Shown here: piece by piece, positions 1 through 64,000 of the stretch | How the letters are laid out: each line of letters opens with the position of its first letter | How positions within the stretch are numbered: the first letter of the stretch is position 1 | Assembly (NCBI RefSeq): GCF_032854445.1 | Contig: NC_088300.1 | Coordinates: forward strand, 59,494,984 to 59,558,983 | Source of the DNA: Liolophura sinensis | Lineage: Eukaryota; Mollusca; Polyplacophora; Chitonida; Chitonidae | Length of the DNA stretch: 64,000 nucleotides | Reading direction: 5' to 3' | Translations under genes and position numbers: made by a program | The notes under the pieces: generated by a model | Told to the model about the DNA's origin: nothing | Seen by the model: only the letters and a program-made list of their open reading frames with translations | The model's database searches: none

Positions 1-2648
1 ATCTTTTGAATGTTTTCGTCATTCCTACATGTAGTTAAATCGTCGCCCAGAAGCTACTGTGTTCAGACACAAATCAGTTTCGTCGCTGCCTGTTGATCGC
101 AGCATCACAGTGTTGGCCATGAACAACAGAAATTCAACATGGACAGAGACTGAGTGTTGAGTGCCGAGATTTCCACCTGCTAAGTACTGTGCCATTTGCA
201 TAGTTATCCACACATCTTCTCTTCCGAAATCAAAATGGCCTGAATCGTATCCATCACATTTTTCTGTCGTCTCATTTGATTAGCACTAATACTGACCTTG
301 ATTGACCTCAATCCGGTGCCACTGATAGAAACATATGAAAAGCTCCGACACTTAATAACTATACTCGACGTTGGAAGGCTCTGAACTTATATAACAATAA
401 CGTATACCTGTAAAATAAAAGAGAAATATAAATGTAAAGATTATAACAGTCCAAAATAATGATGTAATATATGGCAAAGAATTAAGCAACGGAATATTGT
501 CTGTTTGTTCATGATTGAATTTGCTTATATATTTTCTCTTAAACTGCAAATTGTATTTAGTAAAGATGTCATTGTGTAAGTGTGGCTGAGTCATCTGGTT
601 ATATTTTGATCACCACAGCGAATATTCTAGTCCTGAGGAATAGCTTGATGTTTGAGGCCACCACGAGTCAAGCGTAAAATTAACAAAGTTGCTGGTATAC
701 ATTTCACTGTCAAACCCGTTGCATTATCGTCATGATCAGGGGTTTCAGTGACGTCCGCGACGAAAAGTGTCTATTTCTGGTATAGTCTTGACCTTGTCGA
801 CAAATAATACTTGAATGGACCTAGCCTTACTAGTACAGCTAATGATATACAGGTAGTCTATGTACATGATTAAAGCCTATGTAGGCCAGTGGGTTATAAT
901 CCCATACCACGCAAAGGCGACCTCACTATTAAAGTTATATAACTGCATGATATCATTCGAACATAAATTCATACATTTACGTCCATCTCTCTATCAACAA
1001 GTATAACTTTCAGTATACACCCTAGCGATAATAGGCTCATAGCGTACATGTGGAAGTAGTCAAAAAGGCTATTACCCAACGGAACAAGATTTTACTCCCT
1101 GTAAGCCTATTTATAAAGTCGGTTACGCTAAACATGTGCCTTTTCATTTAGAAATGATGGTTTAATCTAAAATATGTGACTAATGCAATTCCGCATTCCT
1201 CAAAATCTGTGTATCTGCTTTATTAGGCCTATCTATTCCGTAATAGAAAGTGTATATATAGCTTATGAGATCAAGGGAGAGAACTCTTTCGTGAGATTAG
1301 ACTAGTGGGTTGAAAATAACACACTACTTGACATTGATTATTACGTGAATTAAAATTGTAAAATGCCAAAATACGAATAATTTATGTATTTTGGCGCAGA
1401 CATTTCGCAACATTTTCTGCAAGAAGCTGTTAACATATCTCGCATGCACACACATGTAATATTGTGAAGGCATGTAAGTGTAGAGCTCACTGCATTTAGG
1501 CCTATGCACATGAATAAAAATTTTTAACACTAAAAACCTCAATTTCCATACTCTAAGTCATAGTATATCACCCTGACAAATCAAGATTCCGGATATTCTT
1601 TATTTGTTTTTCTGGTGTCTAAAATATTTCACTTAGATGAAGGTGGCCAACGTTTCCACAGATGATGACGCTATACCTTAAGGTTTTGTGAATATTTACA
1701 GAGAAAACATAACAAACTCCGAGATGATCCCCGCTCTCTGAAAAAGGACAATTATGCTATTGAAAAGGTTCGATAAAGAACGATATTGTGGCACGAAAGA
1801 ACCACCTGGAAGATGATTTTCTTAGTAGTCAGATCTATAGTCATTTCAGCATATTACACCCGTCTGTAGTTCAGCTTCTGTTTCAATACCGATCTATAGA
1901 ATACTGTTCAAGTAGTCTAACTGCCTGCACTTGACGATAAATTGATGGAGGGCAGTGTAGCCAAGTGGTGCGTGACAAGGTCAGTGAAGTTTACCGTCTG
2001 TCCGCAGTCATGCCATATCTTACGGAATATACTTTTGTCATGACTTCAATGACAAAATATCAAGGGTCAGCTAAAAATTCAAGGGCCATCTTCAAGGTCA
2101 TTGAGACATCTTTTGATAACAAGTATAATATGACCTTGACCTTTGAAATGAGATCCAAACAATAAAAGTTTAGTTTTCAAAATGTAAAGATTGAGATGAA
2201 ATTACGCATCGAATTCCACATCTGGATTCTGTGGAAAACGGCTCAATTCTTCGCCTACGAATAATCGTCTTGCAGGACTCAATTTTTGTGACATGCGCCA
2301 TCATCATCCCATACCATATCAGAATGCTAAATTTTGAGTTTAATCCTGCATTATTACTCATTAACAAAAAGATTGTCCGGTTGAAGTAATAATTAACATA
2401 GGTTTATAGATCTAGGTCGCGAAATTGGTGAAATCTTTATTTATGGACTGATTTAGTTAAGTTTTGATTTAGCCTACAATGACATAGCCCAATGAATTAT
2501 ACACTGGTATCTCTTGCATATTTTACAAGTAAACGCACGGCAATAAAGGTGATCTACTCTGACAACATTCTCTAGCTTTCGTTCAGAAAATCTTCCGTTA
2601 GTTATACATTAGAACGATACGTGGGGAGTTCTCAAACTACAAATGTTC

Positions 2649-2766
2649 TTGGGTTTCCCCAGAGCTTTGCCCGGAATTCTCCCACAACAATGTTGGCCAC
2701 AGTCGTATAAGTGAAATATTATTAGTTACGGCGTAACGGACCAATCAAATAAATAAATAAATAAAT
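2649..2766 (+). mobile_element. SINE copy, 3' half
   Basis: This is a truncated copy of the dispersed SINE that is most complete at 11941-12207. It keeps the block running from the GGTTTCCCC-type core through GTATAAGTGAAATATT to CCAATCAAATAAATAAATAA. The A-rich tail at the right end gives the orientation. The tRNA-related head is missing. Confidence 0.75.
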
Positions 2767-5765
2767 ATACTAAAATTGACTATCAAGTAGGAGTCTCGCA
2801 GCTTACGCTCAAAAACAATTAACACCTCCAAAACTGCATTTTTCTGGAGGCAAATAAATGTCATAAAATATTATTTTTGGTTCTGAAACTTACAATTTTC
2901 CAGTGGAATATCATTCAATGTTATGTTAATGTAAACAGAACTCTGAGAACCAGGTAAGGCTGGTCATGACGAAAGTTATGGTCATTGAGGGTAATTTCAT
3001 GTACCACAACTGGTAACTTGATACATTACTATAAAGAAAACTTCACTTCAGAAGGAACAGCATGTCAGAAGTAACTTGTGAGCATGATTACAATCTCTTT
3101 ACCAATGTTCAGCAGAAACAATACAGTGAGAGCAATGGTAGACAACTGAAGAACAAAATCATGACATTAAATCTTTGCTGCCCTTGAAGGTCATTTATTC
3201 AAAGTAAATTCATGTAACATACACATATATGTTGATCAACTCAAACAAATGCCCAGGAAGTCCAATATACATGTATACAACAACATAAAACAAGTAAATT
3301 AGAGAGAGTCAGTTTGCGTTTGGTCGTTGGGATTTAGTAAACTACACATACTTGTGATCAAATTTCACTCAATAGCTGGAATAAGTGTTATATTCGACGA
3401 AACATGCATACCCTACTTCTTCGAATTTTTGGGACACTCGATCTGCTCATTTTAGCCAATATATATACACAATTATATATACACAATTGAGTATTAAGTT
3501 TCTTTTATCTCACATTGCTAGACCATCTAATGAACGACGTACTCATGTCTTTACTCTGGTAAAGAAATGCACCGCAAATGACCTAAAGTTTCGTTGTGGT
3601 TTACTTTCGCACGATTTCGCACGAGTTGGTTGCAAGATGACAGAAGAGAATGATTATACTAATGCACCCAGAGATCATTTAAGTTTTTTACCCCAACATG
3701 AAAAAAAAAAAAATATTAATGGGATAGAATTAGAAATAATTTGCATCAGAATCACAAATTTTTCATGTGTGTTCACAATTTAATCAGCTGAAGTGGGACA
3801 GTGACATTTATGGAGCAGTCAAAGTGTAAATGTAAACAGCCTTGTCTACCCAAAAAGTTTAATCCAATTTATTACAGCTAGCCCTAGGGTTGAATGTGCT
3901 GATAGGTGTAAATACACTTTGTGGTGTAATTAAGGCCTTTTTCTTCTGATGAAAAAATGAAGGGAAAGGTAAATGAAATTGGAAATGCTTCAGTGCATTC
4001 AGGTATATGTATGGGGAAAATATGGAGGCCTGAGCACATTATTAAAAGCTCACATGTTCAGCTATCGTTGGGTTTCTAGGTAAAACAGAGAATGGAGGTC
4101 CATGTACATGTATGTGCAGGGAGTTGAGATAAAAGCTCAGGACCAAACATTTGGCACAATTTTACCTCCCAAAATTGGTAATTGTCTCAAAAGTCACATC
4201 AAGAAATCTTTTAAATGCACAGCCAATTATACTTTCACAACTAATAAAAAGTAAAATCAATGGATAGATAAACTTGAGTACACGTAAACGTACGACAACA
4301 TTCTATGCGCTCATGACAAAACACATTTACACAGCAGTGATATCCTGCTTATGGCTCATCTACACTGTGACATAAGCACAATGTACATTTATACTTAACA
4401 CCAATATTTACAGTCAACTTGCTCAACTTTCTGTGCATTATTATTACATAAAAGTGCATATACATATTATTTTCTCCAGTCTGACATCACTTTCTTCAAA
4501 TTGTGGAATGTTAAAATATATCACACCCCTATCCAGTTAATGCCCACCCCACACACTCAACATCCCGGGTGACAGATGGACCAAGGCTCAACTTTCTTGA
4601 AGAACACATCAAAGCTCCTTTAAAAATAAAATAAAGTACGCTCTTGATAAAATCATTCACTTACTCTTCTAAGCCATTCAGAGCTAAGACAAACCTCAGA
4701 TACACACTTATCTTTACATTTCAATGCAAATTTATACCAGGCTAACTGACGCATTGCTTTGCAAAATAATACATGTAGGTCACCATTATTTCTACACCAT
4801 GATCATTACAAATTACGAGTCCTTCAGAACAGGGACAATCCTGGGCTAATATTTCAACGTGCACATCACACATGTCAGACAAGGGAACTACTGCTGCTAC
4901 AAGAGTCAGGAAACTAGGCCACATACTGATAACATGTTGTCATGGCATTTAGTCTCTAATTACTGCCAATAATTGTGTTTATTGTCATATCCTATTAAAA
5001 TCCATCTTGGAAGACTTTAATATATGCTTAATATCACACAGAAAATGTCCCAGATCAGTATTACCTGAACACTTCAACAAAGTTAATGTTACATATATAT
5101 ATATATAGTGTATATGTAAAGCACATCCTAAGAATATTAAATAACACAATTTCAAGGCATATTAAACTTGTGCCTTGACACTAAACTGCGTCAATGACCT
5201 TGCATGAAAATTGCGTTGTAAGACATGCAAGATTGGATGATGGTAATGTACAATTAATAGTAAAATGAAATGTACACAGAAACAAGACCAAGTTGTACAA
5301 AATAACATAGCCACACATACATTTGTATGAATGTATTTTACAACAACTGATAACATACACATACCTCTAATTAAGGGATACCATCATTATCATGCTTTAT
5401 CTTTGCAGAACAATAAAACTAGGACACATACTGGAGGAAAGTTTTCCTCAAACATTCAAACAAGGCAAAACTACCTCAGTTATTACCAATGCTCTAACAA
5501 CTTCCATGAAGAGACATATCATGACTAGGATGTTCAAGCCGTAAAATTTAAAGAAAAAGTTATTAAAAATATATTTTGCCAAGGCACAAGGACGAATGGT
5601 GCATTTCATGGAAGTGATACACCAGAAATCCCAAAAATACCATATAAAAATATACCACAATTTTGAGAGATCATCTGGGTATTCTCAGCAATACTGGTCA
5701 GCGACATACTGTTCCTGATAAGGAGGCTGTGAAGCACCGGATCTAGTGTACATGTACATGTATGT

Positions 5766-6605
5766 ACTCAGACACACTGTAGTGTATGTTGTCAGATACA
5801 CTACATGTATGTTGTCAGATACACTGTAATGTATGCTGTCAGATACACTGTAATGTATGTTGTTAGATACACTGTAATGTATGTTGTCAGATACACTGTA
5901 ATGTATGTTGTCAGATACACCATAGTGTATGTTGTCAGATACACTGTAATGTATGTTGTTAGATACACTGTAATGTATGTTGTTAGATACACTGTAATGT
6001 ATGTTGTCAGATACACCATAATGTATGTAGTTAGAGACACTGTAGTGTATGTTGTCAGTTACAGTATATGTATGTTGTTAGATACACTGTAATGTATGTT
6101 GTTAGATACACTGTAATGTATGTTGTTAGGTACACTGTAATGTATGTTGTCAGACACACTGTAATGTGTGTTGTCAGTTACACTACATGTATGTTGTCAG
6201 ATACACTGTAATGTATGTTGTCAGACATACTGTAATGTATGTTGTCAGATACACCATAATGTATGTTGTCAGACACACTGTAATGTAAGTTGTAAAAACT
6301 GTAATGTATGTTGTCAGACATACTATAATGTATGTTGTCTGATACACCATAATTTATGTTGTCAGACATACTGTAATGGATGTTGTCAGATACACGGTAA
6401 TGTATGTTGTCAGTTACACTACATGTATGTAGTCAGATACACCCTAATGTATGTTGTCAGATACACTCTAATGTATGTTATCAGATACACTGTAATGCAT
6501 GTTGTGAGATACACGGTAATGTAAGTTGTCAGATTTATTGCATATGTTATCAGATGGAGTATAACACATGTTATGACAAAGATTGTTATATGTTGCCCAA
6601 TACAG
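5766..6605. repeat. 24-bp minisatellite, about 34 copies
   Basis: The unit contains ATGTATGTTGTCAGATACAC followed by TGTA, with drift such as TTAG for TCAG. Because 24 is a multiple of three, the array stays open on both strands and gives 8-residue periodic pseudo-proteins (MYVVRYTV-like on plus, YLTTYITV-like on minus). There is no start context, splice signal or domain, so coding is unlikely. It lies downstream of the ENT gene. Confidence 0.9.
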
Positions 6606-7396
6606 TGTAAAACAGGGAAGTATTTATGACCCATGTCCATCCAAAGATGGGCAATCTCCACTTTGACAAAAGTCAAAAATTGCTTTCGCTCATTATAACA
6701 AAATGGTAGTTATACTCACTGCTGTATAAAATTCAGACAAAACTGTGACCGATTTTTCTTTACCTATGTGTTGTGGGCATTTTTATTTTTTCATGCGTAT
6801 TTCACTCTGGAATCAACAGTACATATCACACATCCACTGACAATCACACATACAGAAGTTTGCATGTTCTCAATGAATGCTTAGATACATGTACTGGTAC
6901 ACATGTACGTCTTTCCTTCTTCTTCACAGCATGTCACAACAGTCCTTCCTATCCATGGTGAAATAAAGATTATTCCTGAATAATGTTTCCTTCATACATG
7001 TGTAGCAGTGTCTTCAGAGGTACATTTCCGTTTGTCAAACATATCCACTTGATCTTGTCCTATTCTACCTTTTTCAATGTTGCAGTGTCAGTAGAACTTT
7101 ATCATTTCACTGTCGCACTCAGTGAAACAGTACACCTGTATGTTCTCATCCAGGATGGCAGTTAGTGGACCACTCATATGTTATCCCTAGCACAGCAGTC
7201 AGTGGAACAGTCCACTTGAATGTTCCATCTACACAGCAGTCAGTGGAACAGTTCGCTTGGATGTTCTGTCTGCAGAGCCGTCCATGGAACAGCAAATACG
7301 AATGTTCTCACACAGGTCTTGTAGGGAGATCAATGATGGTAGTGAGAAGAATGGTTATCAACCATACCAAACCCCGTCCTAATTTCCTGGCTGACT

Positions 7397-10300
7397 TCAA
7401 CATCCACTGGCTTCTGCTGGTCTTTCAGCCACCAACTGAACAAACTTTACAATGCCCAGTGAGAAGTTTACTCCCAAAAAGAGACCCACTATCAGTGCAA
7501 AGGCCATCATCATACCTGCAGTAGGGGCGTGATGGGACTCCACTAAACTGTAACAGCAAACGTAAAACATGTAATAGGTGTGAATTTTAGAATGCAACAA
7601 TTCTGCATTTAATTACGTCAAAAGGTAATCAATATAAAAACTTTTGTGGTCGCATATGTGCATGAAGATAAGCTCTGATCCACATAATTCTGACTAATCT
7701 CAATCAGTCAGGCTTTGTTGTATAAGCTGTGATTGAGCATCACAAACGACCTAAATTAATCATGTGTACACTTTTGTCACAGTTCCCTCCATGTTTATGT
7801 GATTGGAGTTTTACGCCATACTCAAGAATATATTACTTACACAACGGCGGCTAGCATTACAGTGGGAGGAAACCCACGACCATCTGCACGTTTCTGACAG
7901 ATCTTCCCACATGACTTGAGAGGAAGCTTGCATGAGCTGGACTTGAACTACCAGTGACTTGGGTCATGGTGCAGCACTGACAAGCTAACCACCAGGCCAT
8001 GGAGGCATCCAAAGAGCAACTATGTGACTACCACAGATAAAAAGAGGGTGTAGCTTCAAACAATTTCTAGGGATCCAATCGAGATATTGGCCACAAATGA
8101 CTGCAACAAATAGACCGCGATGAAGAAGATGAAGAAGGCCTGACTGTCTTACCTCGGACCATACATCATGGCCAGACTGCTGTAATAGCCGCTGGTGAAG
8201 GCAAAGATGACTGAACCCACGATGTATACATAGTCATTGGCCAGCCACATGGGAATGTTCTCCACAATACGAACCTCGGGTCGGTAATTGCTCAGCACAA
8301 AGAAGGGGATGAAGAAGAGTCCCCTGATTAGTACAGGCAGCCAGAGGAAGCGAGGGCCAGGCTGAAAATACAACATAATACACTCATCTTACTTCTTCAC
8401 AATTTCTTCTTTCTTTCTCCCAATTAACTTATATTTGATATACTAAATAGCTTTAAACAGTTCTTAAAGAGAAAAAAAAAAAAAACTGGTAAGAGGCTCC
8501 TGAGTCATTGCGCTCTCACCCTTTTGCCACTGAAGCCCCAATATTTTCACCCACAGTCATACCCACAAAGTGCCAAGGTTTGAAAGCAAAAGATCACAGA
8601 GTTCTACACTTACTGTTCAGACATCATTTGTATGATCATTTGTATGTTTGTATACATGTATTTATATATAGGAAGTGATGGGCACTTAATGGAAGTTGAA
8701 CTGTCACCAGCTGGGAAATCACCATGTTCTACTCAACAGCATGCAATGAATATTTTACAATACTAAATGACACATCATGATCTTAAATGTGACAACACGT
8801 CCATTTCTGTTATGCTTTACAGGCTAACAACAGAAAGAATGTACAAACTGACTGCAGCAGACAACACACCTAACCAAATACAAGGGGGCAAAACTCATGC
8901 TGCAACCAAAACTAAATGTGATGTAGCGCAGCTCAGAATGCAGCTGGGTACAATGTCGTGAATTGGTGAACCTTACATGATGTGGTCTTACATGAAGTAT
9001 AATAACAGAATATGGTTGGCTTCCTCCTTGCCAGCAACCTGCGGATGGTCGAGGGTTTATCCCGCGCTCTGAATGGTTTCCTCCAACCATAATGTTGGCT
9101 GCCGTCATCTAAGTGAAATATTCTTGATTACAGTGTAAATAACAGAATACGTACTGGTTACATGCAACCATGTAATGCTTCACCATATACACAGGCAGGT
9201 TATGACAATAATAACATCAACATTATGTCTATACATTTGTATACTTACAAATTTAATCCACTCTGACATAAGATTTCCCAGGAATGCAAACACATTGAAG
9301 CTCAAAAAGCAGAAAACAGCCACCCAGTAGTCATCTACGAAGAAACAAAGGAATACCACGGTAAAGAACTGACAATTATACAAATGGAATAAAAACTTGT
9401 GCAGCAACAAAAATTCAAGCCAAAAAAAAAGTGACGGAAGCAAATCTCTATCCTCACTCACCAGTACCTATACAATGTAAATTAGATACAGGTTAGTTAT
9501 CGTTGTGTTTGTTCCATGTGCCTGTATCATACTGAAATCCTAAGGCTTACTTGCACCACAAATTACACAGCTTCATAATAATAGCTAGATTGTTGTCTTT
9601 CTCATTTTCATAATATATGCTGAAAAGTTCTGGTACTAATGACGAATCAGGCCACAAAACATTTCATCAGACATCCTTGTCAGAATGGTCACTTTGGAAT
9701 ACATTTATTTATTTATTTATTTATTTGATTGGTTTTTTTACGCAGCACTCAAGAATATTTCACTTATACAATGGTGGCCAGCATAATGGTGGGAGGAAAC
9801 AGCCCAGTGGAAACCCACGATCATCCGCAGGTTGCTGACAGACCTTTCCACGTACAGCCGGAGAGGTAACCAGCATGAACTTTGGAATACATGAATGAAT
9901 AAATGAATGATTATGGTTTAACGCCACTTCCGCAAGAATGCAGCCATATGGTAGCTTTGGAGCAGCAAAATGGATTTGAGCAGTTCATATGAGAAAACTG
10001 TGTTGAGCAATGATATTGTGTCAATGACAAGAAGGCCTTACCGCTGAGGGGGAAGTCTATCCTCCTGACTTGGGCCTGGATGGCAGGAAATATTGACAAG
10101 GTGACAAAAAATATAAAAGCCACAGAAAACAACTGGACCCAGATCTGAAATGGAAGAAAATATCATTTTTTAAATGTTTGAAAACTTTAAAATTCTAAGG
10201 TGAAGTATATAAAATATCAATTCTAAAATTTTACTGGAAGACAATTCATTAAGACATACATGTTTGATGTAAAGTTCAAACAAGCTCAAATTCACAAATG

Positions 10301-12570
10301 CCACAAACAGTTGATCCCAGAAGGGCTTGTGTCATCTTGCACATAAGTCTCTCACTAAGTAAATGGTCCTTTTTAAGATAAGATGATAAAAATTGGACTG
10401 ACCAACCAATTGAATGAATGAATGATTATGGGTTAATGCCACACCTCCAATAAGAACTATATCAGCCATACAGTGGCACAATGACATAGACTGACAGGTA
10501 GAGCAATTTACAGAGCAAATAAACTTTTATTTCTAAACAAATCTGTTAACTTTAATCACTCACTTTTTTAAATATTAACAGGTAGGGTGGTCTGGTTGTC
10601 CCTTGGGTTTGTCGTGTTTCTTCTCTTTTCATCTCCACGACTCTTTGGTAATATTTGTAATATTTCTATGGAGAAAAAACATCTTAACTTGGAAAAATAT
10701 AACTTTAATACCTCAGTAAGCAGAATTTTGGACCAATTGCATGTAAAAGAGCACCAAGTCTATCAGAAATTCACAACAAATGTGTAGATAGTTGCCTCTA
10801 AATAATTTCTTCATTATTTCTTTAATAATTATAAATTATTTGCAGCAACAATAATAATCATTTCTTAAATAATGAGAAACTTAAACTTCAAATAATTTAG
10901 TCAGCTGGCCCATCTACAACAAGTTATTTTCTTTCTCCTGTCTGAACAGTAAATATCCCACACTGACTGTGAGAAGATCATACAGCTGTGGAAAAAAACA
11001 AAAAGGCCAAATAAATAAATAAATAAATCAAAATAAAATAAAAAGTAGTTACCAGAAGGGGGAGAGCAAAGTATGAATCAAATGCTACCAGAAGGACAAA
11101 AATAGCTGTGATGAAGTAATAAATGGCCGCAGTTCTCGTGCTTGGAGAGGCTGCAAAATGAAGAGCTATGCATTAAAATGAAACCCTTAATATATACATT
11201 ATAAACTAATTAGCAAAAAACAAATACAAGTTAAATACAGTATACATTGACATCATTTATATACAAAATATTAGCATCCACGAAGAACATGATGATTTTA
11301 CTTTCATGAATAAGTCCCCATTTAGGGGAAGGCATATTCAAAATTGGTAACTGAGGGCCCGAATGTATGTATTTATTTCATTGCGGTTTAACGTTTACCT
11401 AAAAAAAATTTCCACTTAAATGAGGGTGATCAGATTTATGAGTGGAGGAATTCGGTGTGCTCGAAGTTAACTACCAATGACCAGTACCACACAAACCTCC
11501 CTGGCTTTAATCAGCAGCCAGAGAAGCATGAACAGGATTCAAGTCCATGATCTCATTGGTCAAGGACCTGATGGTGTAGACAGTCCAAGAGCTAAGGGAC
11601 AAAGGGAAAATGCTACTAATCATCCAAATGGGGCATGACATTATGAAAAATCCAGACATGTGAACAAGCAACCTTTCTGTACGTACCCCACATGGCTATG
11701 ATGTTTATCACAGCTGTGAACACTCCACTTGTATTCTGCAAAGGTAGAGGAACATGATGTTACATGTAGATATAACAAGGAAAATGTGTGTCACTTAAAC
11801 AAAGTGTGTGTCACTTAAACAAAGTGTATGTCACTTAAACAATATGTGTATAATTAAGAAGATATAGATGTACTTGTTTTTTTCCCAATAGTTTCCAAAT
11901 GTACAAATCTTTTCAAAAAAGCATAAAACACCAATCAAGTAAATTTATTTATTTGATTGGTGTTTTGCGCTGTACTCAAGAGTATTTCACTTATACAATG
12001 GCAGCCAGCATTATGGTGAGAGGAAACCGTGCACAGCCCGGGGGAAATCCACGACCATCTGCAGGTTGCTGGCAGACCTTCCCACGAACGTCCGGAGAGG
12101 AAGCCAGCATGGCCTGGACTTGAACTCACAGCGACCGCATTGCTAAGAGGCTCCTGGGTCATTACGCTGCCCTAGTGAGCAAACCAACTGAGCCACGGAG
12201 GCTCCAAACAAATAAATAAATGTATCTCAGTATAGCAGCACAGTGTAGTGACTAGGCTTGGTCAGAATAACAAGTAAACAATTCAAAACAAGCACGCCAC
12301 ACAATGCCTTTCCCGCCTTTCAGTGGTGAATCTTTCTAGCACGCCAGACCTATACTTAAGCTCTGTGGTCTGATATTCATTCTTGCTTGTGTGATCAGGT
12401 TTTCCCTAATTCTTCTGACTTTTGGGACATACACTGGTAGTGTTGAAAGTAGAATATTACATTTCTTTACCAGCCTTTTGGAAAAGTGAAAGTGAAGATA
12501 TGTGTATATTGTTCATTAGATGGTCTCACCATGTGAGAAAAAAGAAAATCAATATTCCTGCTACAGTTAC

Positions 12571-12623
<53 letters not shown>

Positions 12624-15600
12624 CACACACATATATATATATTGGCTGAAATGAGCAGACCAGATGTCCCAAAAATTAAAAGAAATGAGGTAACTGGAAA
12701 CCTATAACTTGAGCAGCGCAACAGGACACTGGTCAGATCAGCCTTCAATGGAGATACCACTGCATACGAACAAATACATGTGTGGGTGTGGTATTAAGAC
12801 AACCCAGAAGTTCAACTCACAGTCCCCAATACCACAGCATTTGTGTACTTCATGGGAAGAATTGCTGCCAGGCCATACACACAGTTCTGAAAAACTCCAT
12901 TGGCCACTGAAACCAAGAGGCCAAAAAAACCATCAGAAACCAAAGTTTTAACCAGCCAAATATTATTACGAGGTAAAAATTACATGTACGAGAAACACAG
13001 ATTTTTGTATATCGTTCAGGAAAAAATTACACGTACAAGAAATACAGATTGTATATTGTTCAGGAAGAAATTACAGACAAGATGAATTTAATGCACTGCC
13101 ACTTTAGTATTACAGAGACCTCAAGCAAATTTCTCTGTGGTTGATACTGTATTTATCATCTGCAAAACATTATATAAATCAAGGAATGAAATAACTTTGT
13201 CACACTGATGCACTCTAAAAATATAATTTTCATTTACACAGAGGAATGGTTTCTTTTCAGCTTACTGTTAAGGACGACGACTGAAGCCATTGTTATCAAG
13301 AAGAATGTCCCGGGCCCTTAAAAATAAATAAATTAGAATTTTTCTGGATTAGCTGTACATGAATCTTGGAAGTGGGTGATGAAGTGGTTAAATGTCAACT
13401 GTGAAAATCCTTAAGTGAAAATTATCAATACCTGTGCTCAGCGAAGTCATATGTTGTATCGCCTGTCCTTTTGTCTATTCCATGAGGTAATGTAACAAAA
13501 TATTCCAGTTAATCAAGGAACAAAATGAATTTTCTTGTAGTATTAAATGTGCTTGTAAATAATTTTGAAGGGGAACAAGGAATAAATAGGGCTAAACTCT
13601 CTTACATGTAGAAACACTGTCCAAATGATGTTAGTGTCTTCTTATCTGTCTACAGTATTTTGTATATTCATAACATTAATGTACACTATGGGAGGGACAA
13701 TTCAAGTGTGGCAGAACCCCCCCCCCCCCAAAAAAAAAAGATAGCCATTAGGCTAGAGTTTAAAACATTAACAAGTGAACATGATCCATAGAGACTAACT
13801 ACATGTAAGTACAGCAGTTATACATCTTACTCATGTTTATTTAATTTTAAACGTCCACTTGTGTTTTCAGGGATCTCCATGTCGGGTGCTTAGCATGCCA
13901 ACATGGTGCCATAGGTGACAGAATCGTCCAAACGCTATTCATGTCTGATATATATCGAGTGGGCATAAAAAAATGGGCTGTACTTTGACACTTAATATCT
14001 CCGAAATCCTCTTACCTTTTGAAAATTTACACACTCAAAAGCCATTATGTCCTAAGTATACAGAATATACAGAGTTTAAGGTTTCTGTTCATGGGACCAA
14101 AATCAAAAACACATATTCCAAACATTTCAAAATGATGTTCTTCCTTGTTTTACTTGAAGAGGTGATCAATTCCTTGTCCACTGCAGAGAAAACCATCTTG
14201 ATTCAGCAAAACTTGTGCCTATCTGGCAGAAGGGTTTCTCTGACTCTAGAGCCAGACAATTTTTCCAGACAACACTTGATTGACGCATGTCACACAGGTG
14301 CAGCATGCGCTTTACTAATGACACCGGAAAGGTGATGCAATGTGGGTCACCAGAACGTGCGTTTTTGAGGCGATGTTTTCATTTTAACCCTGTGTACAGA
14401 CTACTCGTGCTATGATCTTGAAAATTGGTCAGTATATTAACAAAATCATGCCATTTGAATGTGTAAAGTTTGAAAAAGTTTGAACAAAGGATAACGGAGC
14501 AATGCAGCATCAATGTACGGCTCATTTTTTTTTACCCACCCGATATAACAAGGTACATAACTTAAAATGCCTGGGACAGAAGACCCGACAGTACATAAGA
14601 GAACATAGAACATAGAACCATAGTGCAATCTCAACCCACGACGTTCATTTGAAAGCTGACACATTAAGTTTTACACTGCTGTATGAACTGCAAACAAACA
14701 TTCTTTTATTTGGCTACACAAAGCCGGAAACCCATATGTTTTTCGTTTAGTCAGACAAATCTGGTAATAGGGAAAAGACCACTAGGCGACAGTTCTGACT
14801 TGATTTCTCAGTGACAAAAGACATTCAAACAAACATTGTTTGGTTAAGACTAGACTATTTTTCTATGTTTTATGTCCAGTTATGTAAAGGTTGGTTCTTC
14901 CATTCCAGGTATTGAAGTTATGTATCTTTTTATATATATCAGGCCCAGGAGCTTCTAACCAATGTGAGTTAAGATTTCCCTTAAGCCTCAAGCAGGAAGG
15001 TCTGGCAGCAACCTGCAGATGGTTATGGCTTTCCCCTGGGCTATGCCTGGTTTCCTCCCACCACACATGCTGGCTGCTGTCATATACGTGAAATATTCTT
15101 GAGTACGGCATAAAACACCAATCAAATAAATAAATAAACGTGTTTTTAAACTTAACACCTAGAGTGACTAGATATGAACCCTTGTTTTCCACTGAATGTC
15201 TGATGGCCTATAAAACTTCTACAAGATTTGGCCAGTTTTGGATACTTACAGTCACTGGAATCTATCATGGCCAGTACAACAGTCAAGATAAACACTGCCA
15301 CAACGGTCAGTAGACTCCAGATGATTCTCTTGGATGACTGACCCCTGAAACACAGGAATGTTGTCTTCTGCATTGTTTATTTTATTTCTGACAGGTGTTT
15401 TAAGCTGCACTCAAGCCTCTTTTATTTTATGATGAGGAGAGCTGGCTAGAGCCCTTGATAAACATATCACCATCTGCAGGTTGCTGGCAGACCTTCCCAC
15501 TTACAACCAGAGTCTTCTGCATTACAATAATGCTGAAATGACACATACATGTACAGGTGTTTATATACTACAAAAGAAGCAGCAACTACCTAAGCGTCAT

Positions 15601-18195
15601 CAGGTGATTTCCAAGCTAAAATTTGTCACTTACATCACGGCGGTAAATTTTACGGGTGTATGAAACTGAAGTCCTTGGATAAAACTACTAATCTCACTAA
15701 TCTTAGTCTGATAGTCACAGGGAGCTATTGCTTTAACCAACTCAGCCAGCATAGTCTCAGGGAGCTATTGCTTTAACCATCTCAGCCTGCATAGTCACAG
15801 GGAGCTATTGCTTTAACTCTCTCAGCCAGCATAGTCACAGGGAGCTATTGCTTTTACCATCTCAGCCTGCATAGTCACAGGGAGCTATTGCTTTAACTCT
15901 CTCAGCCAGCATAGTCACAGGGAGCTATTGCTTTAACCATCTCAGCCAGCATAGTCACAGGGAGCTATTGCTTTAACCCTCTCAGCCAGCATAGTCACAG
16001 GGAGCTATTGCTTTAACCATCTCAGCCAGCATAGTCACAGGGAGCTATTGCTTTAACCCTCTCAGCCAGCATAGTCACAGGGAGCTATTGCTTTAACCAT
16101 CTCAGCCAGCATAGTCACAGGGAGCTATTGCTTTAACCATCTCAGCCAGCATAGCCACAGGGAGCTATTGCTTTAACCATCTCAGCCAGGAAAATTGTTT
16201 GCCATGGGGTGAAGTGTGGACAGTAGCACTACATCTGCCTCATCATCACACTAAGATGCAGGGGAGGTTGAAATGCTGTCAACTGTCACTTACCCTCCAC
16301 AGTGACAGACCATGTTGAGGAAGCTGAGGAGTATCATGGGGATGTTACTGCAGATGCCCAGGTAGTTGAGAAACTGCTGACGGTACTCCGAACAGCTGCT
16401 TTCATTTGTCGTCAACTTGAAGTCAAAATACTGTTCAGGAAAACAAAAATGAAAATGAGTCAAAACTCAAAACAAAACAAAACCTTTCTGAAAAAAACCT
16501 GGAGATGCAGACACATTAACAATATATGGCGATGAACCCGGTCTAATAATAGTTAGATGCCAACCACCATTTGGTGGAAAACTTTGGCATATATTCATCC
16601 TTAATTTCTTACGGTACATGTACAGTGACTAACCAGTCTGCAGGCTTTAGGAACTGTCTGTTTGGAAGCGTCCACAGAGAACCTGTACAATGGCAGTGAC
16701 ACTTTAGCATGCTAATACACTGTCTAATACACTTGGAAGAAACAGAAAAATGAATGTAAGTTTATAAGGTTTTTACTCCCATAAATTAAAATCACACAAA
16801 GTCATTTTAACAAGAATATTAGAAGTAAATGGAAAAAACTTGTGTTTTAAGATGATTCTTGAATAAGCCCAAAGAATCTCAGGGTTGAAGAGTTTTGTGT
16901 TGAGAGTTCCATATTTTAACACCATTATACATATACATATAGATGAGGCTTACTTTAAGGGACAGGTACAGGTAATGATATGATAGCATGACACTCAGTG
17001 TCCTTGACCAGACAGTTCACATAACCTTAACAGCAGTTTAGGTTCAAGCAGGTGTACTTACAGATTTGGCCGTGATGAACATGTTCCAGGGCATCAGACT
17101 AGCCAATCCATACACCAACATGATCATCTGCACCAACCTCCATCTGTACAACAGAACATAACATTATACATACAGCCTTCACACAGTCCATGGGAGTTTG
17201 GACTGACTGATTCACTCAATAGCTGATTTATTGGCAAATTAGGCTTAGGCCACACCAAGTTTAATTGTTGTTTCACGGGGAGAGTAAATCTTTTTCGATT
17301 TCGGAGAAGGGCATAAAAATAAAACTAAAACTTGAAAATCATATAATCTGTGTAATATGTAGACCAAACATGTGGATTTTCAGTTTTATTTTTATTCCAA
17401 TTTAGCACTTGTTAGTGTTAGCTTGCCCATAAAACACAAAATATGATTGGTGTTGGATTACCTCATGGATAATCAGACTTTAGTCACAAGCACCTATAAA
17501 TCATTGGAAAAAAAAGTTTGAATATTGCAATGCATTCCTATCACTTTTTTTCTCAACTTATGTGCATCATACATTCCTCACAATTCACATGGGTGTATGT
17601 TTCATATCAAACAAAATCATCTGCCAGCAACCCGCAGATGGTTGTGGGTTTCCCCGGGCTCTGCGCGCTTTTCTTCCACCATAATGCTGGCAACAATATT
17701 TCACTTATATGACAGCGGCCAGCGTTATGGTAGGAGGGAACTAGACAGAGCTCAGTTTATGTATGGTAGAACATAAAATGGCAGGAGCATTAAACATCCA
17801 TGTATACATGTAAGTTAATGTATCGAAATAGAAAATAGTTTTTATCCTATACTTCAAGTGGTATGGGTCATAAGGACTCGCCAGCAGAGAGAAGTAACAG
17901 AAAGTTATTCAAGGCTGACTGCGAGTGAAAGGTACATGAAACATCCATTAAGGTAACCCCTGCCCTCCCCTGCCCTCCCCTCCCCAAAAACCGGGTGTTC
18001 TTAATAAGGGATCCATGAAGGGAAACATGCACATAAGTCATGATGACACAGGACAAATGCAGAAGTTACTGATGTAACACTGGTCTATAAAAATACTTCA
18101 ACACCACACCATTAGCAAATGTTTGAATTACCTTGATACATCATCGTTCACATATATTTATTCTGGGCAAACATAATCACTATTCAGGTCATCAC

Positions 18196-18270
<75 letters not shown>

Positions 18271-21126
18271 TTATTGGATGTAACCTGACTAACTCCACCT
18301 CCCATTGAAAATGGTGCCATTCTAAAGCTTTTACTGGGATTTAGAAAGATTTTTTATGTCTTTGAATTTAATTTTTCCCAAATCTCCTTTTTTTTTCTCA
18401 TTTGGCATAATATGGTAAAAAAAAAAAAATGAACATTTCCTTCCTGACCTACCCTATTTTTCTGATAGGGTGTAACATAGAATTTTTTAATTCTACAGTA
18501 TTATGTTCATTCATATTTACAGAATATCACGGTACAGGATCCCAATAAAATGTTCCTCTACATGTTATTAAATCCACAAACTTCGTTTACTGGATGAAAC
18601 TTTCGATGGATAAGAGAAGATTCAACTCCTACGAGAAAGCTCTGTTTCACATTCACAAAACAGTTGTAAATCGACATGATGACCCCATTGTCTTATAACA
18701 AGTTTGCGATGATGTTTTAATAACTCATTGACCAACATGTACTTAGGCCAAAAGGATATGTATTTCTTATTGAGAAACATACACGAGTGTTCATGATCTT
18801 GTTGAAATAATACTAACCCACTTAAAATAAATATATTCAGCCTGACAAATATCTTTTCTATCCTCAAAATTAAAAAAAAACACGCTAGTTTTACATAACA
18901 GTGAATAACACTTGACCAGACACTGGCATGATTGGCATCAATACTTTTCCCTGTCTACAACATTACAATATAATGTACGTATTTCCCCTTACTGCACAAC
19001 GAAAAGCTAAAAATAAGCACAGATCTTGCTTGAAGATAATACACTTGTCTGTTTCTTCTACACAAGATAAGTACATGTGGCTGCAATTTATACCTGAGTG
19101 TAACCTGGCCTAAAGCAATAGGGAGGTTTAATCCTTAGCTTAGTTATTCTGAGATCTAGAGCCAATTGCACATAACCATTTCTGACTTAAGCAAAAATTT
19201 AAAACCTATTTGACAATCCTTCTTTTTAGGTACTGAAAGTTGAGATTATGATTTTGATTTTGATTCTGTCAGACTTTTAATTACTAGGCCCTAAAGATCA
19301 GCTTTAAAATCATACATCAAATTTTGACTTAAGTCAGAAATGGCTTTGTCGGATCAGCACCTGATCCTATATGTGAAGGGGAAGCAATCAAGTAGCCTCT
19401 GAGCAGTATAATAAACAAAAAAATTACCTACTGAAGTGCAAAGTTTTTAACTTTTGCATAATAGTATGCTGTTTGCAGGTTTCTCCTGCAACTGAATTTG
19501 TATAAAATTGTGAAAACTGTAATTGTTAAAATAATTCCATAAGTTTTCTTTGACATTAATCTTTGCATTTGTGTGATATTAAGTTTGTTAGATTTTAAAA
19601 GCTGGTCAAAAATCTTTGTAGTTCCCCTACATGCATACACAGACAACAGACAGACCTGTCTTTAGGTGGATGTTTGGGGAACTGTCGGTCATGTTCGGAG
19701 TTGGTGAAGTTCAGGACATCGTCCGAGTGATTGTTGGATTCCCATCCTGATGCCTTAGACACAGGAGAGAGAAATTCCACTGTTTCCTCAGCAGTGCCTC
19801 GTTCTGCCAGAAAAGACATAATTAATGCAACAGAGAAGACTACAATGTCTAGAGAACATTCCACCACTGAAATGTGCATGTACACTCACAGCAGTGGAGT
19901 GGACTTGAAATTTAATACCCAGCTCAGCTGTCTAAACAATGATATGGGTACTAGCTTCAGCTGTGTCCCATAGTTATACAGTATTACACATGAACATGTT
20001 GTACAGTACTGTGTACAGTACTGTGTTGTATATACATGTATGTACAAGTTGGGATAGAGTATCATGGTATTTACATGTATAACGTAATCTTGTCAACCAA
20101 AGTTTTAAGTACTGTGCCAATGTCCAAAGCATTACACAACATGACAAAACCTTGTATGCACAATACAATACAATACTGCAGAGCAATATGTAACGGTAAA
20201 GCCATAAAATGATGCAAGAGCCAGCAATATGGTGTTCTCAAAACATAATTAAATACTTACCGTAACAAAAAAAAAAAACCTAAAATTTTACATTAAAGGT
20301 AGAATAATTTTTTTTATCTTTCAACATTTCCGACACCGATTTGCATGTATTTTTTTTTTACCAGTCTTCGAGTGTGCACCAGTCAAGTATGAACTCACCA
20401 AATACATGAACTAACCAAATACATGAGCTTACCAAATACATGAACTAACCAAATACATGAACTTACCAAATACATAAACTTACTAAAATATATGAACTAA
20501 CCAAATACATGAACTAACCAAATACATGTACTACAATCTACAAATACATGTACATGTATATATATATATGTACCTGGACAGACATATTGATGCACATTGT
20601 TATATATTCCTATAATGATTAAGCTGCATCAAAACTACATTAATCTTTATTAATTGTAAACACATGTTTTAAAATTTTACATTGTATTTCCTTCAGTTAA
20701 TAATCTTAAATCATGTTCAACATAAATTCATGTAATAAAACCTTAAGATTCTTTTTCAGCTCAAATTATGTGGAAAACATTGCAATTTTACCTTGAATCA
20801 TTACCAGGCAACATGTAATGCACTTAAAAATTACATAGTGAAAAAAAAGCTGTTTTTGGCAATTAATTGATCTGATTTTACGTAAGAAATAAAACAACAC
20901 TATAGTTTCATTCAGCTGTCCTTAGACTGACACACAATATAAACAGCATCCTATACATGTACAATATTGGCACAGGCAACATATATGACGTACCTGAGTG
21001 ATTTTTGCTGATGGGCGTTGAGTGTGAGGGTATGGAGTTTGAGGTGTTTAGGTGCTCCGAGTTAGCTACCTTCTTCCTCTTCCCAAATGTGGACATTGGG
21101 TAGTCCTCTTCTGCTGGGGAACTCAT
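7397..21126 (-). CDS. Equilibrative nucleoside transporter (SLC29/ENT family)
   Basis: Multi-pass membrane protein expected to carry nucleosides down their gradient. Coding exons, 5' to 3' on the minus strand: 21126-20994, 19803-19656, 17143-17062, 16430-16294, 15344-15250, 13316-13266, 12906-12821, 11735-11687, 11150-11053, 10665-10564, 10144-10042, 9334-9249, 8361-8153, 7547-7397. All have AG/GT borders, phases agree, and the total of 1530 nt gives 509 aa. Family landmarks are WRLVQ...LASLMPWNMF (about residues 95-116, TM1), SDWPGTFFLITMAS (TM4), SPSTRTAAIYYFIT (TM6), KYYKYYQ at the start of the large loop, IWVQLFSVAFIFF (TM7), LSNYRPEVR, and TAGMMMAFALIVGLFLG (last helix). The N-terminal tail of about 94 residues is polar and longer than in human ENT1, which has 456 aa overall. 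TM8 reads FNVFAFLGN, lacking the D and R of the usual FDxxGR (see findings). The donor after exon 2 (GTCTGT) is weak. The paralogue (ENT1/2/3-like) cannot be fixed by eye. Exon borders are inferred from sequence alone. Confidence 0.93.
7798..8008 (-). mobile_element. SINE copy, near full length
   Basis: The copy lies in the last ENT intron. Reading on the minus strand it runs from a degenerate tRNA-like head (complement of the block at 7985-8008) through a B-box-like GTTCAAGTCC (complement of GGACTTGAAC) and the shared core to the ACGGCGTAAAAC..CCAATCA end at 7798. The long AAATAAA tail is absent. Confidence 0.75.
9013..9137 (+). mobile_element. SINE copy, core to 3' end
   Basis: The copy carries CCAGCAACCTGCGGATGGTC, the GGTTTCCTCCAACCATAATG block and GTGAAATATTCTTGA. 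It sits in an ENT intron just upstream of exon 12 in plus coordinates. The head and tail are missing. Confidence 0.75.
9703..9883 (-). mobile_element. SINE copy with (ATTT)n tail on plus strand
   Basis: The run of ATTT at 9703-9726 is the complement of the SINE A-rich tail. It is followed by the complement of the conserved 3' block (GATTGG, CTCAAGAATATTTCACTTAT) and the core, up to the complement of the CCAGCATGAACTT segment. The copy lies in an ENT intron. Confidence 0.75.
9891..9960. repeat. Dispersed repeat starting with (GAAT)n
   Basis: GAATGAATAAATGAATGATT is followed by ATGGTTTAACGCCAC. A similar segment occurs at 10411-10490 (GAATGAATGAATGATTATGG, then GTTAATGCCACACC). The two are separate copies of one short interspersed family inside ENT introns. 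The type of element is not determined. Confidence 0.55.
11783..11845. repeat. 21-bp direct repeat, three copies
   Basis: GTGTGTCACTTAAACAAA is repeated three times with small changes in an ENT intron. It is a minor local tandem duplication. Confidence 0.8.
11941..12207 (-). mobile_element. tRNA-derived SINE, most complete copy
   Basis: On the minus strand the head shows an A-box-like TGGCTCAGTTGG (complement of 12184-12195) and a B-box-like GAGTTCAAGTCC (complement of 12116-12127). Both are expected of a tRNA-derived RNA polymerase III promoter. Then come the shared core (GGTCTGCCAGCAACCTGCAG, GTATAAGTGAAATACTCTTG) and the AATAAATAAATTTA tail at 11941. At least a dozen related copies lie in this window in both orientations. 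The family name is not assigned. It sits in an ENT intron. Confidence 0.85.
12570..12642. repeat. (TA)n microsatellite with (CA) interruption
   Basis: This is almost pure TA/AT dinucleotide with a short CACACACA stretch, in an ENT intron. Confidence 0.95.
12977..13073. repeat. Two-copy direct repeat of about 50 bp
   Basis: AATTACATGTACGAGAAACA and the next copy AATTACACGTACAAGAAATA are each followed by CAGATT..GTATAT..GTTCAGGAA. This is a local duplication in an ENT intron. Confidence 0.75.
13947..14549. mobile_element. Fold-back (long inverted repeat) element
   Basis: The left arm 13947-14061 and right arm 14432-14549 are imperfect reverse complements over about 115 bp. Both read as ATATCG(A/G)GTGGG, an A-run, ATG(G/A)GC(T/C)GTAC, and further in TTTACACA(C/T)TCAAA. 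The centre holds a plus-strand open frame (13973-14335) of no recognisable family. The element lies in ENT intron 5 and is probably a non-autonomous DNA element. The ends and any target-site duplication were not resolved. Confidence 0.6.
14985..15137 (+). mobile_element. SINE copy, core to tail
   Basis: The core starts at GAAGGTCTGGCAGCAACCTG and continues through GAAATATTCTTGAGTACGGC to CACCAATCAAATAAATAAAT. It lies in ENT intron 5. Confidence 0.8.
15376..15512 (-). mobile_element. Degenerate SINE copy
   Basis: Complementary orientation: TGTTTATTTTATTTCTGACA and GGTGTTTTAAGCTGCACTCA resemble the SINE 3' end, and CATCTGCAGGTTGCTGGCAG and ACCTTCCCACTTACA its core. The middle is shortened. Confidence 0.6.
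15711..16190. repeat. 40-bp minisatellite, 12 copies
   Basis: The unit combines CATAGTCACAGGGAGCTATT with GCTTTAACCATCTCAGCCAG. Units are nearly identical, alternating ACCAT/ACTCT/ACCCT. This suggests recent expansion and some higher-order period. It lies in ENT intron 4, between exons 16430-16294 and 15344-15250. Confidence 0.95.
17618..17755. mobile_element. Inverted chimera of two SINE fragments
   Basis: The left part (17618-17690) is the SINE core in plus orientation, from TGCCAGCAACCCGCAGATGG to CACCATAATGCTGGC. The right part (about 17692-17755) is the 3' block in minus orientation (AATATTTCACTTATATGAC, GCGGCCAGCGTTATGG). The two parts meet near the same internal point of the element. 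Confidence 0.6.
18199..18271. repeat. (AT)n(GT)n microsatellite
   Basis: About 29 AT dinucleotides are followed by about 7 GT dinucleotides, in ENT intron 2. Confidence 0.97.
19176..19343. mobile_element. Palindromic MITE-like element, copy 1
   Basis: The arm CCATTTCTGACTTAAG..AAAATTT at 19176-19200 is the near-perfect reverse complement of the arm at 19319-19343. The arms are about 25 bp and the whole about 170 bp. A related element is at 32147-32303. No transposase is present. It lies in ENT intron 2. Confidence 0.6.
20397..20535. repeat. 17-bp tandem repeat, about 8 copies
   Basis: The unit is ACCAAATACATGAACTA with small changes, in ENT intron 1. Confidence 0.9.
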
Positions 21127-21421
21127 GATGCTAGGGGTTAGTTACTGGCACAAGTAGACCAGGTCAAGCAGTCTTAACAAGGCTTCAGGTAAATACCAGG
21201 TAACATTAAACACCTGAGAATTTTTGCTCAGACTGTGAAGTAAAACTTTTACTCAGCTGTCAGTCAGTCTACACAGGCTGTCTAGGGATTCCTTCTGTAA
21301 CATGTCTGTCATGTCAATTTGGGCTGGTTTCTCCAGGTATCAGGCCATGGTGGTTGGTTGTGTGAACAAACAGTTGACAGGGCTTACATGTACCTCCCCA
21401 ACACATGACAAAGTCCACCAT
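21127..21421 (-). other. Probable 5' UTR of the ENT gene
   Basis: The stretch upstream of the ATG at 21126 ends at a good acceptor (GTTTGCAG, complement of plus 21422-21429). This suggests that the first coding exon begins at 21421 and that an untranslated exon lies further upstream. The minus-strand consensus donor CAGGTAAGT with exon end at 29550 is one candidate partner. This is inference from splice motifs only. Confidence 0.4.
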
Positions 21422-23759
21422 CTGCAAACACAGGGAAAATATATCACACACAATTAGTCTGCTGGCTATACACCATGATATAGACCACACTGTTTAAATC
21501 TAAATGACTGAGGTGAACTTACATGTATATAAGCAGTAGAATGCCCCCATGTCACTCAGTTACATTGGGAACTGAAGTTATACAAGTGTATGTACTACAT
21601 GCATCAGGCACATAATGAAAGAGGCCGTGATATAAAACAGCTCAAACAATGCCCCGAAGTCATTAACATAATCACCGTGAATTAACACTGACACTCAAGC
21701 AACCTTAATATGAAGCCACTGCTTAATGTTGTGGAGGATTTAATATACATGTACCTTGTGTTATGTGGGCTTATGTAAGACAAAGTCCAGAATCAGTACT
21801 GTGTGCTTTGTCTACTGAGTAGCCAGTGATTGGATATCAGTCAACATACAGGATGGATTAACTGCCATGACATAACTAATTCCATGCTATGATACTCTTG
21901 TGGATACCACATGTTGCCTACATTGTATATATACATAAATAGGCATTTACACATTAGATTACTGTAATCAACCAAATGAATACACAACATAAATGCAGAT
22001 AAAGATATGGACATTAAATAAATAATTAATACTCTTAATCCACAAAATACATGAATAAACATTTATATGGGCAAGAAAAGAATAGTAGATCTTAATCGCT
22101 TGTATACAAAGTACGAATACAAAGGTAGGGATAACAGATAATATTGATGGCAGAAAATTAAGCTGCCTTCGGCTCCAAAAGGCCCAAAGAACTCCACTGG
22201 TCACCTTTTTTCACCAGGGCACCACAAAATATACGAGTGGGTGAAACCAGAAATACCTGGCCAAGGTCAGTATTGAACACCTACTTTGTGTTTCAGAGAG
22301 ACACATTAGCACAGTGACACTTTGTAGACAGCCACATACAGAACCACCATATTTTATATGCACTCACATGAAGATACATTTACAGGTACATGCTATAACT
22401 GTTACATATATACACGTATAATTGTGCTAGATGTTCATGTCCTTACATACAACAATCACCTAAGCCTTTCAAATCATATCATAAATTGGACGTCTGCTTT
22501 TAGGTGGTCTTTTCAAAACAGCATTTCACACTTTTAATTTTCAGTTTCAGGACTATTGATACAAGATGCACATACTCCATTGAGCATTTTGACAGTCTGT
22601 CAAGCATGTCATTGAATTTTACAGCTCATGCTACTGGCAACTTTTTTGCTCTTTTGTTAATATAGTATTTATGACTACTGGTGTATCGGCAGGTGCTCAA
22701 GTTGAAGATTTATATGTTTACATGACCATGTACACATTGCAATTCTTAAAATCTCAATGATTTAACACAATAAATGGCCTAAAATTTTGTGCATGACTAA
22801 GCTGCTCATTTTGTCCGAGTCTGAGAGTTCTGTTGGTCTTAAAAAGTTGGTTTGAAAAATACATGAGGGATGATATCCTAATGGATCTAGCACCGAGGGA
22901 TTTCATCGTTCATTTAAATCCAAAGGTGTAATTTTTAGAGCACTGTATCCGGGTTTAAAGACAGTTTTACATACGGGAAGGTGCCTATAAGATTTGAGCT
23001 TTGTACTATTGAGAGATCACTTTGAAATATGTCAAAATGTTACAAACATTCAAACCTGGTTTGCACTTACATGTAAAGGTACAGCTGCCAGTATAACTAT
23101 CATTGCAAGGTACAATGTACTTACCAAAGCCGAAATCTGACTTATGACAGCTGACAACACAGTGACAATGTACCACATGTATGACAGGATAGCTATCTGC
23201 CTGGACACATTCCCGAGCTGGTCCCTGCTGGGTTGGAAAGGTAACCCAGAAGACTGTTTAAGTCACCCACACACTACTGGTATTCCCGGAGCACACCACT
23301 TGTGTATCACAGCAGGGCTAATTGGGGTCAGCTGATCCCCCTGTCTGTATACACACCAGCTGTACACTGATCACAGACCACATACTTGTACTTGTCCACA
23401 TGTCCTGACCAGGCTACAGCAAACAAATGTACCCTGTTAGGCTTTGTTACACCCTGGTTAAACTAGCCGCCTAAGGCAGGGACATAAATAACATCTTTAG
23501 GATGACTACTAACAGTTGATGTGGTGGCTACTGTCATATAAGGTGCAAAAAGCCTGTAGATTGATCTAAAAAATAAATAAATAAATAAATAAAAAAAAAA
23601 TTTCTGTTACAAACAAATAAAGGTTTTGTATGCCTGCTTCTCTGAAGGTCTACACTAACTACTGCATGACTATCAGGTCTGACCCACTAAAACACACTTA
23701 TGTCCAGCTCAAAATTGAACAAGGAAAAAGGATAATCTACTTGGCTATAAAATATTACT

Positions 23760-23880
23760 GGATTTATTTATTTATTTATTTATTTGATTGGCATTTTACT
23801 CTGTATTCAAGAATATTTCACTTATACGATGGCGGCCATCATTCCAATGGGAGGAAACCAGTCGAAGCCCGGGGGAAAAT
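23760..23880 (-). mobile_element. SINE copy, 3' half
   Basis: The ATTT run at 23760-23785 is followed by GATTGGCATTTTACTCTGTA, CAAGAATATTTCACTTATAC and GGGAGGAAACC, which is the SINE 3' half in complementary orientation. The head is missing. Confidence 0.8.
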
Positions 23881-24944
23881 ACTGGAGTTGATTAAGATGT
23901 TAAGACGTACCAATGTGTCATAACTACATGTACATTCATACCAGAGATGCCTTACTCATACTTGTACTGAATCAGTGTTTGAGCAATTTGCACTTGTAAC
24001 ATAGTGATAAAATTTAAAGAGGGCTCATGCTGTACTGGAAATTTTCAGCCAAAAATCAATCAGCACAAATCTAATAAGTGTTTTTTCCATTATTTTAGAA
24101 TAGTCACAAGAAATAACCATTCACAAAATATCAACCTTGTTGGTGCATGTCTTATAGTTCTAAATCTCTAAATCAGGTAAAAACTTCTCAAATTTTTAAA
24201 GTGGATCGCAATATACATGCAACTTTATTAACTTTAAAATCATTTTAACACAAGTTGTACAAACACAAGTGATACTTACAGAAAGGTAATAATCTGAGCT
24301 ATTCTTGGTAAACACTGAAAATTAGATTTGATTAGTGATGCATTTTTTGCCAAAAACCTCCAGCATACATGTAGTCTCTTTAATGATGCTAGGAACAGGC
24401 TCTTACTAAACATACATCATTTAATAAATTTCATTCAAAATTACGTTGCAATCGAGGCTATGTCACTTGTATTCATATTTACACATTTAGAGATCAGGTT
24501 TGTGGGGAAAATGATCACACTGAAATGTATGTTGTACCTGACAAACCTCCTAACAGAAGGATCAAATCTAGATAAACCTCTTCCCCTGTCATCTTTCTCT
24601 ACTTTTATCGATAAGGGGTGAGTGATGGAGTTGGATTAAATGGTCTGTCTCAATCAGGCAAATCTGACAAGTTATCAGTACTACTATGCATGTGTTTACA
24701 GCACAAGTCATGTTCAGCAATCAATAACAGGAAACTGGTGGAGTGTAATCAATATAAACCTTCCCGTTACTGTTACCTACATGTGACCCTTATTCATCAT
24801 AGATAACATATCACACAATTACAGGTACCAGTGGGCTGGCAGTCATAACGTTTTCAATTCAAAATTGTCTGTACATGCAATCATGATAATGAGGATATAT
24901 GTTCACATGTAAATAAATGTTTACTACATGTACCTTTCTCCAGA

Positions 24945-25390
24945 AACAAGGAGACCCAGGAACAAACCCGGTTCGGGTCGCACCAAAAACATTAAAAAAT
25001 GGTACTTGCTGCTGCCTTGCTTGGCGCTCAGCACAGAGAGGTTAGAGCAAGGAAACATGGCCCAGTTTCACACAGCAGTGTACAACATTTTTTTATTGTA
25101 CATTTGTTGTACAATATTTGTATGTCATTATACAGTACAATTGTCCTATCTCTGCCAATACTGTATGTGACATCTTTTTTGAAACTGGGCCCAGAACTGG
25201 TTGGCAGTATGGGGTGTCATGTCTGGTGTCTTAGGCATGATACTTCAGTGATGGCAGCACTTTTTGGCGCTATAGACTCGCTCTGCCACAAGTAGACACA
25301 GTATATGTACACATACCTCATGACTCCTTGTCATCACTTGGCTGAAAAATTGCCAAGTACAATGTTGAACTCAAAGCATTCATTCGTTTA
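24945..25390 (+). repeat. Dispersed repeat family B, longest copy
   Basis: Diagnostic blocks are AATGGTACTTGCTGCTGCC, GGCGCTCAGCAC and GGTGTCATGTCTGGTGTCTT. A 3' end (GGCTGAAAAATTGCCAAGTA, then CAATGTTGAAC) resembles the end of the element at 49560-49870. The first blocks recur in reverse orientation at 41505-41690 and in diverged form at 56835-56950. Short open frames inside (24928-25295) have no recognised domain. Confidence 0.6.
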
Positions 25391-26944
25391 TTCTAAACAA
25401 ACGCTGTACATGTGTAGGCTAAAACGGACACATGCATCTTATTTCACAACAAAAGTAAGAAATAAATGTAACAAATGTTAATGAGCCAAACTGGCATGTC
25501 AAGAGTCTTGCGAGTTCACATAGGTTTAGGCAAGATAAGATTGGGCCTCTCGCATACTACCACGTCTGGAAGACACGATTTTACAGTACGTGTGGACAGT
25601 GCCGTTGAGTCCACACACTTATGCAAGATGTATATTCAATCTATCAACTACCGTAAAATCATGTCCTTTAGCTGTGTTAGTTTAAGAGAGGTCAGGACCC
25701 AACTGGTTTTGCCTAAAACTGCATGAACTCCTGCCAACCCATGAATGCCTGCTGTACTTATTTGCAATTACTGTAGCTGTAACATTTACCCTGACTGTGT
25801 AGGTATTTGTGTTGTCTCGCACTCTGCGGCCTCATTAAGTGAATGGTCTTGTTAAAAAAGTGTAATGTTAAAAATTTGCCCCACTTATTGACATCCTGAC
25901 AAAACAGATCAGCAATTTATAGAGTTGCTTGTTGCCATCAAAACAACAACAACAACTCTAAAACAGGTTTCCATACAGAATAATGGTTTTGTGAAACAAA
26001 TTCACAGAAACCCATAACTCTGCATAGAGATCTGATAATCTAATGGCGCATTCAATAGGTTTGCCGCTTGCAGTAAAAAGTCCCAGGAAGTGCAAAAAAT
26101 TAAACCAGGTTCCTCCTCAACAAGAAATCTGGCAAGTTTACAAAACATGATTGTCTTGTATTAAAACCTTAATTCTTGATGTAATTTGTTTACAAGATTT
26201 CAAGTGCCTTCTCTTTTGTACAGGTTAGGCATAGTGTAAAGTGATCGAGCCAAACATTAATAGTGAATGTTGACAGGCCTCTATCCCTAAGGTACACATT
26301 CAAGTGTATCAGATTTTCACTGGATTTAATATGATTTTCCATATATGACAAGAAAATGATGCCACCTCAAGGTATTCCTAGACATCCTGGAAACAGAATT
26401 TTGCCACCGTCTAACAAATACTCTTTGGGTATACTCTGTCCTGAATGTATACATGTACATGATAGTAACTCAGGTTTTTGTATTATTTAGATCCGCTATT
26501 CAATTCATGAATCATTACTATTTATATGTTTCTGAACTGAAACATTTCATATTAAATATGAACAGTAGGTGTACTTAATTGCACGCGGGCAATTTCTTTC
26601 CTTAACACATCTTCCATGCAGGCTATGATACACAGTACACATGTACTTTTTTATATCCTAACATCTATCTGACAGTTAACCTCGTTTACACCTACTTGTG
26701 GAACACACCCACATGTGTACTATACATGTAAGCACTAGAAGTAAGAAGCCCTGCTTATTTTTGTCATCAATACCTTGACAGCATCCATAAAACATAAAAT
26801 GAAGTGAGATCAGATTTAAGCAGTACAGGCTGTTCAACCGCATTACAGTATGACTGTATATTGGATGGGGAGGTGGGGGGTGGGGGTGGTAAATAAAATG
26901 GAGAGAAAAAAAATAACTTAGATTTGGTCGTCTATCGCCAGTAG

Positions 26945-27445
26945 GAGATGCATGAATACAAAACTTCAGCTCAATGCATAAAGTAGTACTGAAATCATGA
27001 ATTTGGTAATAAATATGCACACAGTGCATCAGCGAAGGAGCAACCCCCTTGTGTCAATGTGTTTTACATGTATGTAAAAGTTAAGGTCCATGCATGCTGT
27101 ACTTTTTGAGGTACCAATACACTAAGTCAGGAATCTGCTAATTTACAGTATGCAATATGCACACACCGTATCAACAATGGAATATGCCATGTGTGCCAAC
27201 CCTCAGCTTAATACATAGAGTCCTTTTTGAGAAACCACCCCTAACACTTTGTTTAACACTGATTCTACTACACAATACACAAAGTCAGGAATTCAGTAAT
27301 ATACGGTATTAAATATATACACACTGAACCTCCGATGGAATATCCCCCCTAGTGTTGTTGTGCTCTACATGTGTACAAACCCTCATCTCAACACCACCAG
27401 AACTTTTTAAGATACCACACCTAACATTTTGTTCAACACTGCTTT
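26945..27445. repeat. Three imperfect copies of a 170-bp repeat
   Basis: Successive segments share AATATGCACACA.., an ..ATGGAATAT.. block, ACATGT, CAACCCTCAGCTTAATACAT and TAACACTTTGTT..CAACACTG in the same order. Divergence is substantial, so this is an old local tandem repeat rather than a young satellite. Confidence 0.6.
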
Positions 27446-27560
27446 CCCTGTTATTGGACATCGACGCCCATGCTGAGGGTAAGACATACATGTAAGCTAT
27501 GGCTATACTTTGTAATCTGTTATGGGAGTAATGCAGATGTTTCTAGCCTTTTCCCTTCTG

Positions 27561-27766
27561 GTTTCATGGGTGGTGGAAACCGAACTGCCCAGAATAAACC
27601 ACTGACCTTTGGTAAGTTACTGACAAACTTTCTCACACAGGTACAGATAGGCATACATGTACCATATTGGTGGAAGACATACATGTGGTCTTCAATAAAC
27701 GCTGAAAAACAAATGGAAACAAAGCTGCCTATGTGTATTGTCATGAAGGCCATGCAAACATAGAGC
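27561..27766 (+). repeat. Dispersed repeat family D, copy 1
   Basis: The segment from GGTTTCATGGGTGGTGGAAA to GTCATGAAGGCCATGCAAAC matches the reverse complement of 61632-61812 along its whole length, for example ACTGACCTTTGGTAAGTTAC against ATGACCTTTGGCAAGTTACT. Part of it also matches 39576-39715. The GGTGGAAACC start is shared with the SINE core, so the families may be related. Confidence 0.6.
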
Positions 27767-28943
27767 AGAGGGAAACAAAAATTCCCTGTACACGCATGGA
27801 ATTAAACCTGCACATCTTTTGTTCTAACCATTTAACAACAAATATCTTAACCACTTTCCCAAAACCCAATCCTCTCCACTGGTTATAATACAGCAATACT
27901 GCAGAACACACAGTACCTTCTATACAACAGTTTCACTGAGAACTTCACCCAATATTGGAAAATGCAAATGTTTTTGGAGGATAAACCACAAACATCTGAG
28001 TTAAGTAAAGTTTTACCTTTTGATGCACCAAGAACAGGCTTAATAAAAGCAGCTCACTGCCTTCAGTGTCAGACTACACCGATACAACTGATCTGTATGC
28101 CACTTCACCCGAATAAGTGTCACTGAGCAAGTTGTGCAGACAGTGGCTCTGGCCTGACCACTGACTATTCTGCTCCACTCCCAGGTAGATACATGGATTA
28201 GTCACAGTTCATTAGCACAAGCAGCATGTTACATCACAATAGCACTAACTGTAATGCAGCCATTGTATGCTTCACTAAATGCCATCCCTGTCAGTATTAG
28301 AGTGTTATATACAGAGGACAGCATCTGCACGGATCAATTATGCATGTACATCCAAATGTCTCGGTTCTAATATTATCAAAGAATGTGAGCATGATGTATT
28401 CAGATACATGAGCTCAGATTTACATGTAAACTATAACTGTACAGTAAATGTACACACTCAAAGTCGCATCTGGATGTTAAAGCAACATGGTGTTGACTAC
28501 TGTAGGCTACAATACCAATAAGTTAATGTACATGTATTACACGAAGTATTTTTTTTTATTTATATTCTATATGTATCTTTATGAATGAATATAAAACATA
28601 TCATCAGAACTTAAATTAAGACTAGATATTGGTACCAGTGCAGTGCTTGGCTAAAACAGTACATGAAGTATGTTCTTCACAGCAAGGTTTTATATATGGC
28701 CAACTGATCTGAGAATACTGTGCAAGCAGATTTTATCTTAAAGAATATGATAAAATTGCATTATTTCCAGTTCCATAGATCCTTCTGACCTCATATCTGA
28801 CCCATTAGTAGTCTGGCTACCAGCATGGTTGGAGATCCGGCCTATTTAATTTCTGTCCTTTGCTATAGACACACATTGTTCATGAAACAGTGATAAATGT
28901 CAGATTTTAAAATAACACACATCTTCATGTATATTTTCATCTA

Positions 28944-29078
28944 CCACTTTCACAAAACTTTCGTAAATCGATTTTTCTTAACTTCTTGTAAAAGATCTTG
29001 CCTCAGTTACAAAAAAAGTTACGAAAAACTACGAAAAAAGTTTCGAGAAATATGACTTACAAAGTTTTGCGAAAGTGG
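28944..29078. mobile_element. Palindromic MITE-like element
   Basis: The left arm CCACTTTCACAAAACTTTCG (28944 onward) is the reverse complement of the right arm ending GTTTTGCGAAAGTGG at 29078, with two differences over about 22 bp. The inside is also rich in ACGAAAAA/TTTTCGT complementary blocks. A relative is at 38014-38123. Confidence 0.6.
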
Positions 29079-29610
29079 CTGAAACTGGTTACAGATCGGC
29101 AGCAGATATCTGATGTTTAGGTTAATTATTTCCCTATACCTTTTACCTTGCTGTGTTCCTGCTGTCTCTAGTTACTACACGTATGTACAGAATGATGCAA
29201 ACATGTACATGCTATTCACCCATACACTCAGATACCATCATACTATACAATGTGCATGTAGTTAGGACTACATACATGCACTAATGTACTTGTACTTGTA
29301 GCGTGATTTAGCCTGTTAGAAACCAGACTAAACTCTCGTATAACACCACTTGGTAAACGGTATCACTTAGGCGTTGATCCATAACGGTAGGCCCTATTAG
29401 TGCAACAACAACACAATGCAATTTCTGCAAGCATGCTTATTACGCTACCAGTACAACTAGATTTGCACTACCATACTAAAAAAAAAAAAGAAAAAACAAA
29501 ACAAAACACAGACAAATCATACACGTACAACGAAACTAATCTAACTTACCTGCACCACCACATTTATCAAGCCCCACGCTTGCACTGATAAGCTTTACGA
29601 AATAAATATT

Positions 29611-29639
29611 CAAGCTGTCGCTCTGTCAGCGACAGCTTG
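29611..29639. other. Perfect 12-bp hairpin
   Basis: CAAGCTGTCGCT and AGCGACAGCTTG are perfect reverse complements separated by CTGTC. It lies 60 bp upstream (minus orientation) of the candidate untranslated ENT exon whose donor follows 29550. Its function is unknown. Confidence 0.6.
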
Positions 29640-29898
29640 ATAAGTTGTCGCCCCTGATTCCACGGAAAAGATGCATCGGACTCGGTAGATGCAAAAAATG
29701 ATAAAGTGGGCTGGGATTTAGAAACCACCCATTCTGCTCTATCGATATCAGTATGTATAAACAGAATTTGTAACATGTGTTACTCTGTCTGTCTTATCCA
29801 CTCTGCACTGAAGATAATTTTTAACTGCAGATGTATGAACTGCTCACATCATTAGCCAGGAATAAATATAAACAGGCCAAAATAAACAAAAATAAAAT

Positions 29899-30015
29899 TA
29901 GGCCTTGGGTTTCCCCCTGGCTCCATCTGATTTCCTCCCACCATACTCCTGTCTGCCCTAGTATAGGTGATATATTCTTAAGTGTGACATCAAACACCAA
30001 ATAAATAAATAAATA
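29899..30015 (+). mobile_element. SINE copy, 3' half
   Basis: GGCCTTGGGTTTCCCCCTGG, TTTCCTCCCACCATACTCC and CAAACACCAAATAAATAAAT identify a diverged 3' half. Confidence 0.75.
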
Positions 30016-32146
30016 TACACATAAATCAGAGATAAAATAACATTTTTCTACCTAAGAATAAAGAATGAAGTCAGTGACGTTGGCTGACAGAGGACTGAAT
30101 GTTTATTGAGATAATCAAAGATGGATAACTAAATGCTAACCAAGTAATACCTAAATGTAATACCCAGGTAGCCTGGGTATTATACATTGGTATATAACAA
30201 GTTATACCAAGGGTCATTAAACTTGACATGTCTGCCTAATATAATTAAAAATAAATGTTTAACAGTAACTAAAAATGCTATCTGATCCTAAACAGGATTC
30301 CTACATTATAAATGTAATGCAGATTAAGCTGTAATTTACATGTACATGTATGTAAAAAACATACACATAATGGGCTCTGAGATTCAAAGAAAATGGACTG
30401 GTAAAACATTTTCAAGCCTTTAAATTACTGCCTTATCAACCGACATACTGTACTTCATTTGTGTCTGCTTCTCACTCATTTTACCACCTGGACGGCATCA
30501 TAGGGAAATCAGATAGTACTGATCCAAGATTTGGAATGAAACAAATAAATGGGAAAGGGATTTGAAAAAATGCAACCAGAACAATTGTAAAATATTAACA
30601 ACAGCATGAAAATAATATGATATGTAATAGATATCCTTATTGATTGACTGACTGAATGCCATACTCCTCCACTGTATTTCACCTATACTCTGTAGGTTAG
30701 TTTCTTTGCGGTGGATACTTTCTTATGGATGGAGTTCCTTATATAAACCATCAGACTTGGTAAAGTCACTCACCTAATCACTTTGGAGGAAGGCAAGTGA
30801 CCGTGGGTGACCTGTAGATTTTATGTTAGACCACTTTAGCAGCATTAAGTGCTGCTCACAGATTTATATTACTATCACCACTCAGTGCTGGGGGAATCTC
30901 AAACATACACTGTCTGAGGCTGAAAAAGAACTATAACCTTGTGTGTTTTATGATTCAAAGTCAATCATCTTTACCAAGCAGTTTGGACCTGCCTTCACAT
31001 CCTTATTACTCGTGCAATGATAAGATTGCCCTGGCATCTATATTACTATATCAACTATATCTATGTTTATGACAAGCCAATAAAGGTAGGACGGATAGCC
31101 TTGCTATATGTCAAAACATGCTGTTGTAGCAGTGAACCTCAGCTTCTCTTCCACTCTGATACTTATATCAGAATGTATGTATTTAGGTAGCACTGGTAAC
31201 TGATGTACAATATTCATGTACCATAAGCAATCATCTAATAACTGACAGTAATAAATATCACAGAAAGTTTACAATAAAAGACAAGCATGCAAATGTTGCT
31301 TAGCTCTGATAAAACACTTCCAAAGACTGACAGTATACATAAAAGCACCTAAAGTCACAAATGACTCATGACAGTACAGATCCACAAACTGTGCAGCTTC
31401 ACATTATTTGTAAAGAGCTTTTTATTCTAAAATAGTCTTAACATTTCTTGTTCTAAAATATACATTATATACATTTGTTAAAAATACACCTGCCTGAACA
31501 TAATGATTCATCTAGTATTGAGCATAAAGAACATGCACGCATGCACATGTATACTAGAATGACAAAAGCAGGAAGAATATGCTTCTTTAACTCTGTAATT
31601 ATTGGAGTTTTTTTCTCGCAAATTATTTTGGAGAAAAGAAAAAATAAAATCAGTAATGATTATGAGGTAGTGATTAGCTCTCATTGAGGACTCATCCTAT
31701 AATCTTGCTCTGACCACAACAGGGATATGCATCAGCAGCTAATTTCGCTGCAAAACACTAGATCCAGGCAGAAATCTGACTGAATTTGATGTCTCATTAC
31801 TGAATTACTGAAGCAGATTAATTTAACTCAAGACAAAGTATTTAAGGGGACAATATACCTATCACATACACTATCAATACACACAGATGTGCAGAGAGAT
31901 AGACATACATTTAACTACATGACCATTAAAGTTGAGTTTATTTGGCCTACAACACAAGGATCACAGGAAATCTGTACGATTAGCCACAACTCAAATTCAA
32001 ATTTCTTTTCCTTAAAAAAAATGGTAATCCAGATCTGTAGGATAAACCCGTAGACTAAACTATCCCTGTTGAGAAGTGGCAACTTAAAGTAGTCAAGGCC
32101 ACAAGTATAGTCATCAAAGAAAATTGTTCTACAGTCTGGACCAGAA

Positions 32147-32303
32147 GCCGATTCCACAAAGCGATTTTTGAACAGTATAATTTTACAATACAGTGTAGTT
32201 GACATCCTAAAAAGTTCAAACTTTGACATTTAGCATCCAAAAATAAGCATCGCTTTGAATTTTAAGTTTTGACTTAAGTTAAAACTGGCTTAGTGGAATC
32301 AGT
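32147..32303. mobile_element. Palindromic MITE-like element, copy 2
   Basis: The left end GCCGATTCCACAAAGC pairs with the right end GGCTTAGTGGAATCAGT. The inside contains TTTTGACTTAAGTTAAAAC, which resembles the arms of the element at 19176-19343. It lies just downstream of MAP9. Confidence 0.55.
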
Positions 32304-32591
32304 CCCAGTGTTTTTGTTGACTCGATGAAGTGTTTACTCTGCTACTGGCAAGGTCCTGGAAGTCAGCTACAACAAACAATTGGACAACCAACTGATTCAC
32401 TTATGTTGACATCCTAAGGTACTGGCATTACAAATGACACAGATATAGGCTTGTCGGTCACCAGGAAACAAAAGTGTGACAGACAAGATACTTAGGACTT
32501 CACGGCCAGTACTGCTCCAGGTTTTTACCACTTGATTAGACCACCGATCCACAGCTTTTTTGAAATGTTCCCCAGGCAGGATACTGGATTT

Positions 32592-35500
32592 TCAGCGTCC
32601 AAAAGGAATAGTGCGATTGGCAGGACTCCATGCTGGCTGAAACTCGCCCTCTTGCTCAATCCTACGTTGTCGCTCACGCCTCTTCTCAGACTTCTCTTGC
32701 TCATCCTGTACAATAATTGAAGTTCATAAATCATGAAATAGTAATGTTACAGACTCAGGAAAATACCACATGGTTTGATTTTAAGAGCCAGAAATATTAT
32801 TTGCTGAGTTTTCTGTATGGGTTTTTTCATGCACCTGGTCTTAGTTATTGATGGAATGGTTCAAGATTATTGTTATATGAAACATTTATGAGTACTAAAT
32901 TATTTCCATCCATTTCAACATCCAGCAAAAGTCTGTGTTAAAATAACATGGCAATACCAGATGAATGCCACACGTCAAAATGTCAGCAGTTCAACAGATC
33001 TTACAAATATCGTTAGCCCTTCACAAAGTAAGCCTGACTTGTGGTAACTCGGCAAACCTGTAAACCTCTAATCAGGGTTACCTGCCAGTGGGTTTCAGTT
33101 TGGTCTGTAAGGTACAGTTTTCATGCCAGACATATAAGTAAATGAAATACCAGTCCTGAATAAAAATTGGCCTGTGGAACCACTTAGTCATATGAATGAT
33201 TTAACTTCACAAATCAAAACATCATGTTCATTTATTTTCCACGGGTTAGAAGACATTAAGACCGCTTTGGTGGCAGGAAACAGGGCTGGTTGGCCCAGTG
33301 TCTGTATAATGTGACTCAGTGCTTGGCCTATACCATAATTCTGAGCACCAATGTAAATTACCTTTTTCCTCATCCACTCTTCGTACAGTCTCTCAGCGTC
33401 ACGTTCCTTCTTCTTCCTTATTTCCCGTTCCTTCTCAGTTTCCTCCCTTTCCTTGGACTTCTCTTCCTTCACCTTAGAATGGATCACCCTGTCCTTCCTC
33501 TCTTTCCTAAGACACCATAAATACATAACAAGTGCTAATTCATAAAGCTGACTTCATCTGGCAATTTGTGTCCTCGTTTAAATAAGTTAATGTCAAAAGA
33601 TAGGATGCAAAACATTTTACACACCAACCAATATTAAAACAAAGGATGTCAAAAATTGGATGGATCAACCAACAAATGAAGAGACAGCAACTTCCTGCTT
33701 GTCATAGCTGAAAATTAACCCAAATGATTTACGACTAAATTTTAGCAATCATTTTAATGCAACTGCTGATCAGAAACTCATCAGCTCTGCAACTCACCAC
33801 AAAGATAGGACACAGTGTTGCCCAACATTTTGACAACAGAATGCAGGTAAAAGGTCAGAAACATATTTCAATAGGTTTACTAGTACGATGAATTAACCAA
33901 AATTGGCCAACAGATAAAAACTAAAAATGTCATGCTGATGCTACTGTAATTCTTCAACCTTTTTCCTTGTTTGCAAAGTGTTTATTCAAGCATATTTTGA
34001 AGTCATTATTTTGTACAGACTGACAAAATTATATTTTTTGTTAAGCCCTGAAATTGGCCAACCCAACCAATGTAATTTTTTCTTCAAAACCAAAACTAAA
34101 AAGGTGCAAAAACAGACAATCTTTCATATGCGAATAGGTTGAGGAATTAGGGTATTGGTAATCCATTTCAAGATACAGTAAATGGCCCAAAGTTTTGCCC
34201 TGGAGCTTGGAAAGTGTATCCCAGGCTTCACTGCGTCGATTGTGATTGTTACTGACAACGCGCTGCGGGAGAGCATTGGGGTGGTCAGGGTATTATACTG
34301 ACAGTTCAAGAACATAATAAACAAGCTCATGGTTCACTGGGCAGTTAGTATAATGTCCTAAAACCAACAGTTCATGTCTTCCTCAGTTGTAATTATAAGG
34401 GTTTTCGTACATGCACTTCACAACAGGTTGACTGTTTATTTATTTGGTACTTTTCGGATACCTCGCATGGAGTATGTTTTCTGTGTTTAATGGCTGGGGA
34501 AGTTCCCCGTTATAAAAAAGCCAGAAAAGGAACTCTTCTGCAATAGGAGGACAGTTCCGACTACAAAGAAACAAAATGTGCATGTAGACTGAATCACATG
34601 GATGTGATATCCAACTACGGAGGCTTCGCTTTAGTCACTTTGATTTAACAACACTGAGCACTGCTTACAACATGTCTGTCTGCATTCGCTGTCATGCTAC
34701 TCTTGAACCACTTTATGGCATACAATGATATATACATTAGCAGTCATTCATGTGTCGTAATCAAAGATAAACACTACAATGGACACTGGAAGCTAATGAT
34801 AGACATTTCTTAGTGAAATTCGTTTTTAGCCGAAATACATTTGTACACATACTCGTTGCATAATGAGGGCTCTCAGCAGACAACTGTTCACCAGATAACG
34901 GTGTGAGGTGACTTTCAATTAGGTGTAAGCGAAATAATTGGTTTGTGTGCAGAGTACATTGTGCATGTACCAGTTACACTCTTTTCTACACCTGTAGTTC
35001 AGGTATACTCAGCGTCATGCTTTCAGAATGTCTTGGAATTTAAAGGCTTGTAATAGACATCACCTGCCTTGATACTTTCTTTGATTTCATTCATGGGTAT
35101 ATTTAAAGATGTACATGTAGGCCTACTAGTCGGCCTACCTGAACACCTCACTATCGGTGACTTGACCCCACGCAGCGAGGATTAGCAGCCAGAGCTTCCA
35201 AGTGTCATGCAGGATACTAAAAATGGCGGGGGTTAATAACTCTCTCCTGTCATCTTGCCCCCAACTCAGATTGTGCGAAAGTAAACGACATGCAAAACTT
35301 TAGGTCATTTACGGTAATACAATAACCTGTGTATCCCTGAGCTACAAGTAAATAGAATGTATAAACAACTGAATGTACATGTATAAACCTCACATCCGAG
35401 GACTAATCTTAAATCAAGAATGAGACACACTGGAAGATTTAACTTAAAGCAGGAACTAAACATGTGAGAGAACTGAACACATCTCAAGATTACAAGTAAA

Positions 35501-38500
35501 TCAAGAACTCAGAGGTGTCACAAGTTTTGGGATTTCACTGTACAAATTACTTCTAGACCACTTCACTTCAACCCAAGGTATCCACAACAGTTGTGAAACA
35601 TGGTAACACAACCTTTGTATCTGGCAGTTAAATGATAAAACTTCACCTGAATAATCATCCATGCATACCATGTGATTTCGATAATAGATACATCTACTAG
35701 CCTATGAGCTCTTTTAATTTAATTAATGTTTCCTCCTCATCATACCTGTAAGATTAAGACTAATAAAATTGTCAAACTCAAGCCTTAGCTAAGCACAAAA
35801 AACTTCACTGCTCACTGACATCGGTAAGGTCACACATTCCCTTACCTTGCATAAATATCAGCTAATGAAACTGATCAGTGACCCAACAAGGTGATAAAAA
35901 TGTGGCTTTGTCAATCATCAAGGTAGCTGACTGGCTGTTAATAAAGTTACACTGTGAGTACTTACCAGGACTTGTAGGCAGACTCATTTTGTTTCTCTTT
36001 CTGCCGTTTGACCTCGGTAACCTCTCTTTTCTTAGTCTTCTCCAGATTAATCTCCTTGTGAACTTTGGTCTTTATCAAGGAATCTTTTCTCTCCTTCCAG
36101 ATTTGAAATGTCTGCAAGACACAACATGTAGTAAGAGACCCAGTTAATCCCCCACATATACAGTGTGGCGTGATTCATCTGTCTGCCTATAGTAACAACA
36201 TGATCAAATCCTATCAAACCAGAATATCAAGCCTGTATGTGTTGATTAGTCATTAAAAAAGAAAGGTGAAAGTAAAAAAGATAATATTACTGGCTCACAG
36301 GGAATATTTTATTGTAGAGAACAAAATGCTTTTCTCCTCATTGGTTAAGACCAAGGCATCAATAAAAATGAACAGGTAAATCTTCTACTTTTATTGGATT
36401 TTGACTGACAGACTGAGCTGTGCAGATGGGAGTGATTATGTATTAATCTAAATGTGACCTCAACACACCTTCTCTGCTTCTTTCTTTTTCCTTTCCTTTT
36501 CTCTGATTTCCTCCTCTTTCTTCTTTTCTTCCTCCTTTTTCTGCTTAATTTTCTCCTTACACACTGGAACCTTCTTTTCCATCCATGCATTGTACGAGGC
36601 TTTGTTCTCTAGCTTTTTATCTTCTGCTTCCTGTGGGTAAGGTCAAAAAACAATATGTAACTACAAAACACAAACTATACTATGAACTATATCATTACTC
36701 ACTTTCACGACTGAAAGATACTTTCACACATTGCTTCAAGACAGTGATAATACACACTAAACAAGCATCACTGACACATGTACCTTAGCCTTCCATGAAA
36801 ACACTCCAAAGGGGCTACAGATACTTAAATGTTATCCTCAGAGCATTCCTAAAGAGAAAAAAATCAAGACTCGAGTTTATTTGATATTATCAGATGTACA
36901 CCTGTATTGTGAAAATTCGATACACTGTACTGATACAAGCAAAAGGAAAGGAAAAATAAGATCCAATTGTCAGGTAAGAAATGATATTCCCAAAAGTGAC
37001 CTAAAATTTCGCCAGCAAAAGGGCATTTTTATAAGCAAGAAAGTGTCATATAATTATATTTTTGTTGCTGAAAGTTTCAATTTTCCAGAAGGATATCATC
37101 CTATGTTCCAAGCAAACCTCAGAACACCTTTTCTAAAATCAATAAAACTCTCAGAATCTGGAAAAATGGGTAAAGTTAGCCATGGACAGAATTTAGGATC
37201 ATTTAGGGTAGATTGCCTTCCATTCTGAACCTACCTTCCTTTTTTTCTCTTCCTCCACCGCTTCTTGCTTTTTCTTTTCTTTGAGTGCTTCCTTGGCTTT
37301 CCTTGTTCGCTCCTTATACCATTCAGCATATATGGCATTACGGATGGACATGGTGTCATCAAATGAGGCTGTCGATGTGGGACTTTCCTCTCCAGGTTTT
37401 GAGGCGTATCTAGGCTTAGGGTGCTGTTTCGTTTGTTTTCTTTCCATCTTCTTGTTCCTGTGAAGAAACAATAGCCTTTAAATTACAAGATTTGCAGAAG
37501 TTACCATAGCAACCAGCACCGAAGGCATTATATCAGTGAGGCCGATATGTGCTTGAGATGTTATCAGAGTTTCTAGAAAATGAACCCATTCAGGATTTCA
37601 TATAACAGTAAAAAGAAATTTATCATAACAAGAGCATAAGACATAGCTTAAATGCTTTATATTTCAGTAAACCTTTTTTTCAGTTCAAGTGGAATATATC
37701 ATGTAAGCCTACAGGTAATTTTTAGTTTGATGTAGATAAGATACTTGTTACTCAGCTCATTGATGAACAGTACTCCTGCTGTGCTTCCTCTGCCTGAATG
37801 CATGTACTTACTTATCTTTATCTTCTTTGTCAGGTTCAATAAACTGCATGGTCTTGTCATCCTGAGCATTTGCCACGAAGTTGATGGCATCATCAGCCCG
37901 CTGCTTGGCAGACTGTTGTTTACCAGATCTGGACACAGACAGATGCATTTTGACTTACCAATTCTGCACATTGAAATAGTGATTGGCGAAAAAATTTTAC
38001 TTATCAAGAGGGGCTGTCATCACAAAACTTTCATATGTCAATTTTATGACCAAAAAAAAAAAAAAAATTAGAAAATATTACAAAAGAGAAAACTAGTCTA
38101 TAAAGTTTTGCAAAATACGACAGCTGCTAAAGAACTGGAATTTAATAAAACCTAACACATCTTCAGGGAAGCTCATTCACACGTTTAAATCAAGACATAA
38201 ACCACAGTGAGTAAACATTGCCTGGGATAAGAAAACATTAATTATCTTGGCAGAAATATTGTTTAAAATATCATATAATAAGTCACATTCAAAGCTGACA
38301 TTACCCTTTGGTTATGACCTGCTGCTGGTTTTCATTATCTGTCGGCTGCAGTGGTTCTGTTTGGATTTCTTCACAGATAGAACTGGCACTTGCTTCACGT
38401 TCTAACTTGGGAGTTCCCCGACTCTGAGACCGACTGCGATGCTCAGAAGATTTCTTTTTGCTTTCAGGGCTTTCCAGTTCATTTGTAATGGAATCCCTTG

Positions 38501-41500
38501 AGTCTGTCCTTTTTAAGCTAGATTTCCGTGGCTGCTTCTTTGGTTTTGTATCCTCTGTCAGGAAATCTAACACGGATGCCCTCCGACTGCCAACATCATC
38601 CTCTTTCTTTTGCTCAGACGGAGAAGTTTTACCTGAGGATTGTTTTTTCAATGTTTTATCCTTGACAGGTGTTTTCCTTCCACCAGGACTGGGTGATTTA
38701 GTTCTGCTCTTCACCTCAGGTTTACTGGCTCTTCGTCGAGGTGTCACTGTGGGCTTCTCCTCAGTTGTATCATCTTCAAGGAAATCCAAGGCCGAAGGTC
38801 GTCCAGATTTCCCAAAAATATCTGTTGTTGGTGTCTTTCTTCCAGCTGACGAATCTGATGATTTAGATCCCTTGCCAAACAGCTCTGATATTGGTGTTCT
38901 CCGCTCAGAGGTACTGTCCTTCTCTGTTTTCCCACGAGGTTTGGGCTTGGGTCTGATAACACAAGTCAAGTCACTTAAACAACTGGACATGAGTCTCCAC
39001 AAGGATGGAGAACACACGGGATTGTAGAGCAGTAAGAAAAGCTTGTTCTTGGTAAGGTTTGAAATATCGGTAATACAATACAATGAAGTAATACAGCAGA
39101 CAGGAGTTCTTAACCAGTCCAGAGTACTTCACATGGATACCTAAAATTATTATATCCAAAAATTTGAAAACATGATTTACAACCAAGCATTGTTTTCCCA
39201 CTGACATACAGTTAAAGATTGCTAAATGCTATGGCCAGCTTCAATGAATAATAGCTGGAGGTATTATACATATTCAAAATTAATATAGCGAAAGTTCATC
39301 ATTAAAGGAAGTATCCAATGACAGAGTCTGATTGGTATATGTCATCATATCAGATGTTACATGTTGTTGTGATTGGCTCACCTGGGGGAGTCCTCCTTGC
39401 CACTGTCCTGCGACTTGGTCTTCTCACTAGCCTGACTCAGGCGACGAGAACGAGGGGTGGGTGTCTCTGTGATGGGCTCCAGCATGGGCTCTAGGGAAGG
39501 GGTGAAGCGGCCTTTAGAGCTTCCTGTAAGCACCCAATATGAAATATTAGCAGTGAATATGAACATATCTTAAGTTTATTTATTTGTTTATATGGTTGTT
39601 GTTTGGGACTGTTCTCTGAAATTTTGCACCTGTATGATGGCGGTCAGTGGAGAAAACCCGAGTGCCCGAGGTAAACCACCTACCAAGTTACCGACAAACT
39701 TAACCACGCAATGTGTACACCAAATCTTAAGCTTAGGAGGAGCTTAAGAAAGATAATTTCTCATGACTACTCTCATCCAAATGTTTGAGAAAACTACACA
39801 GTCCAGGAAATCATAGCATGCTTTGCTCTTATTTTCATAACTGTATATGAAGGTACAATTACCGTAATCACATAATTTAACACATACACTATATGTTACT
39901 AGCCTGCTATGCAAGCTGAAGCTATGACCGACACTAAAAGACAAAGACTAATATCCATTAATCAGATTATAAAATAAGTCTAGGGTATTCAAAATTATAT
40001 CTATTCTGAAGACAGGCAGCCATAACAAAATGGTCTAGAATGTGCCACAATGAAGTATTTCCACACTATGACATATGACAACTTGTACCTGGTGAGGTGG
40101 ATCGGTTACTGTGGTCGGATTCAGTCTGTTGAGTCTTCTGGAAATTTGGGGGCTGCCACATTCCCTTCTCCTCCTTCGAACCTTGCTGTGGCCTAAGGAC
40201 AAGATCACACAGTAATACGTGACAGGTTACACCATAATAAGGGAAAGGTTACACCACAATAAGGGAAAGGTCTCATGCCATAAGGGAAAGTTTACATCAA
40301 ACATGATACCAAGGGAAAGACCACACCTTGCTAAGAAATGAGCACACCATACTAAAGTAAATACCGCACCATAACAAAGAAAGAACACTCCACAACAAGG
40401 AAAAAGATCACAAGATAAGATAACTAAATTACAAAAGTAAGAGAAATAGATCATAGTGGTAAGGGAAATAAAACACCATAATAAAGGAAATAAAACACCA
40501 CAATAAGGCGAGCAAAACACCATAATAAGGGGAACAAAACACCATCTTAAAATGGAAACACCACAAGGGAAAGATCACTCCCTAAAAGGAAAAGATAGAA
40601 CTATAGTAAGAGAAAAAATGCACACCGACAACATGACAAAAGTGATTAAACACACTTAACAACAGAAAAATTACAACTTACTAAGGGAAGGAATTTCAGT
40701 TGCTTCAAAATTTACATCTGGCAGTTGTAAGCTCTGCATTAAGGCTCACCACAGTAAGACCATATTAGGAGTGCAATGTAGAGTCCATAAAACATGGACA
40801 CGTGAAAATCACAGCAGATAAATTGCATTTGTGAGTTTAAGTATATGTACACCGTTAAGAATTACCACTGATATTTTAAAGAAACTATACAAACTGTTAG
40901 AAAGCAGGATGTCTATTTCGGATAAATTTCTAATTTTTGATTTATGAATAGTTTGTACTGTCACTGACATTCTGTATTTACTGGTGTCTTACAATTTGGA
41001 GTCTCTTGGTGAAGAGCTCTTTCGTCCAAATATGATGTCCTCCTTTGATAACTTCTCTCCCTGCTGCTGTTTATGTTTTCCTCCATCTAGGCCTCTGGGA
41101 CTTTTCTTAGATGGGCCAAATGTAAGTGTCATCTCACTATCATCATCATCATCATCGTCATCATCATCATAAAGGGTCCTACGCCCAAACATGTCCCCTG
41201 CAGCTCCAGGACGCAGGGTGTCGCCCAAACCAGGTGTCCAGTCAGAGCCTCGCTGACTTTTCAAGAAAGAAGGTGGGTTACGACGAGTAGCAGATCTTGG
41301 GCGATCATCCCTTTTCTTTGGGGTCATGAATTGCGACAGGAAGTCTGTAAACAGGAATTGTCCTAAAATTTGCTCAAGTCTATTTTTCTATACATTTTTA
41401 TAGCTTTTTGGGACTGGTATGTATGTATGCATGGGATTTAACATACTTAACAATTTCTCAGTCATACGACCATGAAGAATCACTTGGTGTATGTACATAT

Positions 41501-41957
41501 ATTGTGTCTTCTGGTGCCAGGGAGGGTCCATGCCGCTGAAGTGCTTCTGTCACAGAGGTATCATGCCAAAGACACCAGACATGACACTCCACCCAGGCAA
41601 ATTATAATGACACCAGCTCTAACCAGTGCTGAGTGTCAAGCGAAACACAACAAGTACCATTTCTATTTTTTTATCAAGTTAAAAAGGCGCGAACACAAAG
41701 TAAATTTCCTGGCCCATGAACAAATGTTTTAATTAGCAACATGTGAATCACAATTTAAACTAAGGGCGATAATCAAAACATGACAAACCATCTTCAGCAC
41801 TCAAATCACTTTCTTCCTCAGGAGAGGTTATGTCTGCAGACAAACCACGGCTTCGTCTATCTTTAAGCTTCTTTTGTAGTTCTCTCTGAAACGAATCTTT
41901 CTTTTTCCGTTGCGTTGATCCAGAAGAAGACTCCATATCCATACCATCACCAAACAT
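32592..41957 (-). CDS. MAP9: MAP9-like microtubule-associated protein
   Basis: MAP9 (ASAP) binds microtubules of the spindle and of cilia. Coding exons, 5' to 3' on the minus strand: 41957-41789, 41344-40993, 40192-40089, 39523-39382, 38952-38305, 37928-37812, 37457-37235, 36630-36469, 36111-35966, 33506-33362, 32705-32592. Phases agree, and 2322 nt give 773 aa (human MAP9 has 647). The N-terminus has a basic KKDSFQRELQKKLKDRR like the human TTFQDELIRAI region. The middle is acidic, Ser/Thr/Pro-rich and disordered, with ten Asp at about 116-125. Residues from about 510 on form a charged, Lys/Glu-rich helix with five Trp-centred repeats (IYAEWYKER, SYNAWMEKK, FQIWKERKD, AYKSWKERK, LYEEWMRKK), and the end is AWSPANRTIPFGR. 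The helix and the W-S-P ending are the MAP9 signature. Related coiled-coil proteins (CCDC181, CCDC34) share the W motif but fit the ending less well. The donor after exon 1 is GTTTGT. A 5' untranslated exon is possible. Confidence 0.87.
38014..38123. mobile_element. Palindromic MITE-like element in MAP9 intron
   Basis: The left arm CTGTCATCACAAAACTTTCA and right arm ending AGTTTTGCAAAATACGACAG are near reverse complements. The CACAAAACTTT core is shared with 28944-29078. The central A-run looks expanded. Confidence 0.55.
39576..39715 (-). repeat. Dispersed repeat related to family D and the SINE
   Basis: TTTATTTATTTGTTTATATG at the left resembles a complemented A-rich tail. GATGGCGGTCAGTGGAGAAA and CAAGTTACCGACAAACTT match family D at 27561-27766. 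It lies in a MAP9 intron. Confidence 0.5.
40200..40640. repeat. Degenerate short tandem repeat (CACCATAATAAGGGAAA type)
   Basis: Variants of CACCATAATAAGGGAAAG recur about every 19-22 bp over 400 bp, strongly diverged. The array starts directly beside MAP9 exon 3 in the adjoining intron. Confidence 0.7.
41137..41171 (-). repeat. Coding (GAT)n repeat, poly-aspartate
   Basis: An ATC/TCA triplet run on the plus strand with one CGT interruption encodes ten consecutive Asp in MAP9 exon 2. Confidence 0.95.
41505..41690 (-). repeat. Dispersed repeat family B, reverse copy
   Basis: Its complement carries AATGGTACTTGTTG, GGAGTGTCATGTCTGGTGTC and GGCATGATACCTC, matching 24998-25250. It lies in MAP9 intron 1. 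The plus-strand open frame here is not a gene. Confidence 0.6.
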
Positions 41958-43373
41958 TGCGACACTTCAAGAAGTTTGTTTTCTGACGTACCTGACAAAC
42001 AAAATTTGAAGGTACCGGTAACCAAATGCATACATGTACTCATCACTGACATCAGATAACTTTAATTTAATTACGTGAGAGAAAGCTGGAATCCATAAAA
42101 TCTTTTGAAGGCAGAAAAATACTTCCTTCCTTGAACACTGCAAGGATTTCGTCTAAACTAGAGATAAAATTCGGAAAACTGTCTTGTTTTTGGTAAACGC
42201 TAAAGTAAAACTGAAAACCCCCAAAATAATTATAACATAAAAAAAGTAATACCGAATAACAGACACCAGCGTATATTTGGCCTACAGCGCTGCAACAGTA
42301 TGTTGCTGCATGTGCTTAGAAGACCATCATCGTGACTACACTTATCTTCACAAACTGTTGAGTGAAAGACCAGTTTAAAATGCAAGCGCAAGTGGGCGAA
42401 CATAATATAAATCTTTGCAGGCCTACAGTACTTCAAAACCTGACAAGTCTATGCATGACCGACTGACTGACGAATAGTGCCTCGTAAAATTAAGTCTATC
42501 TTTGAAATCAACATTAGAAAATCTTTCCATTCATATTATATGCTCTTAATAAACCAATTATTTACGTGGGTCATCAAAAGAAGTAAAGAAAAACACGTGA
42601 AATATACACACCTAGAGAAATGGAGCATTCATTTTTCTTGTTACCCAGCAATGGCTTGGGGTGATGCCAAATTTATAACATAGCATACAACCGAAAAACA
42701 AATTTAATGATAAAATGATGTATATGAATATTGGCTTTTTAAATCAGCAATTCAAATAACAAATGTTAAATAAGGTTTTTTAAAACAAATATATACCATT
42801 GTAACTCGAAATGAAAACATGAATTTTTGACTTACCCTTCAGTTTATTAACCGGTTTTAGTTTTTAAACACGGTCGACAACTCGTATGTCTATTATTGTT
42901 TTTTCAATCAGACTGGATTATCTCCCCTAATCAATTACAAAATATATGTTACTTGAATTTCACACTACATTTTTGTACTTAAGTCTTGATATAAATAGAA
43001 ATTATTCAACGAAGTTAATCGAAGGTTATTTCGCCATGAAATCAATATAATTTTTCTCCTCTAGCAGTTATATTGCTAACCTATATAGAGCACTTACCAG
43101 CGTGTGGGGTGGTGCAATAACTGTTGTCATATCAGTACTTAGGCCTACTCAGTTAATGGATGTAGGCTATATGTATTTATGCACATAATTTTTTTTTTTT
43201 TGGATAGTTTTCTTATTGTGGGCAAAATTCATCTTATGTAATCTGAATGTTCAACTCAGTCGTATGACAGGCTCTACTATATGATATTTTAAGAATGCAT
43301 GTGGTTAGTCACATATTATGCCAATCAGTTTGTACGTCCCTAAGTCTCAAGTTACATGAAGGTGATGCATCCT

Positions 43374-44270
43374 CACACCCAGGACACACACTGCACACCC
43401 AGGATACATAACACACACCAGGATTCACACTGCACACTGTGGAATGAGTCACATATCTATGCATAATTTAAAAGAAATTAAGCAAATTAATGTTTTCTAC
43501 TTGCATGTACATGCATGCAGGATACGCATTGCACGCCCAGGTTACACACAGCACATCCAGGACACACACCGCACACACAGGATACACACCGCACACCCAG
43601 GATACACACCGCAACCCAGGTTACACACTGCACATCCAGGACACACACCGCACATCCAGGGATACATACTGCACACCCAGGGACACACACCACACCCATG
43701 TTAAACATGACACACCCAGGATACACACTTCACACCCAGGATACACACTGCACACCCAGGACACACCCCACACCCAGAGCACAAACCCCACACACATGAC
43801 ACACACTGCACAACCAGGTTGCACACTGCACACCCAGGATACGCACTGCACACCCAGAATACACACCACACACCCAGGATACACACCCTAGACAAACACC
43901 ACATGCCCAGAATACACAACGCACACCCAGGTTACACATTGCACACCCAGGATACACATCCACACACCCTGGACACACACCACACACCCAGGGTACACAC
44001 CACATACCCAGGATGCACACCACACACCCAGGATCCACACCCCACTCCCGGGGACACACACCACACACCCAGGATACACACAGCACACCCAGACTGCACA
44101 TAGCACGCCCAGAATTCACACAGCACACAAAGGATAAACATAGCACACCCAGGATTCACATAGTACACCCAGGATACACACTCCACACCCAGGATTCATA
44201 CTGCACACCCATTATACACACCTCATCCCCACGTTTTACACCCAACAATCAGGTTACACAATGTGATTTC
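43374..44270. repeat. 20-bp minisatellite, about 40 copies, with an insertion
   Basis: The unit is CACACCCAGGATACACACTG with drift. The array is interrupted at 43437-43518 by a sequence found inverted at 45629-45708. Long open frames in several frames on both strands follow from the low-complexity composition, with stop codons rare in every frame, and are not genes. Confidence 0.95.
43437..43518 (+). repeat. Inverted-repeat arm, left
   Basis: From CTGTGGAATGAGTCACATAT to CTTGCATGTACATGCATG this is the reverse complement of 45629-45708, with about two mismatches in 80 bp. It splits the 20-bp minisatellite. Confidence 0.9.
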
Positions 44271-44354
44271 AACTCCCAAGCTTTTGCAACAGGTTACCAG
44301 TACTTAATTTACCTGTTCAACAGGTTAATGATATGATCCAACAGGTTAAAGGTG

Positions 44355-45020
44355 TTTTATTTTATTTATTTGATTGATGTTCAGTACCATACTCAAGGCT
44401 TTTTAATGGCAGTCAGGTTTATGGGTGGAGGAAACCAGATTACCCTGAGTGACCCGCAGCCCTTGGCTAGGTACCTGGCGAACCTGGTGACTTAAAGCTG
44501 CAGCCCTTGGCTATGTACATGGCAACCCTGGTGACATAAAGCTGCAGCCCTTTGCTAGGTGCCTGGCATTCCTGGTGACTTAAAGCTGCAGCGCTTTGCC
44601 TAGGTACCTGGCAATCCTGGTGATATAAAGCCTGCAGCCCTTGGCTAGGTGCCTGGCAATCCTGGTGACTTAAAGCTGCAGCCTTTGGCTATGTACCTGG
44701 CAATCCTGATGACATAAAGCCTGCAGCCCTTGGCTAGGTGCCTGGCAATCCTGGTGACATAAAGCCTGCAGCCCTTGGCTAGGTGCCTGGCAATCCTGGT
44801 GACTTAAAGCTGCAGCCCTTGGCTAGGTACCTGGTAAACCTGGTGACATAAAGCCCGCAGCGCTTGGTTAGGTACCTGGTAAACCTGGCAAATTAAAGCT
44901 GCAGCCCTTGGCTAGGTACCTGGCACCTGGTGAAGCCCTTGAGAGCTAGATTCAAGCACGTAACATCATTGATCAACGGGCTGATAGTTTAAAGCCAGCG
45001 CTTTAACGGTCTGAGCAAGC
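44355..45020 (-). repeat. SINE-like element containing a 44-46-bp minisatellite
   Basis: The left end (TTTATTTATTTGATTGATGT, TACTCAAGGC, GTGGAGGAAACC) is a complemented SINE-like 3' end. From about 44455 to 44940 a unit made of GCAGCCCTTGGCTAGGTACC and TGGCAATCCTGGTGACTTAA plus a few bases repeats about 11 times. After it, TTCAAGCACGTAACATC and the GGTCTGAGC block resemble the complemented tRNA-like head. The array appears to have grown inside the element. Confidence 0.7.
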
Positions 45021-45059
45021 AAAGGGTACCTATGTGTTATACATCGTAGTCAAATATAC

Positions 45060-45225
45060 AGTCATAAATGGGAAGGTCTGCAAGTAACCTGTGAATGGTC
45101 GTGGGTTTCCCTTGGGCTCTGCCCAGTTTCCTCCCACCAAAATCCTGGCCGCCATCGTAGAAGTGAAATGTTCTTGAGTATGGCTTAAAACACCAATCAA
45201 ATAAATAAATAAATAAATCAAATAT
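45060..45225 (+). mobile_element. SINE copy, core to tail
   Basis: AATGGGAAGGTCTGCAAGTA, GGTCGTGGGTTTCCCTTGGG and ACACCAATCAAATAAATAAA identify it. A short fragment in the opposite orientation follows at 45226-45275. Confidence 0.85.
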
Positions 45226-45628
45226 ATTTCACTTCCATGGTGATAGTCAAGTTTACAGGTGGAGGAAACTAGACTAAGGTATATTCCAATATACACTACA
45301 GACACAGCTGGATCAGCCAGAGCAGGATATAAACTTGGTCAATAGTTTATAGGGCCTGATACAGTACACAAAGGATATCCAGTGTGATATATGAACACCC
45401 ACACACATAAGTAAAGCAGAAAATGTTCCATTCCACATTTTCAAAGATTGTCAAAGGCAATCATTGTTTATTCCATGCAATGACGGTCTCTAGTACTATG
45501 GAAACTCCATCTTGGTCAAGTTGTAATAAATGAAAACAAACAAAATCTGATCAACTTTTTGGAAGTGTTTTTATATAAAAATAATTAGTACATATACAAG
45601 ATTACTTTTGAGAACCTATATATATACA

Positions 45629-45708
45629 TACATGTACATGCAAGTAGAAAACATTAATTTGCTTAATTTCTTTTAAATTATGCATAGATATGTAACTCAT
45701 TCCACAGT
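45629..45708 (-). repeat. Inverted-repeat arm, right
   Basis: This is the partner of 43437-43518. It lies in the 3' flank of Ro60, about 320 bp beyond the stop codon, and is not surrounded by minisatellite units, so this is probably the original location. Confidence 0.85.
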
Positions 45709-45961
45709 TCACATTATTTTAGTGTAATTGTGAATGAAAGAGAACAAACATTACAACACAGATACAAAATAATGTTTCTGTTTAACACATACCTTTAACC
45801 ACAGGACATACATTTAATACTGAAAAAGAACATTATCACAAATTTACATACTACATTGGTTTACGTACAGTTACTTCATATGAAATACAAATAAAAAAAA
45901 TGAAGAGTAATGGCAGCAGAATGTTTTGAAGGTGTACCTGTTGTAACACAACTGCTTGTAT

Positions 45962-46005
45962 TTTATTGAAGACAAAAAATGGTAAGAATACTTGTTCAAT
46001 TTATT
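45962..46005 (-). terminator. Ro60 polyadenylation signals
   Basis: Two minus-strand AATAAA hexamers lie at 46000-46005 and 45962-45967, 20 and 58 bp beyond the Ro60 stop codon. Either could serve; the farther one has the more usual spacing. Confidence 0.5.
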
Positions 46006-46024
46006 TTAACCTGTATTGCATTGC

Positions 46025-47698
46025 TTAGCAGATAAGTCCATTGATGAAGTTTTTCATAACTTCCGGGGCCGCCGAATCAAAGCCCACTATATCCAGCATC
46101 CCAGGGTCATTAGGGTCAGCTATTGTGAAAGCTGTGGAAGCCATCCCACAGACGATCAGTTTCGCGTCCCAAATTCCTGAGGACTGTCGATACCGACGAA
46201 GCGCTTCAGCAGGGTGAATCGTCCCACACCAGGTTTCACAGTCCGTGTACACGATAAACACGTCATACTTGCCCTTCTTCTCTTGGGCCCAGGTCATGGG
46301 CAGGGCACAGTCCGTGGCCCCCATGGGGATTTTCTGGGTCATTGTTAGCACCTGTCTCAGGGTGTGGTTAGGGTTCACATGGACTGGGGTGAGATTGTCA
46401 CTAAATGCCACCACGTCACACAGCCGCTCCGTCTTTACGGTGCACATCATCATGGCAGTGGCGGCATCAGCAGCACTTATGCTGGGTGTACCCATCACAG
46501 GACAGCTCATAGACCCACTCACATCCACAGCCAGGCAATAACGCTTGTCTGTGGGCTCCACATACTTGAAGGCCTTGTAGAACGCCGCGTCAAGCGCCTT
46601 CACAACTTTCTCTGACGGAGTCCACTTGAGCCTTCCTTTCTCTCCTGAGCCCTTACTGTAGGTTTTCAACCCCACCATCACACTGAAAGGATGGATTCTG
46701 GCGTGCTTTAGGGAGACTTCATTGCTTAGCTTTTGGACTACCAGAGACTCCGCAGGACTTCCAGGGGTAATTAGGTTTATAGCGGTCATTTTCCCCAAGT
46801 TTCTTATCAAAGCAGTCATGGGCATCTTGTTAAGGAGACACTCCCATACTGCGACAGAGTTCAGCAGTTTAGTTGGCACATGTTCTCTCACAAGGTCATG
46901 TTTGCTGATCAGTTCAACAACATCTTTCTCTTCTGTGGATGATTTCGCAGCCTCAACCGCAGAGATAAACTCAAACACTTTCTTAATGCTTTCCTCGCAA
47001 TCATCTGTCACGTAGAATTCTTTGGATGCAGTAAGTCCTTTGACAACATACCTGGTGACAGCTCCAATCTGAGCATCAGCAGGTTTAATGTGGGCTAACC
47101 TCAGTACATCCAGGTGTGTCCAGTCTTTACGATTTCGATATTTGGTGACATGCATGGCCAGTTTCATTGGATTACTTTGGAACTGATTGTACCATTTACA
47201 GACAGCCCTTCTGTGAGCTCTACCCCAGCCTGTGCCACAGCTCAGAAGTTCACAGTATTCAATAAACTCAAACAAGTGAGTAGGAATTCTACAGACATCA
47301 TTTAGCACTTCATAAGCTGTCTTCTGAGTAGGCAGATCCTTGGAGCGAGCACAAAGGGCTAAGGCAAATAGGATGGGACTTTGTTTTGCAGTTCTGCCCT
47401 CCACACTAAATGTCCTTATTTCGTTGACAACCTCTTTCCCTTTTCCATCTGCAATTAACCTCTCAATGCAGGCAGCATTTTCCTGGGTGAGCGTTTTTTC
47501 TTTGACGTAGTATGTACCACCTTCTGAGCCCAAACACAGAAATCTTCTCACCCTGCCCATTGGGGTGACCGTCCAGCCGTACCCGCCGGCGTTATTCATG
47601 ACTTGATCAACTGAGATGGGCTGACCCTGGGAAATAGTGGACTTGTCGCTGACTGAAGCATCCACCATGCTGTACATTACACGTGTTAGATCCTCCAT
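46025..47698 (-). CDS. RO60: Ro60 (TROVE domain) RNA-binding protein
   Basis: Ro60 is a ring-shaped protein that binds Y RNAs and the ends of misfolded small RNAs and acts in RNA quality control. The 557-residue frame aligns from end to end with the vertebrate protein (538 aa). The TROVE part covers about residues 40-370, with RRFLCLGSEGGTYYVKE, DVCRIPTHLFEFIEY, MTALIRNLGKMTA and ARIHPFSVM. The von Willebrand A part covers about 385-557. Its metal site is complete: DVSGS at 392-396, Thr462 in GATDCALP and Asp486 in YTDCETW. It ends GMLDIVGFDSAAPEV..FINGL, close to the family ending. The ATG has a good context (A at -3, G at +4). The whole frame is one exon, unlike its intron-rich neighbours. 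It is divergent from SRP72. Confidence 0.97.
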   Translation of the reverse strand: MEDLTRVMYSMVDASVSDKSTISQGQPISVDQVMNNAGGYGWTVTPMGRVRRFLCLGSEGGTYYVKEKTLTQENAACIERLIADGKGKEVVNEIRTFSVEGRTAKQSPILFALALCARSKDLPTQKTAYEVLNDVCRIPTHLFEFIEYCELLSCGTGWGRAHRRAVCKWYNQFQSNPMKLAMHVTKYRNRKDWTHLDVLRLAHIKPADAQIGAVTRYVVKGLTASKEFYVTDDCEESIKKVFEFISAVEAAKSSTEEKDVVELISKHDLVREHVPTKLLNSVAVWECLLNKMPMTALIRNLGKMTAINLITPGSPAESLVVQKLSNEVSLKHARIHPFSVMVGLKTYSKGSGEKGRLKWTPSEKVVKALDAAFYKAFKYVEPTDKRYCLAVDVSGSMSCPVMGTPSISAADAATAMMMCTVKTERLCDVVAFSDNLTPVHVNPNHTLRQVLTMTQKIPMGATDCALPMTWAQEKKGKYDVFIVYTDCETWCGTIHPAEALRRYRQSSGIWDAKLIVCGMASTAFTIADPNDPGMLDIVGFDSAAPEVMKNFINGLIC

Positions 47699-48655
47699 GA
47701 TTTATCTCTCTTGCCAATCTTATTATCTTATAAAACTATATGCTACGTCCAAATTCAGAATGTTAATTCTGTTAATTAATTTGTTTAGGCCTTTATATAC
47801 TTCCATGCACCAATCTCCGATGTCAGAATTCTAGGATTATTGTCTAACTACTTATTAGACAGATCTTCGCATGAAGACGGTTTAAACAGCACAGCTGTCT
47901 AAATTTCTCACTTCCGCGATGAATTTCACCACTCATACCTTCCTGTTCGCAGTCCGCACCTCATCTGCAATGCTCTGCCAGGTTATGCCAACAAACCCAG
48001 CAAACCCACGTGGTCTGTCAAGTCATCGAGCCAATCAAAAGTCTTCATCTAAAGCTGATGTCATATCGTAGTGGCTTCTCCACACGCTGGGACATAACAT
48101 ACCAATACCAAAATTAGACTTAATTTACAGAGCATAAACATTCCCCACCGAATTACGGAGACCAAGACATACGGCAACACAGCGTTGAGTTAGATATTTC
48201 ACAACAGATAGGAAACAAACGTCAACGTATAGGAAACGCACAGGCAGGAACATTTTGTTGAGTCAACGAATTTATTTATAGCCTTTCATCCACGAATATT
48301 TTAGGCATAATTGTACAATATCAAAATATGACAGCGACTGAGATGTGAAATTAATACACGTACAACATTTATTCTCGGTAATTTTTTAACAGGAAATTCT
48401 TGGTTAAAATGGGTTTGGTTTTTCCACGCTTGCAACTAAACTGAAGTGAATCTTATCATACAATCTAATCTGCAGCATTTCCTAAACAGATTTATGTAAC
48501 CTACACGGTACTTGTAGAGCTGAGCAAGCTGAATATGTATCAAAATAAAAGAACTTATCCCATCTCAGCTGGGTATAAAGGTACTCTGATAATAACAGTA
48601 GGGACTCTTCTGTGTTTAGAGGCGATAAACGGTTCCCCATCAGAAGATCGCCAGC
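47699..48655. promoter_or_regulatory. Divergent Ro60/SRP72 promoter region
   Basis: The 957 bp separate the two start codons of divergent genes. Transcription starts of both must lie here unless untranslated exons exist elsewhere. No TATA box or strong CpG cluster was picked out by eye. The 5' UTR splice status is unknown. Confidence 0.5.
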
Positions 48656-50688
48656 ATGGCACAAGAAGTGAATATCGCTGGACTTTATGCGGATTTGAAC
48701 CGTTTTGGACAAAGTCAGGAGTATGAAAGAGCTGTCAAGGTTGCGAACAAAAGTATGTTCTCTTTGAAAAGATGTGTTGACCTGCATTGGTTTCAAAAGT
48801 TACTTTGTTATGATTACATGATCATCAGACTGGATTATAACAACAAGAACAACACCATAGCCAGTTGATGTGAAACAACTGATAAATTAGCGACGATTAA
48901 TTTAAAATTATGGATTTTTTGTAGAAACTATAGGGTAGCCAGCCTAGCTTGACCTTTGAAATATGATATTTATTTACGGATGTGAACAGTAGGGTGATAC
49001 CTGTATTTATTGTTGACCCCCATATTAGTTTTAACCGTCGCTGTAAGTTCAAGTCTATCTCATGCTGGTTTCCCCTCCGTCCGTAAGTGGGAAGGTCTGC
49101 CAGCAACCTGCGGATGGTTGTGTGTTTCCCCAGAGCTCTGCCCGGTTTCCTCCCAACATAATGCTGGTCGCCGTCATATAAGTGAAATATTCTTGAGTAC
49201 GGCGCAAAAAACAAATAATAAATAAATATTAGTTGTAATAAATTAAGCATTGAACTAATTAGCTGAGTGGGTATTTCAGCAGTGAGTCCCACAGGCTCAT
49301 ACAGATATGGACAAGACAGGGTGGGGGTTCTAGGAAACTAACACAGTTAAAACATGTTAGTTTGTGTGCGCACACACCCTGTCTCATTCATATCTGCTTA
49401 CTTAAGCAATAAATAGTTTCGAGGGCCCCAGCTGGGTTCCTGTTAAGGAGCAGGAGTTCCCACCCTAAAGCCCAGGCTTGGTCAAGTAGACTTCCACGCA
49501 GACAATTTCACTTAACAAAAATGGCTCGAACCCCACCCCGCTTCGGGACCTGTAGATCCAGGATCAATCCTTGATTGAGTCACACCTAAGACTTTAATAG
49601 AGGAAGTTGTAACTTCCTCGTGTGGCGTTCAGCATGAAGGGGATAGTGCAGCGACTGGTAGACCCGTATCAGTATAATGGCTCGGGCGAGTCGGCTTACT
49701 TGCCTTCGGTAAGTCGTCTCAGTGAAGCAGCACTAAATAAAAGAGCGGTGGAAATCCGTCCTGCAACAAGGAGGCACATTACACGTACATGCACCATAAG
49801 GATTCCTTCGTCGTCATATGACTGAAAAATTGTTGAGTACGACGTTAAACCCCAAGCACTCACTCTCTCACTCAAACCCTACCTTATCTTTGCTATTCAC
49901 TGATTCCCTGAAAGGCCCGAAATGTAATATGTCAAAGCCAGCATTGGTAAGCCATCTTTCGACAGTAAACCAGCCGTTTGAACTTTCGAATCGGACTACT
50001 CAAATTAATGTCTGCCATGTTTGGAATTGTTTTTTTTTTCAACTTTGGGCAAGGGTATGGACGGTGAAAAAATGGGTCCTACCCAACATTCTCTTTAAGA
50101 ATAACATGCCCTGCAAACAGAATGTTGGGTGGGATAAAACTTTTTTCTATGAAAACCATTACACACAGAAAAGTATATTTTATTGTGAATATACTTGTCA
50201 TTGGCTTCCTGTCCGGCCTTTATACATGTGAAGGTCTTCCAGCAACCTACAGATATTCATGGGTTCACCCCGAGCTGTGCCTGGTTTCCTCACACTGTAT
50301 TGCTGGCAGCTGTTATATAAGTGAAATATTTTCTAGTACGGTGTAAAACACCAAACAAATAAATAAATAAATGCTTGTCACTGTGTGGCAGTTAAATTCT
50401 TATCATTGAATTTTCATGAATGTACTTTATGGTAAATCAGAATAACTCATGCTTAGTTCCTAGAGAAAATTATGCTTTTTTTCAGTTTTGCAAGAAAATG
50501 CAGAAGAAAAACTCGCTTTTCACTGCAAGGTTGTGTGTCAGATACAGCTCGGAAGATTTGATGATGCTTTAACTGCTATACACAAGCAGTCAAGCCTCTC
50601 AGGGTGGGGTACACTTTCTTCTTTCTTGTTGATAACATTCTGTTTTGTGCAGTACACTTTCATATATTTTTCTTTGTCAGTAAATGTT

Positions 50689-50741
<53 letters not shown>

Positions 50742-53700
50742 CTATCATTAATACTGTTAATTTGATACACTAACAGTTGTAAAAGTTAAAAACAAGAATT
50801 CACCTTGCACTTAAAAATTGTTGTAGTGATTACTCATTCACCAAAACCTATTAAATGTCTTAAGAAAATCTTGTCAATTAAAAATACATGAACTTACTAA
50901 TATAAATTTGTTTTCTTCTAATGATTATCATTTACCTTTCATATTTTCTTGTGCTGTAGAAACTTGCAGTTTGAAAAAGCCTACTGTGAGTATCGTCTCA
51001 ACAGGACAAAAGAAGCCTTAGCCACTCTACGAGCTTTTTCTAACCCAGACTACAGGTGCAAAGAGCTTCTGGCGCAAGTAGTAAGTTTGCTTAAATACTC
51101 ATGATTTGATTAATGTAAAGCACTTTCAAATTTATGCAAACAATTAGTTTGGAAATGAGACATAAAATGTGTTTGTGTCATGAAAAATGCAAGCTTCATA
51201 AAACTGTAAAATATTTCTCTACACCCCAAAGTTTCAGAATATTGGTTGCACAGGTGGTTAAAATGGTTGAAGGATTAGGGTAATTGACAAAATGTTTGGA
51301 GTAAATGTTAGCCAAACACCAGTGTATTTTGATCAGTTTTGTAATTTATACTTAGCTTGGTCTTTAGATGATTTCTTGATTTTGTCTACGTGTGTATTTT
51401 GCAGAACTGTATTGTTATTTAAGCTGACGTTTGTAGGAAAACATTGTTACCTTTGCTAAACGTTATATATGTTATTTAATATCCTTCCAGCAGTATGTAC
51501 ATTGTGACAGTTTTGTCTCCCTTTAAAGGGGTGAAGTGTATTTGTGGTTTACCCATCAAGGAGGTCATTTTTTATGTTGTAGCTTTACAGACTTGAGCAG
51601 TATAATGAATGCTTTCAACTTTATAAGGAGCTCATCAAAAACTCAGAGGTAAGCATTACCTATTATGTTTAGTGGCGACACGCATCTCTGTAAGTTGTTC
51701 TGCCTGATGGTGGATAGTTAGTTTGGTCAGTTTGTTGGTCAGACGGGACATCGTACCATTTAACAGGAACGATTCATTTGGCGTGGGATCGGAGTCTTAA
51801 GTAACAAAGATGCACATTTCAGTCAGTGAAGAACAGTGTAAAAATGACACCAGGATTTAGTACCTTATGTGATATTATGAAAATAAAAGGAGATACAGGG
51901 GAAAGAGTGAAAAATATGTTCTCCTTTTTTGGAATTATATATGAAATGGTAACTGTATATGAAAGAAGTCATTATTTTGTCTTTGTTTTAAAGGATGACT
52001 TTGATGAGGAAAGGGAGACTAATCTGGCAGCAGTCGTGGCATCCCTTCAACTCTGGCAAGATGAAGATGTCGTAAGAATATAAACAGCTTTATCTGCTGA
52101 CAAACTCATGTATAACTATGGAAGAGTATCGAAAACTCTGAAGTATAGGTTTTATTGGTAGCCTTTGAAAAATGGTTTATTTTGATATGTCCTTGAAAGT
52201 ATTTTTTTAATTGTAAAATATTATATTGCATTGTGTTCTGAATGGACCAATAAAAAAAGCTACCAGAATGCTATTCATATGAAAGTTTGTACTTGAAATG
52301 AATATTCTTTGAAAGGTCAAGAAAGCATGTGGTGTCCTTGAAAAGGTTATTTCATGGGTGGGAATGCTGCTTTTTTATGGGTTTAACTGTACTACAGTGG
52401 CTGAAGTTTTCTGTGTATATGAAGCATACTTCAGAGCTCTGAATGTTGTGTACAGGTTAATCTGTTGTCATACGTGCACAGAGGTAAGCTTCTGAACATT
52501 CCCATCGATGGAGTTTGAGCTCTGAATGTTCAGGGAAATGAGGAAAGTTGTGTTCTTCTCTGTAGGAGGATCCTGGTATTGAAGAAAAATCCTATGAGCT
52601 GTGTTATAACAGTGCCTGTTACCTGATAGGGAAGGGCGACATCAAAGGAGCAGAGCACAGTCTGAAAAAGGCTGAAAGTAGGTGTTGTTGATGCTGTAAA
52701 TTTCCAAGGTTTTTAAAGGATGTAATCTATTAAAGCTTTGATTAAAGTTTATCTTGGTAGAAGTGTTTCGTTGGCAGAATTCACTTCTGAAGTTTTATTG
52801 TTAGCCTGCCAATATAGCCAATGTGAATCTCACGGCATAACTAAGTGTTAAATTTGAATAAGGATGACAAGATGATGAGTTGCAAAAGTGATCTTTTTGC
52901 TGGTGTTTTGGATAGGTTGGTTTGAATACAGTGGTCTCGTGCAGCTTTATGTCAGATGCCAGGTTCTGTGATTTAGAGAGGTATGGTGGTCTCTCCTTCA
53001 CCCTGACATCTAACTGCTTTAGGACACACGCACTGCTCACTACCTCAGTGAAATCTTTTGGGTCCAGTGTAACATAAGATCAAATAAATAAAGAAAAATA
53101 TAAATTAGTTCATGAGCACGATACTTTCAATAGATATATTTTTGAGATGCCATTGCAGATTGTACACTTGTACATTTGTTATTTGTTTTCAGTTTTATGT
53201 CGTAAAAGTTTTGAAGATGACCCTGATGCTACTGAAGAAGATGTGCTGGCAGAGCTTGGAATAATTCGGTATGACATTGGATTGAAATTTCAGCTATATC
53301 TTGTAATCCTCCATAACTGCTTTACCTGAAAAAAAAAACACATAAAAGTTATGTTGCGAAACAGTGGTGACTTGTGATGAAGTTTGCTGTGCAAAAAGTG
53401 TAGTGAAATTAATTTTCCGGTTTGAAAAAAAGGTGACTAAAGTGTTTAGAAATGTGTTTGTTCAGTTTTGGTTGCTGAGCAGAGGTAGTGTGTACAGTGG
53501 GATTTGTGTGTTTGGCAGTGTTCAACTAGCTTATGTCAAACAACTCCAGAGGAAGGAAGAGGAGGCACTGCAGATATACAACCAAGTCCTCAAACAAAAG
53601 TAAGTCCGCTCTCTTGACTTCTAAGCGTTAAAATCAGCTAATGAGAGTGCAACATTGATATGGGAAGATGTGCTTGGATTATTTTTAAACAAAAAACTTC

Positions 53701-56700
53701 GGTGCAGGTGGCAGATTCCTTTTAGTTAATAAATGACTAGGACTAATGACTAGGAAAACTGTTGTGTTAACACAGTGATACAGGAACTTTCCACTAATAT
53801 GACCAGTGTGATATCATGCCTAACTCTTCTCCAGTCGTATGTGGGAAGGTCTGTCAGAAACCTGTGGATGGTCGGGTCTTTCTCCAGTCTCTACCCAGAT
53901 CCCTCTCACCATAATGCGTCCGCCGTCGTATAAGTGAAATATTCTGGAGTACAGTGTAAAACACTAATCAAATAAATAAGTAAATAAATATATAGAAAAC
54001 TGTAGAGGTAGTTGATCTAAAATAATGTTAAATGAATCTTCCTGTCTACTTTTGATTTATGATGTATGAAGCTAAGTTTATTGTACATTTGTGAAGAAAT
54101 ACATCTTATTTTTTGTACATTACAGACCCACAGATGTAGGCCTTGTGGCAGTTGCATCTAATAATGTGGTTACTATCAACAAGGTGAGCTCTTTGTCTTA
54201 GTGTACTATGTTTTGTTGAAACAAGACATTTAAAACGACTAATATACTTATAGATATCAATAGATTACACTTATTTCATCTCCTGGATGTCAGTTTATTA
54301 GGGGTCCATGCTAGTATCCTAGCGAAAATCCTCGTTGAAATCGTTCAGATTATTATTATTATTAATAGTCAGCTTGTAAAATTGCAATATCTCAAAAACT
54401 GGTAAAGGTGGAAAAAGCATACTTTGGAGTCGTAATGAGAAATATATGGAGCAACTTTTGACGTTTTGTGCTGTTTTACCTGTCACGTGATTAAGCGGCC
54501 ATTTTGAATTTTATTGATACGTTAAAAAAATCTTCTTCTCCAAAACGGCTAGACCTATGGAGATAAACTACTTGTTATAGTTTCTAGGTGGATCGCCCCA
54601 CCCGTACGGTAATTTTTTTTTAGTTCTGTATGCAAATAAGACCAAAGATCATAGCTCAAAAGTAGGTCAGTTTTTAAATCTGCTTAAATTCATTACATAA
54701 ACACACTATCTGCTGCCCCCTTGATGTCAGGATTATAAATCTGCAAGAATTATTTTTGTATTTTGTGTTGTTTTCATGTTATGACCAAAAAACCAACAAA
54801 AATTTGACAAACCCGTCCTGTGGAAATAACATGAGAGCTTTGTGCTAGACTGCATGAAACCATTCACTGCAGTTTACCATGGGAATGGGCATCTGCTCTG
54901 TAACAATGTATTCTTTCTGTCTTTTGTCCTTGGCTATAAGTAGAAGATCAAAGCTGCCTAATCTCTATGCTTGTCTTCATTACTTAGCCAATTGTAAATG
55001 ATGCCTGGCAGTCTAGGGTTCTAATCCAGTACATTCCTTTCCATTTTGCGTTTTCTTCCCGTTGTGATGAAATCTTTAGATGCCAGGCTACCAGAAGTGG
55101 TAAAAGACTAGAAGCATGAACCCAGGCAATGCTGTTGGATGACAACTTAAATTTGTATTGTCTTTATATTTGATACACACAGCTGTCATATTTATGGAAT
55201 TATATTTGTCAGTTAACATGATTTTTAATTGAATGGATATTTTAACATTAAAATTTTATCGGAAGAATATGTTGTTTTTGAAGAAGAAATATTTTTATTG
55301 AAGTGCTGCTACACAGCTGTGTACATCTTTTTTTAGGATCAAAACATGTTTGACTCTAAGAAGAAGATCAAAGTCGCAACCTCATCAGGTCTTCACCAGA
55401 AGCTGTCTGCTGAGCAGAGGAAGAGCATTGCCATGAACCAGTGTCTGCTGCATATGTACACAAACCAGGGTGATCAGTGCAAACGACTGGCAACAAGCCT
55501 ACAGAATCAGTACCCTGAGTCGGAGACACCACTGCTCATACAGGTGGCACAGTTTGTCAGGGACAAGCAGATTCCCAAGGCCATCCAACTTCTCCAGGTG
55601 AGTCCGAGACACCACTGCTCATACAGGTGGCACAGTTTGTCAGGGACAAGCAGATTCCCAAGGCCGTCCAACTTCTCCAGGTGAGTCCGAGACACCACTG
55701 CTCATACAGGTGGCACAGTTTGTCATGGACAAGCAGATTCCCAAGGCCGTCCAACTTCTCCAGGTGAGTCTGAGACACCACTGCTCATACAGGTGGCACA
55801 GTTTGTCAGGGACAAGCAGATTCCCAAGGCCATCCAACTTCTCCAGGTGAGTCCGAGACACCACTGCTCATACAGGTGGCACAGTTTGTCAGGGACAAGT
55901 AGATTCCCAAGGCCGTCCAACTTCTCCAGGTGAGTTCGAGGCACCACTGCTCATACAGGTGGCACAGTTTGTCAGGGACAAGCAGATTCCCAAGGCCATC
56001 CAACTTCTCAGGGACAAGCAGATTCCCAAGGCCATCCAACTTCTCCAGGTGAGTCCGAGACACCACTGCTCATACAGGTGGCACAGTTTGTCTTGGACAA
56101 GCAGATTCCCAAGGCCGTCCAACTTCTCAAGGTGAGTCTGAGACACCACTGCTCATACAGGTGGCACAGTTTGTCAGGGACAAGCAGATTCCCAAGGCCG
56201 TCCAACTTCTCCAGGTGAGTCCGAGACACCACTGCACATACAGGTGGCACAGTTTGTCTTGGACAAGCAGATTCCCAAGGCCATCCAACTTCTCCAGGTG
56301 AGTCCGAGACACCACTGCTCATACAGGTGGCACAGTTTGTCAGGGACAAGCAGATTCCCAAGGCCATCCAACTTCTCCGGGTGAGTCCGAGACACCATTG
56401 CTCATACAGGTGGCACAGTTTGTCAGGGACAAGCAGATTCCCAAGGCCGTCCAACTTCTCCAGGTGAGTCCGAGACACCACTGCTCATACAGGTGGCACA
56501 GTTTGTCAGGGACAAGCAGATTCCCAAGGCCGTCCAACTTCTCCAGGTGAGTCTGATACTCTACTGCTCATACAGGTGGCACAGTTTGTCAGGGACAAGC
56601 AGATTCCCAAGGCCATCCAACTTCTCCAGGTGGGTCTGATACTCTACTGCTCATACAGGTGGCACAGTTTGTCATGAACAAGCAGATTCTTAAGGCCACC

Positions 56701-59700
56701 CAATTTCTCCAGTTCAGTCTGAGACCCACTCCTCATACAGGTGGCACAGTTTGTCAAAGACAAGCAGATTCCAGGTGAGTGTGAGACATCATAGCTTTTA
56801 TAGATGACACAGTTTGTCAGAGACTAGCTCATTGTTGGGGGATAGCACCTGTAGGTCTGGTTGGTGTCAGTAGACGTTTACAGGGTGGGATGTCATGTCT
56901 GATGTCTCTTGCATGGCAGGATCTATGAATATGTTCTTGTTGAGACAAGAATGATATCAGGAGATCCTATCTTGACACAGTGAGCTCATGCCGACTTTCT
57001 CTATGGCCTTAAGTGGGAAGATCTACCAGCAAACTGCATATGCTTTTCCGCCGGGCTCTGCCTGATTTCCTCCGACCATGCCTCTTGTTGTCGTATAAGT
57101 GAAATATTCTTGTGTATGGCATAAAAAGCCAATAAAATAAATAAATAAATATCAAGCCATGACTGAAATGCATGTATTTTTGAAAGCAGTGTTAACCAAC
57201 AAACAAGGCATTCTGTACCATTGCTTTGTCAAACCTGAGTTTTGAGGATATATTTAAGTTTGACAAATACAATAGGTTGTCTCAGCACAGGATGGTTTAC
57301 ATTTTTTTTATATGTCACACTCTTACTAAAATTCTCTCATGTTAATTTGCCTTTATTTTAAGTATGTTTGTGCAATGCCATTCCTGCTTTTCTACACCTA
57401 TCAGCTGTCATCACGGTGAAATATTTTGGGGTTACACCATAAATAATAAGATACATGAAGTATAAACAAAAAGTGATAAAGAGATGCCAATCAGTGTTCT
57501 TTTATTTGTTTCTGACAGGGTAAAAGCAGCTCTGGTACTGACATCACAGCAAAGTTAACCATGGCTCAGCTGTGCCTGGCCCAGGGGAGTGTGTCAAAGG
57601 CTTGTGACGCACTTAGATCCCTGGGGGACCTCTCATATAAACCTGGGGTGGTGAGTAATTCTTCCACTAAGGTGGAAATTTGAAATTTTGGCTACCTGTC
57701 CAAAGTTTCTCTGCCTGTGCACATCTATTAACACATCGGTCTATGGAATTCAAATCACGCTCCATTCAAACAAATACAAAGTGCATATTTAAGTTATATG
57801 TTCTAATACAGCTTTTGAATGCTTGATTTTGGCCCAAAAATATTATGGTAATCCTATGAGTAGTATCGCAAATAATAGCTTTTGTTTGACCTTTGGGCAT
57901 TTCCACATGGAAATATGTCACTGAAGGCTATTGTGGTATGTGTGTTTGTGTGCAGGTGTCAGCACTGGTCACGTTGTACAGGAGTCAGGAGGACCATCAG
58001 GCAGCTCTGGATGTCCTCACAGGTGCCCTGAACTGGTACAGGAAGAACGCCCCCGAGTCCCCAGAGTTCTGGTCACTCATGCGGGCCACCTCCAACCTCT
58101 ACCTGAAGAACGGCAATGCCAAGCAGGCCGCACAGCTCCTGGAGGAGATCAGGAAGTAAGGCTTTCAGATTTAACTATTCTGCTAAGTGGAATGTGTTTT
58201 GTGATGTGTTGTACATTGTATGATGTAAAAGAAACTTTAGACAAGTGTGTTTATAATTAGGTGTTAATGAAAAGGTTTAATCTGATATTTCAGAACAAAA
58301 CCTAAAGATCCTCGTATCCTGGCTCAGCTGATAACGGCCTACGCTCAGTTTGACTCCAAAAGGTCACAGGAAGTGAGCAGGGATTTACCATCAGTAGAGG
58401 AAATAGCTTCCAGTGTTGATGTGGAGTCTCTGGAAGCTTCATTTAACATCCTAGGCCCGAAGTACATGAAGAAGCTGCAGAAAGCAGAAGGGGGTCAGGC
58501 ATCTCCAGGGGGACCGTAAGTGGATGACAGTTACATTTACCTGCATTAACAAAATATTCTAAAGGTAGTGTGGTGTGAAATGTAAAGGTCAAATGTAACA
58601 TTAACACAACCCACAGATCTGACTGCTGTTACACAAGTGAAAAATTCTTCGTCATTGTTACACTAGAGCAACGTATACACCCGGCTACTGCTATAGAAAT
58701 GAAAAATTCTTCATCAGTGTAACATTAGAACAACTCATATACCCAACTTCTGCTAGAGAAGAGAAATATTATTTATCACTGGATTTAATACCAGTCGAAT
58801 AAATTACTAAATTATGAACAAGATGTTAACAAAAGTTCATATTTATCATCAGTATATTTCATGAAAGGTTGATTTTATTTAGGTCTGGGGATATGCTGAT
58901 TCAAAAGAAGAAGAAAAAGAAGAGGAAGAAAGGTATTGCTTCTGCGAACACTGCAAGAGTAACAACTTTTATATATATATCTTTCCATGGGGATATATAT
59001 TGATGTACATGGACTAGTGTATGTCATCGGGAGCCTGTGGGCAGCAGGTTCTTGGTGTATGTGATCAGGAACCTGTGGACAGCAGGTTTTTGGTGTATGT
59101 CATCAGGAGCCTGTGGGCAGCAGGTTCTTGGTGTATGCCATCAGGAGCCTGTGGACAGCAGGTTCTTGGGGTATGTCATCAGGAGCCTGTGGACAGCAGG
59201 TTTTTGGGGTATGTCATCAGGAGCCTGTGGCCAGCAGGTTCTTGGGGTATGTCATCAGGAGCCTGTGGGCAGCAGGTTCTTGGCGTATGTCATCGGGAGC
59301 CTGTGGACAGCAGGTTGTTGGTGTATGTCATCAGGAGCCTGTGGCCAGCAGGTTCTTGGGGTATGTCATCAGGAGCCTGTGGGCAGCAGGTTCTTGGTGT
59401 ATGTCATCGGGAGCCTGTGGACAGCAGGTTGTTGGTGTATGTCATCGGGAGCCCTGTGGACAGCAGGTTCTTGGTGTATGTCATCAGGAGCCTGTGGACA
59501 GCAGGTTCGTGGTGTATGTCATCAGGAGTCTTGAGGACAGGTTCTTGGTGTATGTCATCAGGAGCCTGTGGACAGCAGGTTCTTGGGGTATGTCATCAGG
59601 AGCCTGTTGACAACACGTTCTTGGAGTATGTCATCAGGAGCCTGTGGACAGCAGGTTCTTGGTGTATGTCATCGAGAGCCTGTGGACAACAGGTTCTTGT

Positions 59701-60653
59701 CAGAAATTAAGGATTTCTAAGTATTGTTATTTTGGGAATAGTTATCTTAGGGGCATTGCCTGTTTTTCATGAACATATTGTCGTGTGTCTTTTTGCAGTT
59801 GCGCTATTTTTGTTGTGCACCCAGTGAACACAATTTCTTGTCCCATACTTTAACCTTGTTTCTTTGATTACAGGTAAACTGCCAAAGGACATGGATTCTG
59901 CCATTGACCCAGAGAGGTGGCTTCCCAAAAGAGAGCGTTCATATTACCGGGGCAAGCGAAAGGACAAGAGGAAGGATATAGGTAAACTAACGAGCTATTA
60001 TTGAATAACTTAATGCTCTTCAATTTGTAGGGTAAGGCAGAAGAGAGATAGTGTTCTCTTGACGTGTTTTGTTGTAATGAAGTCTTTTGGCTGTAAATCT
60101 GCTTGAATTGTAGGATTCTCACCTGAATTCATTATGATCTGTATTTGCAGGTAAAGGTACACAAGGTGCTTCTCCAGCAGTAGACAGGTAAGACTTATCA
60201 TAAGAAGTTTGGAGTCATGTATTTGAATGCACTTTTTTAAATACAATTTTCAACCTTGAAATACTAAGTAAACACAGTAAATGTTTATTTCACTTATAAA
60301 AATGAGTAAAATAGTTGTGACTTTTGCCAACAGTGTATGTACATGTAGCAATAATTTTGTCGATATGTAAATACATGTTGCTTTTGCCATACATTGATCA
60401 TTCCCAAATGTGATGGTAAATCATGTTGGGAGTAACTTTTGATACATTCTAACAAATCATAGCATTTAATTGAGATCTTTTTTCCATTTCCCATAGTGAC
60501 CCCAGTAAAACTTCCTCAAACCCAGGGAGTGAAGCCAGTTCTCCACGCCCCGGTGCAGTAGGCCCCTCCCCCCAGTCGGCACCTGGGCCGCGCCAGCAAA
60601 AGCCGCAGGCTGCTCAGAAAAAGAAGAAAAAGAAGGGTGGTAAAGGGTGGTAG
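48656..60653 (+). CDS. SRP72: Signal recognition particle subunit SRP72
   Basis: SRP72 binds SRP68 and 7SL RNA in the cytosolic particle that targets ribosomes to the ER. Coding exons: 48656-48752, 50486-50603, 50960-51080, 51583-51648, 51994-52071, 52566-52677, 53193-53268, 53519-53599, 54126-54183, 55337-55597, 57519-57650, 57956-58155, 58294-58515, 58883-58932, 59874-59981, 60151-60187, 60497-60653. Phases agree, and 1974 nt give 657 aa (human 671). The first 500 residues are helical TPR-type repeats, with landmarks AFHCKVVCQIQLGRFDDAL, FEKAYCEYRLNR, ETNLAAVVASLQLW, KPTDVGLVAVASNN, QNMFDSKKK and KLTMAQLCLAQG. The RNA-binding segment DPERWLPKRERSYYRG is at about 569-584, after a Lys-rich run, and the end is KKKKKKGGKGW. 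ATG context is good (AGCATGG). Exon 10's end is tandemly amplified in the following intron. The donor after exon 2 (GTGGGG) is weak. Confidence 0.97.
49036..49228 (+). mobile_element. SINE copy, B box to tail
   Basis: A B-box-like AAGTTCAAGTC starts the recognisable part. Then CTCATGCTGG, GTGGGAAGGTCTGCCAGCAA, GGTTTCCTCCCAACATAATG and TTCTTGAGTACGGCG follow, with an AATAAATAAAT tail. It lies in SRP72 intron 1. Confidence 0.85.
49302..49396. repeat. 95-bp palindromic element
   Basis: CAGATATGG..AGACAGGGTG pairs with CACCCTGTCT..CATATCTG, and inside AACTAACACA pairs imperfectly with TTAGTTTGTGTG. It lies in SRP72 intron 1 and is possibly a MITE remnant. Confidence 0.55.
49560..49870 (+). mobile_element. 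SINE-like element ending ACTCACTC
   Basis: The segment contains GGGATAGTGCAGCGACTGGT, GGCTCGGGCGAGTCGGCTTA and GACTGAAAAATTGTTGAGTA, and ends CGACGTTAAACCCCAAGCAC followed by TCACTCTCTCACTC. The family recalls dispersed repeats I associate with mollusc genomes; no database check was possible. Its end resembles that of the family B copy at 25320-25390. Confidence 0.6.
50228..50371 (+). mobile_element. SINE copy, core to tail
   Basis: GTGAAGGTCTTCCAGCAACC, GCTGTGCCTGGTTTCCTCAC and ACACCAAACAAATAAATAAA identify it, about 115 bp upstream of SRP72 exon 2. Confidence 0.8.
50693..50741. repeat. (TA)n microsatellite
   Basis: About 24 TA dinucleotides in SRP72 intron 2. Confidence 0.97.
53830..53995 (+). 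mobile_element. SINE copy, core to tail
   Basis: TATGTGGGAAGGTCTGTCAG, GCCGTCGTATAAGTGAAATA and CACTAATCAAATAAATAAGT identify a diverged copy in SRP72 intron 8. Confidence 0.8.
55516..56830 (+). repeat. 83-bp tandem array made from SRP72 exon 10 and its splice donor
   Basis: The first unit (55516-55598) is coding: it is the last 82 nt of exon 10 plus the first base of the intron. The unit then repeats at 83-bp spacing, about 15 copies, in the intron. Each copy holds 29 nt ending in CTGCTCATACAG, then 54 nt from GTGGCACAGTTTGTCAGGGA to CAACTTCTCCAG, then GTGAGT. The 54 nt encode the same 18 residues as the end of the exon (VAQFVRDKQIPKAIQLLQ). Most copies keep both the AG before and the GTGAGT after. 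One copy near 55998-56048 is partial and lacks its donor; the last two or three (56640-56790) are decayed. Straight read-through changes frame and reaches TGA at once. Confidence 0.95.
56835..56950 (+). repeat. Dispersed repeat family B, diverged copy
   Basis: GGTCTGGTTGGTGTCAGTAG and GTGGGATGTCATGTCTGATG resemble 25190-25240. It lies directly after the 83-bp array in the SRP72 intron. Confidence 0.45.
57005..57150 (+). mobile_element. SINE copy, core to tail
   Basis: TTAAGTGGGAAGATCTACCA, CGCCGGGCTCTGCCTGATTT, GTCGTATAAGTGAAATATTC and an AAATAAATAAATAAAT tail identify it in the same SRP72 intron. Confidence 0.8.
59020..59700. repeat. 38-bp minisatellite, about 18 copies
   Basis: The unit joins TGTATGTCATCAGGAGCCTG and TGGACAGCAGGTTCTTGG. 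Since three units are 114 bp and no frame has a stop, all three plus frames stay open, up to 229 codons. It lies in the SRP72 intron between exons 58883-58932 and 59874-59981 and has no splice support as an exon. Confidence 0.95.
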
Positions 60654-61093
60654 TAGGGACAGATACTCTGGAGATCAGTTTGGGCTGTGAATGGCTTTCT
60701 CCATAATGTTCAACAAGCATAGTCCATAATTCATTTTGTCAGGACTTTTGTTAAACAAATGACCATGTTCCAGTCATAAGGGAGCAAGGTGATATGATCA
60801 AAGAGAAAAAAAATGATCAGAATACATAAAAAATGAAAGTGTGCCCTGATGCTTCTTTGGCCTTGACAGTACTGTACATCAGCTATTGACATTAACACGT
60901 ACCCAATGCAAAATGTTCTTTGTGAACCCGCAGAATCAGGTGTTAATGAAGTATGATTCATTCATCTGATGATCACATATGAATCAGGTGTGTAATTGTT
61001 ACAAAATTCAGACAGGTACTCACAATAGCAAAATGTAACAGTTATTTTGTGACAATTTGTTACCTTTACTTATTGATCTTTAATAGCCTGGGC

Positions 61094-61099
61094 AATAAA
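61094..61099 (+). terminator. Candidate SRP72 polyadenylation signal
   Basis: This is the first AATAAA after the stop codon at 60651-60653. A second lies at 61458-61463. Cleavage was not verified. Confidence 0.4.
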
Positions 61100-61631
61100 T
61101 CGAAGCAAAGCATGTCATCTTAGTTATTAAGGAAATTACAGTACAAAAATGGTCCACACATTAGTGGAATGTAACATAAGAATAATATGTATCAGGATTT
61201 CTACAGGGCTAAGAACGGACTTTTGACGCTAGTAGATTTCCATGAATGTACAAGAGTTCAAAGGTTACCGCATACCTTGCTGGTCAGGTAGTTACTCTAA
61301 TTGTTTAATGGTGCTGTGACATTAAATCTGCCTTCCTGGGCTACTGATACAGCTTACTGAACAAGGTTTGTGCCGTTAAAGCCCAGTAAGAAGATTATGT
61401 CCTTCAATGTGTCGTTGGTTATATGCTTCACCATGTGTATGTTAGTCAGCCGGCCTTAATAAAGTATCATGTTCTAAGTCAGGAGAATGTTACAGTGTGC
61501 AGTCAGTATGTGTTACTAACCCAGTAGGGTATTATCAACCAGCAGAACGTGTTATCAACTGGTCATACTCAGTACAGTGGGAGCGGGTCATGGCAAAATG
61601 CAGATTCCAACTAAGCCTTGAGCAGGGAATT

Positions 61632-61812
61632 TCCAAATATTACCTCTCTCACTGTTTGTGAGGCCTTGGTGACAATAAACAGTGGACATGCAAATGTTGA
61701 AGACTCCTTTGTCTTCCATGAGAATGGCGTGCACATCTGTATATCACAGGTAAAGGTGTTTGCCAGTAACTTGCCAAAGGTCATTGATTTAGCAAGGTTT
61801 CCTTCACCCAAG
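61632..61812 (-). repeat. Dispersed repeat family D, copy 2
   Basis: The reverse complement follows 27561-27766 from GGTGAAGGAAACC through ATGACCTTTGGCAAGTTACT to the GTCACCAAGGC end. Both copies keep an open frame with TFGKLL in the same place, though no known protein is recognised. Confidence 0.6.
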
Positions 61813-62074
61813 TAACAAGCAGATAAATAAATACAGACTAAGAAGGGTGTGTTGCCACCTTGTAAAATGTGCTATCACATTGTAAAATGCGTTAAAGTCA
61901 GAATCCTAATTCATCAACCTTTTCGAATGGGTTGATCGGTTTTAGGGCTGCAGAAAGAGTATATCACCTGTTCACACAGAATGATATATGTACTCTCAGA
62001 ATTTGTCCGATTAACCAAAATCAAAGTGATTGAAGAATTAAAAGAGAGTGTGTTGTCAGCAAGTAGGGTGTATT

Positions 62075-62765
62075 ATCATCACTGGATGTAACCAGCAAGT
62101 AGAATGTATTATCAGTCACAGGATGTAACCAGCAGGTAGAAAGTATTATCAGTCAGAGGATGTAACCAGCAAGTAGAAAGTATTAACAGTCAGAGGATGT
62201 AACCAGCAAGTAGAAAGTATTATCAGTCACAGGATGTAACCAGCAGGTAGAAAGTATTATCAGTCAGAGGATGTAACCAGCAAGTAGAAAGTATTATCAG
62301 TCAGGGGATGTAACCAGCAGGTAGAAAGTATTATCAGTCAACGGATGTAACCAGCAGGTAGAAAGTATTATCAGTCAATGGATGTAACCAGGAAGTAGAC
62401 AGTATTATCAGTCAAAGGATGTAACCAGGGAGTAGAAAGTATTAACAGTCAGAGGATGTAACCAGCAGGTAGAAAGTATGTCAGGGGATGTAACCAGGGA
62501 GTAGAAAGTATTAACAGTCAGAGGATGTAACCAGCAGGTAGAAAGTATTATCAGTCAGGGGATGTAACCAGGAAGTAGAAAGTATTAACAGTCAGGGGAT
62601 GTAACCAGCAAGTATAAAGTATTAACAGTCAGGGGATGTAACCAGGAAGTAGAAAGTATTATCAGTCAGGGGATGTAACCAGGAAGTAGAAAGTATTATC
62701 AGTCAGGGGATGTAACCAGGAAGTAGAAAGTATTATCAGTCAGAAGATGTAATCAGTAAGTAAAT
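62075..62765. repeat. 37-bp minisatellite, about 19 copies
   Basis: The unit joins GGATGTAACCAGCAGGTAGA and AAGTATTATCAGTCAGA with drift (AAGT for AGGT, AACAG for ATCAG). One unit near 62478 is shortened. It lies about 1.4 kb downstream of the SRP72 stop codon. Confidence 0.95.
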
Positions 62766-63668
62766 GTATTATTTGTCAGAGGATGAAATCAGCATTTTAG
62801 GTGTGCTGTCAGCCAATATAATATGTGCTATCCCAGGGGCCATTCAGGCTACTTGTGAAGTTCAGTGGTTCTCTAGTTCTTTATGGTTTTCTCATCAATG
62901 GATACTACTATGTCTGTGTGTTGAGATGAAGGGCTTCCTCCTGGCTGGGTGTGTGTTGGTACTGCACCCGTGCAGCGAGTGATCAGTTGGGAGCTGCCAT
63001 GGAAGATACACATTTGTGAAGATAGTTACACCTGCATTCGTACATTCATTATATTACTGAACTATCAACTGACTTTGTTTATTGGTTGCAAATCATACAA
63101 AATGGGTTTTTTTACCCCAGTTTCATTGGACAAGTATAAACACAGTGTGGATATGGCTTCACTGTTACAAGGGAAGGCACTGATTTAATGCTTCAGAATG
63201 TTTAGGACATTTTTTTTCTTACTTCTTCGAATACAAAACAGAACTAAACCAACCACATGATACAGATTAACTTAATTAGCCACTTAATTTATTTCAGAAA
63301 TGAAATTTATAAAGATACAGCTTTAAGGAGCAATCTTTGAATAGTTGTGAACAGTAGTGCTGCTGTACAATTTACTGATAGAAGGTTTTCAGTTGTGGTC
63401 AGTCCTGGCCAAGAAGTAATAACCAGAAAAAAAGCCAATTATCACTTCATAAATTAATAATTAACAGCTTAGGAAATTCTGCATGTGTAACCAATATGTG
63501 TAACCATAATGTTATCAGACCAACAGGGACATGGCTAATCATAAAAGTATTTTTTCTATAAATTGAATAAATGCCCCTAAAACATATATGCCCAAATGTA
63601 CAACAAAGAAGTTTACTGTTCGCTGATAAACTTCTGCATAAATCATAAAATATATTTCAAGATTAGAC

Positions 63669-63670
<2 letters not shown>

Positions 63671-63702
<32 letters not shown>
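63671..63702. repeat. (GT)n(AT)n microsatellite
   Basis: About 8 GT followed by about 8 AT dinucleotides. Confidence 0.95.
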
Positions 63703-64000
63703 TTTCAAAAACATAAAACCAAATGAAGTGTTATGTTAATAAGTACATGTAGGCCTATTCTCTTTTACAGGAATGCTTTATCTCAAATGAAGTATCACAA
63801 AAAAGAATTTTCCCCCCAATTAAATACCACATACATGTACAAGATCAAACAATAAATACATGTATGTTCATTACCCATGTTAAAGAACAGATAAGTACTA
63901 CACGTGTAAAATTAACTGGATTTAATTAATTTGTTCAGTGTTGCGGGACATACTCAACAATAAATTTTCTTTATTGACATTGTCACAGTTTTGGCTTCAG

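Follow-up and report, generated by a model that had tools for sequence, protein, structure and literature searches.

The SRP72 gene of the chiton Liolophura sinensis carries a tandem array of 83-bp units that starts inside coding exon 10, fills the initial 1.2 kb of the intron behind it, and places 14 consecutive donor-like sites at a single exon end. We consider it very probable that this array is a neutral, boundary-spanning minisatellite, or "mirage", of which splicing uses the most upstream donor.

Exon copies at the exon 10 boundary of SRP72

Within the 64,000-nt stretch of DNA analyzed (the window; all coordinates are on its + strand), exons 10–12, once joined, matched mammalian SRP72 (E = 1.5e-53), confirming the predicted identity of the gene. 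Exon 10 (55337..55597; 261 nt, phase 0) was delimited by its open frame, the acceptor tttttttag, the donor CAG/GTGAGT and the mammalian SRP72 match, i.e., its boundary is a gene-model prediction from homology and splice consensus. Exon 11 (57519..57650; acceptor ttctgacag) was placed by the mammalian match and acceptor scoring. All 13 matches to exon 10 in the 609-Mb assembly fell at this single locus, so that there was no second haplotype for comparison. Searches with the exon 10 protein in genome_contigs and viral_contigs yielded no relative, and 32 bases of the unit had no exact match in viral_contigs, the only eukaryote sequence covered being the window's own assembly. A tRNA scan found nothing.

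The array comprises about 15 tandem 83-bp copies at 55516..56772 and degenerates out to about 56834 (TRF and unit table), with TRF scores of up to 1696, far above chance. An 83-bp unit repeated about 15 times from within coding exon 10 had been noted from the letters, and both this description and its coordinates held. The left homology edge lies at the TGAGT of the P-E-S codons inside exon 10 (55516), and the last 82 nt of the exon thus constitute copy 1. Each unit had also been described as an open 54-nt stretch with an AG before it and GTGAGT after it, and units 1–13 do have an AG ahead and a donor-like site behind. The claim was too general in its details: the exon-like part of unit 5 (55876..55929) contains an in-frame TAG, that of unit 6 (55959..56048) is 90 nt long through an internal, in-frame 36-bp tandem duplication (TRF and unit table), and unit 13 ends in GTGGGT. 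At the decayed 3' edge (56659..56834), unit 14 lacks a donor, only 34 nt of unit 15 remain ahead of its GTGAGT, and a degenerate 16th unit survives as a fragment.

The unit is not, as first supposed, the end of the exon plus the start of the intron. A manual count found 27 of the 29 nt of the spacer GTGAGTCCGAGACACCACTGCTCATACAG identical to exon bases 55515..55543, which identifies this exon stretch as the source of the units' spacers. This exon origin of the seemingly intronic part is new here, and it means that practically the whole unit is exon sequence, with GTGAGT arising at the joint between successive copies: since the exon has its own TGAGT 82 nt before its end, copy junctions read CAG/GTGAGT and each copy acquires a strong 5' splice site.

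One frame-preserving donor followed by thirteen others

The window's + strand holds 11 copies of CAGGTGAGT, all 11 inside the array. The 14 donor-like sites consist of 11 CAG/GTGAGT, one AAG/GTGAGT (unit 7), one CGG/GTGAGT (unit 10) and one CAG/GTGGGT (unit 13), and in units 1–13 they equal CAGGTAAGT at 7 or 8 of 9 bases. Donor 1 (55598..55603; CAG/GTGAGT), the first array element, is the authentic donor of the gene model, with near-identical pseudo-donors behind it. In a frame test it was the only one of the 14 to keep the frame into exon 11 and give the full protein, and the exon 10–exon 11 product aligned to mammalian SRP72 without an insert. Joined to exon 11, each of donors 2–14 (55681..56780; starting at 55681, 55764, 55847, 55930, 56049, 56132, 56215, 56298, 56381, 56464, 56547, 56630 and 56775) leads to a premature stop.

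From this anatomy we infer that a piece of exon 10 with the splice donor at its end underwent tandem duplication, and that unequal exchange or slippage would have amplified the copies into the intron. Splicing would take the most upstream donor, leaving copies 2–15 silent within the intron, where they would be free of coding constraint and evolve neutrally. If a later donor were used now and then, the resulting mRNA would carry an early stop. Donor 1 is most likely the only one used, by an analogy that carries a first-donor rule tested in mammals over to the present animal. Eleven intact consensus donors are many for complete silence, and this counts against the mirage reading.

Alternative roles for the array

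The original prediction stressed a different outcome, in which units would be spliced in via non-adjacent units as 18-residue cassettes, giving an SRP72 helical domain of variable length. Its splicing arithmetic was right, with joins from donor 1 to a non-adjacent unit taking out 112, 195 … nt, and its in-frame addition of 18 residues was partly so: 10 of 11 single-unit inclusions (units 3–13) remain in frame and open to the normal stop, while the route through unit 5 stops and that through unit 6 adds 30 residues. The AG and donor-like site flanking units 1–13 likewise speak for such mini-exons, but the AGs themselves do not. On a matrix built from the gene's own 15 real acceptors, each left out in turn, the AGs of array copies 2–13 had a mean score of -7.6, compared to 2.4 to 13.5 for the real acceptors (n = 15) and -5.35 for non-splice AGs (n = 669). 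By this score, which is not an assay, the units lack a usable 3' splice site. Adjacent units lie 29 nt apart, and the shortest gene-model intron measures 138 nt (n = 13).

Nor do the units look like constrained coding sequence: unit 5 carries a stop, units 14 and 15 are broken, and all 6 variable coding positions in units 1–13, a small number, are non-synonymous or stop changes, with 0 synonymous. Mammalian SRP72 has no insert at this point, and 18 residues do not correspond to the length of a TPR, which is 34 residues. Variable sites are fewer in the exon part (6/54) than in the spacer (9/29; Fisher 0.036). This might point to constraint, although concerted exchange with exon 10 would be an alternative source of the same pattern; we rejected it as a sign of constraint, since one shared block carries the difference (Fisher 0.33 once the block common to units 12–13 is collapsed). 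Mini-exons and a helical domain of variable length are thus not supported and very unlikely, and any role of the array as a "device" would be putative. The other option offered at the outset, many donors of which one is used, with the rest as decoys rather than exons, is better supported by the weak array AGs and the stops behind donors 2–14. These stops, reached from 13 of 13 later donors, and the equal strength of most donors would also suit an unproductive-splicing rheostat, in which some transcripts use donors 2–14 and copy number tunes the decay of SRP72 mRNA. We regard this as unlikely, though less so than mini-exons: in human F7, only the most upstream donor is picked (PMC6627357), and unrelated genes with similar exon-end arrays point to tolerance and not to gene-specific control. 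Another route would join the exon-internal CATACAG/GTGGCA of copy 1 to the same place in a later copy, removing n × 83 nt as a silent intron of the type in the Rogers model; the protein would be identical for units 4 or 13 and changed only from I to V for units 2, 8, 11 and 12, yet the AG has no pyrimidine tract and GTGGCA, judged by eye and unscored, is far off the donor consensus, which makes the route highly improbable. An assembly artefact from one haplotype or collapsed reads is scarcely credible either: the array is known from one assembly, but its units differ individually, its edge is decayed, and unrelated genes of the same assembly show the same anatomy.

Similar arrays at other exon ends

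Genome-wide, triples of the donor motif were 10.8x as frequent as in a reversed control, compared to 2.6x for single sites and 1.9x for triples of an acceptor motif, the latter tested in one acceptor form only. We sampled 38 further donor arrays. For 17 of them, the array starts at the donor of an exon or gene that has homology support (15 by direct and 2 by indirect evidence; exons were chosen by eye), and 21 were without an exon shown at their start. None of 23 control arrays begins at such a donor; these were the arrays among the matches listed, minus one entry belonging to the Fe-hydrogenase-like donor array. In the second of two samples, the open frame of all 12 Pfam-matched exons extends past the Pfam match by 0 to 90 nt to a first array donor. 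In 10 of these 12, the unit contains 17–65 nt of the exon end. For the SUFU-like and Fe-hydrogenase-like genes, the next exon was found behind the array.

Sample 1 (12 of 12 donor arrays submitted to Pfam with 460-bp upstream flanks, some segments of L040, L044, L045 and L048 omitted) gave same-format matches to SUFU, Fe-hydrogenase and fucosidase (0.0011). Sample 2 had 741-bp flanks, and exon-like or selected segments were submitted for 22 of its 26 arrays, with short pieces of L071, L074 and L076 combined in a single query, and L064, L065, L081 and L086 left out; these 7 of 26 arrays seemingly extend past the fetched edge. Control flanks were 470 bp (12 arrays) or 741 bp (11 arrays), with nearly all segments submitted; L093 and L095 were merged, and these two, L091, L098 and L099 were trimmed. 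Weak control matches under the Pfam cut-offs, DUF6598 (6.1e-5) and Dbr1_C (0.014), were counted as none. Against the first 12 controls alone, the two Pfam comparisons were not significant (10/38 vs 0/12, P = 0.09; 13/38 vs 1/12, P = 0.14); with 23 controls, they gave 0.009 and 0.010 (the latter for 13/38 vs 1/23).

The listed matches contain about 12 arrays per 100; extended to the 1654 matches of the one spacing class searched, this rate gives an estimate of some 200 donor-motif arrays in the genome. As nearly half of the sample lies at exon ends, this would correspond to the order of 100 genes. The chances seem to us about even that minisatellites in this genome arise preferentially at 5' splice sites. 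Such a preference would follow because a duplication over a donor leaves exon and donor intact in front and passes the rest to the intron, which is not so at an acceptor. Older arrays may silence their extra donors through a change of the +1 G.

Relation to known repeat systems

Part of our literature searches, judged by titles and opening lines of abstracts, turned up no work on arrays of this kind; others led to the systems compared below. The closest likeness is to the mirages of amphioxus, i.e., minisatellite-like tandem duplications of exon–intron boundaries in Adh3 and the globins BflGb6 and BflGb9, where the authors' RT-PCR and Adh3 data suggest that regular splicing is undisturbed (PMC3087553). 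The SRP72 array shares the boundary-spanning tandem copies, with copy 1 as the end of exon 10 and copies 2–15 intronic, and the splice-signal copies in many units (14 donor-like, 11 of them CAGGTGAGT); edges that escape homogenization and occurrence in several genes of one genome, here the 15 direct and 2 indirect cases, are likewise common to both (PMC3087553). Amphioxus units measure 10–72 bp (Adh3) or about 150–160 bp and cover 5' and 3' boundaries (PMC3087553), whereas the SRP72 unit has 83 bp and is almost wholly exon-derived.

Intron 7 of the human coagulation factor VII gene (F7) offers a further parallel, with highly similar consecutive 37-bp repeats behind an exon, variable in number, the authentic donor lying in the first and, under normal conditions in tests in cells, being the only one used (PMC6627357). 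The SRP72 array differs in its 83-bp unit, its 14 donor-like sites and its exon-derived spacer with an AG. In the Rogers model of intron gain, illustrated by ATP2A1 and by 24-bp arrays in fission yeast, an exonic AGGT-containing segment is likewise duplicated in tandem and the intron built of exon copies (PMC4974935), whereas the SRP72 intron may predate the array and have been lengthened by it. The Haber and Louis model places minisatellite birth between 5–10 bp direct repeats that flank the unit before amplification (PMC3389668). In the one genome examined, the exon segment that was duplicated is today bordered on either side by the 5-bp TGAGT.

Implications

The SRP72 array, very probably a mirage, is not alone in its genome. 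A gene for a component of a universal particle carries 14 consecutive donor-like sites and, by the best reading, works since splicing picks the first. A set of arrays at unrelated exon ends would put the first-donor rule to a natural test beyond mammals, and the contrast between 5' and 3' motifs (10.8x vs 1.9x the reversed control, for one acceptor form) is a checkable prediction of the tolerance model. Such arrays would also bear on the origin of new introns and mini-exons from exon copies, and on the reasons for where minisatellites arise.

Structure and origin of the SRP72 array

SRP72 exon 10 (55337-55597) terminates in CAG/GTGAGT, and its final 82 nt constitute copy 1 of the array, in agreement with the proposed start of the array inside this coding exon. 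Tandem units extend through the following intron to 56772, and the last copy, which is degenerate, ends at ~56834. Between any of units 1–13 we found 0 to 9 differences per 83 bases (unit 6 compared with its internal 36-bp duplication excised, units 14–16 left out). The gene was identified as SRP72 because exons 10–12, once joined, match mammalian SRP72 (E = 1.5e-53 across 196 residues). All 13 matches to exon 10 in the assembly (609 Mb, 632 contigs) fall at the SRP72 locus; there the window corresponds to C6:59494984-59558983.

The original prediction described each unit as exon end, splice donor, and intron start. Instead, the 29-nt spacer GTGAGTCCGAGACACCACTGCTCATACAG is itself a near copy of exon sequence, agreeing with bases 55515-55543 at 27/29 positions and, when the exon is aligned to its copy 83 nt downstream, homology has a sharp left edge at TGAGT. 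The repeated segment is therefore an exon piece, TGAGT through the last CAG, plus one G; junctions between units rebuild the donor GTGAGT. As to how the array started, either the exon TGAGT and the TGAGT of the old donor may have acted as direct repeats seeding slippage, i.e., the route to minisatellite birth outlined in the Haber and Louis model (PMC3389668), or the exon TGAGT may simply have replaced the old donor.

Six more minisatellites >470 bp, compared against SRP72 exons only, lie within the 64 kb (5749-6534, 15711-16189, 43518-44222, 44456-44933, 59017-59699, and 62057-62794); the one at 59017-59699 (38 bp × 18) falls within an intron further along SRP72, some 85 bp past the preceding exon's donor. 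Similar short interspersed elements with a ATAAATAAATA-like tail occur in or near SRP72 introns at about 50200-50370, 53860-53990, and 57040-57155. Beside SRP72, a 558-codon open frame (46025-47701, minus strand) presumably resembles the Ro60/TROVE RNA-binding protein and would then be, as SRP72 is, an RNA-particle gene.

Predicted splicing and protein consequences

The sequence CAGGTGAGT occurs 11 times on the plus strand of the 64-kb window, every time inside the array, and not at all on the minus strand. Splice sites were scored with small, single-gene matrices made from SRP72 alone, in which we had placed 13 donors and 15 acceptors. With these, the array donor scored 7.4, within the range of real SRP72 donors (1.7 to 10.0), a value that 10 of the gene's remaining 747 GTs equalled or exceeded. 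Real acceptors scored 2.4 to 13.5 in a leave-one-out analysis, while the AGs of array copies 2–13 averaged −7.6. For comparison, 669 other AGs had a higher mean of −5.35, although 35% of them scored lower than this array average. By these scores, the array donors are strong and the array acceptors poor.

Joining the first array donor (55598) to exon 11 (57519-57650) leaves the frame open across all exons placed, with the stop in the last exon; from each of donors 2–14, the same junction brings in a stop codon 115 or 127 codons after exon 10 begins. Inclusion of a single non-adjacent unit had been expected to preserve the frame, which holds for 10 of the 11 units tested. Mammalian SRP72 carries no insert at the array point, where the joined window protein is 2 residues shorter. 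Across units 1–13, variable sites number 6 among the 54 positions of the exon part and 9 among the 29 of the spacer, with no variability at the donor +1 G. Each of the six exon-part changes either replaces a residue or introduces a stop, against 22–28% synonymous expected without constraint. These six sites give no sign of coding constraint among units 1–13; at the unconstrained rate, 0/6 synonymous has a chance of ~0.2, and six changes are too few to prove neutrality.

Donor arrays across the genome

Next, we searched the assembly for three CAGGTRAGT motifs at gaps of 56–86, with the backwards pattern as control; the resulting counts are lower bounds on matches, not arrays, in which a few long arrays weigh heavily. 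CAGGTRAGT triples numbered at least 653 + at least 1001, against at least 65 + at least 88 backwards. Because single sites exceeded their control by only 2.6 times (at least 9743 + at least 10161 vs at least 3834 + at least 3746), triples are over-represented beyond the motif itself. The one-letter variant without GT, CAGCTRAGT, yielded at least 141 + at least 58 triples, some inside a donor array, and the single acceptor-like form queried, TTTGCAGG, yielded at least 53 + at least 95 vs at least 48 + at least 29 backwards (1.9 times). Our literature search, thin on subscription journals, found no published genome-wide count of such arrays comparing 5′ and 3′ sites.

Among the matches listed in the first 7 Mb of contig C1, we distinguished 12 arrays (sample 1, L039–L050). 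In three, the array start coincides with the donor of an exon that has homology support of its own: SUFU (Pfam 1.2e-9; PDB 1m1l 1.5e-14), an iron-hydrogenase-like gene presumably of the CIAO3/NARF kind (Pfam 1.5e-12; PDB 4e-7), whose next exon lies past the array (exon pair joined, NCBIfam 2.2e-25), and alpha-L-fucosidase (PDB 7pls 1.2e-11; Pfam 2.1e-4, below cut-off). Two more are indirectly tied to genes, one TRPM-like (preceding exon PDB 2.6e-13, exon at the array unmatched) and one carrying a Dus domain (2.7e-10) on the same strand, ~3.5 kb upstream of an array whose adjoining exon-like frame is unmatched. The remaining 7/12 showed no exon homology at their start. At one of these seven, L045, what we take to be a polycystin-like frame, without database match, ends at CAG/GCGAGT (oriented, about 3481), possibly a GC donor, upstream of a GTAAGT array.

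Sample 2 comprised 26 arrays on C1–C13, each taken with 700 bp of upstream sequence. They were drawn from 31 distinct arrays among the matches listed (at least 143 matches vs at least 21 backwards), after setting aside three sample 1 arrays, SRP72, and one member of a pair of similar C3 loci. The exon abutting the array had a Pfam match in 12/26, eight of them above Pfam's own cut-off, i.e., NAGLU (1.3e-20), DNA-PKcs (7.5e-16), ACBP (3.4e-14), MeaB (2.7e-13), mit_SMPDase (2.8e-7), Ephrin_rec_like (5.4e-6), BTK (8.8e-6), and RCC1 (5.9e-5), and four below it, i.e., Roc and Myosin_TH1 (both 1.7e-5), EGF (4.5e-4), and Ion_trans (1.5e-3). In all 12, the frame ran without a stop from the matched stretch to the first donor-like site of the array, which lay 0 to 90 nt further on; this openness is partly by choice because segments were picked as open frames, while the donor position was not chosen. 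A listed repeat unit contains 17–65 nt of exon end in 10 of these 12, and only 8 and 13 nt in the other two. At two C3 sites, G000:C3:23425429-23426172 and C3:23531040-23531294, tandem donor motifs on the two strands overlap in position, and at the second they are interleaved; one flank of these loci (L068) had no Pfam match.

For comparison, we took 23 CAGCTRAGT control arrays (12, then 11) among the matches listed, none of which had a Pfam match above cut-off and two of which had weak ones below it. One control array (L099, C8:48023964-48024704) lies behind an exon matching Bloom helicase (PDB 1.6e-7). With the sequence TTTGCAG/CTGAGTGCC, its unit resembles a 3′ splice site and exon start that have been amplified. 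An exon abutted at the donor in 17/38 donor arrays vs 0/23 controls (Fisher 6.7e-5), or 10/38 vs 0/23 counting Pfam above cut-off only (0.009) and 13/38 vs 1/23 for E up to 1e-3 (0.010), the last two being 0.09 and 0.14 with the first 12 controls alone; all these p values are soft because donor-array exon-like segments were mostly picked by eye. The coincidence of exon ends with the first array donor is the firmer observation.

Relation to amphioxus mirages

The closest named kind for the SRP72 array is the amphioxus mirage, described in PMC3087553 as minisatellite-like tandem duplications of exon–intron boundaries in Adh3 and globin genes. That account reports length instability and RT-PCR suggesting undisturbed regular splicing, and proposes a role in intron gain. 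We assign the SRP72 array to this kind on the strength of its anatomical features, which match those of the mirage.

Among eight arrays viewed position by position, the donor +1 G was one of the more variable unit positions in four (ranks of 4/40, 1/45, 4/38, and 6/43), with ranks of 39/82, 21/45, 22/85, and 16/88 in the others. In those four, all on C1 (L049, L047, L048, and L050), the G is replaced by C, A, or T, and altered and intact donors often alternate along the array. This pattern, spotted post hoc, could reflect decoy silencing, or a single early substitution that exchange between units has propagated. If splicing in this animal takes the most upstream donor, a duplication spanning a donor would be harmless and hence at liberty to grow, which would also account for the excess of donor over acceptor arrays.
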